Assembly (NCBI GenBank): GCA_034522055.1
Contig: JAXHLS010000002.1
Coordinates: 2,170,001-2,234,000, forward strand
DNA length: 64,000 nucleotides
Source: Gammaproteobacteria bacterium
Lineage (GTDB): Bacteria; Pseudomonadota; Gammaproteobacteria; JAABTG01
Direction: 5' to 3'
Part shown: in pieces, positions 1 through 64,000 of the stretch
Numbering within the stretch: the stretch's first letter is position 1
How the letters are laid out: each line of letters starts with the position of its first letter
Translations under genes and position numbers: made by a program
The notes under the pieces: generated by a model
What the model saw: the letters and a program-made list of their open reading frames with translations, nothing else
Databases searched by the model: none
Told to the model about the DNA's origin: nothing

Positions 1-1
1 G

Positions 2-922
2 CGTTTGAACTTCTTCGGCCTCCTCAACAATGGCAAAACCGATATCCCCATCATGGGTGAAGGCGTACAGCCGGATAAGGAGGCCCGCCTGGGAAGCTAT
101 TTTTTCATTGCCGAAGGTCGGGCCTTGACGGCCGAGGACGAGTACGGCGTATTGCTGGGTGAAGGCGTCGCAGCCTCGTTACAGGTGGGTCCCGGTGATT
201 ACGTCAACCTACTGTTGAGTACCAAGCAGGGTTCATTGAATTCTCTAGAGTTGGAGGTCGTGGGCACGTTCCGAACCTTTTCAAAGGAATACGATGACAG
301 GGCAATCCGGCTTCCCTTGGAGCGGGCAAAGGAGTTGACGGATACCGAGCAGGTCCATGCGCTGGTGCTGCTGCTGGCGTCGAATACCGCGACGGACCGG
401 CTTGCGGATTACCTTGACCAAGTGCTGGGCCCGCTGGGTTACGAGGTGTGGACGTGGGTCGAGCTGGATGATTTCTATCCGAAGACCGTGGAGCTCTACA
501 AGGGGCAGTTCGGCTTCCTGCAGGGCATTATTCTGCTCATTGTTCTGCTAAGCGTGCTGTCCAGTGTCAGCATGACCATGAACGAGCGCGTGGGCGAATT
601 CGGGACGTTGCGCGCCATCGGGCTGCGGTCGAGCCAGCTTTTCAGGCAAGCCCTATTGGAAAACGTAATCCTGGGTGCAGGGGGGGGCGCCCTCGGGGTC
701 ATCCTTGGTATTGCGCTGGCACTCATAATCTCGGAGATCGGTATCCCCATGCCACCGCCGCCTAACTCCAATACTCCCTACACGGCCTATATCCGCATCG
801 TGCCCGACATACTAGTGACCGCCTTCATCGTCGGCTTTGCCGCGACGTTTTTCTCCGCGCTCCTTGCGGCGCGGCGGCCGGTTAAGACTCCCATCGTCGA
901 CGCGTTGCGACAGAACATTTGA
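2..922 (+). CDS. ABC transporter permease, FtsX/MacB type (5' end outside window)
   Basis: This is the C-terminal part of an inner-membrane ABC permease; the frame is open to the left edge, so the true start is upstream. The first roughly 165 visible residues look like the periplasmic MacB_PCD-type domain. They are followed by a membrane segment (GFLQGIILLIVLLSV), the cytoplasmic coupling stretch MNERVGEFGTLRAIGLRSSQ that is characteristic of FtsX-family permeases, and two more membrane segments ending in SALLAARRP. That is the usual topology of LolC/E and MacB relatives. The matching ATPase is at 1850-2524, separated by an inverted LolA-like gene. The role, inferred from family and context, is moving a lipid or lipoprotein-like substrate out of the inner membrane. 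The substrate cannot be read from sequence. Confidence 0.88.
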   Translation, partial: RLNFFGLLNNGKTDIPIMGEGVQPDKEARLGSYFFIAEGRALTAEDEYGVLLGEGVAASLQVGPGDYVNLLLSTKQGSLNSLELEVVGTFRTFSKEYDDRAIRLPLERAKELTDTEQVHALVLLLASNTATDRLADYLDQVLGPLGYEVWTWVELDDFYPKTVELYKGQFGFLQGIILLIVLLSVLSSVSMTMNERVGEFGTLRAIGLRSSQLFRQALLENVILGAGGGALGVILGIALALIISEIGIPMPPPPNSNTPYTAYIRIVPDILVTAFIVGFAATFFSALLAARRPVKTPIVDALRQNI

Positions 923-946
923 GCCGCACTGTACTAAACGCGACAG

Positions 947-1705
947 CTAATTCAACTTCTTGAGATAGCTCTTGGTGAAGATTTTGTCGGGCAGATTCCG
1001 CTTGACCATATCCTTGTAATGCATGTACGACTCCTCTCCCTCTTTGACGTTGTCCACGAGGCGCATGCGTACGGGTCGTATCATCCCTCCGAGTTCTTCG
1101 TACTTGTCGTAATAGCTGAGCTTAAGCAGACGCCCTGACTTGGTGTAGAACTCGGCCTTATGGGGATGGTAGTTCTCCTTGTTGACCCAGTACTTCACCC
1201 GGTGATAGGTGACGCCCGGCTTGGCAGCTAACAGATCGAGAACATAGTGTTCCGCTCCGGCGATGTCCTCGGTGCCGATCACTTCCGCGGTGTAGTCACC
1301 GGCGAAATTGGCGCGCGCCAAATCTCCGTTGGCCACCTGACCTGTCAGACGCTGGGACAGGGGTAAGCGGACGGGTTGCGACACCGTGGGCAGGAAGACC
1401 CACAGGTCAGAGCCTTTCATCAACATGATTCTGCCGCGCTCGGAGGCTGGGTAGGTAGTCATGACAACGGTGTCCTCATTGCTTTTGGAAAGCACCCGAT
1501 ACCGGAACACCTCCGGCTCTCGATCCGGATAGAGAGACTGCACCGCCACATCCACTTGGAAACCATCATCGGGGAATCTCACGCGGTCCGCCCGCTTGAT
1601 TATCTCAGCCGCAGAGATGGCCTCCGCGTTGACAGGTGAAGTAAAACTACAAAGGACAATAAACAGCGGCGCTAGAAAGGCATAGAGTGTCGAGTTTTGC
1701 GGCAT
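947..1705 (-). CDS. LolA-like outer-membrane lipoprotein-sorting protein
   Basis: This is a 252-residue predicted periplasmic protein. The N-terminus is a Sec signal peptide (hydrophobic YAFLAPLFIVLCSF, likely cleavage after SPVNA). The mature part resembles the LolA-like family often annotated outer membrane lipoprotein-sorting protein (Pfam LolA_like, PF17131), with the pattern of a half beta-barrel that shuttles hydrophobic ligands: repeated strands, VMTTYPASERGRIMLMKGSD, and the C-terminal region YKDMVKRNLPDKIFTKSYLK. It is transcribed opposite to the flanking permease and ATPase. Its start lies 144 bp from the ATPase start, so the pair could share a divergent control region. By inference it carries the ABC transporter's substrate across the periplasm. 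True LolA is a different, shorter protein. Confidence 0.78.
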   Translation of the reverse strand: MPQNSTLYAFLAPLFIVLCSFTSPVNAEAISAAEIIKRADRVRFPDDGFQVDVAVQSLYPDREPEVFRYRVLSKSNEDTVVMTTYPASERGRIMLMKGSDLWVFLPTVSQPVRLPLSQRLTGQVANGDLARANFAGDYTAEVIGTEDIAGAEHYVLDLLAAKPGVTYHRVKYWVNKENYHPHKAEFYTKSGRLLKLSYYDKYEELGGMIRPVRMRLVDNVKEGEESYMHYKDMVKRNLPDKIFTKSYLKKLN

Positions 1706-1776
1706 CGTGATGTACTCTTAATCTGATAAGACAAGGGGTAAGAGTAGCTCGGTCCTGGGCTCTTTGAAATCGTTTC

Positions 1777-1806
1777 TTTACATTCGCAGCGTAACTTACC
1801 TAATAT
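1777..1806 (+). promoter_or_regulatory. Putative sigma70 promoter for the ATPase/DUF1302 genes
   Basis: A TTTACA -35 box (1777-1782, five of six consensus bases) is followed by an 18-bp spacer and TAATAT (1801-1806, four of six). It lies 44 bp upstream of the ATPase start, in the AT-richer divergent region between the LolA-like gene and the ATPase. Seen by eye only. Confidence 0.45.
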
Positions 1807-1849
1807 GCTCAAATTTTGGGGATAACTGCGCCTGCAGAGCGCTTGGGCC

Positions 1850-2524
1850 ATGGCGGTCGTACGTGTCGAAAATGTAACCAAGACCTATATCATGGGCAAG
1901 CAGGAGGTTCATGCCCTCAGAGGGGTCTCCCTGGAAGTCGGCGAGGGCCGATTCCTAGCGATAGCTGGCCCGTCTGGGAGCGGCAAGTCAACCCTGCTTA
2001 ACATGATCGGGTGTATCGACACGCCTTCGGACGGTCAAATCTTCATCAACGACACGGAAGTTAGCAAGAAGACTCCCGACCAGCTGGCCAGCTTAAGGCT
2101 TCATACTCTTGGATTCGTCTTTCAGACTTTCAACCTGCTGCCCGTTCTGTCAACTTGGGAGAATGTGGAATATCCCTTGCTTCAGCGCAAGGACATTTCC
2201 TCGCGGGAACGTGCGGAGAGGATCGCCCATTATCTGAGTCTGGTAGGCTTGGCCAAGTTCGGCAACAACCGTCCCAATGAGCTCTCCGGCGGCCAGCGCC
2301 AGCGCGTGGCCATTGCCCGGGCCCTGGCCGGCACACCCAAGATAGTACTGGCCGACGAGCCCACGGCCAACCTCGATTCCAAGACCGGGGAGACCATTCT
2401 GAAGCTCATGAAGAAACTGAATGAGGAAGAGGGAACGACCTTCATTTTCTCCACTCACGACTTCAGGGTGATGGAGATGGCGGACCGGGTGGTGAGCATC
2501 AGTGACGGCGAGTTGACCGTTTAG
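1850..2524 (+). CDS. ABC transporter ATP-binding protein, LolD/MacB type
   Basis: This is a 224-residue cytoplasmic ATPase of the LolD/MacB/FtsE group. Walker A is GPSGSGKST at residues 40-48, the Q-loop is in VFQTFNLLPVLSTWENVEYP, the ABC signature LSGGQRQRVAIARAL starts at 145, Walker B is IVLADE at 165-170 followed by the D-loop, and the H-loop is STHD near 203. Length is normal for the family. It should energise the permease at 2-922. The ATG at 1850 is used because the family N-terminus (VRVENVTKTY) begins there, although no strong ribosome binding site precedes it. The DUF1302 gene starts 7 bp after the stop, so the two are very likely co-transcribed. Confidence 0.93.
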   Translation: MAVVRVENVTKTYIMGKQEVHALRGVSLEVGEGRFLAIAGPSGSGKSTLLNMIGCIDTPSDGQIFINDTEVSKKTPDQLASLRLHTLGFVFQTFNLLPVLSTWENVEYPLLQRKDISSRERAERIAHYLSLVGLAKFGNNRPNELSGGQRQRVAIARALAGTPKIVLADEPTANLDSKTGETILKLMKKLNEEEGTTFIFSTHDFRVMEMADRVVSISDGELTV

Positions 2525-2531
2525 GGGGATC

Positions 2532-4097
2532 ATGTCTATGAGCACTGTCGGACCCATTTCCAGGCCCCTGTTCGGCGCCATCGTGATGGCCGTGGTGGCA
2601 TTGCCATCGGGCGTCTCCATGGCTCAGAGCGTGGATGATTTGTTCTACCCTGCAGACGACGGTGCCTCGCCGGCCGCCACCCCTGAGGGCGGTGGGTCGG
2701 GCGGGGCGGGTCCACCGGATTCCATAGAGGACCTGTTCGGTGACGGGGGCGGGGAGGCCCCGGCCGACGGTGGCGGGGGCAGCGTGGAGGGCCTGTTCGG
2801 TGTCGCGCCCGCGCAGCGTGACGCCGGTGTCAGGGTGAGCGGTTTCTTCCAGAACGAGATGGGCTACGTCTTCTCGGGTGACGAGCACTGGCAGAAGTTC
2901 AGGAATACGCTGCAACTCCATGCCCGGGGGCGTTTCGACTCCGGCATCAAGTGGCATGCCAGTGCCAGACTGTTTTATGACCCCATCTTCGACTGGACGA
3001 ATTTCTATCCCGAGGGTGTGCGGGACGACCGGCGCCTGGAGGGCACCATCCGCGAGACCTATGTGGACATCCCCGCCGGCAAGTGGGATTTCCGCCTCGG
3101 CCGGCAGCACATCGTGTGGGGCGAGATGGTGGGCCTCTTCTTCGCCGACGTGGTGTCGGCCAAGGACATGCGGGAGTTCGTGCTGCCGGACTTCGATCTT
3201 CTGCGTATCCCCCAGTGGGCCGTGCGCGCCGAGTATTTCGGAGACAACTTCCATGGTGAGATGGTATGGATCCCCATCATGACCTACGATGACATCGGCG
3301 AACCGGGGGATGATTACTTTCCCTTCGATGGCGATACCGTGGTGGGCTCCAGCCTCATACCCCCCCAGCTCAGGCCGGGCCTGCAGGTCGACGTGGACGC
3401 CGGCGAGCGTCCGGCCGACTCGTTGGACAACTCGGGCTTCGGGTTGCGCTTCAACTGGCTGAAGAACGGCTGGGACACCTCCGCCTTCTATTACACCGCC
3501 CTGGACTCTGTGCCCGCCTTCGAGCGCCGCATCCTCCTACCCCAGCCCGGGGTGCGGCCGAACCTCCGGGTCGACTTCGAACGGGTCCATCGCCGGGTGC
3601 ACCAGTTGGGGGGCACCCTGGCCAAGGACTTCGGCAACGTCGTCTTGAAGGGCGAGTTCATCTACGGCCTGGACCGGCCCTTCAGCGTGACGCGGGTCGC
3701 TGATGACGATGGGCTGGTGCGGCTCGACACCATAGATTACGCGGTGGGGCTGGACTTCAACTTTCCCCACCAGACCAACTTCAATGCCCAGTTCTTCCAG
3801 CGTTACTACACCGATTTCGACGACGACATCGCCGTCCCCGAGACCAAGCGCACGGACAGCGGCTTCAGCCTCTTCCTGCAGACGGACTATTTCCATCGGG
3901 ACGTCACCCCCGAGGTGATCCTCATCAGCAGCCTCAATCGCGACGATTGGCTGCTGCAGGCCAAAGTGACCTGGGGCTTCCAGCAGAACTGGCGTCTGGT
4001 GGGGGGGGTGGATGTGTTCGATGGCCCTGAGAACGGGTTATTCGGCCGGTTTGCGGATACCGACCGTGTCTACACCGAGCTGCGTTATACCTTTTGA
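2532..4097 (+). CDS. DUF1302-like outer-membrane beta-barrel protein
   Basis: This is a 521-residue protein with a signal peptide (FGAIVMAVVALPSGVSMAQS). Residues of about 35-100 form a low-complexity Gly/Ala/Pro linker carrying three related motifs: VDDLFYPADD, IEDLFGDGG and VEGLFGVAP. The remainder has alternating aromatic and polar strands typical of a large barrel (FRLGRQHIVWGEMVGLFFAD, LRIPQWAVRAEYF) and ends in a terminal aromatic (ELRYTF), the classic outer-membrane insertion signal. DUF1302 proteins are often found with lipid or RND/ABC export genes; their substrate is not established. The GGGGGA stretch 5-10 bp before the start could bind the ribosome. Its 3' end overlaps the convergent trmL by 13 bp. 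I infer that it is the outer-membrane element of the preceding ABC cassette. Confidence 0.8.
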   Translation: MSMSTVGPISRPLFGAIVMAVVALPSGVSMAQSVDDLFYPADDGASPAATPEGGGSGGAGPPDSIEDLFGDGGGEAPADGGGGSVEGLFGVAPAQRDAGVRVSGFFQNEMGYVFSGDEHWQKFRNTLQLHARGRFDSGIKWHASARLFYDPIFDWTNFYPEGVRDDRRLEGTIRETYVDIPAGKWDFRLGRQHIVWGEMVGLFFADVVSAKDMREFVLPDFDLLRIPQWAVRAEYFGDNFHGEMVWIPIMTYDDIGEPGDDYFPFDGDTVVGSSLIPPQLRPGLQVDVDAGERPADSLDNSGFGLRFNWLKNGWDTSAFYYTALDSVPAFERRILLPQPGVRPNLRVDFERVHRRVHQLGGTLAKDFGNVVLKGEFIYGLDRPFSVTRVADDDGLVRLDTIDYAVGLDFNFPHQTNFNAQFFQRYYTDFDDDIAVPETKRTDSGFSLFLQTDYFHRDVTPEVILISSLNRDDWLLQAKVTWGFQQNWRLVGGVDVFDGPENGLFGRFADTDRVYTELRYTF

Positions 4098-4561
4098 CCT
4101 ACCGCGGTCGTGAAGCCCTGCTGGCGCCAGGCCTCGTAGACCGCCACCGCCACCGCATTGGACAGGTTGAGGCTGCGGCCGCCCGGTACCATGGGCAGGC
4201 GCAGCACGCACTCTTCCCCCAGCCCATCCATCAGGGTCGCCGGCAGGCCCCGGGTCTCGGGGCCGAACAGCAGGCTGTCGCCGGGCGTATAGGCGACCTC
4301 GCTGAAGTTTCGCCGGCCCCGGGTGGAGAAGGCCCATATCCGGGCGGCGTCGGCCTGGTCGAGGTAGCCGTCCCACGAGGCATGCTCCACCACCCGTGCC
4401 CACTCATGATAATCCAGCCCGGCCCGTTTGAGTTGGCGGTCGTCCATGGCGAAACCGAGGGGATGGATGAGGTGCAGGGCGCAGCCGGTGTTCGCGCACA
4501 GGCGAATGACGTTGCCGGTATTGGGCGGGATCTCGGGCTGGTAGAGGACGACGTTGAACAC
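4085..4561 (-). CDS. trmL: tRNA (cytidine/uridine(34)-2'-O)-methyltransferase TrmL
   Basis: This SPOUT-class methyltransferase 2'-O-methylates the wobble base of tRNA-Leu isoacceptors using SAM. The family signatures are present: VVLYQPEIPPNTGNVIRLC at the N-terminus, FGPETRGLP for the cofactor knot, and MVPGGRSLNLSNAVAVAVYE at the C-terminus. The GTG at 4561 is chosen because it gives 158 residues starting VFNVVLYQPEIPP, matching the length and N-terminus of E. coli TrmL (157 residues). An upstream ATG at 4612 would add 17 residues not expected in the family. Neither start has a clear ribosome binding site. The first 41 bp of the gene recur at 5302-5342, upstream of the adjacent DUF433/DUF5615 pair, which suggests that an insertion separated trmL from its original leader. 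Confidence 0.9.
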   Translation of the reverse strand: MFNVVLYQPEIPPNTGNVIRLCANTGCALHLIHPLGFAMDDRQLKRAGLDYHEWARVVEHASWDGYLDQADAARIWAFSTRGRRNFSEVAYTPGDSLLFGPETRGLPATLMDGLGEECVLRLPMVPGGRSLNLSNAVAVAVYEAWRQQGFTTAVGQKV

Positions 4562-4651
4562 GGAGGTAGAGATGAGCCCTGGAGGTGACAGTGAAGTGGC
4601 GATGGCCATCAACGCGCCGGTGCTATCGGTAGCGAACCATCGCGGAGCGGT

Positions 4652-4987
4652 TTAGTTCGATAGGACGAGGAGGCCGGTCTCCGGCTGGTTCAGGAAATCG
4701 TGGATACTGCCGGACTGGCAATGAAGCAATCGCCCGATTTCATCGGTGCCGGCGTTGCCTATGGCGAGCCAAATCACCTTGGGCGGTGTGCCAAAGAGAA
4801 CGGACCGTTGGCGGAAATCGTTGTCCTTGGAAACGATTGCGAACCCATTGGCTTTCGCATAATCCCAGATCGTTCGATCCGCCGTGCCCTGCAGATCAAC
4901 CAGTTCGACGTGCGTCGTGCCGGGATAAGTTTCTTGCAGTCGGACGACGAGTCCACGACTGAGATTCTCATCGAGCAGCAGCTTCAC
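4652..4987 (-). CDS. DUF5615 PIN-like protein (probable toxin)
   Basis: This is a 111-residue protein of the DUF5615 (PIN-like, Mut7-C related) family. Acidic residues at family positions are visible in KLLLDENLSRGLV at the start and in AIVSKDNDFRQRS in the middle, followed by PPKVIWLAIGNAGTDEI. PIN-like folds use such Asp clusters to hold metal for RNA cleavage. It overlaps the DUF433 gene by 4 bp, the usual antitoxin-then-toxin order. By family and context it is the toxin partner of a type II module; no activity can be shown from the sequence. Confidence 0.82.
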   Translation of the reverse strand: MKLLLDENLSRGLVVRLQETYPGTTHVELVDLQGTADRTIWDYAKANGFAIVSKDNDFRQRSVLFGTPPKVIWLAIGNAGTDEIGRLLHCQSGSIHDFLNQPETGLLVLSN

Positions 4988-5211
4988 GCCGCATGGGTTA
5001 CGGCAAGCCTCCGTTCGCGTTCTGCGGCGAACGCCAGGGCGGCTCGAACGTCATCTGCCGTCAAACTCGGAAAATCCGCAAGCAATTGCTCTTGGCTCAT
5101 GCCGCCCGCCAGATATTCGAGGACATCGTAGACCGTGATGCGCGTCCCGCGGATGCACGGTTTTCCACTGCGTACCTCCGGGTCGATCTGAATGCGGTCA
5201 AGGGGATTCAT
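4984..5211 (-). CDS. DUF433 protein (probable antitoxin)
   Basis: This is a 75-residue DUF433 protein starting MNPLDRIQIDPEVRSGKPCI and containing RGTRITVYDVLEYLAGG, the family signature of a small winged-helix/HTH-like DNA-binding fold. A longer in-frame start at 5247 would add 12 unconserved residues, so the internal ATG at 5211 is preferred. The stop overlaps the DUF5615 start by 4 bp, so the two are translationally coupled. DUF433/DUF5615 pairs are widespread and mobile. The pair lies between trmL and a duplicated fragment of the trmL 5' end. Confidence 0.8.
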   Translation of the reverse strand: MNPLDRIQIDPEVRSGKPCIRGTRITVYDVLEYLAGGMSQEQLLADFPSLTADDVRAALAFAAERERRLAVTHAA

Positions 5212-5301
5212 AGTTCGCATGCTAGGCGCGGGGGGTTGGCGAATCAAGTTCTCGATCCGCCTTCAACGAAGCAGGAGGCGCCGGGTGTAGCCGTTGTTGG
5301 G

Positions 5302-5342
5302 GGGCGGGATCTCGGGCTGGTAGAGGACGACGTTGAACACGG
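5302..5342 (-). pseudogene. Duplicated 5' end of trmL
   Basis: These 41 bp are identical to 4524-4564, the GTG start and first 13 codons of trmL, in the same orientation. Beyond the identical part the fragment reads on as PNNGYTRRL, which still resembles PNTGNVIRL of trmL but has drifted. It therefore looks like a remnant of an older trmL start or a divergent copy rather than a clean target-site duplication. The toxin-antitoxin pair sits between the two copies. Confidence 0.75.
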
Positions 5343-5378
5343 TGCTTGTCCGGGCACGGGTTAGCCATTTAGCTTGGA

Positions 5379-5591
5379 TGTCGGGATGAATCCCGACCTA
5401 CATTCGTGCCAAAGGAATGGGCGGTGGGGTTGTCGTGTAGGTCGGGCTGTCGGTCGGGCTGTAGGTCGGGCTTCAGCCCGACACCCAACGCTGGCGGGTG
5501 GTACCGCCCCGGCCCGTGGTGTGTGCGATTGGGTTTAATGTCGGGATGAATCCCGACCTACAGCCGTGCCACAGGAATGGACGCTGGGGGT
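5379..5591. repeat. Cluster of REP-like palindromes
   Basis: The 560-bp gene-free stretch before the dihydroorotate dehydrogenase holds two related direct copies of about 52 bp (5379-5430 and 5539-5591), each opening with the perfect palindrome GTCGGGATGAATCCCGAC. Between them is a third unit, inverted, with GTCGGGCTTCAGCCCGAC (5465-5482) and further GGTCGGGCTG repeats. All can fold into stable hairpins. The pattern is that of REP/BIME elements mobilised by RAYT transposases in Gammaproteobacteria; no RAYT gene is in the window. I see no credible gene here. Confidence 0.7.
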
Positions 5592-5809
5592 ATCGTGTCT
5601 TCCGTCGTGCTGCCCCCAATCCTTTGGCCCAACCCCTTGGCGATCTCGCCGAGAGGGGAAAATTTACCCGCAGGTTCCGGGGACGAGCCGGCAGCATAGA
5701 TGCCCGATGATGCCAGGCTGAGGGCCCGGGCCGCCTACGGCATTCCCCGCATCTGGTAGCCGGGTTAGTATCACCGGCAGTCATCGACGAACGACACCGT
5801 GAAGAGGAT

Positions 5810-6790
5810 ATGAACCTTCGAGACGAAGACCTGGCCCGGCTAGCCGTGGACTTCTGCGGCCTGCCCTTCGCCAGCCCCCTGGTGCTGCTGTCCGGTTGCG
5901 TGGGTTTCGGCGAGGAATACACGCGGGTGGAGGGCTTCTCCAACCGCGACGTGGGGGCGGTGTGCCTGAAGGGTACCACCCTGGAGCCGCGCCTCGGCAA
6001 CCCGCCCCACCGCATCTGCGAGACCCCCGCCGGGATGCTGAACGCCATCGGGCTGCAGAACCCCGGGGCGCGCCAGGTGGTGGATGGCATCCTGCCGGGG
6101 CTCGATTTCACCGAGACGCGCTTCATCGCCAACATCTCGGGTTCCACGGTGGAGGAGTACGCTGCGGTGGCGCGCATCTTCGACGAATCGCCCATCGATG
6201 CCATGGAGATCAACATCTCCTGCCCCAACGTCAAGGAGGGCGGAGTGGCCTTCGGCAACGACCCCGACATGTCGGCGCGGGTGGTGGAGGCCTGTCGCCG
6301 GCAGACTGCCAAGCCCCTGATCACCAAGCTCTCTCCCAACCAGACGGATATCCGGGAGAGCGCCCGGCGCTGCATCGAGGCCGGCAGTGACGGCCTGGCG
6401 GTGATCAACACTCTCATGGGCATGGCCATCGACATCGAGGCCCGCGCCCCGGTGCTGGGCAACCGCCAGGGCGGGCTCTCGGGCCCCGCCATCAAGCCCA
6501 TCGCCTTGCTCAAGGTTCACGAGGTCTACCAGGTGGCCTCGCCCCACGGCGTGCCCATCATCGGCCAGGGGGGCGTCACCACCCCGGACGACGTCATCGA
6601 GTTCCTGCTCGCGGGGGCCTCGGCGGTGGGGGTGGGCACGGCGCTCTTCTACGACCCCCTCCTGTGCCGGCGCATGAATGCCGCAGTGCTCGCGTACATG
6701 GACCGCCACGGCGTGGCCACGGTCGCTCAGCTCACCGGCGCCCTGGCCACGGGCGACACCACGAGCGAATGCGATGTCTGTACGTCATGA
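5810..6790 (+). CDS. Dihydroorotate dehydrogenase, class 1B-type catalytic subunit
   Basis: This is a 326-residue FMN-binding TIM-barrel enzyme that would oxidise dihydroorotate to orotate in pyrimidine synthesis. The family pattern is clear: substrate loop NAIGLQNPG (78-86), the active-site cysteine loop NISCPNVKEGG with Cys138, KLSPN (173-177), NT at 200-201 and the FMN phosphate loops IGQGGV and VGVGTAL. A catalytic cysteine is the mark of class 1, in contrast to the serine of class 2. No pyrK electron-transfer gene is adjacent, although class 1B enzymes normally need it, and the C-terminus ends CDVCTS. It could alternatively act on a related dihydropyrimidine. The gene stands alone, with no operon partner. 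Confidence 0.85.
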   Translation: MNLRDEDLARLAVDFCGLPFASPLVLLSGCVGFGEEYTRVEGFSNRDVGAVCLKGTTLEPRLGNPPHRICETPAGMLNAIGLQNPGARQVVDGILPGLDFTETRFIANISGSTVEEYAAVARIFDESPIDAMEINISCPNVKEGGVAFGNDPDMSARVVEACRRQTAKPLITKLSPNQTDIRESARRCIEAGSDGLAVINTLMGMAIDIEARAPVLGNRQGGLSGPAIKPIALLKVHEVYQVASPHGVPIIGQGGVTTPDDVIEFLLAGASAVGVGTALFYDPLLCRRMNAAVLAYMDRHGVATVAQLTGALATGDTTSECDVCTS

Positions 6791-6915
6791 CTCTCATGAG
6801 CGTGCGGTCGTGTAGGGTAGGGCGAGGCAGCGGGACGATTATCTTTTGAATAGGGAATAGGGAATAGGGAATAGGAAAATCAAAAGCGGTAACTACGAAA
6901 TACGCGAAAGAACAA

Positions 6916-8618
6916 GGGTGCGGCTCTTTTAGAACGACTCATTCCGCCCAAACCATGGCTTGTGTTTCCGGCCCGTGGAAGCGCTGAAGGTGGTTTCTTT
7001 TCCACTCCTGCTTCTTGTGGAATGCCTGATACCTATCCCAGTCGCCACTGGCGCGGATCGCACGAAGCCGAAGGATGCCCTCCGCGGTTTTTAGCGACCA
7101 ACGCGCCCCCGTTATTTCGAACCGATCAGCAATCAGATGGCGGCACGCGCCTTCGATCACGCCGGTTGCTATCGGGTAACCCTGTTGCATGAACTGGTCG
7201 TAACGCAACATCGCAGTATGGTTGGTCAAGTAATTCGCCACTGTCGCGATGACCTCTTGCTTCTTCGCTGACAGCGCGCAGCGCTTGGCCTTGATCCTTA
7301 TCCCGGCCGCCACTGGGCCGGAACGTCCTTCAAGGATGGCTTGCGCCTTCTCCAACACCCAGTGCTCGGCCGCCTGCGCCTGCTCCTTATCTTTGCTGTC
7401 AAAGAAGCACCAGGTCGCGCGCCACAGGTATTCCAGGACATGGATGAAGTCCAGGATCAGCGGGACCTTAATGGCGTGTCGCTTGAACACCCGCTTGATT
7501 ACCTTGATTTGGTCCTTGTGCCCGTCAACCAGCATCACCCAAGGCCGCTCGCGTTTCGGATCCCGGCGCAGGGATTCCTCCACAATTTGCTCCGTGACCC
7601 GCTCCATGTCTGCTTCGATCGAGGCCCATACTCGCTTGTTCTGCGCCTTCGGCGCGTCCTTGCGTGAAGGCTTACCGTCCTCCCCCTGTCTCCCTATCAC
7701 GTCCACCGCTGAGCGAACGTGGGGCGCCACATCATAGACCGTGGCTACCGTCGCCATGCGCTTGCGGTTGCGTTTCTCCCCGTGCTCAGACGCGTACACA
7801 GCGTATGGTGCTCCTGCTGTGCCGCTTTGCGTGTGGCCTCGCGCAGATCCTCATGACGTAGCGCGATCCCCTTGCCATCCTGGCTCATCACCAGCACGGT
7901 GCCCGGCACCTGTACCGGCGTGATGGCGCGCTGGGCGTAGAATGCCTCGAAATCCGTGCTCACCTCCGACACCAGCTCTTGTGCCTGGCGCTTCGGTATC
8001 TTGCCCTCTATCAAAGTGGACAGTCCTTCAAGCGAGGCATCGAATGCGTTCTGACACACGGCCAGACTGATACATGCCCTCAGACCGTAGGTGTACTTCC
8101 TCTTCGGCATATTGAGGGCTTCATCCAGCGGAAAAAGACACTCACCCTGGGGGTGGCTGTAACCCTTTCTGCGATAGATGACTTCGCCAAACATACTCTC
8201 TATCTGGCGCTCGCAGCCTTCCCGGTAATAGGTGCGCACGACGTTGTCATGGCCCGTCACGGCTTCCCGCTTCACCTCTTCATTCGAGCGCACATCAAGC
8301 CCCGCCTGATACAGCAGCCGGCACAGCTCCTGCCCTTCCTGGTGGATCATGCTTTCCAGTTCGTCATGGCGCTGATTGGACGCTTCAGGCGACCGCAAAC
8401 GGCTGATCACTCGCTCTAGCTGATCCCTCGTTGCGGTGAATTCATCGAATGTGGTCGGCTCGACTTTCGTATATGCTTTTTGCACAGGGTGTCTCCAATG
8501 GGGGGAGTTGGCCTCAAACTGCTTGTCTCCCCGTTGGTTACACCCTGTATTTTCTCCATGAAATATGCAACTACTTGTTTCTATTGGCCGATCAACTCGT
8601 TCTATAAGATCTGCACCC
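6916..8618 (-). mobile_element. ISKra4-like insertion sequence with 9-bp target duplication
   Basis: The element is 1703 bp. Its ends are inverted repeats beginning GGGTGC, with 19 of the first 22 positions matching between the left end at 6916 and the right end at 8618. The 9-bp direct repeat AAAGAACAA flanks it exactly (6907-6915 and 8619-8627). The intact repeat copy at 12362-12557 carries the uninterrupted site GAAAGAACAAAGAG, confirming the junctions. It carries one transposase frame, split by a one-nucleotide shift. Confidence 0.9.
6939..8485 (-). pseudogene. ISKra4-family transposase, split by a one-nucleotide frameshift
   Basis: The first part (8485 down to about 7781) begins at a GTG with GGAG seven bases upstream and runs VQKAYTKVEPTTFDEF ... 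VLVMSQDGKGIALRHEDLRE. The second part continues in another frame from EKRNRKRMATVATVYDVAPH through VMLVDGHKDQIKVIK and VPLILDFIHVLEYLWRATWC to GVIEGACRHLIADRFEITGARWSL, the DDE catalytic core typical of ISKra4 transposases. Adding one G at the GGGG run (plus-strand CCCC, 7778-7781) restores a 515-residue protein. It may be a real inactivating deletion, a programmed -1 frameshift as used by some IS families, or a sequencing error. Confidence 0.85.
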
Positions 8619-8712
8619 AAAGAACAAAGAGATGACGGTGGAAGCGCCACCTGTAGGAGCGGCGCCTCGCCGCGATGGGGCCGGGGCAATCGCGACGGGG
8701 GCGTCGCTCCTA

Positions 8713-10630
8713 GTGCGTCCGTGGAGGCGCATTTTCTGCACGGTGAGAGTCCGTGTCGGGGTAAGCCAAGGCCCCGTAGTCGAAGGTAACTGCGTCGTCG
8801 CGAGGCGGGGTGGAGAGCAACCGGAGGCGAACTGGCGGTCCGTAGGATGACGAACTCGATTCGGCGGTACGGGACGGCGAGCCCGCTAGGAGAAGGTGAA
8901 GCCTGAAAATCATCGGATGCGCTGGGATTGGCGTGGAAAGCGACATTCGGGTCCCCTCCGTGGTTGGAGACGGAACGCTGGGAAGGAAATGCGAGAGAAG
9001 CGGGGAGACCTGACCGCCGTGGTGACGGTGGGCAGGAGTCAGAGCCTTCGTAGTACTGAACGGTTCTGCTGCGGTCATGGCGAGGTGCTGCGGAAACGCG
9101 GACCCAAGAGTTGGAGGGCGTCCTCCGCCTAAAGCCGTGGGTGGTGCCGGGAAAGCGCGAAGAACAGAAATCGCGCCGAGGGAAGGGAGGCAGGAAGGTG
9201 GATGGGTGAAGTCCGGAGGAGGTGAGCGCGTATGCAAAGGGTCGAGAGTGTCTCGCAAGAGGCTAAGCCAGACTCGTCCAACCCGGTGGAATGGCCGTGG
9301 GTGGACCGCACGATCTGGACGGAGCGCATGTTGGCGGCGCTGGGTAACGGCGTCCAAGGGACGAAGTGGTTCAGTCTGATCGACAAGGTGCATCGCCCCC
9401 AGACCCTGGAACGGGCGTGGCAGGATGTGCGGGCCAACCGGGGTTCAGCGGGGGTGGATGGCCAGAGTGTGCAGCGTTTTGAGGCCCATGCCGAGCGGTA
9501 TCTGGCGGAGTTGGGAGAGGCGCTGGGAATTGGACGGTACCGACCGGATGCGGTGCGTCGGGTGGAGATTCCGAAGGGGACAGGGACGCGTCCCCTGGGC
9601 ATTCCGACGGTGAAGGACCGGATTGTGCAGGCGGCGATGAAGCGGGTGCTCGAGCCGATTTTCGAGCACCAGTTTTTGCCGATGAGTTACGGGTTTCGCC
9701 CGGGTCGCGGGTGCAAGGATGCGCTGCGGGAAGTGGATGGGCTGGTTCGGGAGGGCTACACCCATGTGGTGGATGCCGACCTGGCCCAGTACTTCGACAC
9801 CATCCCGCACGAAGCGTTGATGGCCCGGGTCGAGGACCGGATCAGCGATGGTCGGATCCTCGACCTGCTGCGCGCCTGGTTGCGCCAGGACGTGGTGGCG
9901 GAGATAGCGCGCTGGACGCCGACCCGGGGCTCGCCCCAAGGGGCGGTGATCAGTCCGTTACTCGCGAATCTGTACCTGCACGGGCTGGATGTACACATGA
10001 CCCAGCGCGGCTATCGGATGGTTCGGTATGCTGACGACCTCGTGATCCTGTGTGCCAGTCCGGACGAAGCCCAGGAGGCGCTGCAGGAGTTGCGGCACTG
10101 GGTGGAGGCCAATGGTCTGCAACTGCACCCGGAGAAGACCCGTGTGGGGGATTGCCGGCAGCCCGGGAAGGCTTTGAGTTTCTCGGGTACCGGTTTGAAG
10201 CGGGACGGCGGTGGGTACGCAAGAAGAGCCGCAAGGCCCTTTACGACCGGGTCCGGGCCAAAACCCGGCGCAGTCGTGGGGATTTGCTGGCGCGGATTGT
10301 GGCCGACCTGAACCCGATGCTGCGTGGCTGGTTCGTGTATTTCCAGCACGCGCACCCGTGGACCTTTCCTCGCGTGGACGGTTTTGTCCGACGTCGATTA
10401 CGGGCGCTGTTGCGCAAGCAGCAGAAGCGCCCGGGAGCGGGTCATTGTCAGTCCGACCATCTCCGCTGGCCGAACGCGTTCTTCGCTGCGGCTGGGCTTT
10501 TCACCATGACCGAAGCCCGGACGTTGGCGAGCCAATCCCGATGAGGTAACCACCGACTGGAGAGCCGTGTGCGGGAGAACCGCATGCACGGTTCGGAGGG
10601 CGGGGAGGGTCACTCCTTCCCGACCCCTAT
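8713..10630 (+). mobile_element. Group II intron with reverse transcriptase gene
   Basis: This ribozyme-type retroelement is 1918 bp. It begins with the canonical GTGCG at 8713. Domain V is the hairpin at 10562-10595 (GAGCCGTGTGCGG ... GCATGCACGGTTC), followed by a domain VI stem and an end at CCCCTAT (10630). Joining the flanks, CTCCTA and CATGAAT, restores a sequence collinear with the uninterrupted repeat copy at 12478-12500, which supports these exact boundaries. The encoded reverse transcriptase lies in the usual domain IV position. It interrupts a non-coding repeat, so it breaks no gene. Confidence 0.9.
9232..10544 (+). pseudogene. ltrA: Group II intron reverse transcriptase/maturase, frameshifted
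   Basis: The ATG at 9232 follows a strong Shine-Dalgarno (GGAGGAGGTG). Reverse-transcriptase blocks are visible: RPLGIPTVKDRIVQAAMKRVLEP, YGFRPGRGCKDAL, the catalytic VRYADDLVILC and GLQLHPEKTRVGDC. The frame is then lost at a GGG run (10165-10167). The next frame continues EGFEFLGYRFEAGRRWVRKK and the maturase X domain (NPMLRGWFVYFQ ... LRWPNAFFAAAGLFTMTEA). One extra G would give a 437-residue protein. No HNH endonuclease domain is seen at the C-terminus. As written, the protein would lack its maturase domain. Confidence 0.9.
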
Positions 10631-10689
10631 CATGAATAGCCGAAGCCCCCCCCCGGCCTGCTCCCTTTTTGCGCCTTTCGTGTCTTTCG

Positions 10690-11516
10690 GTGCGCCAGGC
10701 AAAGCCTGGGAAAGGAGGAAAGTAGAATCGAGGAAGGAAACGACTTGAAACCTTTCACTGTGACCCGTCGGGTGTAAGTCCCGAACCGGTAAGGCAGACC
10801 CGCCACCGGAACCGAGTGTTGCGTGGATTGGGGGCGACCCCGTCTGCGAAGCGTACACAGGGGGTGTGCAGGCCGTGTGATAGAGCCTCGAAAGGCGCAA
10901 TGTGGGGCCGACGCTTTCGAAAGGGCGGAAGGCAACAGGGCGCGGACCGAGTGGGTCGGGTCCGTGCTCCCCGCCGGGGTCGGAGAGCAGGGCATGTACA
11001 CAAGGGTCACCCAGGAACCTGGGAGGGCTCATGCGCTCCTTGCGCGTAGTGCGATGCGGGCGTCGCATAAGAAAAGGTCCCGGAACGACCACCCGAGGGA
11101 TGCCGGGCGGGTGGACGCGAAGACGGCACGACGCAAGGTGCCGCCAAGCGAAGGCAACGAAGTGCAGCGGGATGGCGGATGAGCAATCGGAGTCGGCGGA
11201 TAGTACCGATGAGCGTGGGGCACTCACCCGAGAGGACCCACGGGAGGGAAGCGGCCGACCGGTGTAGACAGCTTTTGGAGGGACAGATGACGCAGACATC
11301 GAGCCGCGAGATCATCCCAACGCGACAACGGAAGCGCGCGGAACTGGCGAGCGCAGCCCGGGCAGGTGGGTCATGCCCCTCCGAGGGCCTGTCTTGACCA
11401 GCGGGTACGTGGCGGTACGCCACGTAGCGTTTGCTACATCGAGGAGCCGGATGCCTGTGTGGGCACGTCCGGATCTGTGGGAGCCGCGGGTGAGCAATCA
11501 CCCGTGGCCACCCGAC
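10690..11516 (+). mobile_element. ORF-less (deleted) group II intron
   Basis: This is a second, different intron of 827 bp. It starts GTGCGCCAGGC at 10690 and ends CACCCGAC at 11516. Domain V is at 11444-11476 (GAGCCGGATGCC ... GGCACGTCCGGATC), followed by a domain VI stem (CGCGGGTGAGCAATCACCCG). The flanks TTTCG and TAGTTACGCTTTT join to match the uninterrupted copy at 12539-12557 exactly. There is no reverse transcriptase; only a short stretch after a Shine-Dalgarno near 11280 might be the remnant of one. Such an intron would need a maturase supplied in trans. Confidence 0.85.
11287..11397 (+). pseudogene. Possible remnant of an intron-encoded protein start
   Basis: Within the ORF-less intron an ATG at 11287 follows GGAGGGACAG and reads MTQTSSREIIPTRQRKRAEL before stopping after 36 residues. 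Its place just before domain V matches where a maturase gene would begin, so it may be what an internal deletion left behind. No conserved reverse-transcriptase motif is present, so this is tentative. Confidence 0.3.
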
Positions 11517-11614
11517 TAGTTACGCTTTTCGCTTTTCGATACCGACCCACTATTTTCATCGTCCAGGGTGGCGCGTATTGCCATAATGGCCGACAAGCGT
11601 GATGCGACTATAGA

Positions 11615-11630
11615 CATGACCATGGTCATG
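11615..11630. promoter_or_regulatory. Palindromic operator candidate upstream of the Phd/VapC pair
   Basis: CATGACCATGGTCATG is a perfect 16-bp palindrome ending 15 bp before the antitoxin start and just after a TATAGA -10-like sequence. Antitoxins of this family normally bind such a site to repress their own operon. Confidence 0.5.
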
Positions 11631-11645
11631 ATGTAAATAGCACGT

Positions 11646-11873
11646 ATGAAGACGATCATTGCATCTGAGTTCAAGGCCAAATGCCTCAAGCTGATGGACG
11701 ACATCGCCGCGGGTGGTGAGCCCATCGTCGTGACCAAGAACGGCGTCCCGGTGGGACGATTCGTCCCCTATCACGCGAAGCCCCCGACGCTGTTCGGTAT
11801 TCACGAGGGCCGGGTGGAATTCTCGGATGACCTGACGGCGCCGTTGGAAGAGCCCTGGGATGTGGAGGAGTGA
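11646..11873 (+). CDS. Type II antitoxin, Phd/YefM family
   Basis: This 75-residue protein has the Phd/YefM DNA-binding N-terminus, FKAKCLKLMDDIAAGGEPIVVTKNGVPVGRFVP, followed by an acidic C-terminal tail (EFSDDLTAPLEEPWDVEE) of the kind that wraps and blocks a PIN toxin. The stop overlaps the vapC start (GTGA), so translation is coupled. A palindrome at 11615-11630 is a likely autoregulatory site. The pair lies between two copies of a MITE-like repeat, consistent with lateral arrival. Confidence 0.88.
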   Translation: MKTIIASEFKAKCLKLMDDIAAGGEPIVVTKNGVPVGRFVPYHAKPPTLFGIHEGRVEFSDDLTAPLEEPWDVEE

Positions 11874-12272
11874 TCCTACTCGACACCCATGCGCTCTTGT
11901 GGCTCGACAGTGGCAGCAATGAGCTTGGGGCGCGCGCTCGGAAGGTCATCGATGCCGCTTTCGCGGCGGAGCGGTTGGCGGTTTCCGCCATCTCGTTCTG
12001 GGAAGTCACCATGCTTCAGGAGAAGAACAGGCTGTCAATCGCCCAGGATCTCGCGGGATGGCGGCGGGAACTATTGGACTCGGGGCTTGTGGAGTTGCCC
12101 GTGGACGGAGATGTCGGGATCCCTCGCCGGTGCCCTGAGGAATTTCCACGGCGATCCGGCGGACCGGATGATTGTCGCCGCTGCCCTCAGGCACGGTGCG
12201 GAACTGGTGACCGCCGACAGGCGTATCCTGGATTGGAACGGGCGCTTGTTGCGCTACGACGCCCGGCAATAG
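11870..12272 (+). pseudogene. vapC: VapC-type PIN toxin, frameshifted
   Basis: This is a PIN-domain ribonuclease toxin. Frame 1, from the GTG at 11870, gives ILLDTHALLWLD (first catalytic Asp), SAISFWEVTML (catalytic Glu) and SGLVELPVDGDVG. Frame 2 then supplies SLAGALRNFHGDPADRMIVA (third acidic position) and HGAELVTADRRILDW, ending at 12272. Removing one G from the GGG run at 12116-12118 restores an ordinary 133-residue VapC. As written, the unshifted frame would carry an unrelated tail and no active site, so the toxin would be inactive unless the shift is a sequencing error. Confidence 0.85.
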
Positions 12273-12361
12273 AAGTGGGGTACTTGGGATCCGTTACGTA
12301 GGTTGAATCAGGCACGATGGATTTGTCATCTGGGGAATAGGGAATAGGGAATAGGAAAATC

Positions 12362-12557
12362 AAAAGCGGTAACTACGAAAGACGCGAAATACCCGAAAGA
12401 ACAAAGAGATGATGGCGGAAGCGCCACCTGTGGAGCGGCGCCTCGTCGCGATGGGGCTGGGGCAATCGCGACGGGGGTGTCGCTCGTACAGAGCTAATCG
12501 AAGGCCCCTGGCCTCCTCCTTTTTCGCGCCTTTCGCGCCTTTCGTAGTTACGCTTTT
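12362..12557. repeat. MITE-like element copy 2 (intact)
   Basis: This 196-bp element is bounded by inverted repeats of about 27 bp: 12362-12389 and 12531-12557 are reverse complements apart from one mismatch and one extra base. It has no coding capacity. Three GAATAGG heptamers lie directly to its left (12334-12356). It is the uninterrupted reference for copy 1. A further right-end-like piece (CTTTCGTGGTTACGC) is at 12683-12697. The stretch 12273-12736 otherwise holds only the repeats listed next. Confidence 0.78.
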
Positions 12558-12588
12558 CGCTGTTTGCCTTTGACCTCTGAGCCGTACC

Positions 12589-12614
12589 GGTGGAACCGCT
12601 GCGCTTGTTCCACC
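12589..12614. repeat. REP-like hairpin
   Basis: GGTGGAAC (12589-12596) and GTTCCACC (12607-12614) form a perfect 8-bp stem around CGCTGCGCTT. This form of palindrome is common between genes of Gammaproteobacteria. Confidence 0.5.
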
Positions 12615-12622
12615 CTACACAC

Positions 12623-12668
12623 TTTTCCCTTTTCCCTTTTCCCTTTTCCCTTTTCCCTTTTCCCTTTT
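12623..12668. repeat. Heptanucleotide tandem repeat (TTTTCCC)6
   Basis: Six perfect copies of TTTTCCC followed by a partial copy lie in the intergenic region downstream of the methyltransferase gene. The seven-base period is the same as in the GAATAGG and CATTCAC repeats elsewhere in the window. Confidence 0.9.
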
Positions 12669-12736
12669 CGCGTCACTTCGTGTCTTTCGTGGTTACGCTT
12701 TTTGCTGTTGGTCCCGGCCGCCGGCCGGGGCGGTGG

Positions 12737-13336
12737 TCAGGACTCGCGTTGGGCCACCAGCAGGGCCTCGTCGCGGAGGCCGCGGGTGGTGTCGCCGGTG
12801 GTGGCCTCGTCGCGGTAGGCGCGGACTCTGAGGTCGGGGAAGAGGCGCAGCAGTTCGTTGTCTTCCAGGCGGTAGGCGGGGTTGCGGGGGCCGTGGTCGC
12901 CGGTCTGCCTGCGGGAGAAGGTCTGGTAGTAGAGGAGGCCGCCGGGGCGCAGGGTGGCGGCGATGGCGGGGCACAGGGCGCGTTCCAGGAATCTGCCCAC
13001 CACCACTACGTCGAAGGTGTCGGGCGGCGGGGGGCCGGCCACCACGTCCCTCACCTCGGCCCTCACCTCGGCCCTCACCTCGGCCCTCACAGACAAGCCA
13101 TCGGCGGCCTTCTGCAGCCGGGCGATGGCCTCGCCGGAGATGTCCCAGGCGGTCACCACGAGGCCGTGGCGGGCCAGGAACAGGGCGTTGGCGCCGAGAC
13201 CGCAGGCGAGGTCCAGGGCGTCGCCGCCGACGGGCAGGAGGTGGGCGTAGTCCTCCAGCACCCTCGAGGGTGGGTCCGGGTCCAGCCGGGCGCCGGCGTA
13301 ACGGCTATCCCATTTTTGCCGCGTGGGCTCGGTCAT
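12737..13336 (-). CDS. Class I SAM-dependent methyltransferase
   Basis: This is a 199-residue cytoplasmic protein. The SAM-binding motif I is ALDLACGLGANALFLARHG, motif II follows as VVTAWDISGEAI, and FDVVVVGRFLERALCPAI and LRPGGLLYYQTFS complete a Rossmann-type methyltransferase of the TehB/UbiE-like broad class. The substrate is unknown. The ATG at 13336 overlaps the trkH stop (ATGA), so it is the last gene of the minus-strand operon. Between motifs II and III is a short in-frame repeat, RAEVRAEVRAEVRDV, created by a 12-bp tandem repeat in the DNA. Confidence 0.85.
   Translation of the reverse strand: MTEPTRQKWDSRYAGARLDPDPPSRVLEDYAHLLPVGGDALDLACGLGANALFLARHGLVVTAWDISGEAIARLQKAADGLSVRAEVRAEVRAEVRDVVAGPPPPDTFDVVVVGRFLERALCPAIAATLRPGGLLYYQTFSRRQTGDHGPRNPAYRLEDNELLRLFPDLRVRAYRDEATTGDTTRGLRDEALLVAQRES
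13049..13090. repeat. 12-bp in-frame tandem repeat inside the methyltransferase gene
   Basis: Three and a half copies of CCTCACCTCGGC encode a repeated Arg-Ala-Glu-Val on the minus strand. Loss or gain of a unit would keep the reading frame. Confidence 0.9.
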
Positions 13337-14781
13337 CGCCGCCAGAAGGCCGGGGTCAGGATGACCAGCAGGGTGAACACCTCGAGGCGTCCCACCAGCA
13401 TGGCGAAGGCGAGGATCCATTTGGCGGTAGCGGAGATATCGCCGTAGTGAAGGCTCACATCGCCGAGGCCGGGGCCGAGGTTGTTGATGCTCGCGGCCAT
13501 GGCGGAGAAGGCGGTCCTCTGGTCGAGTCCCGTGGCCATGAGGGCCAGCATGAGGATGGAGAAGGTGGCCACGTAGGCGGCGAAGAAGCCCCACACCGCG
13601 TCGATGACGCGGTCGGGCATAGTCTTGCCCCCCACTTTGATGTGGATCACGGCATTGGGGTGGATGAGGCGCTGGATCTCGCGGGCCCCCTGCTTGAACA
13701 GCAGCAGCACGCGGATGACCTTGAGGCCGCCGCCGGTGGAGCCGGCGCAGGCGCCCACGAAGCTGGCGAACAGTAGCAGCACAGGCAGGAAGGTGGGCCA
13801 TTCGTGATAACCGGTGGTGGTGAAACCGGTGGTGGTGGCGATGGAGACGCTTTGGAACAGGCCATGACGCAGGTTCTGCAGCAACCCCGGGTAGGTCCCC
13901 GTCAGGTAGAGGTAGGCGGTGGTGATGACGGTGATGAGGCCGAGCAGGGTGACGAAGGTGCGGAACTCGGAATCGTGCAGGTAGCCGGTGATGCTCATGT
14001 GATGCCAGGCCCGGAAGTGCAGCGCGAAGTTGCCGCCGGCGATGACCATGAACACCACCGCGATGGCCTCGATGGCGGCGCTGTCGTAGTGGCCGATGCT
14101 GGCGTCGTGGGTGGAGAAGCCGCCGATGGCCACGGTGGAGAAGGCGTGGCCCACGGCATCGAAGACACTCATGCCCGCCAGCCAGTAGGCCACCCCGCAG
14201 ACCACCGTGAGGCCCAGGTAGATGTACCACAGGGCCTTGGCGGTCTCGGTGATGCGGGGGGTGAGCTTGTCCTTCACCGGACCGGGCATCTCGGCCCGGT
14301 AGAGCTGCATGCCGCCGATCCCCAGCATGGGCAGGATGGCCACGGCCAGCACGATGATCCCCATGCCTCCCATCCATTGCAGTTGCTGGCGGTAGAAGCG
14401 AATGGACTCGGGCAGCCAGTCGATGCCCTGGATCACGGTGGCGCCGGTGGTGGTGAGGCCGGACATGGACTCGAACATGGCGTCGGTCACGGAGATGAGG
14501 GGCTGGGTGGACAGCACCAGGGGCAGGGCCCCGGCCAGGCCCAGCACGACCCAGAACAGCACCACCACCAGGAAGCCGTCCCGCAGCCGCAGCTCACGGC
14601 GGTATTTCACCAGGGGCAAGAACAGCGTCAGCCCCATGCCGAAGAGAATGAGGAAGGCCATGATAAAGGCCTCGTGGGCACCGTCATGGTAGGCGAAGGA
14701 CACCCCCAGGGGAGGCATCAGGGCGAGGCTAAATATCATCAGCAGGAGGCCCAGGATGCGAAGGACGGCGAGCAGTTGCAT
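13333..14781 (-). CDS. trkH: Trk potassium uptake system membrane subunit TrkH
   Basis: This 482-residue inner-membrane potassium channel subunit normally works with TrkA. Many hydrophobic helices and the selectivity-filter-like P-loops are visible: MSGLTTTGATVI, FSTVAIGGFSTHD, TTTGFTTTGYHEW and INNLGPGLGDVS. These are the four Gly-containing turns of the TrkH/KtrB family. Length is typical. trkA starts upstream on the same strand with a 29-bp gap, and the downstream methyltransferase overlaps by 4 bp. Potassium is likely imported for osmotic adjustment. Confidence 0.95.
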   Translation of the reverse strand: MQLLAVLRILGLLLMIFSLALMPPLGVSFAYHDGAHEAFIMAFLILFGMGLTLFLPLVKYRRELRLRDGFLVVVLFWVVLGLAGALPLVLSTQPLISVTDAMFESMSGLTTTGATVIQGIDWLPESIRFYRQQLQWMGGMGIIVLAVAILPMLGIGGMQLYRAEMPGPVKDKLTPRITETAKALWYIYLGLTVVCGVAYWLAGMSVFDAVGHAFSTVAIGGFSTHDASIGHYDSAAIEAIAVVFMVIAGGNFALHFRAWHHMSITGYLHDSEFRTFVTLLGLITVITTAYLYLTGTYPGLLQNLRHGLFQSVSIATTTGFTTTGYHEWPTFLPVLLLFASFVGACAGSTGGGLKVIRVLLLFKQGAREIQRLIHPNAVIHIKVGGKTMPDRVIDAVWGFFAAYVATFSILMLALMATGLDQRTAFSAMAASINNLGPGLGDVSLHYGDISATAKWILAFAMLVGRLEVFTLLVILTPAFWRR

Positions 14782-14810
14782 GGGGTTGGGTGCGCGCGGC
14801 CGGTCTCGCG

Positions 14811-16184
14811 TCAGAGGAAGCCGAAGCTGACCTGGAACAGGCGCTCCACGTCGGGCACCCGCTTCTTGTCCACCAGGAACAGGATGACGTGGTCGTCGGT
14901 GGCGATGACCGTGTCGTGGTGGGCGATGATCACCTCATCGCCGCGCACGACGGCGCCGATGGTGGTGCCGGGGGGCAGCTTGATCTCCTCCACCCGGTGC
15001 CCCACCACCTTCGACGTGGTGGGGTCGCCGTGGGCGATGGCCTCGATGGCCTCGGCGGCGCCGCGGCGGAGACTGTGCACCACCACCACGTCGCCCCGGC
15101 GCACGTGGGCCAGCAGGCTGCCGATGGTGGCCTGCTGGGGGGAGATGGCGATGTCGATGATGCCGCTCTGCACCAGGTCCACGTAGGAGGCGCGGTTGAT
15201 GAGGGCCATCACCTTGCGGGCCCCCATGCGCTTGGCCAGCATGGCCGAGAGGATATTCACCTGGTCGTCGTCGGTGACGGCACAGAACACGTCCATGGTG
15301 TCCACGTCCTCCTCCTGGAGCAGGTCCTTGTCGGCGGCGTCGCCGACCAGCACGATGGCACGATGGAGCACCTCGGACAGGGCCTCGGCGCGGGCCCGGG
15401 AGTGCTCTATCACCTTCACCTGGAAACGGTTCTCCAGCCCGCGGGCGAGGTGCTGGCCGATGTTGCCGCCGCCCGCCAGCAGCACCCGCTTCACCGGCTT
15501 GTCGAGCTGGCGCAGTTCGCCCATGACCTTGCGGATGTTCTCCCGCGCCGCCACGAAGAACACCTCGTCATCGGCCTCGATGACGGTATTGCCCTCGGGG
15601 ATGATGGCGCGCCCGCGGCGGAAGATGGCCGCCACCCGGGCGTCGATGCCCGGCATGTGGTCCCGCAGGGCGCGCAGCTCGTGGCCCACCAGGGGCCCGC
15701 CATAATAGGCCTTGACGGCCACCAGACGGACCCGGCCGTCGGCGAAATCCAGCACCTGCAGCGCCCCCGGGGTCTCGATGAGATGCTGGATGTAGTGGGT
15801 GACGATCTGCTCGGGGCTGATGAGCACGTCGATGGGCAGGGCGCCCTGGTCGAACAGCTGGTTGTGGCGCAGGTAGTCGCGCTCCCGCACCCGGGCGATC
15901 TTGGTGGGGGTGTGGAACAGGGTGTAGGCCACCTGGCAGGCGATCATGTTGGTCTCGTCGCTGTTGGTGACGGCCAGTACCATGTCGGCATCCTCGGCGC
16001 CGGCGCGGGCCAGTACCTCGGGATGGGAGGCCACCCCCTGCACGGTGCGGATGTCCAGGTGGTCCTGGAGGGCCATGAGCTTGTTGCCGTCGGTATCCAC
16101 CATGGTGATATCGTTGGCCTCGCTGGCGAGGTTCTCCGCCACCGATGACCCCACCTGGCCGGCGCCGAGGATGATGACCTTCAT
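14811..16184 (-). CDS. trkA: Trk potassium uptake regulatory protein TrkA
   Basis: This 457-residue cytoplasmic peripheral protein binds NAD(H) and gates TrkH. It has two tandem RCK units: the first Rossmann motif is [18 protein letters not shown] at the N-terminus with an acidic end at MVDTD, and the second is [18 protein letters not shown] with [18 protein letters not shown] domains follow each ([40 protein letters not shown]). Length matches E. coli TrkA (458). It lies between ntrX and trkH, as in many Gammaproteobacteria. Confidence 0.95.
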
Positions 16185-16202
16185 GACGCGGGACTCACGC
16201 CA

Positions 16203-17557
16203 TCAGTTCCGGCGCGGGTTGATACCCAGAGCCTTGAGCTTGCGATAGAGGTGGGTGCGCTCCATGCCCACGCGCTTAGAGGCGCGGCTCACGTTGCCGC
16301 CGGCCGCCTCCAGCTGATGCTCCAGATAGGCGCGTTCGAAGTGTTCCCGGGCCTCCCGCAGGGGCAGATCGTAGACGGCATTCTCGGTGGCCGGCTGGCG
16401 GGGCTGCTGCCCAGGGCCCGTTCCACCTCCTCCACCGACACCTCGGTACTGCTGCCGAGGATGAGCAGGCGCTGCACCAGGTTGATGAGTTCGCGCACGT
16501 TGCCGGGCCAGGGGTAGTTGCGCAGGTAGTTCTGGGCGCCCACGCTGAAATGACGGTAGCGCAGGTTGTCCCGGCGCACGAAGTAGTCGACGTAGTAGTC
16601 GATGAGGTCGGGGACATCCTCGGGATGCTCCCGCAGTCCGGGTACATAGAGGGGCAGCACGTTGAGCTGGTAGAACAGGTCGTCCCGGAAGGTGCCGGCC
16701 TCCACCGCCGCGGCGAGGTCATGGCTGGTGGCGGCGACGATGCGCACATCCGCATCCACCAGTTCCTTGCCGCCGGAGCGCAACAGGTTCTTCTGCTCGA
16801 TGGCCGACAGCAGACGCGCCTGCACCGCCGAGTCCATGTCGGCGATGTCGTTGAGGAACAGGGTGCCGCCGTTGGCCTGTTCGATGTGGCCGTAGTGGAC
16901 GTTGTCGCCCTCCTCGCTGCCGAAGAGTTCCACCACCGGGTCGACGCCGCCGGAGAAGGTCACGCCGACGCTGATGAAGGGGCCGCGGGCGCGGTTGCTG
17001 TGCTCATGGAGATAGCGGGCGAACACCTCTTTGCCGCTGCCGGACTCGCCGCTGAGGAGCACGGCGGTGTCGTGCTCCGCGATGCGCCCGAGTTGCTCCT
17101 TGAGGGCCGCCACCACCGCGCTGCGCCCCACCGGCTCCGCCAGGGGCTGGGACTGGCGCTTGAGGCCCACGTTCTCGTGACGCAGGCGTGAGGCCTCGAG
17201 GCCGCGCTCGGCGGTCACCAGCAGCTTGGCCATGGACAGGGGCTTTTCGATGAAGTCGTAGGCCCCCAGCCGCGTGGCCTCCACCGCCGTTTCCACCGTG
17301 CCGTGACCGGACATCATGATCACCGGGGTCTCCAGGCCATCACCCTCGGCCCATTCCTTGAGCAGCGTGATGCCGTCGGTGTCGGGCATCCAGATGTCCA
17401 GCAGGGTGAGGTCCGGACGCCGGGCCCGGCGGGCGCGACGGGCGGCTTCGGCGTTCTCGGCGGTGCCCACCTCGTAGCCTTCATCCTCGAGGATCTCCTG
17501 AACCAGTTGGCGGATATCGGGTTCGTCGTCCACCACCAGGATGTATGCGGCACTCAT
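16203..17557 (-). pseudogene. ntrX: Nitrogen-regulation-type response regulator NtrX, frameshifted near its 3' end
   Basis: Domain order is receiver with phosphoacceptor Asp54 (DLTLLDIWMPDTDG), AAA+ core with Walker A GESGSGKE at 170-177, and a Fis-type HTH. After the core the frame is lost; the correct C-terminus, ENAVYDLPLREAREHFERAY followed by GNVSRASKRVGMERTHLYRK, continues in another frame to 16203. One C added to the CCCC run (plus-strand GGGG, 16400-16403) restores 451 residues. After ELFG at 210-213, the position of the GAFTGA loop that contacts sigma54 reads GDNVHYG, so direct sigma54 activation is doubtful. As written, the protein lacks its DNA-binding domain. It starts at an ATGA overlap with ntrY. 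Confidence 0.88.
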
Positions 17558-19783
17558 GATGTCTCTCTCTCGAGGCTGTCTTGTGATGCGGTGTGGGCTT
17601 GAGCCGCGGCTCCGTGCCGGTGCAGGGCATCGCCCACCGGGAAGCGCATCTCGATGCAGGCGCCGCCCGCGGGCGGATTATGGGCCCAGATGGAGCCGCC
17701 ATGCTCTTCGACGATTTTCTTGGCGATGGCCAGACCGAGGCCGCTCCCCTTGTTCTTCGAGGTGACATAGGGCTCGAAGGCCGTGTCCAGCATGTCCGGA
17801 TCGAAGCCCCCGCCATTGTCCCTGATGGTGATCTGGATGGTCGCGGCGCCCTTGCTCTCGGCGCTGGCCGTGGCGACGCGAACCTCGATGGGGGCATCGC
17901 CGCGTTCCGCCTCCAGAGCGTTCTTGATCAGGTTATGGAACAGCTGGCGCAACCGTCCGGGGTCCGCTTCGAGGCGCGGCAGGGGGCTTTGCAGATCCAC
18001 CTCCAGGGCCCCCTTCGGCATATTGTAACGATAAAGGTCCAGCACTTCGCCAAGCAATGCGTTGACATCCACCTGCTCGGGCGTGGTGCGGGGCGGGCGG
18101 GCGTAGTTGGAGAAGGCATCCACCATCTCCTTCATGGCCTCCACCTGCTGGATGATGGTGTGGGTGAGACGGCCGAGGGTCTCCTTGTCCCGGCCTTCGA
18201 GATGGCGGGAAAACTTGTGCTGCACCCGCTCGGCGGACAGGCGGATGGGGGTGAGGGGGTTCTTGATCTCGTGGGCGAGGCGGCGCGCCACCTCACTCCA
18301 GGCGGCATCCCGCTGGGCGTTCACCAGGGCGGTGATGTCGTCGAACACGATGACGTGCTCGCCCGCACCCGCCAGCGGCGTGCCGCTGCACATGAGCACC
18401 TGGCGACCCTCCGGGCCCATGAGGCCGAACTCCTCCCGCCAGTCGTCGTCGCCATTGGCGAGGTAGCGTTCGAAGGCCTCCATGAGGGGCGCGAGGTAGC
18501 CGTGGACCTGGCCGATCTCCCGCAGGCTCCCGCCCATGTGGCGGGCCATGTCCACGTTGAGAATGGCCCCGGCCGCCCGGTTGCCGGTGACCACCCGGGC
18601 TTCGCCGTCCACGGTGATGACGCCGGAGGACATGTTACTCAACACCGCCTCCAGGTAGGTGCGCTGCTCCTCCACTTCCTGGCGGCTGCGGAAGGCCTCG
18701 TCCCGCGCCTGCTTGAGACGCCGGGTCATGTCGTTGAAGGAGTTTACCAGGTGACCCAGTTCGTGACTGCCGGCCGGCGGTAACTGGGTCTCAGAGTCGC
18801 CTGCGGCCACCGCCCGGGTGCCCTCCGCGAGGTCGCGTATGGGGCGGGTCAGGCGGCCGGCGGAGTAGAAGGCCGCCCAGACCGCCGTTAGCAGGCTGAG
18901 GAGGAGTACCAGGCCGAGGGTCAGGGTGAAGCTGCGTTTCAGGGGCTCGCGCAGGAACGTGAGTCGCTTGTACTGGCCGTAGGCGGTCTGCACGTTGAGG
19001 GCGAGTTTGTTCATGCGTTCGGCCACCGGATGCAGGGCCTGCAACATCAGGGTGTCGCGCCCCGGCATGTCGGACGGCAGCTTCACCACCACGCGCATCT
19101 CGAGGTTGCCGTCGCGCACCGGGTCGAGGCCGATGTAGCGGCCGCTCTGCTGGACCTGCAGCACTATGGCCTCGTCGGGCGTGGGGGATGATATTGGTGG
19201 AGAAAGCACTGCTGGAGGCGATGATGCCGCGGCTCGGTGAGAACAACGTGTACTCGGAGGCATTGGCCCGCTCGCGCATGTCGTCGAGGTGCATGGCCAG
19301 GCTGCCCTCGGTGACGCCGGCGAGTTCGGCGGCCAGTTGTTCGGTGTTGCGCAGGAGCTCGGCCATGCGGTTGTCGATGGCCGTGCGACTGAGTTTCAGG
19401 GCATCGTTGAGGGCGTCCTCGATCTCCACGTCGAACCAGTTGTCGATGCCCTCGTTGAGGAACTGCACCGAGAAGTAGAACACCACCAGCACCGGGGTCA
19501 CGGCGAGGGTGGAGAACACCAGCACCATGCGCCCGGCGAGGCGGGCCCCCGGGGCCCGGGTGCGCAGCTGATGCACCAGGCGGGACACGTTGAGGACGAT
19601 GAGCACCGCGAGGATCAGGAGCCCGGCGGCGTTGATCAGCAGCAGCAGGGAGTAGAGCTCGTCGAAGCGGGTGGAGTTTGCCGTGGCATCGCTCATGAGC
19701 TTGAGCGAGATGAGCAGCAGCAGTGACAGCGCGGCGATGGGCGTGAAACCGCCCAGCAGCCGTTTCACTCTTCCAGGGGGCAT
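17554..19783 (-). pseudogene. ntrY: Sensor histidine kinase NtrY, frameshifted in the sensor region
   Basis: The N-terminal frame, from the ATG at 19783, has three membrane segments (PIAALSLLLLISLKLM, LLLLINAAGLLILAVLIVLNV, VLVFSTLAVTPVLVVFYFSV) and a periplasmic sensor up to AFSTNIIP. The next frame continues TPDEAIVLQVQQSGRYIGLD, a fourth membrane helix, HAMP, PAS, the phosphoacceptor His in RRLAHEIKNPLTPIRLSAER, and the ATPase boxes including KGSGLGLAIAKKIVEEHGG. Removing one C from the CCCCC run (plus-strand GGGGG, 19183-19187) gives 742 residues, a normal NtrY. NtrY would phosphorylate NtrX, whose gene overlaps by 4 bp. Either both genes are broken or both contain sequencing errors. Confidence 0.88.
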
Positions 19784-20322
19784 CGGAATACGTCACTGGC
19801 CAGGCGCCACTGGGAGCTCAGGTAGGCCAGGGGGCGCAGCGGCGCGGGCAGGGATTCGATGTCTAGCCGTGCCTCCATGACGACCTCGTAGTCGTCACCC
19901 GGCGGCGCGAGCTTGGCATCCAGCAGGGGAAAGCGCCGCAGTCTGCCGAGGAAGAAAGTGGCCTCGTCGAGGGTGCCGAAGGTCCTGCTGATGCCGGTAT
20001 TGAGGTTATCCACCACGTAGCGGCCGCTCAAGGGGTGAAGGGTGAGCTCGTAGTGTTGGGCGATGTCCGCCACGGTCTCGTTCCACAGATACGTGCGCAG
20101 CCGTTCCACCTCGATCTCCAATACCACGGTGAGGGCCACGCCGTTGTCAAGGGCCTCGAGGGCGTGGTCGCTGAAGCGGTAGTCGATGCGGGCGTCCAGC
20201 CAGTAGACCCCCTGGTCCAGGTAGGTGCGGGCGTCGCGGACATGGAATTCGGTATTGGCCGCGGCGGTGACGTGGAACAGCAGCCCGACCACCAGCATGA
20301 GGTTGCGCCACGACTTCAACAT
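19765..20322 (-). CDS. DUF4390 domain-containing exported protein
   Basis: This is a 185-residue protein with a signal peptide (LMLVVGLLFHVTAAANT) and a mature DUF4390 domain: FHVRDARTYLDQGVYWLDAR, then LEALDNGVALTVVLEIEVER and LRPLAYLSSQWRLASD. The function is unknown. In many Gammaproteobacteria this gene lies, as here, between rsmB and ntrY, and its stop overlaps the ntrY start by 19 bp. A periplasmic role linked to NtrY sensing is possible but is inferred only from this constant position. Confidence 0.87.
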   Translation of the reverse strand: MLKSWRNLMLVVGLLFHVTAAANTEFHVRDARTYLDQGVYWLDARIDYRFSDHALEALDNGVALTVVLEIEVERLRTYLWNETVADIAQHYELTLHPLSGRYVVDNLNTGISRTFGTLDEATFFLGRLRRFPLLDAKLAPPGDDYEVVMEARLDIESLPAPLRPLAYLSSQWRLASDVFRCPLEE

Positions 20323-20325
20323 GGT

Positions 20326-21648
20326 TCAGAGCTTGCGCAGCCTCGCGTAATAGAACCCGTCCATATCCCCGTCGCCCGGCAGGATCTGGCGCCCGGGGCC
20401 ATGGGGGTGCCCCCAATCCTCAGGCAGGGGATCGGCCCGGGCATCGCGGTGTGTGGCGAGGAAGGCATCCATGATCGTCCCATTCTCGGGTGGCAGGGTG
20501 GAGCAGGTAGCGTACAACAGCGTCCCGCCCGCGGCCAACGTGGGCCACAGTGCCTCCAGGAGACGGGCCTGGGTGGCCGCGAAGGCGTCCAACTGGTCCG
20601 CGTCGCGCCGGATTTTTATATCCGGGTGGCGGCGGATGACCCCAGTGGCCGAACAGGGCGCGTCCAGCAGGATGCGCTGAAAGGGTCGGCCGTCCCACCA
20701 GGTGTCCGACGCCGCGGCGTCGGCCGTATGCACGGTGCACGCGAGCCCGAGGCGGTCCAGGGTGTCCCGCAACAGGGTCGTGCGGGAGGCGTCCTGTTCG
20801 ACGGCCACCAACTCGTCGAGTCCGGGGCAGGCTTCCAGCAGGTGGGCGGTCTTGCCACCGGGGGCCGCGCAGGCATCCAATATTCGCTCGCCGGGCTGCG
20901 GCGCCAGCAACGGGGCGGCCAGCTGGGCCGCCTCGTCCTGGACCGATACGTCCCCGGCATCGAAGCCGGGCACGGCGTGGACATCCATGGCTGCACCCAG
21001 GATCACGGCGTGGGGCGAGTGGCGGCCCGGGACGGCGGCGATCCCCGCGGCCTGCAGCCGCGCGAGGTAATCCGCCCTGCTGTGGCGGCGCGTGTTCACC
21101 CGCAGGGTCATGGGGGCCCGGGCGTTGTTGGCCGCCAGCACGGCGGGCCAGTGGTCGGGCCAGGCTTGTTGCAGGGCCGCGGCCAGCCACGCCGGATGGG
21201 CATGACCGGCGGGGCCGTCCGATGCCGTCTCCGCCTCCAGGGCCTCCCGTTCCCGTTGATAACGCCTCAACACCGCGTTGATGAGACCCTTCGCCCAGGG
21301 CTTGCGTCGTTTCACGGCCAGGGCCACGGCCGAATCCACGGCGGCGTAGGGTGGCACGCGGGTGTAGGCCATCTGATAGATGCCGAGGACCAGGATGCAC
21401 TCGATGTCCGTATCCCTGGCCCGCAAGGGCTGGTCCAGCAGGCGGGCGAGGAAATGGCGCAGCCGGGGCAGCCAGCGCAGGACGCCATAGCTGAGTTCGC
21501 GCGCCAGCCCGCGATCACGCCCGTCGGCCAGCGCGCCGAGCCGGGTATCGAGGGCGTTATTGAGGTTTTCGCGGCCGCGCAGCACGGCCAGCAGCACCTC
21601 CACCGCGACGGCGCGGGCCTCGAGATCGGCCGAGGGGGGGCGGGGCAT
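20326..21648 (-). CDS. rsmB: 16S rRNA (cytosine(967)-C5)-methyltransferase RsmB
   Basis: This is a 440-residue enzyme. The N-terminal NusB-like RNA-binding helical domain (LEARAVAVEVLLAVLRGREN ... RRKPWAKGLINAVLRRYQRE) is followed by the methyltransferase domain: SAM motif ILDACAAPGGKTAHLLE, motif IV DAPCSATG and motif VI ATCSTLPPENG, carrying the two cysteines that act on the target cytosine. The ATG at 21648 gives the usual N-terminus (MPRPPSADLEARAVAVEVL) 11 bp after the fmt stop. It is part of the classic def-fmt-rsmB arrangement. Confidence 0.95.
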   Translation of the reverse strand: MPRPPSADLEARAVAVEVLLAVLRGRENLNNALDTRLGALADGRDRGLARELSYGVLRWLPRLRHFLARLLDQPLRARDTDIECILVLGIYQMAYTRVPPYAAVDSAVALAVKRRKPWAKGLINAVLRRYQREREALEAETASDGPAGHAHPAWLAAALQQAWPDHWPAVLAANNARAPMTLRVNTRRHSRADYLARLQAAGIAAVPGRHSPHAVILGAAMDVHAVPGFDAGDVSVQDEAAQLAAPLLAPQPGERILDACAAPGGKTAHLLEACPGLDELVAVEQDASRTTLLRDTLDRLGLACTVHTADAAASDTWWDGRPFQRILLDAPCSATGVIRRHPDIKIRRDADQLDAFAATQARLLEALWPTLAAGGTLLYATCSTLPPENGTIMDAFLATHRDARADPLPEDWGHPHGPGRQILPGDGDMDGFYYARLRKL

Positions 21649-21659
21649 GGGCCCGGCCC

Positions 21660-22601
21660 CTAGACGGGCGCGTCTTTGAGGCGCGCTCCGGTGGGATCGG
21701 CGTGGGCATGGAGGTAATCCGCCACCGCCATGGGCCGGCCGCCGGCGAGTTGGAGGCGGGTGATGAGGATGTCGTCGTCGCCCGTGGCCACGGTGAGACC
21801 CTCGGGGCCGGCATTGCTGATGGTACCAGGCGGGGCACCGGCCGCCACCGCCAGGGGCATGCAGTCCCAGATGCGCAGCAGGGTGTCGCCCAGATAACAG
21901 TGGGCCACCGGCCACGGATTGAAGGCGCGCACCGCGCGGTCGATGGCCGCGGCCGATTGCTGCCAATCCAGGCGTGCCTCGGACTTGTGGAGCTTGGCGG
22001 CGTAGGTGGCCCGCGAGTCGTCCTGCGCCGTGGTCCGGGCGGTGCCGGCCTCGAGGTGTCCGAGCACCACCAGCAGGGCCCCGGGCCCGAGGCGCGCCAG
22101 CCGATCATGGAGGTCACCGGCGGTGTCCGTGGCGTGGATGGGGCATGGGGACTGCAGATAGACCGGCCCGCTGTCGAGGCCGGCCTCCATGTGCATGACG
22201 GAGACGCCGGTCTCGCGGTCCCCCGCCAGGATGGCGCGTTGGATGGGGGCCGCGCCGCGCCACCGCGGCAGCAGGGAGGCGTGCACGTTGAGACATCCCC
22301 GCGCCGGGATGTCCAGCACCACCTGGGGTAGCAGCAGGCCGTAGGCCACCACCACCATGACATCCGGGGCCCAGGCGCGCAGGGGGGCGAGGGTGTCCTC
22401 GGACCTCAGGGAGGGCGGCTGCAGCAATGGAAGACCGTGGGCCTCGGCCAGCCGTCTCACCGGCCCGGCCGCGAGCCGCCGGCCACGTCCGGCGGGGCGG
22501 TCGGGCTGGGTCAGGACCCCCACCAGCCGGTGAGGGGAGTCCAGCAGCGCCCGCAGATGTTGGGCGGCGAACTCGGGGGTGCCGGCGAACAGGATCCTCA
22601 C
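21660..22601 (-). CDS. fmt: Methionyl-tRNA formyltransferase
   Basis: This 313-residue enzyme transfers a formyl group from 10-formyl-tetrahydrofolate to initiator Met-tRNA. The N-terminus MRILFAGTPEFAAQHLRALL and the catalytic motif NVHASLLPRWRGAAPIQRAI (Asn105, His107) with Asp143 in EAGLDSGPVYL are as in E. coli Fmt. The C-terminal anticodon-side domain is present (FNPWPVAHCYLGDTLLRIW). Its partner def is 94 bp upstream, in the standard order. Confidence 0.96.
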   Translation of the reverse strand: MRILFAGTPEFAAQHLRALLDSPHRLVGVLTQPDRPAGRGRRLAAGPVRRLAEAHGLPLLQPPSLRSEDTLAPLRAWAPDVMVVVAYGLLLPQVVLDIPARGCLNVHASLLPRWRGAAPIQRAILAGDRETGVSVMHMEAGLDSGPVYLQSPCPIHATDTAGDLHDRLARLGPGALLVVLGHLEAGTARTTAQDDSRATYAAKLHKSEARLDWQQSAAAIDRAVRAFNPWPVAHCYLGDTLLRIWDCMPLAVAAGAPPGTISNAGPEGLTVATGDDDILITRLQLAGGRPMAVADYLHAHADPTGARLKDAPV

Positions 22602-22695
22602 GTGCCGGTGGCGCCGGCCGTGGCCGCTGCTACGCCGTTCGTGGCACGGTCAGGACGCCGCGCTGGCGCGGTGCCGGCGGGTGTGCGGCGCGTCA

Positions 22696-23235
22696 CTAGA
22701 GGGCGGTATGGGCGCGGGAACCGGCGTGGGGGCCGCGGCCCTGGCGCTGGGCCTTCTCCAGCTTCTTGCGGATACGCTGGCGCTTCAGAGACGATAGATA
22801 ATCCACGAACAGCTTGCCGTCCAGGTGGTCCAGTTCGTGTTGCACGCACACCGCCAGCAGGCCCTCGGCCTCCTGTTCGATGGTTCTGCCGTCACGATCG
22901 AGGGCGGAGAAGCGGATCCATTCCGCCCGCCGCACCTCTTCGAAGAAGTCGGGTACCGACAGGCAGCCCTCCTCCATCACCTCTTCGCCGCGGCGCTCCA
23001 GGATGGTGGGGTTGATGAGACACAGGGGCGCATCCTTGTGCTCGGAGATGTCGATGGTGATGACCCGCAGGGAGACGTTGACCTGGGGGGCCGCCAGGCC
23101 GATGCCCGGGGCGTCGTACATGGTGTCGAACATGTCGTCTACCAGGCGCCTCACACCGTCGTCCACACGCTCCACCGGACGGGCCTCGTGACGCAGGCGG
23201 GGATCGGGGAATTGCAGGATTTCTAGTCTGGCCAT
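22696..23235 (-). CDS. def: Peptide deformylase
   Basis: This 179-residue metalloenzyme removes the N-formyl group from new proteins. All three signatures are present: GIGLAAPQ (44-51), EGCLSVP (89-95) with metal ligand Cys91, and QHELDH (132-137) with ligands His133 and His137 and catalytic Glu134. The ATG at 23235 ([15 protein letters not shown]) is preferred over an upstream start at 23289 because it fits the family N-terminus. The C-terminal tail is basic. It is the first gene of the minus-strand operon running to the methyltransferase at 12737. Confidence 0.96.
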
Positions 23236-23324
23236 GATTACTGGAGGTTGAAGTGCGAGGGGTGTGGCGGCGCGGTAGCCCGGCAACACCGCCGGTATGG
23301 AAAGATGGATTTTGTGTTAACTCT

Positions 23325-23376
23325 CATGGCGATACGCGCCGCCCGAGATGATGAAAGAGGAGCGCGTATCGCCATG
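23325..23376. repeat. Perfect 15-bp inverted repeat between def and the LysM gene
   Basis: CATGGCGATACGCGC (23325-23339) and GCGCGTATCGCCATG (23362-23376) are exact reverse complements separated by 22 bp. They could form a cruciform or RNA hairpin, or be the ends of a small repeat. They lie in the 411-bp gene-free gap 23236-23646, whose right part (about 23500-23600) is AT-rich and is the likely promoter region for the LysM gene. Confidence 0.7.
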
Positions 23377-23394
23377 TTCGTTCCCTCACCCCAT

Positions 23395-23415
23395 CCCTCT
23401 CCCAGAGGGAGAGGG
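23395..23415. repeat. Short GC-rich palindrome
   Basis: CCCTCTCCC and GGGAGAGGG form a perfect 9-bp stem with a 3-base loop, preceded by CCCTCACCCCAT. This is a common intergenic repeat type in Proteobacteria. There is no T-run, so it is not a good terminator. Confidence 0.55.
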
Positions 23416-23646
23416 GGAGATGGTGCTTCGCGACTTTCTCGTTAATGTGGGGGATGCGCCCCGGAAAGGCAACCCTGAAAGCGTGTAAGTTTCTGTTTAG
23501 ACGACAGGTATTTGCGAGCGCCGCGGGTCTTTCGTAATGTTCTTTATAAAAATACTGTTCTAACTACATAATTGTGCTAACTTTATGCATATTGATCCCC
23601 GGGCGCTGTCAGGGGCGGGCGTGAGTTGATACCACAGGTGACTGCG

Positions 23647-24801
23647 ATGGGCATGAAGCATTTATCAATCCTAATCATGACATGGGCCCTCGGTGGCGCC
23701 GTGGTCGCCCAACCGGCCACGCTGGCGGCCGACCACCCCGACCAGTACGTGGTCAGGAAGGGCGATACCCTGTGGGACATCTCCGGTCGATTCCTGCAAC
23801 AGCCCTGGCAATGGCCCGAACTCTGGGAGCGCAACCCCCAGATAGACAATCCACACCTTATATATCCCGGTGACGTCGTCAGCCTGGTATACCGTGACGG
23901 CAGGCCCATGCTCACGGTACGGCGCGGGGGCGGCGGGCGGCCGGTCGTGCGGCTGGGCCCGGAGGTCAGGAGCGAACCCCGGGAGACCGGCATACCGGCC
24001 ATTCCCCTGGACGCCATCGGCGCGTTCCTCAACGCCTCCACGGTGGTGACGGACGAGACTCTGGCGGCGGCACCCTACGTGGTCTCAGTGGGCAAGGAGC
24101 ACCTCATCGGGAGTCCCCATAGCAACATCTACGTCAGGGGGGTGGGGGAGGGCGATACCCGTTTCGCCGTGTACCGCCGCGGGCGCGCCTATACCGACGC
24201 CGACGGCCCCGGCGGGGGCGAGTACCTGGGGCACGAGGCCCTGCATGTGGCGGACGTGGAGGTGGTGCGGGACGGCGACCCGGCCACCGCCCGGGTATTG
24301 CGGAGCAATCGGGAACTGCTGGCCGGTGACCGCCTGTTGCCCCTGGCCGAGGACCATTTCACGGAGCCCTTCGTTCCCCATGCACCCGATGGCGAGGTGC
24401 GGGGCAGCATCATCTCGGTATTCGACGGCGTGACCCAGATCGGCCCGAATCAGGTGGTGGTACTCAATGTAGGCGAGAACCAGGGCATCGAGAGCGGCCA
24501 CGTGCTGGCGGTGTGGCAGAAGGGCCCCCTGGTGGAGGACCGGTTCGTCGAGCAGCCCGATCGGCGCACGGCGAGCTACGAGGAATCGAATGGCGGTGTG
24601 GCCGCGGACATGGGTGAATTCTTCAATCGTATCAGCGACGCCGTAGGCAGTATCCGCAAGGAGCAGGCCCCCCTGGTGGCTCTGCCCGACGAACGTGCCG
24701 GGTTGGTGATGGTGTTCCGCACCTTTGAGCGGGTCAGCTATGCCCTGGTCATGGAGGCCGGCCGCGCCATGCATCTCTATGACCGGGTAACCAACCCCTG
24801 A
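23647..24801 (+). CDS. LysM peptidoglycan-binding domain protein
   Basis: This is a 384-residue exported protein. A signal peptide (SILIMTWALGGAVVAQPATLA) is followed by one LysM domain, YVVRKGDTLWDISGRFLQQP ... NPQIDNPHLIYPGDVVSL, which binds peptidoglycan glycan chains. The remaining 300 residues, including VLNVGENQGIESGHVLAVW, match the long LysM proteins encoded next to dprA in many Gammaproteobacteria; their exact role is unknown. The ATG at 23647 follows AGGTGA; a TTG at 23626 is less likely. dprA starts 20 bp downstream. Confidence 0.9.
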   Translation: MGMKHLSILIMTWALGGAVVAQPATLAADHPDQYVVRKGDTLWDISGRFLQQPWQWPELWERNPQIDNPHLIYPGDVVSLVYRDGRPMLTVRRGGGGRPVVRLGPEVRSEPRETGIPAIPLDAIGAFLNASTVVTDETLAAAPYVVSVGKEHLIGSPHSNIYVRGVGEGDTRFAVYRRGRAYTDADGPGGGEYLGHEALHVADVEVVRDGDPATARVLRSNRELLAGDRLLPLAEDHFTEPFVPHAPDGEVRGSIISVFDGVTQIGPNQVVVLNVGENQGIESGHVLAVWQKGPLVEDRFVEQPDRRTASYEESNGGVAADMGEFFNRISDAVGSIRKEQAPLVALPDERAGLVMVFRTFERVSYALVMEAGRAMHLYDRVTNP

Positions 24802-24821
24802 CGGCCGGGTAAAGAGGCTCC

Positions 24822-25919
24822 ATGGAGGAGCTGGAGAGCAGGGTCCGCCTGTCCCGGTTGTATGGCTACGATACCGGCCCCCTGGCGGAGTCGCTGGCGG
24901 CATTCCCGTCGGCCGCGACTGCCCTGGCCGAGGTCCAGCGGCGCCAACTGGTGCCACTGGCTGCGGAACCTCTGGAGCGGCTTGTCGAGGCGGACCTCGC
25001 CTGGCTGCGGGCGGGCCCGGGCCGCGGCATCCTGGCCCTCTGCGACGACGCCTATCCGCAGTTGCTGCGGTCCATCGCAGACCCTCCACCGCTACTCTAT
25101 TATCTGGGCGACCCGGAAGTGTTGTGCCAGGTCCAGATGGCCGTGGTGGGCTCGCGCAATCCCACCCCCGGCGGGCGGGAGACGGCGACGGCGTTCTCCC
25201 GCTACCTGGCCCGCAACGGCCTGGTGATAACCAGCGGCCTCGCCCGCGGCATCGATACCGCGGCCCACCGCGGTGCCCTGGCCGCATCCGGCTACACGGT
25301 GGCGGTGCTGGGTACCGGTGTCGATCGGGTCTACCCCGCCGAAAACCGGGAACTGGCGCGCCGTATCGCGGACACCGGCGTCGTGGTGTCGGAGTTTCCC
25401 CTGGGCACCTCCCCCCGGGCCGGCCATTTCCCGCGCCGCAATCGCATCATCAGCGGGCTGGCGGTGGGTACCCTGGTGGTGGAGGCCGCCGCTCGCAGCG
25501 GCTCCCTCATCACCGCCCGCCTGGCGGCCGAGCAGGGCCGGGAGGTGTTCGCCATCCCGGGCTCCATTCAGAACCCCATGGCCCGCGGTTGTCACGAGCT
25601 CATCCGCCAGGGCGCGAAGCTGGTGGAGACGGCGGCGCATATCCTGGAGGAACTGCCGCCCCTGTTGGATGTGGCCCTACCCGCCCGGGGGTTCGCCCCC
25701 GCGTCGCCGCCAAGCGCTCCCGAGAGTCTGGCAGAGGACTATGTCGCCCTGCTCGAGGCCATGGGATACGACCCCGTGAGTGTCGATCAGCTGGTGCAGC
25801 GGACTGGATTGACGGCCAATGTCCTTTCCTCCATGCTGTTGCTCCTGGAACTCGAAGGGCACATCGGGCCGGTGGCCGGCGGCCTCTACATGCGAATATC
25901 AAACGAAGGCACTCCATGA
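24822..25919 (+). CDS. dprA: DNA processing protein DprA
   Basis: This 365-residue cytoplasmic protein binds incoming single-stranded DNA during natural transformation and loads RecA. The Rossmann-like core is evident: YPQLLRSIADPPPLLYYLGD, VAVVGSRNPTPGGRETA (seen as MAVVGSRNPTPG), SGLARGIDTAAHRGAL, VLGTGVDRVYPAENREL and SEFPLGTSPRAGHFPRRNRI. The C-terminal winged-helix DprA_WH is also present (LEAMGYDPVSVDQLVQRTGL). Its stop overlaps the smg start by 4 bp. No other competence genes are in the window. Confidence 0.95.
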   Translation: MEELESRVRLSRLYGYDTGPLAESLAAFPSAATALAEVQRRQLVPLAAEPLERLVEADLAWLRAGPGRGILALCDDAYPQLLRSIADPPPLLYYLGDPEVLCQVQMAVVGSRNPTPGGRETATAFSRYLARNGLVITSGLARGIDTAAHRGALAASGYTVAVLGTGVDRVYPAENRELARRIADTGVVVSEFPLGTSPRAGHFPRRNRIISGLAVGTLVVEAAARSGSLITARLAAEQGREVFAIPGSIQNPMARGCHELIRQGAKLVETAAHILEELPPLLDVALPARGFAPASPPSAPESLAEDYVALLEAMGYDPVSVDQLVQRTGLTANVLSSMLLLLELEGHIGPVAGGLYMRISNEGTP

Positions 25920-26398
25920 AGGAAACCGTCCTGGACGTGTTGATGTATCTCTTCGAGAATTATTTCGAGGACGAAGTGGTGCTCGGTGCCAACCAGGAAC
26001 ATCTCAAGAACGACCTGGTGAGCGAGGGCTTCACCGAGCGCACCGTGGACAAGGCCCTGTCCTGGCTGGAGGGCCTCGCCCCGGGCGAGGACGGGGCGGC
26101 GCCGATGGTGGATACCGGCCCCACGGCGCTGCGCCACTACACTCGGCGCGAGGAGGAGCGGCTGGATGCGGAGGCGCGCGGTTTCCTGCTGTTCCTGGAG
26201 CAGGTGGCCCTGCTGGACGCTACCCGCCGCGAACTGGTGATCGACCAGGTGATGGGGTTGGACAGCGACGACGTGGACCTCGATCAGGTCAAGTGGGTGG
26301 TGCAGATGGTGTTGTTCAACCACCCGGTGGACGAGGACCAGGACAAGGCCTGGCTGGAGAACCTGGTATTCGCGGACGATTCCGGGCAACTGCATTGA
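25916..26398 (+). CDS. smg: Smg family protein (DUF494)
   Basis: This is a 160-residue protein of the Smg/DUF494 family: MKETVLDVLMYLFENYFEDE at the start, LVSEGFTERTVDKALSWLEG, then ARGFLLFLEQVALLDATRRE and VDLDQVKWVVQMVLFNHP. The molecular function is not established. In Gammaproteobacteria the gene constantly follows dprA, as here with an ATGA overlap, and precedes topA. Confidence 0.92.
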   Translation: MKETVLDVLMYLFENYFEDEVVLGANQEHLKNDLVSEGFTERTVDKALSWLEGLAPGEDGAAPMVDTGPTALRHYTRREEERLDAEARGFLLFLEQVALLDATRRELVIDQVMGLDSDDVDLDQVKWVVQMVLFNHPVDEDQDKAWLENLVFADDSGQLH

Positions 26399-26551
26399 AT
26401 CCCTCGTCGGCGGCGATGGTAAACCCTTGACATAAAAAGCTACATCGGCCTTTCGCCTCACGGCATGGTCGTTGAAAGGGCGTGTGTTCTCTCGCTGCAT
26501 CCGGCGCCCATCCAACCCAACTCAGCAGAAGTTCCAGATGGTGTCGAATCC

Positions 26552-28866
26552 ATGAGTCATCTTGTCGTCGTCGAATCCCCGGCCAAGGCGCGGACCATCA
26601 AGAAGTACCTGGGCCCCGATTTCGAGGTGGTGGCCTCCTATGGCCATGTTCGTGACCTGGTGCCCAAGGAGGGCGCGGTAGACACCGAGGACGGCTTCAA
26701 CATGCGTTATACGGTGCTCGACAAAAACAAGAAATATGTCGATGCCATCGCCAAGGCCATGAAGAAGGCGGACGCGCTGTTCCTCGCCACAGACCCCGAT
26801 CGCGAGGGGGAGGCCATCTCCTGGCATCTCTACGAGCTGCTGAAGGAACGCAAGGTGCTGGATGACAAACCGGTGCATCGCGTGGTGTTTCACGAGATCA
26901 CCAAGACGGCCATCCGCGAGGCCGTGGATAACCCCCGCACCCTCTCCATGGACATGGTCAACGCCCAGCAGGCGCGGCGCGCCCTGGACTACCTGGTGGG
27001 CTTCAATCTCTCGCCCCTGCTGTGGAAGAAGATCAAGCGCGGCCTGTCGGCCGGCCGGGTGCAGAGCCCGGCCCTGCGTCTCATCGTGGAGCGCGAGAAG
27101 GAGATCGAGGCCTTCGTCACCCGCGAGTACTGGACCGTGGAGGCGGACCTCGAGAGCGCCAAGGAGCCGTTCTCGGCCAAGCTCACCCATCTCGATGGCG
27201 AGAAGCTCGGTCAGTTCAGCATCGACAACGGCGAGCTGGCGGCCGAGGTCAAGGAGCGGCTGACCGCCTCGGCCCAGGGCGCCCTCAAGGTGGCGCGCAT
27301 CGAGCGCAAGCAGCGCCGTCGCAACCCCGCCCCGCCCTTTACCACTTCTACTCTGCAGCAGGAGGCGGTGCGCAAGCTCGGTTTTTCGGCCCAGCGCACC
27401 ATGCGGGTGGCCCAGCAACTCTACGAGGGCATCGACACCGGGAGTGGCGCGGTGGGTCTCATCACCTACATGCGCACCGATTCGGTGATCCTGGCCGCGG
27501 AGGCGGTGAACGAGCTCAGGGCCTACATCAGCGAGCGCTACGGCAAGGACGACATTCCCAAATCACCGCGGGTGTTCAAGACCAAGTCGAAGAATGCCCA
27601 GGAGGCCCACGAGGCCGTGCGCCCGACCTCGGCGGCGCGCCATCCGGACGACATCAAGGCCCATCTGAGCAAGGACCAGCATCGCCTCTACGATCTGATC
27701 TGGAAGCGCACGGTGGCGTGTCAGATGATCCACGCCACCATCGATACCGTGGGCGTGGATCTCGACGCCGGCGACGGCAGCACCTTCCGGGCCACTGGCT
27801 CCACGATCGTCAATCCGGGCTTCATCAAGGTCTACCAGGAGGGCCGTGACGACGCCAAGGAGGACGAGGACGGCAAGCGCCTGCCGCCCCTGGAAGAGGG
27901 ACAGGCCGTGGGTCTGACGGAGATCCGCACCGAGCAGCATTTTACGGAACCGCCGCCCCGTTATACCGAGGCCTCCCTGGTGAAGACCCTGGAGGAGTAT
28001 GGCATCGGCCGCCCCTCCACCTACGCCAGCATCATCCAGACTCTGGAGCAGCGGGAGTACGTGGAACTGGAGAGCCGCCGCTTCCGGCCCACGGACGTGG
28101 GGCGCATCGTCAACGATTTCCTCACCGACCACTTCGGCAAGTACGTGGACTACGAGTTCACGGCGCGCCTGGAGGACGATCTCGACGCCGTGTCCCGGGG
28201 CGAGAAGGAATGGATACCGCTGATGGAGTCGTTCTGGAGCCCTTTCAAGACCCAGGTGGATGAGAAGGACGCGGCCCTGACCCGGCGTGACGTCGCCAAG
28301 GCCCGGGAGATCGGCAAGGATCCCGAGACCGGCAAGCCCGTGGTGGTGCGCATGGGGCGCTTCGGGCCCTTCGTCCAGATAGGCGATCCGGAGGACGAGG
28401 AGAAGCCCCGCTTCGCCGGCCTGCGGCCGGGCCAGCGGTTGGACGCCATCACCCTGGAGGAGGCCCTGACGCTGTTCCAGCTGCCCCGCCAGCTCGGCGA
28501 GACCGCGGAGGGCGAGGAAGTGAGCGCCAACGTCGGGCGCTTCGGCCCCTACGTGCGCTACGGCTCGAAGTTCGTGTCGCTGAAGAAGGAAGATGACCCC
28601 TACACGGTGACCCTGGAGCGGGCCCTGGAACTCATAGCCGAGAAGCGCGAGCAGGATGCCAACCGCGAGATCAAGGTGTTCTCCGAGGACGGCATCAAGG
28701 TCTTGCGCGGGCGCTATGGGCCCTATGTGTCCGATGGCAAGAAGAACGCCCGCATCCCCAAGGACAAGGAGCCGGAGGACCTGGACCTAGAGCAATGCAA
28801 GGCTCTGCTGGCGGCGGCCCCCGAGAAGAAGGCCAGCCGCAAGAAGCGCGCCCGCAAAGCGGGTTA

Positions 28867-28867
<1 letters not shown>
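26552..28867 (+). CDS. topA: DNA topoisomerase I
   Basis: This 771-residue type IA topoisomerase relaxes negative supercoils. The Toprim domain opens HLVVVESPAKARTIKKYLG with the acidic triad in ATDPDREGEAI. The active-site tyrosine is Tyr306 in LITYMRTDS, and GIGRPSTYASIIQTLEQREY is conserved. The C-terminus carries repeats of the type GRFGPFVQIG, GRFGPYVRYG and GRYGPYVSDG and a Lys-rich tail, and lacks the Cys4 zinc ribbons of E. coli TopA. The ATG at 26552 fits the family start; a longer frame from 26465 adds an unconserved leader. The tsaC start overlaps its stop (TAGTG). Confidence 0.96.
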
Positions 28868-30359
<1,492 letters not shown>

Positions 30360-30365
30360 TCGGCC

Positions 30366-30394
30366 TTGACACTGGAGCGGCCGCCATGGACAAT
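30366..30394 (+). promoter_or_regulatory. Promoter of the tRNA-Tyr/Gly/Thr-tuf operon
   Basis: A perfect TTGACA (30366-30371), a 17-bp spacer and GACAAT (30389-30394, four of six) lie 16 bp upstream of tRNA-Tyr. The bases after the -10 box are GC-rich (TCCCCGC), the discriminator type associated with stringent control of stable RNA genes. Confidence 0.7.
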
Positions 30395-30410
30395 TCCCCG
30401 CTTACGTTTT

Positions 30411-30495
30411 GGAGGGGTTCCCGAGCGGTCAAAGGGATCAGACTGTAAATCTGACGGCTCAGCCTTCGGAGGTTCGAATCCTCCCCCCTCCACCA
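30411..30495 (+). tRNA. tRNA-Tyr (GTA)
   Basis: The 85-nt gene has a long variable arm, a GGAGGGG/CCCCTCC acceptor stem, a CTGTAAA anticodon loop giving GTA, a GTTCGAATC T-loop and an encoded CCA. It is the first of three tRNAs before tuf. Confidence 0.96.
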
Positions 30496-30620
30496 GGCTA
30501 TGAACCCTGCTCCGGCGTTGCGAGGGGGAGGATGAGAACCGAGAAGGAGGTTCGACGAAATCGCCGGGAGCGATTTCGAACGGCCAGGATGTGTGAGGCA
30601 ACTGCGGCGGGTCCAGGCTT

Positions 30621-30694
<74 letters not shown>

Positions 30695-30743
30695 CTAGGT
30701 TGCGACGATTCCGGCATACAGGACCGGGTCGGCAAGGTTTTTC

Positions 30744-30819
<76 letters not shown>

Positions 30820-30877
30820 CTTTTCGTTCTAGTGTGCATCTGACAATCTGAAACTACTGGCTGGGGAGTCGCATTCC

Positions 30878-32068
<1,191 letters not shown>

Positions 32069-32169
32069 TCGCGATCGCCAGACGCGCAGCGGCGTCGCGC
32101 TGGAGGCCATTTTCGGCTCGCGACGGCGTAATGGGCCGGCAGGAACGTATGTCAGATAGCTAAGTCATT

Positions 32170-32245
32170 AGGCCAGTAGCTCAATTGGCAGAGCGGCGGT
32201 CTCCAAAACCGCAGGTTGGGGGTTCGATTCCCTCCTGGCCTGCCA
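32170..32245 (+). tRNA. tRNA-Trp (CCA)
   Basis: The 76-nt gene has acceptor stem AGGCCAG/CTGGCCT, a GCGGT/ACCGC anticodon stem with loop CTCCAAA (CCA), T-loop GTTCGATTC and an encoded 3' CCA. It sits between tuf and secE, as in many Gammaproteobacteria. Confidence 0.96.
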
Positions 32246-32354
32246 TTTTCAACGGAAAATCCTCGACAGATTCCCGGTGGATACTTTTAGCGGGCGGGCC
32301 GGCACCAGCCGGGACCGCCTGACTTCGGTTCACGAACAAGGCAACCATTGAGTG

Positions 32355-32726
32355 ATGGCAGCGAACGCAGACACATCGGAGCGGTTGGACCCTGTCAAAT
32401 GGGCGCTTGCGTTCGCGCTGGTGGGCGGGGCCATCTGGGCCTTCTACTACTTTGGGGACCATTCGCTGCTGCTGAGGGTGGTGGGTATGTTGGCGGCCAC
32501 CGCCGCCGCCCTGGCCGTCATCGTCCAAACACGCAAGGGCCACATGGCTTGGGAATTCGTGCTGGAGGCCCGCACCGAGGTACGCAAGGTGGTTTGGCCG
32601 ACGCGCAAGGAAACGGTCCACACCACGGGCATCATCATGTTGATGGTGACGGTCGTGGCCATTTTTCTGTGGTTGCTGGATATGTTCCTGGCATGGGCCA
32701 TCCGCGCCATCATCGGGGGAGCCTGA
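32355..32726 (+). CDS. secE: Preprotein translocase subunit SecE
   Basis: This is a 123-residue inner-membrane protein of the SecYEG channel. It has three membrane segments ([57 protein letters not shown]), with the conserved amphipathic stretch [17 protein letters not shown] between the second and third. Three helices is the E. coli-type form. The ATG at 32355 is used; a GTG directly before it is possible. nusG starts 1 bp after the stop. Confidence 0.95.
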
Positions 32727-32727
32727 G

Positions 32728-33261
32728 ATGTCCCTAAAATGGTACGTTGTCCATGCCTACTCGGGCTTCGAGAATCAGGTGTCCCGCATGCTCAAGGAGC
32801 GTATAAGCCGCTCCGGGCTGGATGAGCAGTTCGGCGACGTCCTGGTGCCCACCGAGGAAGTGGTGGAGATGAAGGAAGGGCGCAAGCGGCGCAGTGATCG
32901 CAAGTTTTTTCCCGGCTATGTGCTGGTGCAGATGGACCTTACCGACGAATCCTGGCACCTGGTGAAGAACACGCCGAAGGTGATGGGGTTCATCGGCGGT
33001 ACCAGCGACCGGCCTGCGCCCATCAGCGACAAGGAGGCCGATGCCATCCTGCAGCGCGTTCAGGAAGGGACGGACAAGCCCCGTCCCAAGGTGCTGTTCG
33101 AGCCGGGCGAGATGGTGCGCGTCATCGACGGTCCCTTCAACGATTTCAGCGGTGTCGTGGAAGAGGTCAACTACGACAAGAACAGGCTCAAGGTGTCGGT
33201 GCTGATCTTCGGCCGTTCGACCCCGGTGGAGCTGGAGTTCGGACAGGTGGAGAAGGAATAG
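32728..33261 (+). CDS. nusG: Transcription termination/antitermination protein NusG
   Basis: This is a 177-residue factor with an NGN domain ([20 protein letters not shown] ... [31 protein letters not shown]) and a C-terminal KOW domain ([20 protein letters not shown]). It binds RNA polymerase to suppress pausing and links it to Rho or ribosomal S10. Its position between secE and rplK is the universal bacterial one. Confidence 0.98.
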
Positions 33262-33274
33262 AGGCGGGTGAAAA

Positions 33275-33335
33275 GTGAATAGTGAATGGTAAGAAGTACC
33301 GCCCCACTATTCACCATTCACCATTCACCATTCAC
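33275..33335. repeat. Heptamer repeats with inverted arms before rplK
   Basis: Two GTGAATA/GTGAATG units (33275-33288) face four (T/C)ATTCAC units (33308-33335) of the same sequence family on the opposite strand. The arms could pair in the nusG-rplK spacer. The seven-base period matches the other tandem repeats in the window. The rest of the 125-bp spacer shows no clear promoter. Confidence 0.75.
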
Positions 33336-33386
33336 TAACACAATGCGGGGAGCCTAACCGGCGCCTGCACCCGCAAAGAGGTAGAC

Positions 33387-33815
33387 ATGGCAAAGAAGAT
33401 AACGGCCTACATCAAGCTGCAGGTGGCAGCAGGAAAGGCGAATCCCAGTCCTCCCGTGGGGCCCGCTCTGGGCCAGCATGGCGTCAACATCATGGAGTTC
33501 TGCAAGGCATTCAACGCCCAGACACAGGATTTGGAGCAGGGCCTGCCGACGCCGGTGGTGATCACGGTTTTCAATGACCGCAGTTTCACCTTCATCACCA
33601 AGACGCCCCCCGCCGCCGTGCTGTTGAAGAAGGCCGCAGGGGTGGAGAAGGGCAGCAGCACCCCGAATACCGCCAAGGTGGGTTCGGTGAATCGTGCCCA
33701 GCTCGAGGAGATCGCCAACACCAAGATGCCTGATCTCAACGCCGCCGATCTCGAGAGCGCGGTACAGACCATTGCCGGCACCGCCCGCAGCATGGGCCTG
33801 AAGGTGGAGGACTAG
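33387..33815 (+). CDS. rplK: 50S ribosomal protein L11
   Basis: This is a 142-residue protein of the GTPase-associated centre. It contains the Pro-rich [21 protein letters not shown]-terminus and the rRNA-binding C-terminal domain ([12 protein letters not shown] end). The ATG follows GAGGTAGAC. It forms the L11 operon with rplA, 3 bp downstream. Confidence 0.98.
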
Positions 33816-33818
33816 ACC

Positions 33819-34514
33819 ATGGCCACCCTGACCAAACGCAAGAAGATGTTCCGGGAGAAGGTGGACGGCTCCCGTCTGTATCCGGTTGAAGAGGCCCTGG
33901 CCCTGCTCAAGGAGCTGTCCACCGCCAAGTTCAGAGAGTCCGTGGACGTGGCCGTCAATCTGGGGGTGGACCCGCGCAAGTCCGACCAGGTGGTGCGTGG
34001 TGCCACGGTATTGCCCCGCGGCACCGGCAAGGAGGTTCGGGTGGCGGTATTCGCCCAGGGCGCGAATGCCGAGGCGGCCACAGAGGCGGGCGCCGATGTG
34101 GTCGGGTTCGAGGATCTCGCGGAGGCGGTGAAGGGCGGCCAGATGGATTTCGATGTGGTGATCGCCTCGCCCGATGCCATGCGCGTGGTGGGCGCCCTCG
34201 GTCCCATCCTCGGTCCGCGCGGCCTGATGCCCAACCCCAAGGTGGGGACGGTGACGCCGGATGTGGCAGGAGCGGTGAGGAACGCCAAGGCCGGTCAGGT
34301 GCGCTATCGCACGGATAAGTCGGGGATCATCCACTGCACCATCGGCAATATCAGCTTCGAGCCCGCGGCCCTCAAGGAAAACCTTGATGCCCTGCTGGCG
34401 GATCTCAACAAGGCCAAGCCGTCCACGTCCAAGGGCATCTATGTCAAGCGGGTGACGGTTTCGAGCACCATGGGTCCCGGTGTAGCCGTGGACAAGGCAA
34501 GCCTCACGCTTTAA
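33819..34514 (+). CDS. rplA: 50S ribosomal protein L1
   Basis: This is a 231-residue L1-stalk protein: [20 protein letters not shown], then [12 protein letters not shown], and the signature [18 protein letters not shown]. In E. coli L1 represses its own operon by binding the leader of rplK; the family feature is known, but the site was not identified here. Confidence 0.98.
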
Positions 34515-34742
34515 TGAATGATACTTTGGACTGTCGGGCGTAAGCCCGGCGGTCGTCAAAGACCGCAGGCACGCCAGGGAGCAAGGCGTTTAATGAGGCC
34601 GCCAAGGCCGAGCCTGCGCAGACGGCGCCGTCCTTGGACAGGATTTGTTCCTGAATCAGGCCGCCGTAGGGATGAGGGTTTACGCTCTCATATATGACGA
34701 CAACGAGCGGGTCTGCCCCGCCACCCAAACGAGGTAATCAGG
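34515..34742 (+). promoter_or_regulatory. Probable L10 leader region of rplJL-rpoBC
   Basis: The 228-bp spacer between rplA and rplJ has several inverted stretches (GGGCGTAAGCCC; GGCGCCGTCC; CGTAGGG) and occupies the position of the conserved ribosomal L10 leader. There the L10(L12)4 complex binds RNA and represses translation. I did not fold it, and the kink-turn was not assigned. Confidence 0.5.
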
Positions 34743-35270
34743 GTGCTAAATTTCGAGCAAAAAAAGGTTGTTGTCGCGGAAGTCAACGAGGTGGCCAGCA
34801 ACGCACTCTCGGCGGTTGCAGCGGAATATTCCGGCCTGTCGGTGTTCGACATGACCAACCTGAGATCGGCGGCGCGTGACAACGGCGTCTATCTCCGGGT
34901 GGTGCGCAACACCCTCGCGCGCCGGGCCCTGGAAGGCACGGACTTCGAGTGCATGCGTGATGGACTGGTGGGACACCTGGTGCTCGCCTTCTCCCAGGAA
35001 GATCCTGGGGCGGCGGCCCGGGTGGTGAAAGAGTTCAGGAAGGGTAACGATAAGCTCGACGTCAGGCTTATCTCCATCGGCGGCAAGCTGCTGGAGCCCG
35101 GGGACCTCGATCGCCTGGCCAAGATGCCCAACAAGGAGCAGGCCATCAGCATGCTCATGTCGGTCATGAAGGCCCCCATCGACAAGTTCGTGCGTACCCT
35201 GGCAGAACCCAACGCCAAGCTGGTGCGGACCATCGCAGCAGTCCGGGACCAGAAGAAATCCGCGGCATAG
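34743..35270 (+). CDS. rplJ: 50S ribosomal protein L10
   Basis: This 175-residue protein is the base of the L7/L12 stalk: LNFEQKKVVVAEVNEVASNA, LRVVRNTLARRALEGTDFEC, and a C-terminal helix that holds L12 dimers. It uses a GTG start at 34743, preceded by GAGGTAATCAG. Autogenous control through the preceding leader is expected. Confidence 0.97.
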   Translation: MLNFEQKKVVVAEVNEVASNALSAVAAEYSGLSVFDMTNLRSAARDNGVYLRVVRNTLARRALEGTDFECMRDGLVGHLVLAFSQEDPGAAARVVKEFRKGNDKLDVRLISIGGKLLEPGDLDRLAKMPNKEQAISMLMSVMKAPIDKFVRTLAEPNAKLVRTIAAVRDQKKSAA

Positions 35271-35321
35271 CCCTCCGGCCGACAACGGTTATACAACTTT
35301 CAGATTCAGGAGCAAGACGAA

Positions 35322-35699
35322 ATGGCAGTTAGCAAAGAAGAGATCCTCGAGACCATCTCCAACATGACAGTCATGGAAGTGGTGGACCTCGTAGAGGCAA
35401 TGGAAGAGAAGTTCGGTGTCTCCGCCGCCGCCCCCATGGCCATGGCGGCGGCCCCCGCCGAGGGTGGCGGTGCGGCTGCCGAGGAACAAACGGAGTTCGA
35501 CGTGGTGATGAGCAGCTTCGGCGCCAATAAGGTCTCCGTCATCAAGGCCGTGCGTGCCATCACCGGTCTGGGCCTCAAGGAGGCCAAGGACATGGTTGAA
35601 GCGGTGCCGGCGACGGTCAAGGAAGGCGTGTCCAAGGAAGACGCCGAAGATGTCAAGAAGCAGCTCGAGGAGGCGGGAGCGACCGTCGAAGTAAAATAG
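35322..35699 (+). CDS. rplL: 50S ribosomal protein L7/L12
   Basis: This 125-residue stalk protein has an N-terminal dimerisation domain ([20 protein letters not shown]), a flexible Ala/Pro/Gly hinge ([20 protein letters not shown]) and a globular C-terminal domain for factor binding ([20 protein letters not shown]). It is followed by an attenuator hairpin. Confidence 0.98.
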
Positions 35700-35736
35700 C
35701 TTCATTGCAACACATCAAAAGCTATACGGCAGCATC

Positions 35737-35766
35737 GGCTGGGGGCCACCGGTCCCCGGCCTTTTT
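35737..35766 (+). terminator. rplL-rpoB intergenic attenuator hairpin
   Basis: GGCTGGGGGCC (35737-35747) pairs over its full 11 bp, with two G-U pairs, with GGTCCCCGGCC (35751-35761) around an ACC loop, directly followed by TTTTT. E. coli has a partial terminator at the same place that lowers rpoBC expression relative to the ribosomal genes. Confidence 0.75.
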
Positions 35767-35862
35767 CCGTTTCCGGGCATCCGGCGCCGCAACCTGTCTG
35801 TCGGACCGTGGCGTGCATGTTTCAAGACAGACCGCTGACCCGACTATCCGAGGAACTCCCTG

Positions 35863-38800
35863 ATGGGCTATTCGTTCACCGAGAAAAAACGTATCCGCAA
35901 GGATTTTGGAAAGCGTCCCAGCGTTCTCGACGTACCATTCCTGCTGGCCACCCAGATCGATTCCTATCGCGGTTTCCTGCAAACCGGGACGGAGACGGGA
36001 GGTCACGATGGACACGGGCTGGAGGCGGCTTTCAGTTCCGTATTCCCCATCGTCAGCTATTCGGGTAACGCGGCCCTCGAATACGTCAGTTATCGTCTGG
36101 GCAAGCCGGTGTTCGACGTCAAGGAGTGTCAGGTGAGGGGGGTGACCTACGCCTCTTCCCTGCGGGTGAAGTTGCGCCTGGTGATCTACGACAAGGAATC
36201 CAAGGGCGAGAACAAGCCGGTCAAGGACGTCAAGGAACAGGAAGTCTACATGGGTGAGATACCCCTGATGACGGATAACGGGACCTTCGTCATCAACGGT
36301 ACCGAGCGGGTCATCGTCTCCCAGATGCACCGCTCCCCCGGTGTCTTCTTCGAGCATGATCGCGGCAAGACCCACTCCTCCGGCAAATTGCTGTTCTCGG
36401 CGCGGGTGATCCCCTATCGCGGCTCCTGGCTGGACTTCGAATTCGACCCGAAGGACTGCGTGTTCGTGCGTATCGACCGCCGCCGCAAGTTGCCCGCCAC
36501 CATCCTGCTGCGGGCCCTCGGCTACGACAACGAACAGATCCTCGATATGTTCTTCGAGACCAACAGTTTCGAACTCACGAAGAAGCTGGTGCGGTTGAAG
36601 CTGGTGCCGGAACGTCTGCGTGGCGACACCCTGAATTTCGATATCAAGGACGGTGAAGGTAACGTCATAGTCGAAGGCGGGCGGCGTATCACGGCCCGTC
36701 ACATCAAGGCCATGGAGAAGGCGGGGCTCGAGAAGCTCGAGGTGCCCATGGACTTCCTCGTCGGCAAGATGATTGCCAAGGACGTGGTGGACAAGGATAC
36801 CGGTGAGGTGGTCATCAAGGCCAACGACGAGCTGACGGAAGAGTCCATAGAGACGTTGCGTACCCTCGGGGCGCGTTCCTTCGACACTCTGTATACCAAT
36901 GATTACGATAACGGGCCGTACATCTCCGATACCCTGCGCATCGACAACTCCACCACCCCCCTGGAGGCGCAGGTGGAGATCTACCGCATGATGCGCCCCG
37001 GAGAGCCGCCCACCAAGGAGGCGGCCCAGGGCCTGTTCAACAACCTGTTCTTCAGTTCGGACCGCTATGACCTGTCCGAGGTGGGGCGGATGAAGTTCAA
37101 CCGCCGCATCGGGCGGGACGAGCCCGAGGGCCCGGGGACCCTGGCCAACGAGGACGTCATCGATGTCCTCAAGGTGCTCATCGACATCAAGAACGGCAAG
37201 GGCACGGTGGACGACATCGACCACCTGGGCAACCGTCGCGTGCGCAGCGTGGGCGAGATGGCGGAGAACCAGTTCCGCGTCGGCCTGGTGCGGGTGGAGC
37301 GCGCGGTGAAGGAGCGTCTGTCTCTGGCCGAGGCCGAGGAACTCATGCCCCAGGAGCTGATCAACGCCAAGCCCGTGTCGGCGGTCATCAAGGAGTTCTT
37401 CGGCTCCTCCCAGTTGTCCCAGTTCATGGACCAGAACAATCCCCTGTCCGAGGTTACCCACAAGCGCCGTATCTCGGCCCTGGGTCCGGGCGGCCTGACC
37501 CGCGAGCGGGCGGGGTTCGAGGTGCGGGACGTCCACCCCACTCACTACGGCCGGGTCTGCCCCATCGAGACCCCGGAGGGCCCGAACATCGGGCTCATCA
37601 ACTCCCTGGCCTGCTATGCCCGCACCAACCGCTACGGCTTCCTGGAAACCCCCTACCGCAAGGTGGTGGACTCCAAGGTGACGGACGACGTGGAATACCT
37701 GTCGGCCATCGAGGAGGGTCGCTATATCATCGCCCAGGCCAACGCCGCATTGGGCGATGGCGGCGCATTGACGGACAGCCTGGTGTCATGCCGCTTCCAG
37801 AACGAGTTCGGTCTGTTTGCACCGGAGCGGGTGGAGTACATGGACGTGTCGCCGCGCCAGATCGTCTCCGTGGCGGCCTCTCTCGTCCCCTTCCTCGAGC
37901 ACGACGATGCCAACCGTGCCCTCATGGGCTCCAATATGCAACGTCAGGCGGTACCCACCCTGCTGGCGGAGAAGCCCTTGGTGGGCACCGGCATGGAGCG
38001 CAACGTCGCCAAGGACTCCGGCGTGACCGCGGTGGCGCGTCGGGGCGGCATGGTGCATACGGTGGATGCGGCACGCATCGTGGTGCGGGTCAATGACGAC
38101 GAGGCGGAGGCGGGGGAGGCCGGTGTGGATATCTACAACCTCACCAAGTATTCCCGCTCCAACCAGAACACCTGCATCAACCAGAAGCCCCTGGTGAAGC
38201 CCGGGGATGTGATCTCCCGGGGGGACATCCTGGCCGATGGGCCCTCCACCGATCTGGGCGAACTGGCCCTGGGCCAGAATATGCTGGTGGCCTTCATGCC
38301 CTGGAACGGCTACAACTTCGAAGACTCCATTCTCATCTCCGAGCGGGTGGTCGAGGAGGATCGCTACACCTCCATCCATATCGAGGAGATGGTGTGCGTG
38401 TCCCGGGATACCAAGCTCGGGCCCGAGGAGATCTCCGCCGATATCCCCAACGTCAGCGAGGCCGCCCTGGCCAAGCTCGACGAGGCCGGTATCGTCTATG
38501 TGGGTGCCGAGGTGAACCCGGGGGACATCCTGGTGGGCAAGGTGACGCCCAAGGGCGAGACCCAGCTCACCCCCGAGGAGAAGCTGCTGCGGGCCATCTT
38601 CGGTGAGAAGGCCTCGGATGTGAAGGATACGTCGCTCAGGGTGCCTTCGGGCATGAACGGCACCGTCATCGACATCCAGGTGTTCACCCGCGACGGGGTG
38701 GAGAAGGATTCCCGCGCCCGCCAGATCGAGGACGCGGAGCTGACCCGTATCAAGAAGGACCTTCAGGACCAGTTCCGTATCGTGGAGAACGATACCTACG

Positions 38801-39951
38801 CCCGTCTCGAGCGCCTGCTGGTGGGCAAGGTGGTGGAGGGTGGCCCCGCGGGGCTCGAGGCCGGCACCAAGATCACCAAGAGCTATCTCGCTGAACTCGA
38901 CCGCAAGAAGTGGTTCGAGATCCGCGCCAAGAGCGAGGAGGCGAATCTGCAGCTCGAGCGCGCCAAGGGCCAGCTGGAGCAGATGCAGCAGACCCTGGAT
39001 GAACAGTACGATGAGAAGAAGGCCAAGCTCACCACCGGTGACGACCTCGCCCCCGGTGTCCTCAAGATGGTCAAGGTCTATCTGGCCGTCAAGCGGCGCA
39101 TGCAGTCCGGCGACAAGATGGCGGGGCGTCACGGCAACAAGGGCGTGATTTCCACCATCGTACCAGTGGAGGATATGCCCTACATGGAAGACGGCACGCC
39201 GGTGGACGTGGTGCTGAACCCCCTGGGTGTGCCTTCGCGCATGAATGTGGGGCAGGTGCTAGAGACCCATCTGGGCTGGGCGGCCAAGGGCCTGGGGCTG
39301 CGCCTCGGGCGCATGCTCGACGAACAGAAGCCGATAGAAGAGGTACGGGGTTTCGTGGAGCGGATCTACCAGACCATGGAAGGAGAGGGCAGGCTCGAGG
39401 ATATTGCGGCGCTGTCCGATGACGAGGTCACGGAGCTGGCCGGCAATCTGCGCGGCGGCGTGCCCATGGCCACCCCGGTGTTCGACGGGGCATCCGAGGC
39501 CGAGATCAAGTCCATGCTGGAGCTCGCGGGCCTGCCCCTGAGTGGGCAGACCGCCCTCTATGACGGGCGCACCGGAGATGCCTTCGAACGCCCCGTCACC
39601 GTTGGCTACATGTATATGCTGAAGCTCAACCATCTGGTGGCGGACAAGATGCACGCCCGCTCCACCGGGCCCTACAGCCTGGTCACCCAGCAGCCCCTGG
39701 GCGGCAAGGCCCAGTTCGGTGGCCAGCGCTTCGGTGAGATGGAGGTATGGGCGCTGGAGGCCTACGGCGCCTCCTATACCCTGCAGGAGATGCTGACCGT
39801 CAAGTCGGACGACGTGAACGGGCGCACCCGCATGTACAAGAACATCGTCGATGGCGACCACCGCATGGAGGCGGGTATGCCGGAATCCTTCAACGTGCTG
39901 GTGAAGGAGATCCGATCCCTCGGCATCGACATCAAACTGGAACAGAACTGA
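35863..39951 (+). CDS. rpoB: DNA-directed RNA polymerase beta subunit
   Basis: This is a 1362-residue catalytic subunit. The rifampicin-pocket segment reads [20 protein letters not shown] followed by [10 protein letters not shown], the normal susceptible form. Also present are [27 protein letters not shown], the [11 protein letters not shown] catalytic-site stretch and the C-terminal clamp anchor [18 protein letters not shown]. The ATG at 35863 gives [18 protein letters not shown], the usual start. rpoC follows after 61 bp. Confidence 0.99.
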
Positions 39952-40012
39952 GCCGGAAGCAGGGGCCCCGGGCCGGCCAGACGGCCGCGGCCCCCCAGGC
40001 GGGAGAGACGAC

Positions 40013-44239
<4,227 letters not shown>

Positions 44240-44392
44240 GGCGACGCCTCATGGGGCGGGCAGGGGTTCAGTGCCGGTCCGGACCGCCCCGCGGGCCCGC
44301 ACGAGCCTCGAGGAGCTGAAAAGGGCCTGCAGACTGCGGTTGTCCGGGAGGGCCCCGGGAGGATGATAACGGGGGCGGGCGCATCACGGCCC

Positions 44393-45461
<1,069 letters not shown>

Positions 45462-45505
45462 TGTCGCGCCTCCCCATAGAACGCAGTAAACAGGAATAAC
45501 GAACC

Positions 45506-47602
<2,097 letters not shown>

Positions 47603-47632
47603 CCAGTCAGATAACGAGTGAGGTGGTAACCC

Positions 47633-48823
<1,191 letters not shown>

Positions 48824-48869
48824 CAGTCGATCCAGTAGCCCCACACTCATAGAGCAGAGCTAGAACACC

Positions 48870-49187
48870 ATGGCAGCGACAAGTCAGAAAATCCGCATCC
48901 GCTTGAAGGCGTTCGACCATCGCCTCATCGATCAGTCTGCTCAGGAGATCCTTGAGACGGCACTGCGTACGGGCGCCCAGGTGAGGGGGCCTATTCCGTT
49001 GCCGACCCGCAAGGAGCGGTTCACCTTGCTGGTATCCCCCCACGTCAACAAGGACGCACGGGATCAGTACGAGATCCGTACCCACAAGCGGTTGCTGGAT
49101 ATCGTGGATCCGACGGATAAGACCGTGGATGCGCTGATGAAACTCGATCTCGCCGCCGGCGTGGACGTTCAGATCAAGCTCAGTTAA
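48870..49187 (+). CDS. rpsJ: 30S ribosomal protein S10
   Basis: This 105-residue protein is also NusE, the antitermination partner of NusB and the ligand of Nus[21 protein letters not shown] and the loop [20 protein letters not shown] are diagnostic. It is the first gene of the S10 operon, only 46 bp after tuf, so read-through from the str operon is likely. Confidence 0.98.
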
Positions 49188-49223
49188 CAACCAACGATAC
49201 GAATCAGCTCAAGGGTTGCAGCC

Positions 49224-49862
49224 ATGTCAGTCGGAATAGTCGGTCGCAAAGCGGGAATGACGCGCATCTTCACGGAAGACGGTGTTTCCATTCCTGTCAC
49301 CGTCATCGAGGTGGAGAACAACCGCATCACGCAGGTGAAGGATGAGGAGACCGATGGTTATCGAGCCCTCCAGATCACCTGGGGTGCGCGCCGTGCCAGC
49401 CGCGTCAACAAGTCCGCCGTCGGTCATTTTGCCAAGGCCGGGGTGGAGGCGGGGCGGGGAATGCGGGAATTCCGCCTCGAGGCCGACGACGGCGGCGAGT
49501 TCGAGGTCGGGCAGGAGATCAAGGTCTCGCGTTTCGAGGCCGGCCAGAAGGTGGATGTTTCCGGCACCAGCAAGGGCAAGGGCTTCGCGGGCGTGGTGAA
49601 ACGCCACCATTTCCGTACCCAGGACGCCACCCATGGCAATTCGTTGTCTCACCGGGCGCCCGGATCCATCGGCCAGAACCAGTCTCCCGGGCGCGTGTTC
49701 AAGGGCAAGAAGATGGCGGGGCAGCTCGGTAACGTGAAGCGCACCACCCAGAATCTCGAGGTGGTGCGGGTCGACGAGGAACGCAATCTGCTTCTCATCA
49801 GGGGGGCCGTACCGGGTGCCACCGGCTGCGACGTCGTGGTTTGTCCGGCGGTCAAGGCCTGA
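49224..49862 (+). CDS. rplC: 50S ribosomal protein L3
   Basis: This is a 212-residue protein near the peptidyl-transferase centre: [18 protein letters not shown] at the start, and the long loop [20 protein letters not shown] with [20 protein letters not shown]. The Gln in NQSPGRV is the PrmB methylation region in E. coli. Confidence 0.98.
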
Positions 49863-49885
49863 GTAACAACAAGAGGTTTAGGTTA

Positions 49886-50503
49886 ATGGATCTGGCTGTC
49901 AAGAATTCAAGCGGCGAAAGCGCCGGCACCGTGAGCGTGAGCGATACGGCCTTCGGTGCCGCCTACAACGGCGTGATGGTCCATCAGGTGGTGACGGCGT
50001 ATCTGGCCGGCGCCCGCTCGGGCACCAAGGCCCAGAAGAATCGCGCCGCGGTGGCCGGTGGCGGGGCCAAGCCCTGGCGCCAGAAAGGCACGGGACGGGC
50101 GCGGGCCGGTACCATCCGCAGTCCGTTGTGGCGTGGCGGTGGTGTGACCTTCGCGGCCCAGCCGCGCAACTACGACCAGAAGGTCAACCGCAAGATGTAT
50201 CGGGGCGCCCTGCGCTCGATCCTGTCGGAGTTGGTGCGCCAGGAACGCCTGGTGGTGGTGGAGTCCTTCGACCTGGATGCGCCCAAGACCAAGGCCCTGG
50301 TGGCGCAACTCGACAGGCTCGGCCTGCGTGACGTGCTGGTGGTGGTGGCGGCCGAGGCCGACAACCTGCAACTGGCGGCGCGTAACCTGCACAAGGTGGA
50401 CGTGCGGGCGGCGGCGGCGGTCGACCCCTACAGCCTGGTGGCCTTCGACACGGTGCTCGTCACCGCGGCGGCTCTGAAAAAGCTCGAGGAGCGTGTGGCA
50501 TGA
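49886..50503 (+). CDS. rplD: 50S ribosomal protein L4
   Basis: This is a 205-residue exit-tunnel protein with the tunnel loop [20 protein letters not shown] and [15 protein letters not shown]. The ATG at 49886 ([10 protein letters not shown]) is preferred over an upstream start at 49841. In E. coli it represses the S10 operon. It overlaps rplW by 4 bp. Confidence 0.97.
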
Positions 50504-50802
50504 ACTTGCAAGAACAACGTCTGATGAAGGTTCTGCTCTCGCCCCATGTGTCGGAGAAGGGCACGCGCTGCGCCGATGCCCACGGCCAGGTGGTGTTCCG
50601 GGTCATGCCCGATGCCACCAAGCCGGAGGTCAAGGCCGCGGTGGAGAAGCTCTTCAAGGTGGACGTGGAAGGCGTGCAGATCGTCAATATGAAGGGCAAG
50701 CGTAAGTCTTTCAGCCGCATCTCCGGTCGGCGCGCCGACTGGAAGAAGGCATACGTCAAGCTCAAGGCCGGCCAGGACATCGATTTCCTGGGCGGCGACT
50801 AA
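50500..50802 (+). CDS. rplW: 50S ribosomal protein L23
   Basis: This is a 100-residue protein at the tunnel exit, a docking site for trigger factor and [23 protein letters not shown], then [20 protein letters not shown]. The start overlaps rplD through ATGA. Confidence 0.97.
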
Positions 50803-50823
50803 GCGCAGTAGAGGAACAGCCAG

Positions 50824-51654
50824 ATGCCCATCGTAAAGGCCAAACCAACTTCTGCGGGACGCCGGTTCGTCGTCAAGGTCGCGGATCCGTCCCTCCATAA
50901 GGGAGAGCCTCACGGCGCCCTCGTCTCGAAGAAGACCCGGGGCGGAGGTCGCAACAATCATGGCCGCATCACGGTGCGTCACGTCGGCGGCGGCCACAAG
51001 CAGCGCTACCGCATAGTCGACTTCAAACGCGACAAGGACGGTATCGCCGGACGAATCGAGCGTCTGGAGTATGATCCGAACCGCAGTGCCCGGTTGGCGT
51101 TGGTGCTTTATGCGGATGGCGAGCGTCGCTACATCATCGCACCGCGGGGCGCCGAGGTGGGCGCGCCCGTGATGTCCGGAGTGGAGGCCCCCATCAAGGC
51201 CGGAAACTGCCTGCCCCTGCGCAATATCCCGGTGGGCTCCGTCGTGCATTGCGTCGAGCTCAAGCCCGGAAAAGGCGCCCAGATGGCCCGTTCCGCCGGG
51301 GCCGGCGTGCAGTTACTGGCCCGCGAGGGCGGCTACGCGACTCTCAGGCTCAGGTCCGGAGAGATGCGACGGGTGCCCACGGAATGTCGCGCCACCATAG
51401 GCGAGGTGGGTAACAGCGAGCACGCCTTGCGCAAGCTGGGCAAGGCCGGCGCGAAGCGCTGGCGGGGCGTGCGTCCCACGGTGCGTGGTGTGGCCATGAA
51501 CCCGGTCGACCATCCCCACGGTGGTGGCGAGGGCCGCACATCCGGCGGCCGTCACCCGGTGACGCCCTGGGGTGTGTCCACCAAGGGTCACAAGACGCGC
51601 AAGAACAAGCGTACCGATAAATTCATTGTCCGTCGGCGCAGCAACAAGCGTTAA
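50824..51654 (+). CDS. rplB: 50S ribosomal protein L2
   Basis: This 276-residue protein is needed for subunit joining and peptidyl transfer: [40 protein letters not shown] and the conserved [20 protein letters not shown], whose histidine is at the functional site. Confidence 0.98.
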
Positions 51655-51675
51655 GTCGGCAAGAGGTCATATAAA

Positions 51676-51951
51676 GTGCCACGTTCAATCAAGAAAGGCC
51701 CATTCGTAGACCACCACTTGGCTAAGAAGGTGGAAGAGGCCCAGGAAACCAACAGCAAGCGACCCATCAAGACCTGGTCGCGCCGCTCCCTGGTGCTGCC
51801 TGACATGGTCGGTCTGACCATTGCCATCCACAACGGCAGACAGCATGTGCCGGTTCTCATCACGGAGAACATGGTGGGTCACAAACTCGGCGAGTTTGCC
51901 ATTACCCGCACCTTCCGCGGGCACGCGGCGGATCGCAAGGCCAAGCGCTAG
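51676..51951 (+). CDS. rpsS: 30S ribosomal protein S19
   Basis: This is a 91-residue head protein of the small subunit: [20 protein letters not shown], the signature [20 protein letters not shown] and the C-terminal [15 protein letters not shown]. It uses a GTG start at 51676. Confidence 0.97.
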
Positions 51952-51962
51952 GCGGAGATGGA

Positions 51963-52301
51963 ATGATGGAAGCGGCAGCGAAATTGAAATTTGCTCGATT
52001 GTCCGCCCAGAAGGGGCGGTTGGTGGCCGACCAGGTGCGGGGTCTGCAGGTCGAGAGGGCCCTGGAGATGCTGGCCTTCAGCAACAAGAAGGCCGCCGCC
52101 ATAGTGCGCAAGGTGTTGGAATCCGCCATTGCCAACGCCGAGCACAATGAAGGCGCGGACGTGGATGAATTGAAGGTGGCCACCATTTGTGTGGACGAGG
52201 GCCCCACGCACAAGCGCATGCGCGCCCGGGCCAAGGGGCGGGGCACTCGGATCTTAAAACGCACCAGTCACATTTCCGTGACGGTGTCCGACAAGGCTTA
52301 G
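51963..52301 (+). CDS. rplV: 50S ribosomal protein L22
   Basis: This is a 112-residue tunnel protein: [20 protein letters not shown] and the beta-hairpin region [20 protein letters not shown]. Two adjacent ATGs (51963 and 51966) are possible starts, and GGAGATGGA precedes them. Confidence 0.97.
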
Positions 52302-52313
52302 TAGAGAGTCGCT

Positions 52314-53003
52314 ATGGGTCAGAAAGTATCGCCAATAGGTATTCGTCTCGGTATCGTCAAGGATTGGAACTCCCGTTGGTATGCCGACAAGGGGGAGTAT
52401 GCCGAATACCTCAATACCGATCTGAACGTCCGCCAGTATCTGCGCAAGCGGCTGGCCAGTGCATCGGTCAGTCGGGTGCAGATCGACCGCACCGGCGGCA
52501 AGGTGCGGATCGTCATTCACACGGCACGCCCGGGCATCGTCATCGGTAAGAAAGGTGAGGACATCGAGGCCCTGCGGGTGGAACTGAGCCGGATGATCAA
52601 GATCCCGGTGCAGAACCTCACCCTCGGCATCGAGGAGATCCGCAAGCCGGAACTGGACGCCAATCTGGTGGCCGAGAGCGTGGCCCAGCAACTGGAGCGC
52701 CGCATCATGTTTCGGCGCGCCATGAAGCGGGCGGTGGGCAACACCATGCGGTTGGGTGCCCAGGGGATACGGATCAATGTCGCGGGACGCTTGAACGGCG
52801 CGGAGATCGCCCGCTCCGAATGGTACCGGGAAGGTCGTGTGCCCTTGCACACCCTGCGCGCCGATATCGATTACGGCTTCGCCGAGGCCAAGACGACCTA
52901 CGGCGTCATCGGTATCAAGGTCTGGATCTTCAAAGGGGAGATCTTCGACGTCCATCCGGCCGGCGCAGAGAAGGGCGCCGACAAATCAGCCGCGGCAGGC
53001 TAA
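52314..53003 (+). CDS. rpsC: 30S ribosomal protein S3
   Basis: This 229-residue protein has a KH domain ([20 protein letters not shown]) and the C-terminal domain [20 protein letters not shown], part of the mRNA entry helicase site. The C-terminus is an Ala/Lys-rich tail. Confidence 0.98.
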
Positions 53004-53019
53004 GAACAGGTAGAAGACC

Positions 53020-53433
53020 ATGCTGCAACCGAAGAGAACCAAGTTCAGAAAGCAACATAAGGGGCGTAACCGGGGGCTCGCTTTTCGCGGCAGCCAGGTG
53101 AGCTTCGGCGAGTTCGGACTGAAGGCAAAGGGACGGGGTCGTATCACGGCGCGTCAGATCGAGGCGGCGCGGCGCGCCATGACCCGTCATATCAAGCGTG
53201 GTGGCAAGATCTGGATTCGTGTCTTCCCGGACAAGCCCATCACCAAGAAGCCCCTCGAGGTCAGACAGGGCAAGGGCAAGGGAGCCGTCGAATACTGGGT
53301 CGCCCTGGTGCAGCCCGGTAGCATGCTCTATGAGATGGAAGGTGTATCGGAGACCGTGGCGCGTGAGGCCTTCCGTCTTGCGGCGGCCAAGCTGCCCGTG
53401 GAAACCACCTTTATAAGCCGGACGATGCTGTGA
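53020..53433 (+). CDS. rplP: 50S ribosomal protein L16
   Basis: This is a 137-residue protein that binds tRNA at the A site: [60 protein letters not shown]. It overlaps rpmC by 4 bp. Confidence 0.98.
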
Positions 53434-53639
53434 TGAAGGCGAATGCTTTGAGAGAAATGACCCTGGATCAACTCGGCGATGAGCTCAGCGCCCGCCTGCG
53501 GGAGCAGTTCAACCTGCGTATGCAGAAAGGCGCCGGCCAGCTGTCCCGCCCCGATCAGGTGTTGAAGACGCGGCGCGACATCGCGCGGATCCAGACCATC
53601 ATGAACGAAAAGAAGCGTGGAGCGGGTGACGGCAAATGA
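53430..53639 (+). CDS. rpmC: 50S ribosomal protein L29
   Basis: This is a 69-residue two-helix protein at the tunnel exit: [20 protein letters not shown] and [20 protein letters not shown]. It uses a GTG (ATGATGA context) with overlaps to both rplP and rpsQ, showing tight coupling. Confidence 0.95.
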
Positions 53640-53899
53640 GTGATTCCGACAGCCAGGTGAGTCGAACCCTTACGGGTCGTGTCATCAGTGACAAGATGGA
53701 CAAGACCAGAACGGTGCTCGTGGAACGCCGGGTCAAGCATCCCATGTACAAGAAATTCATTCGCCGTTCCACCAAGTACCACGTGCATGATGAGAACAAC
53801 GACAGCCATACCGGCGATACGGTGCTCATCCGGGAAGGCCGTCCGGTGTCGAAGACCAAGTCGTGGCGACTGCATGGCGTCGTGGAGCGGGCGAGATAA
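53636..53899 (+). CDS. rpsQ: 30S ribosomal protein S17
   Basis: This is an 87-residue OB-fold protein: [40 protein letters not shown] and the conserved end [19 protein letters not shown]. It closes the S10 operon; rplN follows after 43 bp. Confidence 0.97.
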
Positions 53900-53942
53900 C
53901 AGCCACAAAGGCGGCATGCCGCCGATGTGACGGAGAAATACG

Positions 53943-54311
53943 ATGATTCAGATGCAGACAATGCTTGCTGCGGCGGACAACAGCGGGGCGCGCCGCGTGC
54001 AGTGCATCAAGGTATTGGGGGGCTCGCATCGGCGTTATGCAGGCATCGGCGATGTCATAAAGGTGACCGTCAAGGAAGCCATCCCCCGAGGCAAGGTGAA
54101 GAAAGGCGAGGTCTACAACGCCGTGGTGGTACGGACGCGCAAGGGGGTGCGCCGGCCCGATGGCTCGCTGATCCGCTTCGACGGCAACGCCGCCGTGCTG
54201 CTTAACAATCAGTTGCAGCCCATCGGCACCCGCATCTTCGGTCCGGTAACGCGCGAATTGCGCGGCGAGCGGTTCATGAAGATCATCTCCCTCGCGCCGG
54301 AAGTGCTTTAA
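53943..54311 (+). CDS. rplN: 50S ribosomal protein L14
   Basis: This 122-residue protein at the subunit interface starts [20 protein letters not shown] and carries [20 protein letters not shown] and [11 protein letters not shown]. It is the first gene of the spc operon. No separate promoter was identified. Confidence 0.98.
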
Positions 54312-54335
54312 GACGATTCAAAGGGTAACGGCAAA

Positions 54336-54653
54336 ATGCGCAGGTTAAGAAAGGGTGACGACGTGGTCGTCACGACGGGCAAGGACAAGGGTAAGCGGAG
54401 CACCATCACCAAGGTGATTTCCGAGGAGCGGGTGATCGTGGACAACGTCAATGTGGTCAAACGCCACACCCGGGCCAATCCCAACCAGAATCAGCCGGGC
54501 GGGATCATCGAGAAGGAGATGCCCGTGGATGCGTCCAATGTGATGCTCTGGAATCCGCAAACCCAGAAGGGTGACCGGGTCGGCTTTCGGTTCCTGGAAG
54601 ACGGCCGCAAGGTGCGTTTCTTCAAGTCCACCAACGAAGTAATCGACGTCTGA
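54336..54653 (+). CDS. rplX: 50S ribosomal protein L24
   Basis: This is a 105-residue assembly initiator with a KOW motif: [20 protein letters not shown], then [20 protein letters not shown]. Length matches the family. Confidence 0.98.
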
Positions 54654-54664
54654 GGTATGTGGTC

Positions 54665-55216
54665 ATGGTAAGGCTGTTAGAACATTACAGGGAGCAGGTG
54701 GTAGCCGGACTGATGGAACAGTTCAAGTATGCCAATGTCATGCAGGTACCGCGGATCCTGAAGGTGACCATCAACATGGGGGTGGGCGAGGCCGTCGGCG
54801 ACAAGAAGATCATGGATCATGCCGTCAACGACATGACCCTCATCGCCGGCCAGAAGCCTGTCGTCACCCTGGCCCGCAAGTCCGTGGCCGGTTTCAAGAT
54901 CCGCGAGGGCTGGCCCATTGGCTGCAAGGTCACGTTGCGCCGTGAGCGTATGTACGAATTCCTCGACCGTCTGGTCAATATCGCCATACCCCGGATCAGG
55001 GACTTCCGCGGTCTGTCGCCCAAGTCTTTCGATGGCCGCGGCAACTTCAGCATGGGTGTACGGGAACAGATTATTTTTCCCGAGATCGAGTACGACCGGA
55101 TCGACACCCTGCGGGGCATGGACATCGTGATTACCACCAGTGCGCCCAACGACGAAGAGGGTCGGGCGCTGCTGGCGGCATTCAAATTTCCATTCAAGAC
55201 GCAGAAAAGCGAGTAA
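54665..55216 (+). CDS. rplE: 50S ribosomal protein L5
   Basis: This 183-residue protein binds 5S rRNA and contacts P-site t[43 protein letters not shown], and [20 protein letters not shown]. The ATG at 54665 fits the family start better than the GTG at 54659. Confidence 0.97.
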
Positions 55217-55233
55217 ACGGAGCGTTTGGCGAC

Positions 55234-55539
55234 ATGGCAAAGATTTCCATGGTGGTACGAGACAGGAAGCGCACCCAACTGGCGAGCAAGTATGCCGCCA
55301 AGCGGGCGGCGCTGAAGGCCCTCATCAGGAATCCTGAGAGCAGCCTGGAGGACAAGTACGAGGCGGTGATCAAGCTGCAGAAGCTGCCCCGTGATTCGAG
55401 CCCGAGCCGGCAACGGAATCGGTGCGGTCTGACGGGAAGGCCCCATGGCTATTACCGGAAGTTTGGGTTGGCCCGCAACAAGCTACGGGAAGCCGCCATG
55501 CGTGGTGATGTCCCCGGGCTGGTCAAGGCGAGCTGGTAG
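55234..55539 (+). CDS. rpsN: 30S ribosomal protein S14
   Basis: This 101-residue S14 is the long, zinc-free type: it lacks the CxxC pairs of the short form. Signature: [20 protein letters not shown] and [18 protein letters not shown]. Confidence 0.97.
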
Positions 55540-55610
55540 CCATACCACGCCTTGCGGGTTGGTGAATGATCGGCCCTGCGGGGCGGATATCTGTCAACGA
55601 GGAAATTAAT

Positions 55611-56009
55611 GTGAGCATGCAGGACCCGGTCAGCGATATGCTGACCCGTATCAGAAACGGCCAGTCACGAGCCAAGTTGAAGGTCGCGATGCCGGCTTCC
55701 AGCCTGAAGAAGGCCATCGCCGGCGTATTGAAGAGCGAAGGCTATATCGGCGACTTCAGCGTTACGGAGGAACATCCGGGCAAGCCCTCTCTGGTGGTGA
55801 CCCTCAGATATCACGAGGGTGCTCCCGCGATCCGGGAAATCCACCGCGTCAGCCGTCCGAGTCTGCGGGTCTATGAACCCAAGACCAACCTGCCCAAGGT
55901 CAAGGGTGGGCTGGGAGTCGCGATCGTCTCCACCTCCAAAGGTGTAATGACTGATCGCGAGGCGCGCGCCGCGGGTCATGGTGGCGAAGTGCTCTGCACG
56001 GTATTCTGA
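55611..56009 (+). CDS. rpsH: 30S ribosomal protein S8
   Basis: This 132-residue protein is the main repressor of the spc operon in E. coli. The GTG at 55611 ([17 protein letters not shown]) follows GAGGAAA and matches the family start; an upstream start at 55566 does not. It ends [27 protein letters not shown]. Confidence 0.96.
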
Positions 56010-56020
56010 GGAGTCTTGAG

Positions 56021-56554
56021 ATGTCACGCATTGCCAGTTATCCCATAACGTTGCCTTCGGGGGTGGAATTCCACCGCGATGGTGACAACGTTACGGTCAA
56101 GGGAAGCAAAGGGACCCTGAATCACCGACTCCACGCGGCCGTGGATATGACGGTGGAAGACAACGTCATCAGTTTCGTCGCCCGCGAAGGCCACGAGAAC
56201 GCCGTTGCCCTCGCCGGCACCTCGCGTGCGGTCATCAACAACCTCGTGGTGGGTGTCTCCAGCGGCTTCGAGAAACGCCTCAAGCTCGTGGGTGTGGGTT
56301 ATCGCGCTCAGGTGCAGGGTAATGTCCTTAACCTCGCCCTCGGCTTCTCTCACCCCGTCAACTACCCCATCCCCGACGGGGTACAGATCGAGGCCCCGAG
56401 CCAGACCGACATCGTGGTCAAGGGCGCGGACAAGCAGCAGGTGGGCCAGGTGGCCGCGGAGATACGCGCCTATCGGCCACCGGAGCCCTATAAGGGCAAG
56501 GGTGTGCGCTACGCCGATGAGCACGTGGTCCGTAAAGAGGCCAAGAAGAAGTAA
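56021..56554 (+). CDS. rplF: 50S ribosomal protein L6
   Basis: This is a 177-residue protein with two related domains near the sarcin-ricin loop: LPSGVEFHRDGDNVTVKGSK and the signature PEPYKGKGVRYADEHVVRKE at the C-terminus. Confidence 0.98.
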   Translation: MSRIASYPITLPSGVEFHRDGDNVTVKGSKGTLNHRLHAAVDMTVEDNVISFVAREGHENAVALAGTSRAVINNLVVGVSSGFEKRLKLVGVGYRAQVQGNVLNLALGFSHPVNYPIPDGVQIEAPSQTDIVVKGADKQQVGQVAAEIRAYRPPEPYKGKGVRYADEHVVRKEAKKK

Positions 56555-56572
56555 TCAGAGGACACTTTAGAT

Positions 56573-56929
56573 ATGCACGCTAAGAAAGTCGCCCGCATGC
56601 GCCGGTCCAAGAAGGTCAGGGCGCAGATGCGCAACCTGCAGGCACACCGGCTTTGTATCAACCGTACGCCGAGGCACATCTACGCCCAGGTCATATCTCC
56701 GGATGGTGACCTCACCATCGCGAGCGCCGCCACTACAGAGACCGATATCTCGAAAGAGGTGGGTTCCGGAGGCAATATTCCTGCGGCCGCCCTGGTGGGC
56801 AGGGCCATTGCGGAGCGCGCCAGGTCCAAGGGCGTGACCCGGGTGGCCTTCGATCGCTCGGGTTTCAAATATCATGGTCGTATCAAGGCGCTGGCGGATG
56901 CGGCGCGTGAAAACGGTCTGGAGTTTTAA
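56573..56929 (+). CDS. rplR: 50S ribosomal protein L18
   Basis: This is a 118-residue 5S rRNA-binding protein: an Arg/Lys-rich N-terminus, [20 protein letters not shown], and [20 protein letters not shown] at the end. Confidence 0.97.
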
Positions 56930-56941
56930 GAGGCGGGTCCT

Positions 56942-57445
56942 ATGGCTAATTTCGACAAACAATCCAGCGACGACTTCATCGAGAAGCTGATCAGCGTCAA
57001 CCGCGTCGCCAAGGTGGTCAAGGGCGGCCGGCAGTTCGGCTTTACCGCCCTCACCGTGGTGGGGGACGGCAACGGCCGGGTCGGCATGGGTCGGGGCAAG
57101 GCCCGTGAGGTGCCTATAGCCATCCAGAAGGCCATGGAGGCGGCACGCAAGAACATGAAGACGGTGGCCTTGAGGCAGAATACCCTGCAGTACGCCACCA
57201 TGGGTGAGCATGGCGCGGCCAAGGTTTACATGCAGCCCGCTTCCGACGGTACCGGCATAATCGCCGGCGGTGCCATGCGCGCTGTGTTCGATGTGGTCGG
57301 CGTGCACAATGTCCTGGCCAAGTGCATTGGCACCAATAACCCCATCAATGTGGTAAGGGCCACCATCGAGGGCCTAACCCGGATGGAATCACCCGCTGGC
57401 ATCGCCGCCCGTCGCGGCAAGTCGGTGGAAGAGATCGCGAGCTGA
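56942..57445 (+). CDS. rpsE: 30S ribosomal protein S5
   Basis: This is a 167-residue protein important for translational accuracy: [20 protein letters not shown] and [20 protein letters not shown], then [20 protein letters not shown]. The region altered in spectinomycin resistance (VVKGGR) is wild type. Confidence 0.98.
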
Positions 57446-57447
57446 CC

Positions 57448-57648
57448 ATGATCGAGCAAACTCAGAACAACGGCAGGCTGGCCGTGACGTTGACCCGCAG
57501 CATGTACGGGCGTCTCAAGAACCATCGGGCGTGTGTCCGTGGTCTGGGACTGCGGCGCATGCATCATACGGTGACGGTGGAGGACACGCCGAGCAACCGC
57601 GGCATGATCAACACCATCGCCTATATGCTGCGCGTGGAGGAGATCTGA
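57448..57648 (+). CDS. rpmD: 50S ribosomal protein L30
   Basis: This is a 66-residue small protein: [20 protein letters not shown] and [20 protein letters not shown]. It begins 2 bp after rpsE and ends 1 bp before rplO. Confidence 0.96.
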
Positions 57649-57649
57649 C

Positions 57650-58081
57650 ATGAGATTGAACACTTTGACGCCGGGTGGGCGGGCCAAGGCCCGCAAGCGC
57701 GTGGGTCGTGGCATCGGCTCCGGTCTGGGCAAGACCGCCGGGCGTGGTCACAAGGGCCTCAAGGCCCGTTCAGGCGGTACGGTGAAGCCCGGTTTCGAGG
57801 GCGGCCAGATGGCGCTGCAGCGGCGCCTGCCGAAGGTGGGCTTCCAGTCCCGCATGGGCCGGAGTACCGCAGAGGTGCGGCTCGGCGAACTGGGCCGGCT
57901 GGACGTGGACACCATCGACCTGGCCGCTCTCAAGAAGGCCAATGTCATTACCCGTAGTATGAAGCGGGCCAAGGTGATGCTCTCCGGCACCATCGACAAG
58001 GCCATCGTGCTCAAGGGCGTGGGCGCCACCAAGGGGGCCCGTGAGGCCATCGAGGCCGCCGGCGGCCGCGTCGAGGAATAA
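57650..58081 (+). CDS. rplO: 50S ribosomal protein L15
   Basis: This is a 143-residue protein: [20 protein letters not shown], a long Gly-rich N-terminal extension that penetrates the rRNA core, then [18 protein letters not shown]. Confidence 0.98.
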
Positions 58082-58091
58082 GCGAGATATC

Positions 58092-59432
58092 GTGGCCGCA
58101 GGCATGCAAAAACCGGATATGGGTCAGCTCAAGGAGCTGCGTCAGCGCCTGCTGTTCCTGTTGGGGGCACTGGTAGTGTTCCGCATCGGCACGTTCATTC
58201 CGGTGCCGGGCATCGATCCCATCGCCCTCGAGGCCCTGTTCGACCAGCAGCGGGGCACCATCCTCGATATGTTCAACATGTTCTCGGGTGGCGCGCTGGA
58301 GCGTTTTTCGGTGTTCGCCCTCGGGATCATGCCGTACATTTCAGCATCCATCATCATGCAGCTCCTCACGGCGGTGCATCCCAAGCTGGAGCAGCTGAAG
58401 AAGGAGGGGGAATCGGGGCGTCGCAAGATCAATCAATACACCCGCTACGCCACCGTCGGCTTGGCCTCTTTCCAGGCCATCGGCGTGGCCATCGCCCTGG
58501 AGAGCCAGCAGACCGGCAGCGGCGGCGTGGTGATCGCGCCGGGTATCGGCTTCCGGGTCACGGCGGCCGTCACCCTGGTCACCGGTACCATGTTTCTCAT
58601 GTGGCTGGGTGAGCAGGTGACCGAGCGCGGTATCGGTAACGGCATCTCCATGATCATCTTCGCCGGTATCGTGGCGGGGCTGCCTTCGGCCATCGGGGGC
58701 ACTCTGGAGCTGTCCCGTACCGGCGAGGTGCACACGATCCTGGTGTTGCTGCTCATGGTCATCGTGCTGGCCGTCACCGCCTTCGTAGTGTTCATGGAGC
58801 GGGGGCAACGGCGTATCACCGTCAACTACGCCAAGCGCCAGGTGGGGCGCAAGATGTACGGCGGCACCAGCAGTCACCTGCCCCTGAAGGTGAACATGGC
58901 GGGCGTGATCCCCCCCATCTTCGCCTCCAGCATCATCCTGTTCCCCGCCACCATGGCGGGGTGGTTCGGCACCGGAGAGAGCATGGGCTGGCTGAAGGAC
59001 GTCGCCACCACCCTGTCGCCGGGGCAACCCCTGTATGTGTTGCTGTACGCCGTAGCCATCATCTTTTTCTGTTTCTTCTATACGGCGTTGATGTTCAACC
59101 CGGAGGAGACTGCGGACAATCTCAAGCGGTCCGGGGCGTTCATTCCCGGCATCCGGCCCGGGCGGCAGACGGCTCATTACATCGACGGCGTCATGACCCG
59201 ACTGACCGTGGTCGGCGCCTTGTACATCACGCTGGTGTGCCTGCTGCCGGAGTTCATGATCCTCAAATGGAACGTGCCCTTCTACTTCGGCGGGACGTCC
59301 CTGTTGATCGTGGTGGTTGTGGTCATGGACTTCATGTCCCAGGTGCAGGCGCATCTCATGTCCCATCAGTACGACGGGTTGATGAAGAAGGCGAATCTAA
59401 AGGGTATTGGAAAGAGTGGGGTCGTGCGCTGA
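58092..59432 (+). CDS. secY: Preprotein translocase subunit SecY
   Basis: This is the 446-residue channel-forming subunit of the Sec translocon with ten hydrophobic helices. Signatures: [53 protein letters not shown] (plug and pore region), and [11 protein letters not shown] (read as [11 protein letters not shown]). The GTG at 58092 is used; an ATG at 58104 is a close alternative, and neither has a strong ribosome binding site. It functions with SecE at 32355. rpmJ follows. Confidence 0.96.
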
Positions 59433-59469
59433 CGGATGGTCCGTCCACGGCACGTATTGGAGCGAAATC

Positions 59470-59583
59470 ATGAAAGTCAGAGCATCGGTAAAGAAGATCT
59501 GCCGCAACTGCAAGATCATCAAGCGTAACGGTTCCGTGCGGGTGATCTGCACCGAGGCGCGTCACAAGCAACGTCAGGGCTGA
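59470..59583 (+). CDS. rpmJ: 50S ribosomal protein L36
   Basis: This 37-residue protein has the zinc-binding pattern C-x2-C-x12-C-x4-[19 protein letters not shown] continuing [13 protein letters not shown], the C+ form. It is in its usual place at the end of the spc operon. Confidence 0.96.
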
Positions 59584-59602
59584 GCCCTGGAAAAATCGGC
59601 CA

Positions 59603-59631
59603 TTGATAAAGGCCGCGAATTTTTATATTAT
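59603..59631 (+). promoter_or_regulatory. Promoter of the alpha operon (rpsM)
   Basis: TTGATA (59603-59608, five of six), a 17-bp spacer and TATTAT (59626-59631, five of six) lie 47 bp before rpsM in an AT-rich stretch that stands out from the surrounding GC-rich DNA. Confidence 0.72.
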
Positions 59632-59678
59632 GGCGCGCTTTACCTCGGCAAATGCGCGCATTCTGGAGATAGAGGAAT

Positions 59679-60035
59679 ATGGCTCGAATCGCGGGAATCA
59701 ACCTCCCCGGACAGAAGCACACGGTCATTGCCCTGACTTACATCTACGGCATCGGCAGGACCACTGCGCACAAGATTTGTGAGGCCACGGCCATCGTTCC
59801 CGACCGCAAGCTCAGTGAGCTTGCCGAGGAGGACCTCGACCGGGTACGTAGTGAGGTGGGCAAGTACATCATCGAGGGCGACCTGCGCCGCGAGGTGTCG
59901 ATGAACATCAAGCGATTGATGGACCTTGGCAGTTATCGTGGTATCCGGCATCGCCGGGGCCTGCCTCTGCGTGGGCAGCGCACCCGGACCAATGCGAGGA
60001 CCCGTAAGGGGCCCCGTCGTATCATCAAGCGATAG
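59679..60035 (+). CDS. rpsM: 30S ribosomal protein S13
   Basis: This is a 118-residue head protein contacting P-site t[34 protein letters not shown], and the C-terminal [20 protein letters not shown]. It opens the alpha operon. Confidence 0.98.
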
Positions 60036-60059
60036 TATCGAGAGAGCGGTAACTGATCC

Positions 60060-60452
60060 ATGGCTAGAACCACTGCAAGCAAATCGAAGAAGAAGGTCAA
60101 GAAGACCGTGGTCGATGGTATCGCCCACATCCACGCTTCCTTCAACAATACCATCATCACCATCAGTGACCGCCAGGGCAATGCGCTGTGCTGGGCGACG
60201 GCGGGTGGCAGTGGTTTCCGGGGGTCGCGCAAGAGTACCCCGTTCGCCGCGCAGGTGGCGTCGGATCGGGCGGCCCAGGCAGCCAAGGAGTACGGTCTGA
60301 AGAACCTCGACGTACAGGTGAAGGGACCCGGGCCGGGGCGGGACTCGGCGGTACGCGCCCTCAACGCCGCCGGGTATCGTATCACGAGCATTACCGATGT
60401 GACCCCCATTCCGCACAACGGTTGCCGGCCGCCCAAGAAGCGGCGCGTCTGA
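60060..60452 (+). CDS. rpsK: 30S ribosomal protein S11
   Basis: This is a 130-residue platform protein: [40 protein letters not shown] and the conserved end [18 protein letters not shown]. Confidence 0.98.
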
Positions 60453-60465
60453 GAGGTAAGGGAAA

Positions 60466-61086
60466 ATGGCTAGATATCTAGGACCCAAATGCAAGCTTTC
60501 CCGCCGCGAGGGTATCGACCTTTCCCTCAAGAGCGGTGTGCGCGCCCTCGACAGCAAGTGCAAGCTCGAGCAGCCGCCGGGCCAGCATGGCCAGCGTCGC
60601 GGCAGGCTTTCCGACTATGCGGTGCAGTTGCGGGAGAAGCAGAAGATGCGCCGCATGTACGGCGTGCTCGAACGCCAGTTCCGCAACTACTTCAAAGCGG
60701 CGGCGCGTGGCAAGGGCTCGACGGGCGAGGTCCTATTCCAGCTCCTGGAACGCCGGCTGGACAATACCGTATACCGCATGGGCTTCGGCACCACCCGCGC
60801 CGAGGCCCGACAACTGGTGAGCCACAAGGCCATCCTGGTGAACGGCCGGTGCGTCAATATCCCTTCCTATCAAGTGAAGCCGGAGGACATCATCGCCGTG
60901 CGGGAGAAGTCCCGTACCCAGCAGCGTATCCAGGCCTCTCTGGACCTCGCGGAGCAGCGCGGGTTTCCGGAGTGGGTGGACGTTAACACGAAGGAGATGA
61001 GCGGGGTTTTCAAGGCCGTTCCCGAGCGCGGTGATCTGCCGCCTGATGTCAACGAACAGCTGGTAGTGGAGTTGTACTCCAAGTAA
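60466..61086 (+). CDS. rpsD: 30S ribosomal protein S4
   Basis: This 206-residue protein nucleates 30S assembly and represses the alpha operon in E. coli. It is the zinc-free type: [20 protein letters not shown], with the S4 RNA-binding domain [40 protein letters not shown]. Confidence 0.98.
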
Positions 61087-61108
61087 ACCGTATCCCGGAG
61101 TCGCCTTT

Positions 61109-62113
61109 ATGCAATCCCATTTGACTGAACTGTTGAAGCCGCGCCTCGTGGAAGTGCGAGCCCTCGGCGGCAACAGTGCGAAGATAAACATCGAACCCCT
61201 CGACCGGGGCTTCGGCCATACCCTCGGCAATGCCCTGCGCCGGGTCCTGCTTTCCTCCATGCCGGGCTCCGCGGTGGTCGAAGTGGACATCAATGATGTA
61301 CTGCACGAGTACACCACCATCGAGGGTGTGCAGGAGGACGTGACGGAGATCCTGCTCAACCTGAAGGGGCTGGGGGTTTCCATGCATGCCCGGGACGAGG
61401 CCCTGCTCACCATCAACAAGAAGGGGCCCGGTATCGTCACCGGTGCGGACATCCAGTTGGACCATGATGTGGAGATCGTCAATCCGGGCCATGTCATCGC
61501 CCACCTCGGTGATAAGGGGGAACTCAACCTCACCATGAAGGTGGCACGGGGACGGGGTTATCAGCCCGCCTCCCTGAGGGAGGACGAAGAAGAGTCCGAC
61601 CGTCCCATCGGCAAGCTGCTGCTGGACGCCTCCTTCAGCCCCGTCAGGCGGGTGTCTTACCAGGTAGAGAGCGCGCGCGTGGAGCAGCGCACCGATCTGG
61701 ATAAGCTGGTCATCGAGATCGAGACCGACGGCACCATGGACGCGGAGCATGCCATTCGCGAGGCGGCGGCGGTGTTGCGTGATCAGCTCGCGGTGTTCGT
61801 GGATCTCGATGCGGAAGGCGAGGGCGAGCCGGCGCGCCTGGCGGAGCCCTCCATCGACCCCATACTGTTGCGTCCGGTTGACGACCTCGAACTCACCGTT
61901 CGATCGGCCAACTGCCTCAAGGCGGAAGGCGTTTACTATGTGGGCGACCTCATCCAGCGCACGGAAGTGGAGCTGCTGAAGACCCCCAATCTGGGCAAGA
62001 AGTCCCTCACGGAGATCAAGGACGTACTGGCCTCACGCGGACTGTCCCTGGGGATGCGCCTCGAGGCGTGGCCGCCGCCCGGATTGTACGACGAAGGCAA
62101 GGAACGCGCCTGA
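61109..62113 (+). CDS. rpoA: DNA-directed RNA polymerase alpha subunit
   Basis: This 334-residue subunit has an N-terminal dimerisation domain ([32 protein letters not shown]), a linker, and a C-terminal domain that binds UP elements and activators ([20 protein letters not shown] ... [20 protein letters not shown]). Domain sizes are normal. Confidence 0.99.
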
Positions 62114-62157
62114 AGCGCGAGCCCCCCCACCCTTTACTGATCTAGAGGATCACCCCA

Positions 62158-62553
62158 ATGCGTCATCGTAAGAGCGGACGCCAGCTCAACCGGAACAGTT
62201 CCCATCGCGATGCCATGTATCGCAACATGAGCGCATCCCTGTTTCGCCATGAGTTCATCACCACCACCCTGCCCAAGGCGAAGGAATTACGCCGTGTCGC
62301 CGAGCCGCTGATCACCCTGGCCAAGGAAGATAGCGTTCACCATCGGCGCACGGCCTTTTCCCGGCTGCGCGACAAGGAGGTGGTGGGTAAGCTGTTCAAG
62401 GAACTGGGACCGCGTTACCAGGACCGGCCGGGTGGTTACCTGCGGATCCTCAAGGCCGGTTTCCGTTCGGGTGATGCGGCCCCCATGGCCGTGGTGGAAC
62501 TGGTTGACAGGCCCATGGATGAATCGGATAGCGGAGTCGCCGATCGCGATTGA
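62158..62553 (+). CDS. rplQ: 50S ribosomal protein L17
   Basis: This is a 131-residue protein: [40 protein letters not shown] and [16 protein letters not shown], ending in an acidic tail. It is the last gene of the alpha operon, followed by a strong terminator. Confidence 0.98.
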
Positions 62554-62583
62554 TTCATTCGGGACGGGCGGATCGACGAAAAA

Positions 62584-62608
62584 GGCCGGGCATGAGCCCG
62601 GCCTTTTT
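62584..62608 (+). terminator. Rho-independent terminator after rplQ
   Basis: GGCCGGGC (62584-62591), loop ATGA and GCCCGGCC (62596-62603) form a perfect 8-bp GC stem followed by TTTTT. A run of A's precedes it, so it could also act on the other strand. It ends the alpha operon. Confidence 0.92.
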
Positions 62609-62724
62609 GCGTTCAGGCTTCGGTTATGCGGCCGCAAAAGGTTATGGTTGCTATGGCCGGTGGGGCGCCGCCCCCAAGCGGGCCGAAGCAATGGAGGCGA
62701 GGGCGGATCAATCGGGCCGACAGG

Positions 62725-64000
62725 GTGAGCGACGACAACACCATAGACCATTGGCGTGAACGGCTGCGCGGCACCCGCCTGCCACCCCTGGCGCGCGTGA
62801 CGGCGGCGGCCGCCGAGACCCCGGACGGGACCGCTACCGAACGATGGGCACGCCTCTATGCCCGCGATGTCTTCCTCTCTGCTGAGGTCTTCAGACTGGC
62901 CAACGAGCGCGCGGGTACGCACATCGTCCGTCTCGAGCAGGCCCCCGTCATCATCGGACAGGAGCGCTTCATCGCTCTTGGGCGCAGCGCCGAAACCGTC
63001 GAGGACCAGCTGACGGGGGAGGATCGGGAGGCCTTGATGGCGGCCCTCAGGTGCGCCGTCATTGCCGCCAGGCTCGCCGGGATGTGGGCGACGACCCTGG
63101 GTTTCCGGGTGCCGGACGAGTTCTATTTCAGTGCCCTGTTCGAAAGACTAGGGGAACTCCTTATCCGTTACTTCGCTCCCGCCACGGCACGCCGGGTGGA
63201 CGAGGGCCTGGGCAAGGGCCGTCCGTGGCATGGGACGGAGGCGGAGGTACTGGGTTTTCACCAGCGCGACCTCGGCCTGGCCCTGGCACGGGACTGGGAC
63301 CTGCCCCAGCTGTTGCTCGAGGAGTCGTTGGGGGAGGCCGTGATGGTGGGTAAGGCGGGCCTCGTCCACGGTGCCGTGGATGTCGCTGCCTGTATAGGGG
63401 TGGCCGATGGCGAGGCGCGACTCACGGCATTGCTCGAGGAACTGGGTGCACGCTGGGACCGTTCGCCCCAACACCTGGCGGAGGATGTATTCATCTGCGC
63501 ACGGGATTGTGCCCGCGACGCCCTGGCCTGGTACCCGCGGGCCCACGATGGCCGCTACGTTGAGTTATATCCACGCCCTCACGTGTGGCGTCCATCCCCT
63601 CCTGCCACGGCGCCGGCGCACCATCAGGGTCTTGCACCGGCCACCTCAGCGTCCCGCGCTAGCCGGCCCGGGTCAGAGAACCACGCACCCGTGCAGCCCG
63701 CATCGCCGCATCCCAAGGGGTCGGAAGGGGCAGCCACGGCGGCGAAACCGCGGGTCGCCCCACGTGCCGCCGCACAACCCATCCCGGCAGCACCCACCCG
63801 GCCCGCGCCCCGTCCACCGCCCGAGTCGCCACTATCCGGGGCACCCGCCGCGGCAACTCCGTCCCCGCCCTCCGGGCCCGCGCGGCCCACGTCATCGCCA
63901 GCCGCCGCCGCGCCGGAGACCACCAACGATGTGATCTCCAGGGTGGTGCATCAGATCGTCACGGCCACTCGTCTCGAGCGCTGTCTATTCCTGGTGGTCG
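62725..64000 (+). CDS. HDOD domain protein, 3' end outside window
   Basis: The frame is open from a GTG at 62725 to the window edge (425 codons). Residues of about 35-220 resemble an HDOD domain: TERWARLYARDVFLSAEVFR with LANERAGTHIVRLEQAPVII, then GTEAEVLGFHQRDLGLALAR and DWDLPQLLLEES, the usual HDOD C-terminal helices. HDOD proteins are regulatory, often signalling-linked, and lack the HD metal ligands. Residues of about 300-395 form a Pro/Ala-rich linker. The last visible part, DVISRVVHQIVTATRLERCL, may open a GAF-like sensory domain. The start has no strong ribosome binding site and could move. The function is not known. Confidence 0.7.
   Translation, partial: MSDDNTIDHWRERLRGTRLPPLARVTAAAAETPDGTATERWARLYARDVFLSAEVFRLANERAGTHIVRLEQAPVIIGQERFIALGRSAETVEDQLTGEDREALMAALRCAVIAARLAGMWATTLGFRVPDEFYFSALFERLGELLIRYFAPATARRVDEGLGKGRPWHGTEAEVLGFHQRDLGLALARDWDLPQLLLEESLGEAVMVGKAGLVHGAVDVAACIGVADGEARLTALLEELGARWDRSPQHLAEDVFICARDCARDALAWYPRAHDGRYVELYPRPHVWRPSPPATAPAHHQGLAPATSASRASRPGSENHAPVQPASPHPKGSEGAATAAKPRVAPRAAAQPIPAAPTRPAPRPPPESPLSGAPAAATPSPPSGPARPTSSPAAAAPETTNDVISRVVHQIVTATRLERCLFLVV

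Follow-up and report, generated by a model that had tools for sequence, protein, structure and literature searches.

A compact group II intron without an ORF, located in a dispersed intergenic repeat and probably spread with a reverse transcriptase supplied in trans

How does a group II intron that encodes no reverse transcriptase (RT) come to lie in an intergenic repeat, and did the RT-encoding intron beside it put it there? This question is raised by a locus in a 64,000-nt stretch of DNA, referred to here as the window (C2:2170001-2234000), from the gammaproteobacterial host genome G000 (5.1 Mb, 98% complete). A sequence-only reading of the window had proposed an 827-bp ORF-less group II intron inside an inverted repeat arm, dependent on a maturase in trans and separated by 59 bp from a different, RT-encoding intron, and had suggested that one of the two once mobilised the other. 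We refer to the ORF-less element as intron A, or copy A where it is compared with its relatives, and list the features of the locus in Table 1.

The covariance-model check confirmed, at the level of sequence and predicted fold, that 10690-11516 is a compact, ORF-less group II intron. Rfam RF02005 (group-II-D1D4-6) matched 10775-10989 with 141.4 bits (E 2.8e-40), and domains V and VI are both predicted as hairpins within the terminal 76 bases (fold z -4.4), with an unpaired A in domain VI seven bases before the intron 3′ end. The D5/D6 model RF00029 matched 11442-11516 with 36.3 bits (E 8e-5), just below its gathering score of 40, and the RT-bearing relative of intron A in the same-genus genome G001 scored similarly (37.4 bits). 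The 827-nt element begins with GTGCGCC and ends with CCCGAC, is flanked by ...GTGTCTTTCG on the 5′ side and TAGTTACGCTTTTCGCT on the 3′ side, and contains, as had been proposed, no RT ORF. Just downstream, at 11646-12280 of the window, lie a Phd/YefM-type antitoxin gene and then a gene for a PIN-like toxin that appears frameshifted.

Table 1 Features of the intron A locus (positions within the window)
Feature	Position	Strand	Basis or detail
Neighbouring RT-encoding group II intron	8713..10630	+	RF00029 55 bits at 10560-10630; RF02001 30.8 bits; TIGR04416 323 bits
IBS1 (TCTTTCG), terminal bases of the 5′ exon	10683..10689	+	Pairs with EBS1; kept in nearly all of the 30 listed empty sites
ORF-less group II intron copy A, whole element	10690..11516	+	RF02005 141 bits; D5/D6; filled/empty site comparison; two further genomic copies
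Core of domain I to IV	10775..10989	+	Rfam RF02005 alignment
EBS1 (CGAAAGG)	10918..10924	+	Domain I loop GCCGACGCTT-T-CGAAAGG-GCGGAAGGC; 7/7 pairing with IBS1
RT ORF start remnant	11287..11366	+	ATGACGCAGACATCG...; aligned with the intact L051 RT ORF
RT ORF middle remnant, 50 nt, between the deletions	11366..11415	+	Matches L051:2933-2982; BLAST match 694-726
Remnant of final RT codons and stop	11415..11427	+	GTACGCCACGTAG
Domain V hairpin	11443..11476	+	Apical loop GUGU vs UAAUU in copies B, C and G001
Domain VI hairpin	11478..11514	+	Unpaired A at 11510, candidate branch point
3′ exon section of the target repeat	11517..11535	+	TAGTTACGCTTTTCGCTTT
Sister target-repeat copy, unoccupied	12522..12564	+	Insertion point 12544/12545

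The empty site noted in the sister repeat is present: CTTTCG^TAGTTACGCTTTTCGCT is uninterrupted at about 12540-12561, and the copy at 12522-12564 reads CTTTCG^TAGTTACGC intact across the insertion point. The inverted repeat, by contrast, is clear in the sister element only, where the arms 12356-12398 and 12522-12564 are 77% complementary, whereas the intron-bearing copy has lost most of its left arm. Written around the insertion point, the target repeat is TTTCGCGTCTTTCG^CGGTTACGC. The pattern TTTCGYRGTTACGC occurs at 56 unoccupied sites genome-wide (0 for the reversed-pattern control), and the consensus over 30 fetched target sites is close to CCTTTTCGCGTCATTTCGCGTCTTTCG^CGGTTACGCTTTT; these empty sites and their common consensus indicate that the habitat of intron A is a dispersed intergenic repeat. 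A second dispersed repeat, with the palindrome GTCGGGATTCATCCCGAC, occurs at 5369-5438 and 5529-5598 of the window and at many other sites, often directly downstream of the target repeat.

EBS1 and IBS1 of intron A form 7/7 pairs, including one G-U, and they covary among related introns. In a set of 12 introns, picked by eye because their loop could be read and their boundary was plausible, 69 of 84 positions were paired against a shuffled mean of 39, and 0 of 20000 shuffles were as good; the set includes one intron (L075) with just 2/7 positions paired, and the scripted 5′ ends are approximate for several distant relatives (L068, L069 and others). A stretch at about 10890-10900 offered another EBS candidate (CGAAAGGCGCA, the complement of TGCGCCTTTCG in the exon repeat), which was rejected, since its CGAAA is a conserved part of the Rfam consensus and stays the same when the exon changes.

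The search for full-length relatives carrying an RT succeeded in the same genus, with only a fragment in the host genome itself. In G001, the full-length form (L051:1812-3823) is 94% identical to intron A over positions 1-677 and 726-827, and between the two halves, in domain IV, lies an intact RT ORF (L051:2303-3733) of 476 aa with a TIGR04416 (group_II_RT_mat) match of 346 bits. Intron A is a derivative of this RT-bearing form from which two blocks, of about 441 and about 738 bases, are missing. Two further ORF-less copies in the host genome, B and C, have the two deletion junctions and the 50-nt remnant of the middle in common with intron A, and all three retain parts of the beginning and the end of the RT. 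These identical junctions indicate one deletion origin, with the RT lost once and the deleted form copied afterwards. Such spread after the loss of the RT would need an RT in trans, and the three ORF-less copies thus bear out the dependence on a trans-acting maturase that had been claimed from the window. An intact cognate RT was not found in the host assembly (98% complete), which holds a 31-aa C-terminal scrap only; the next-closest RTs in this genome are about 45% identical to the parental one.

Intron A is, with high probability, a non-autonomous intron, a two-deletion derivative that spread with the RT of a sibling acting in trans and whose parent was lost later. An RT-encoding member of the family lost about 1.2 kb of its RT gene via two deletions in domain IV, and the shortened intron RNA retained the ribozyme and EBS1. 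A full-length sibling would then have supplied the RT/maturase in trans, permitting splicing and reverse splicing into the EBS1-matching intergenic repeat, and the RT-bearing parent would subsequently have disappeared from the host genome. Movement was presumably by retrohoming, with the cognate RT as the probable driver; the parental RT, although lost here, would be the simplest candidate for that role.

The further copies provide a view of how this spread may have proceeded. Copy B (C2:3025847-3026685) is 92% identical to A, and copy C, which extends from C2:3026865 to 3031214 and is split by an insert of ~3.5 kb with a transposase-like gene (DUF4277), is 91% identical to A. In addition, an RT-bearing 3′ intron fragment at C2:1486786-1486887 is 98% identical to A and encodes 31 aa of RT at 84%. 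B and C lie 845 kb from A and their outer flanks beyond the repeat differ, so segmental duplication does not explain the copies. A different DNA-level origin was also considered, in which the three ORF-less copies are dead fossils whose number grew through DNA recombination between repeats, or through gene conversion, rather than through RNA-mediated insertion. Target repeats are plentiful, just about 180 bp separate B from C, and copy A and the RT-bearing fragment have in common the domain V loop GUGU, which is not found in B, C or G001 and which suggests gene conversion or recombination with an RT-bearing copy in the host genome after the deletion. Nevertheless, A, B and C sit in different repeats with different outer flanks, the insertions are exact at the intron ends except for one extra base at the 5′ end of B, and the EBS1/IBS1 pairing has been maintained, all of which makes multiplication by DNA recombination improbable.

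The copies also differ in age or state. In relative-rate tests, copy A had 11 private changes against 42 in B (p about 2e-5) and, in the comparison with C, against 46 (p about 3e-6), whereas A and the RT-bearing copy were equal (11 vs 13 changes). These counts suggest that A is a recent copy from a functional source and that B and C are old and decaying, and the RF02005 scores (A 141, G001 145, C 111, B 100) agree with this, although locally poor assembly of the region that contains B and C may be an alternative to decay. Copy A may still have the capacity to splice. In a small tree, the clade of A, B and C excluding G001 had a support of only 0.86.

Could the intron next door have been the driver? 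The different RT-encoding intron that had been described does lie 59 bp upstream, has an RT and belongs to another family; its RT, however, appears to be frameshifted by one base near 10165 (ORFs 9232-10311 and 10050-10544). Common family membership of the two introns was considered and rejected: the best D1-D4 model for the neighbour is RF02001, at 30.8 bits just below the cut-off of 32, and not RF02005, and its RT and the parental one share about 44% identity. Class C introns insert directly after stem-loops, and the neighbour is inserted directly after one (TAGGAGCG...CGCTCCTA), which suggests that it follows a target rule different from that of intron A. The idea that intron A was mobilised in trans by this neighbour, or by one of its intact relatives at another genomic site, draws on the close spacing within one repeat element, on several other genomic copies of its RT family that are intact (439 aa) and on the relaxed-specificity driver proteins known in T. 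elongatus (PMC2882425). With the different Rfam D1-D4 family, the divergent and, in the adjacent copy, frameshifted RT, the other apparent target rule and a closely matching (94%) RT-bearing parent in the same genus, we consider it very improbable, and the proposed mobilisation by the adjacent intron was not upheld. That the two introns lie so close together is best explained by independent insertions into one intergenic repeat element.

A further candidate is an RT of 578 aa encoded by an intron of the broader RF02005 class, of which two copies (L053:1900-3900 and L052:12780-14800) are 98.8% identical over 2.2 kb, an identity that suggests recent movement. This RT is intact and, at about 45% identity, closer to the parental RT than any other intact one in the host genome, so that it might now support splicing or mobility of intron A. 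The RNAs of the two introns, however, have no detectable nucleotide similarity apart from the covariance model, and RTs usually recognise their own domain IVa; we regard such support as unlikely. The stronger proposition of a driver switch, in which a ~45%-identical RT from a distant intron in the same genome now moves an active copy A into the dispersed repeat, appears quite unlikely, and the parental RT remains our preferred driver. The host genome is altogether very intron-rich, with 36 maturase-domain matches, 24 RF02005 matches above the cut-off and several intron families.

The closest precedent is the TeI3 ORF-less introns of Thermosynechococcus elongatus (Mohr et al. 2010, PMC2882425), which stem from one ORF deletion that left both RT ends and which spread at EBS/IBS-matched sites, thought to be mobilised by the RTs of related introns, as tested in E. 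coli (PMC2882425). The likeness lies in the deletion of the ORF in domain IV, breakpoints identical across copies, remnants of the RT ends, later spread and EBS/IBS-matched sites; intron A, too, is RT-derived with domain IV remnants and exists in several copies with common breakpoints. The TeI3 drivers are related RT-bearing introns, and likewise intron A has an RT-bearing parent. A close RT-bearing driver, which is usual in TeI3-like systems and not strictly defining, is however lacking in G000, and the intact parent is present only in G001. In T. elongatus, 17 copies and active driver RTs occur in the same genome and have been experimentally tested, whereas intron A has three copies, two deletions that spared a piece of the middle, a target in an intergenic repeat at dispersed sites and no intact close RT in its genome.

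Bacterial ORF-less introns are described as rare and as nearly always occurring alongside a related RT-bearing intron in the genome (PMC4424553). Those surveyed by Simon et al. 2008 and reviewed in PMC4424553 resemble intron A in that an RT is thought to act in trans; they nearly always come with a related RT intron, whereas in the genome of intron A the close RT survives only as a C-terminal fragment, along with distant relatives. C.te.I1 of Clostridium tetani is likewise a bacterial ORF-less intron without a close RT in its genome, where no IEP-related gene is present, and it self-splices robustly in vitro (PMC3919590; PMC4424553). Unlike C.te.I1, intron A can be traced to a known close parent and shares its genome with further group II RTs. 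The mechanism is therefore already documented in a few other bacteria, and what is new here is a clear example from another bacterial lineage. Particular to intron A are its double deletion, its target in a dispersed repeat and the disappearance of its close driver. A single genus contains the parent, the deleted child, decayed copies, empty sites and a relic of the lost RT, so that both the specificity and the loss of the driver become testable.

Beyond the host, near-full-length similarity was found in 2 of 369 genomes of the class, namely the host and its same-genus relative. Among plasmids there was no intron similar over the full length (best match 73% over 31% of the query), and the deletion-junction sequence was not found in viral contigs. 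Relatives of intron A occur in >20 places in the draft genome of Halochromatium glycolicum (G370), mostly cut at contig ends, and to judge from these matches the relatives have multiplied strongly in that organism.
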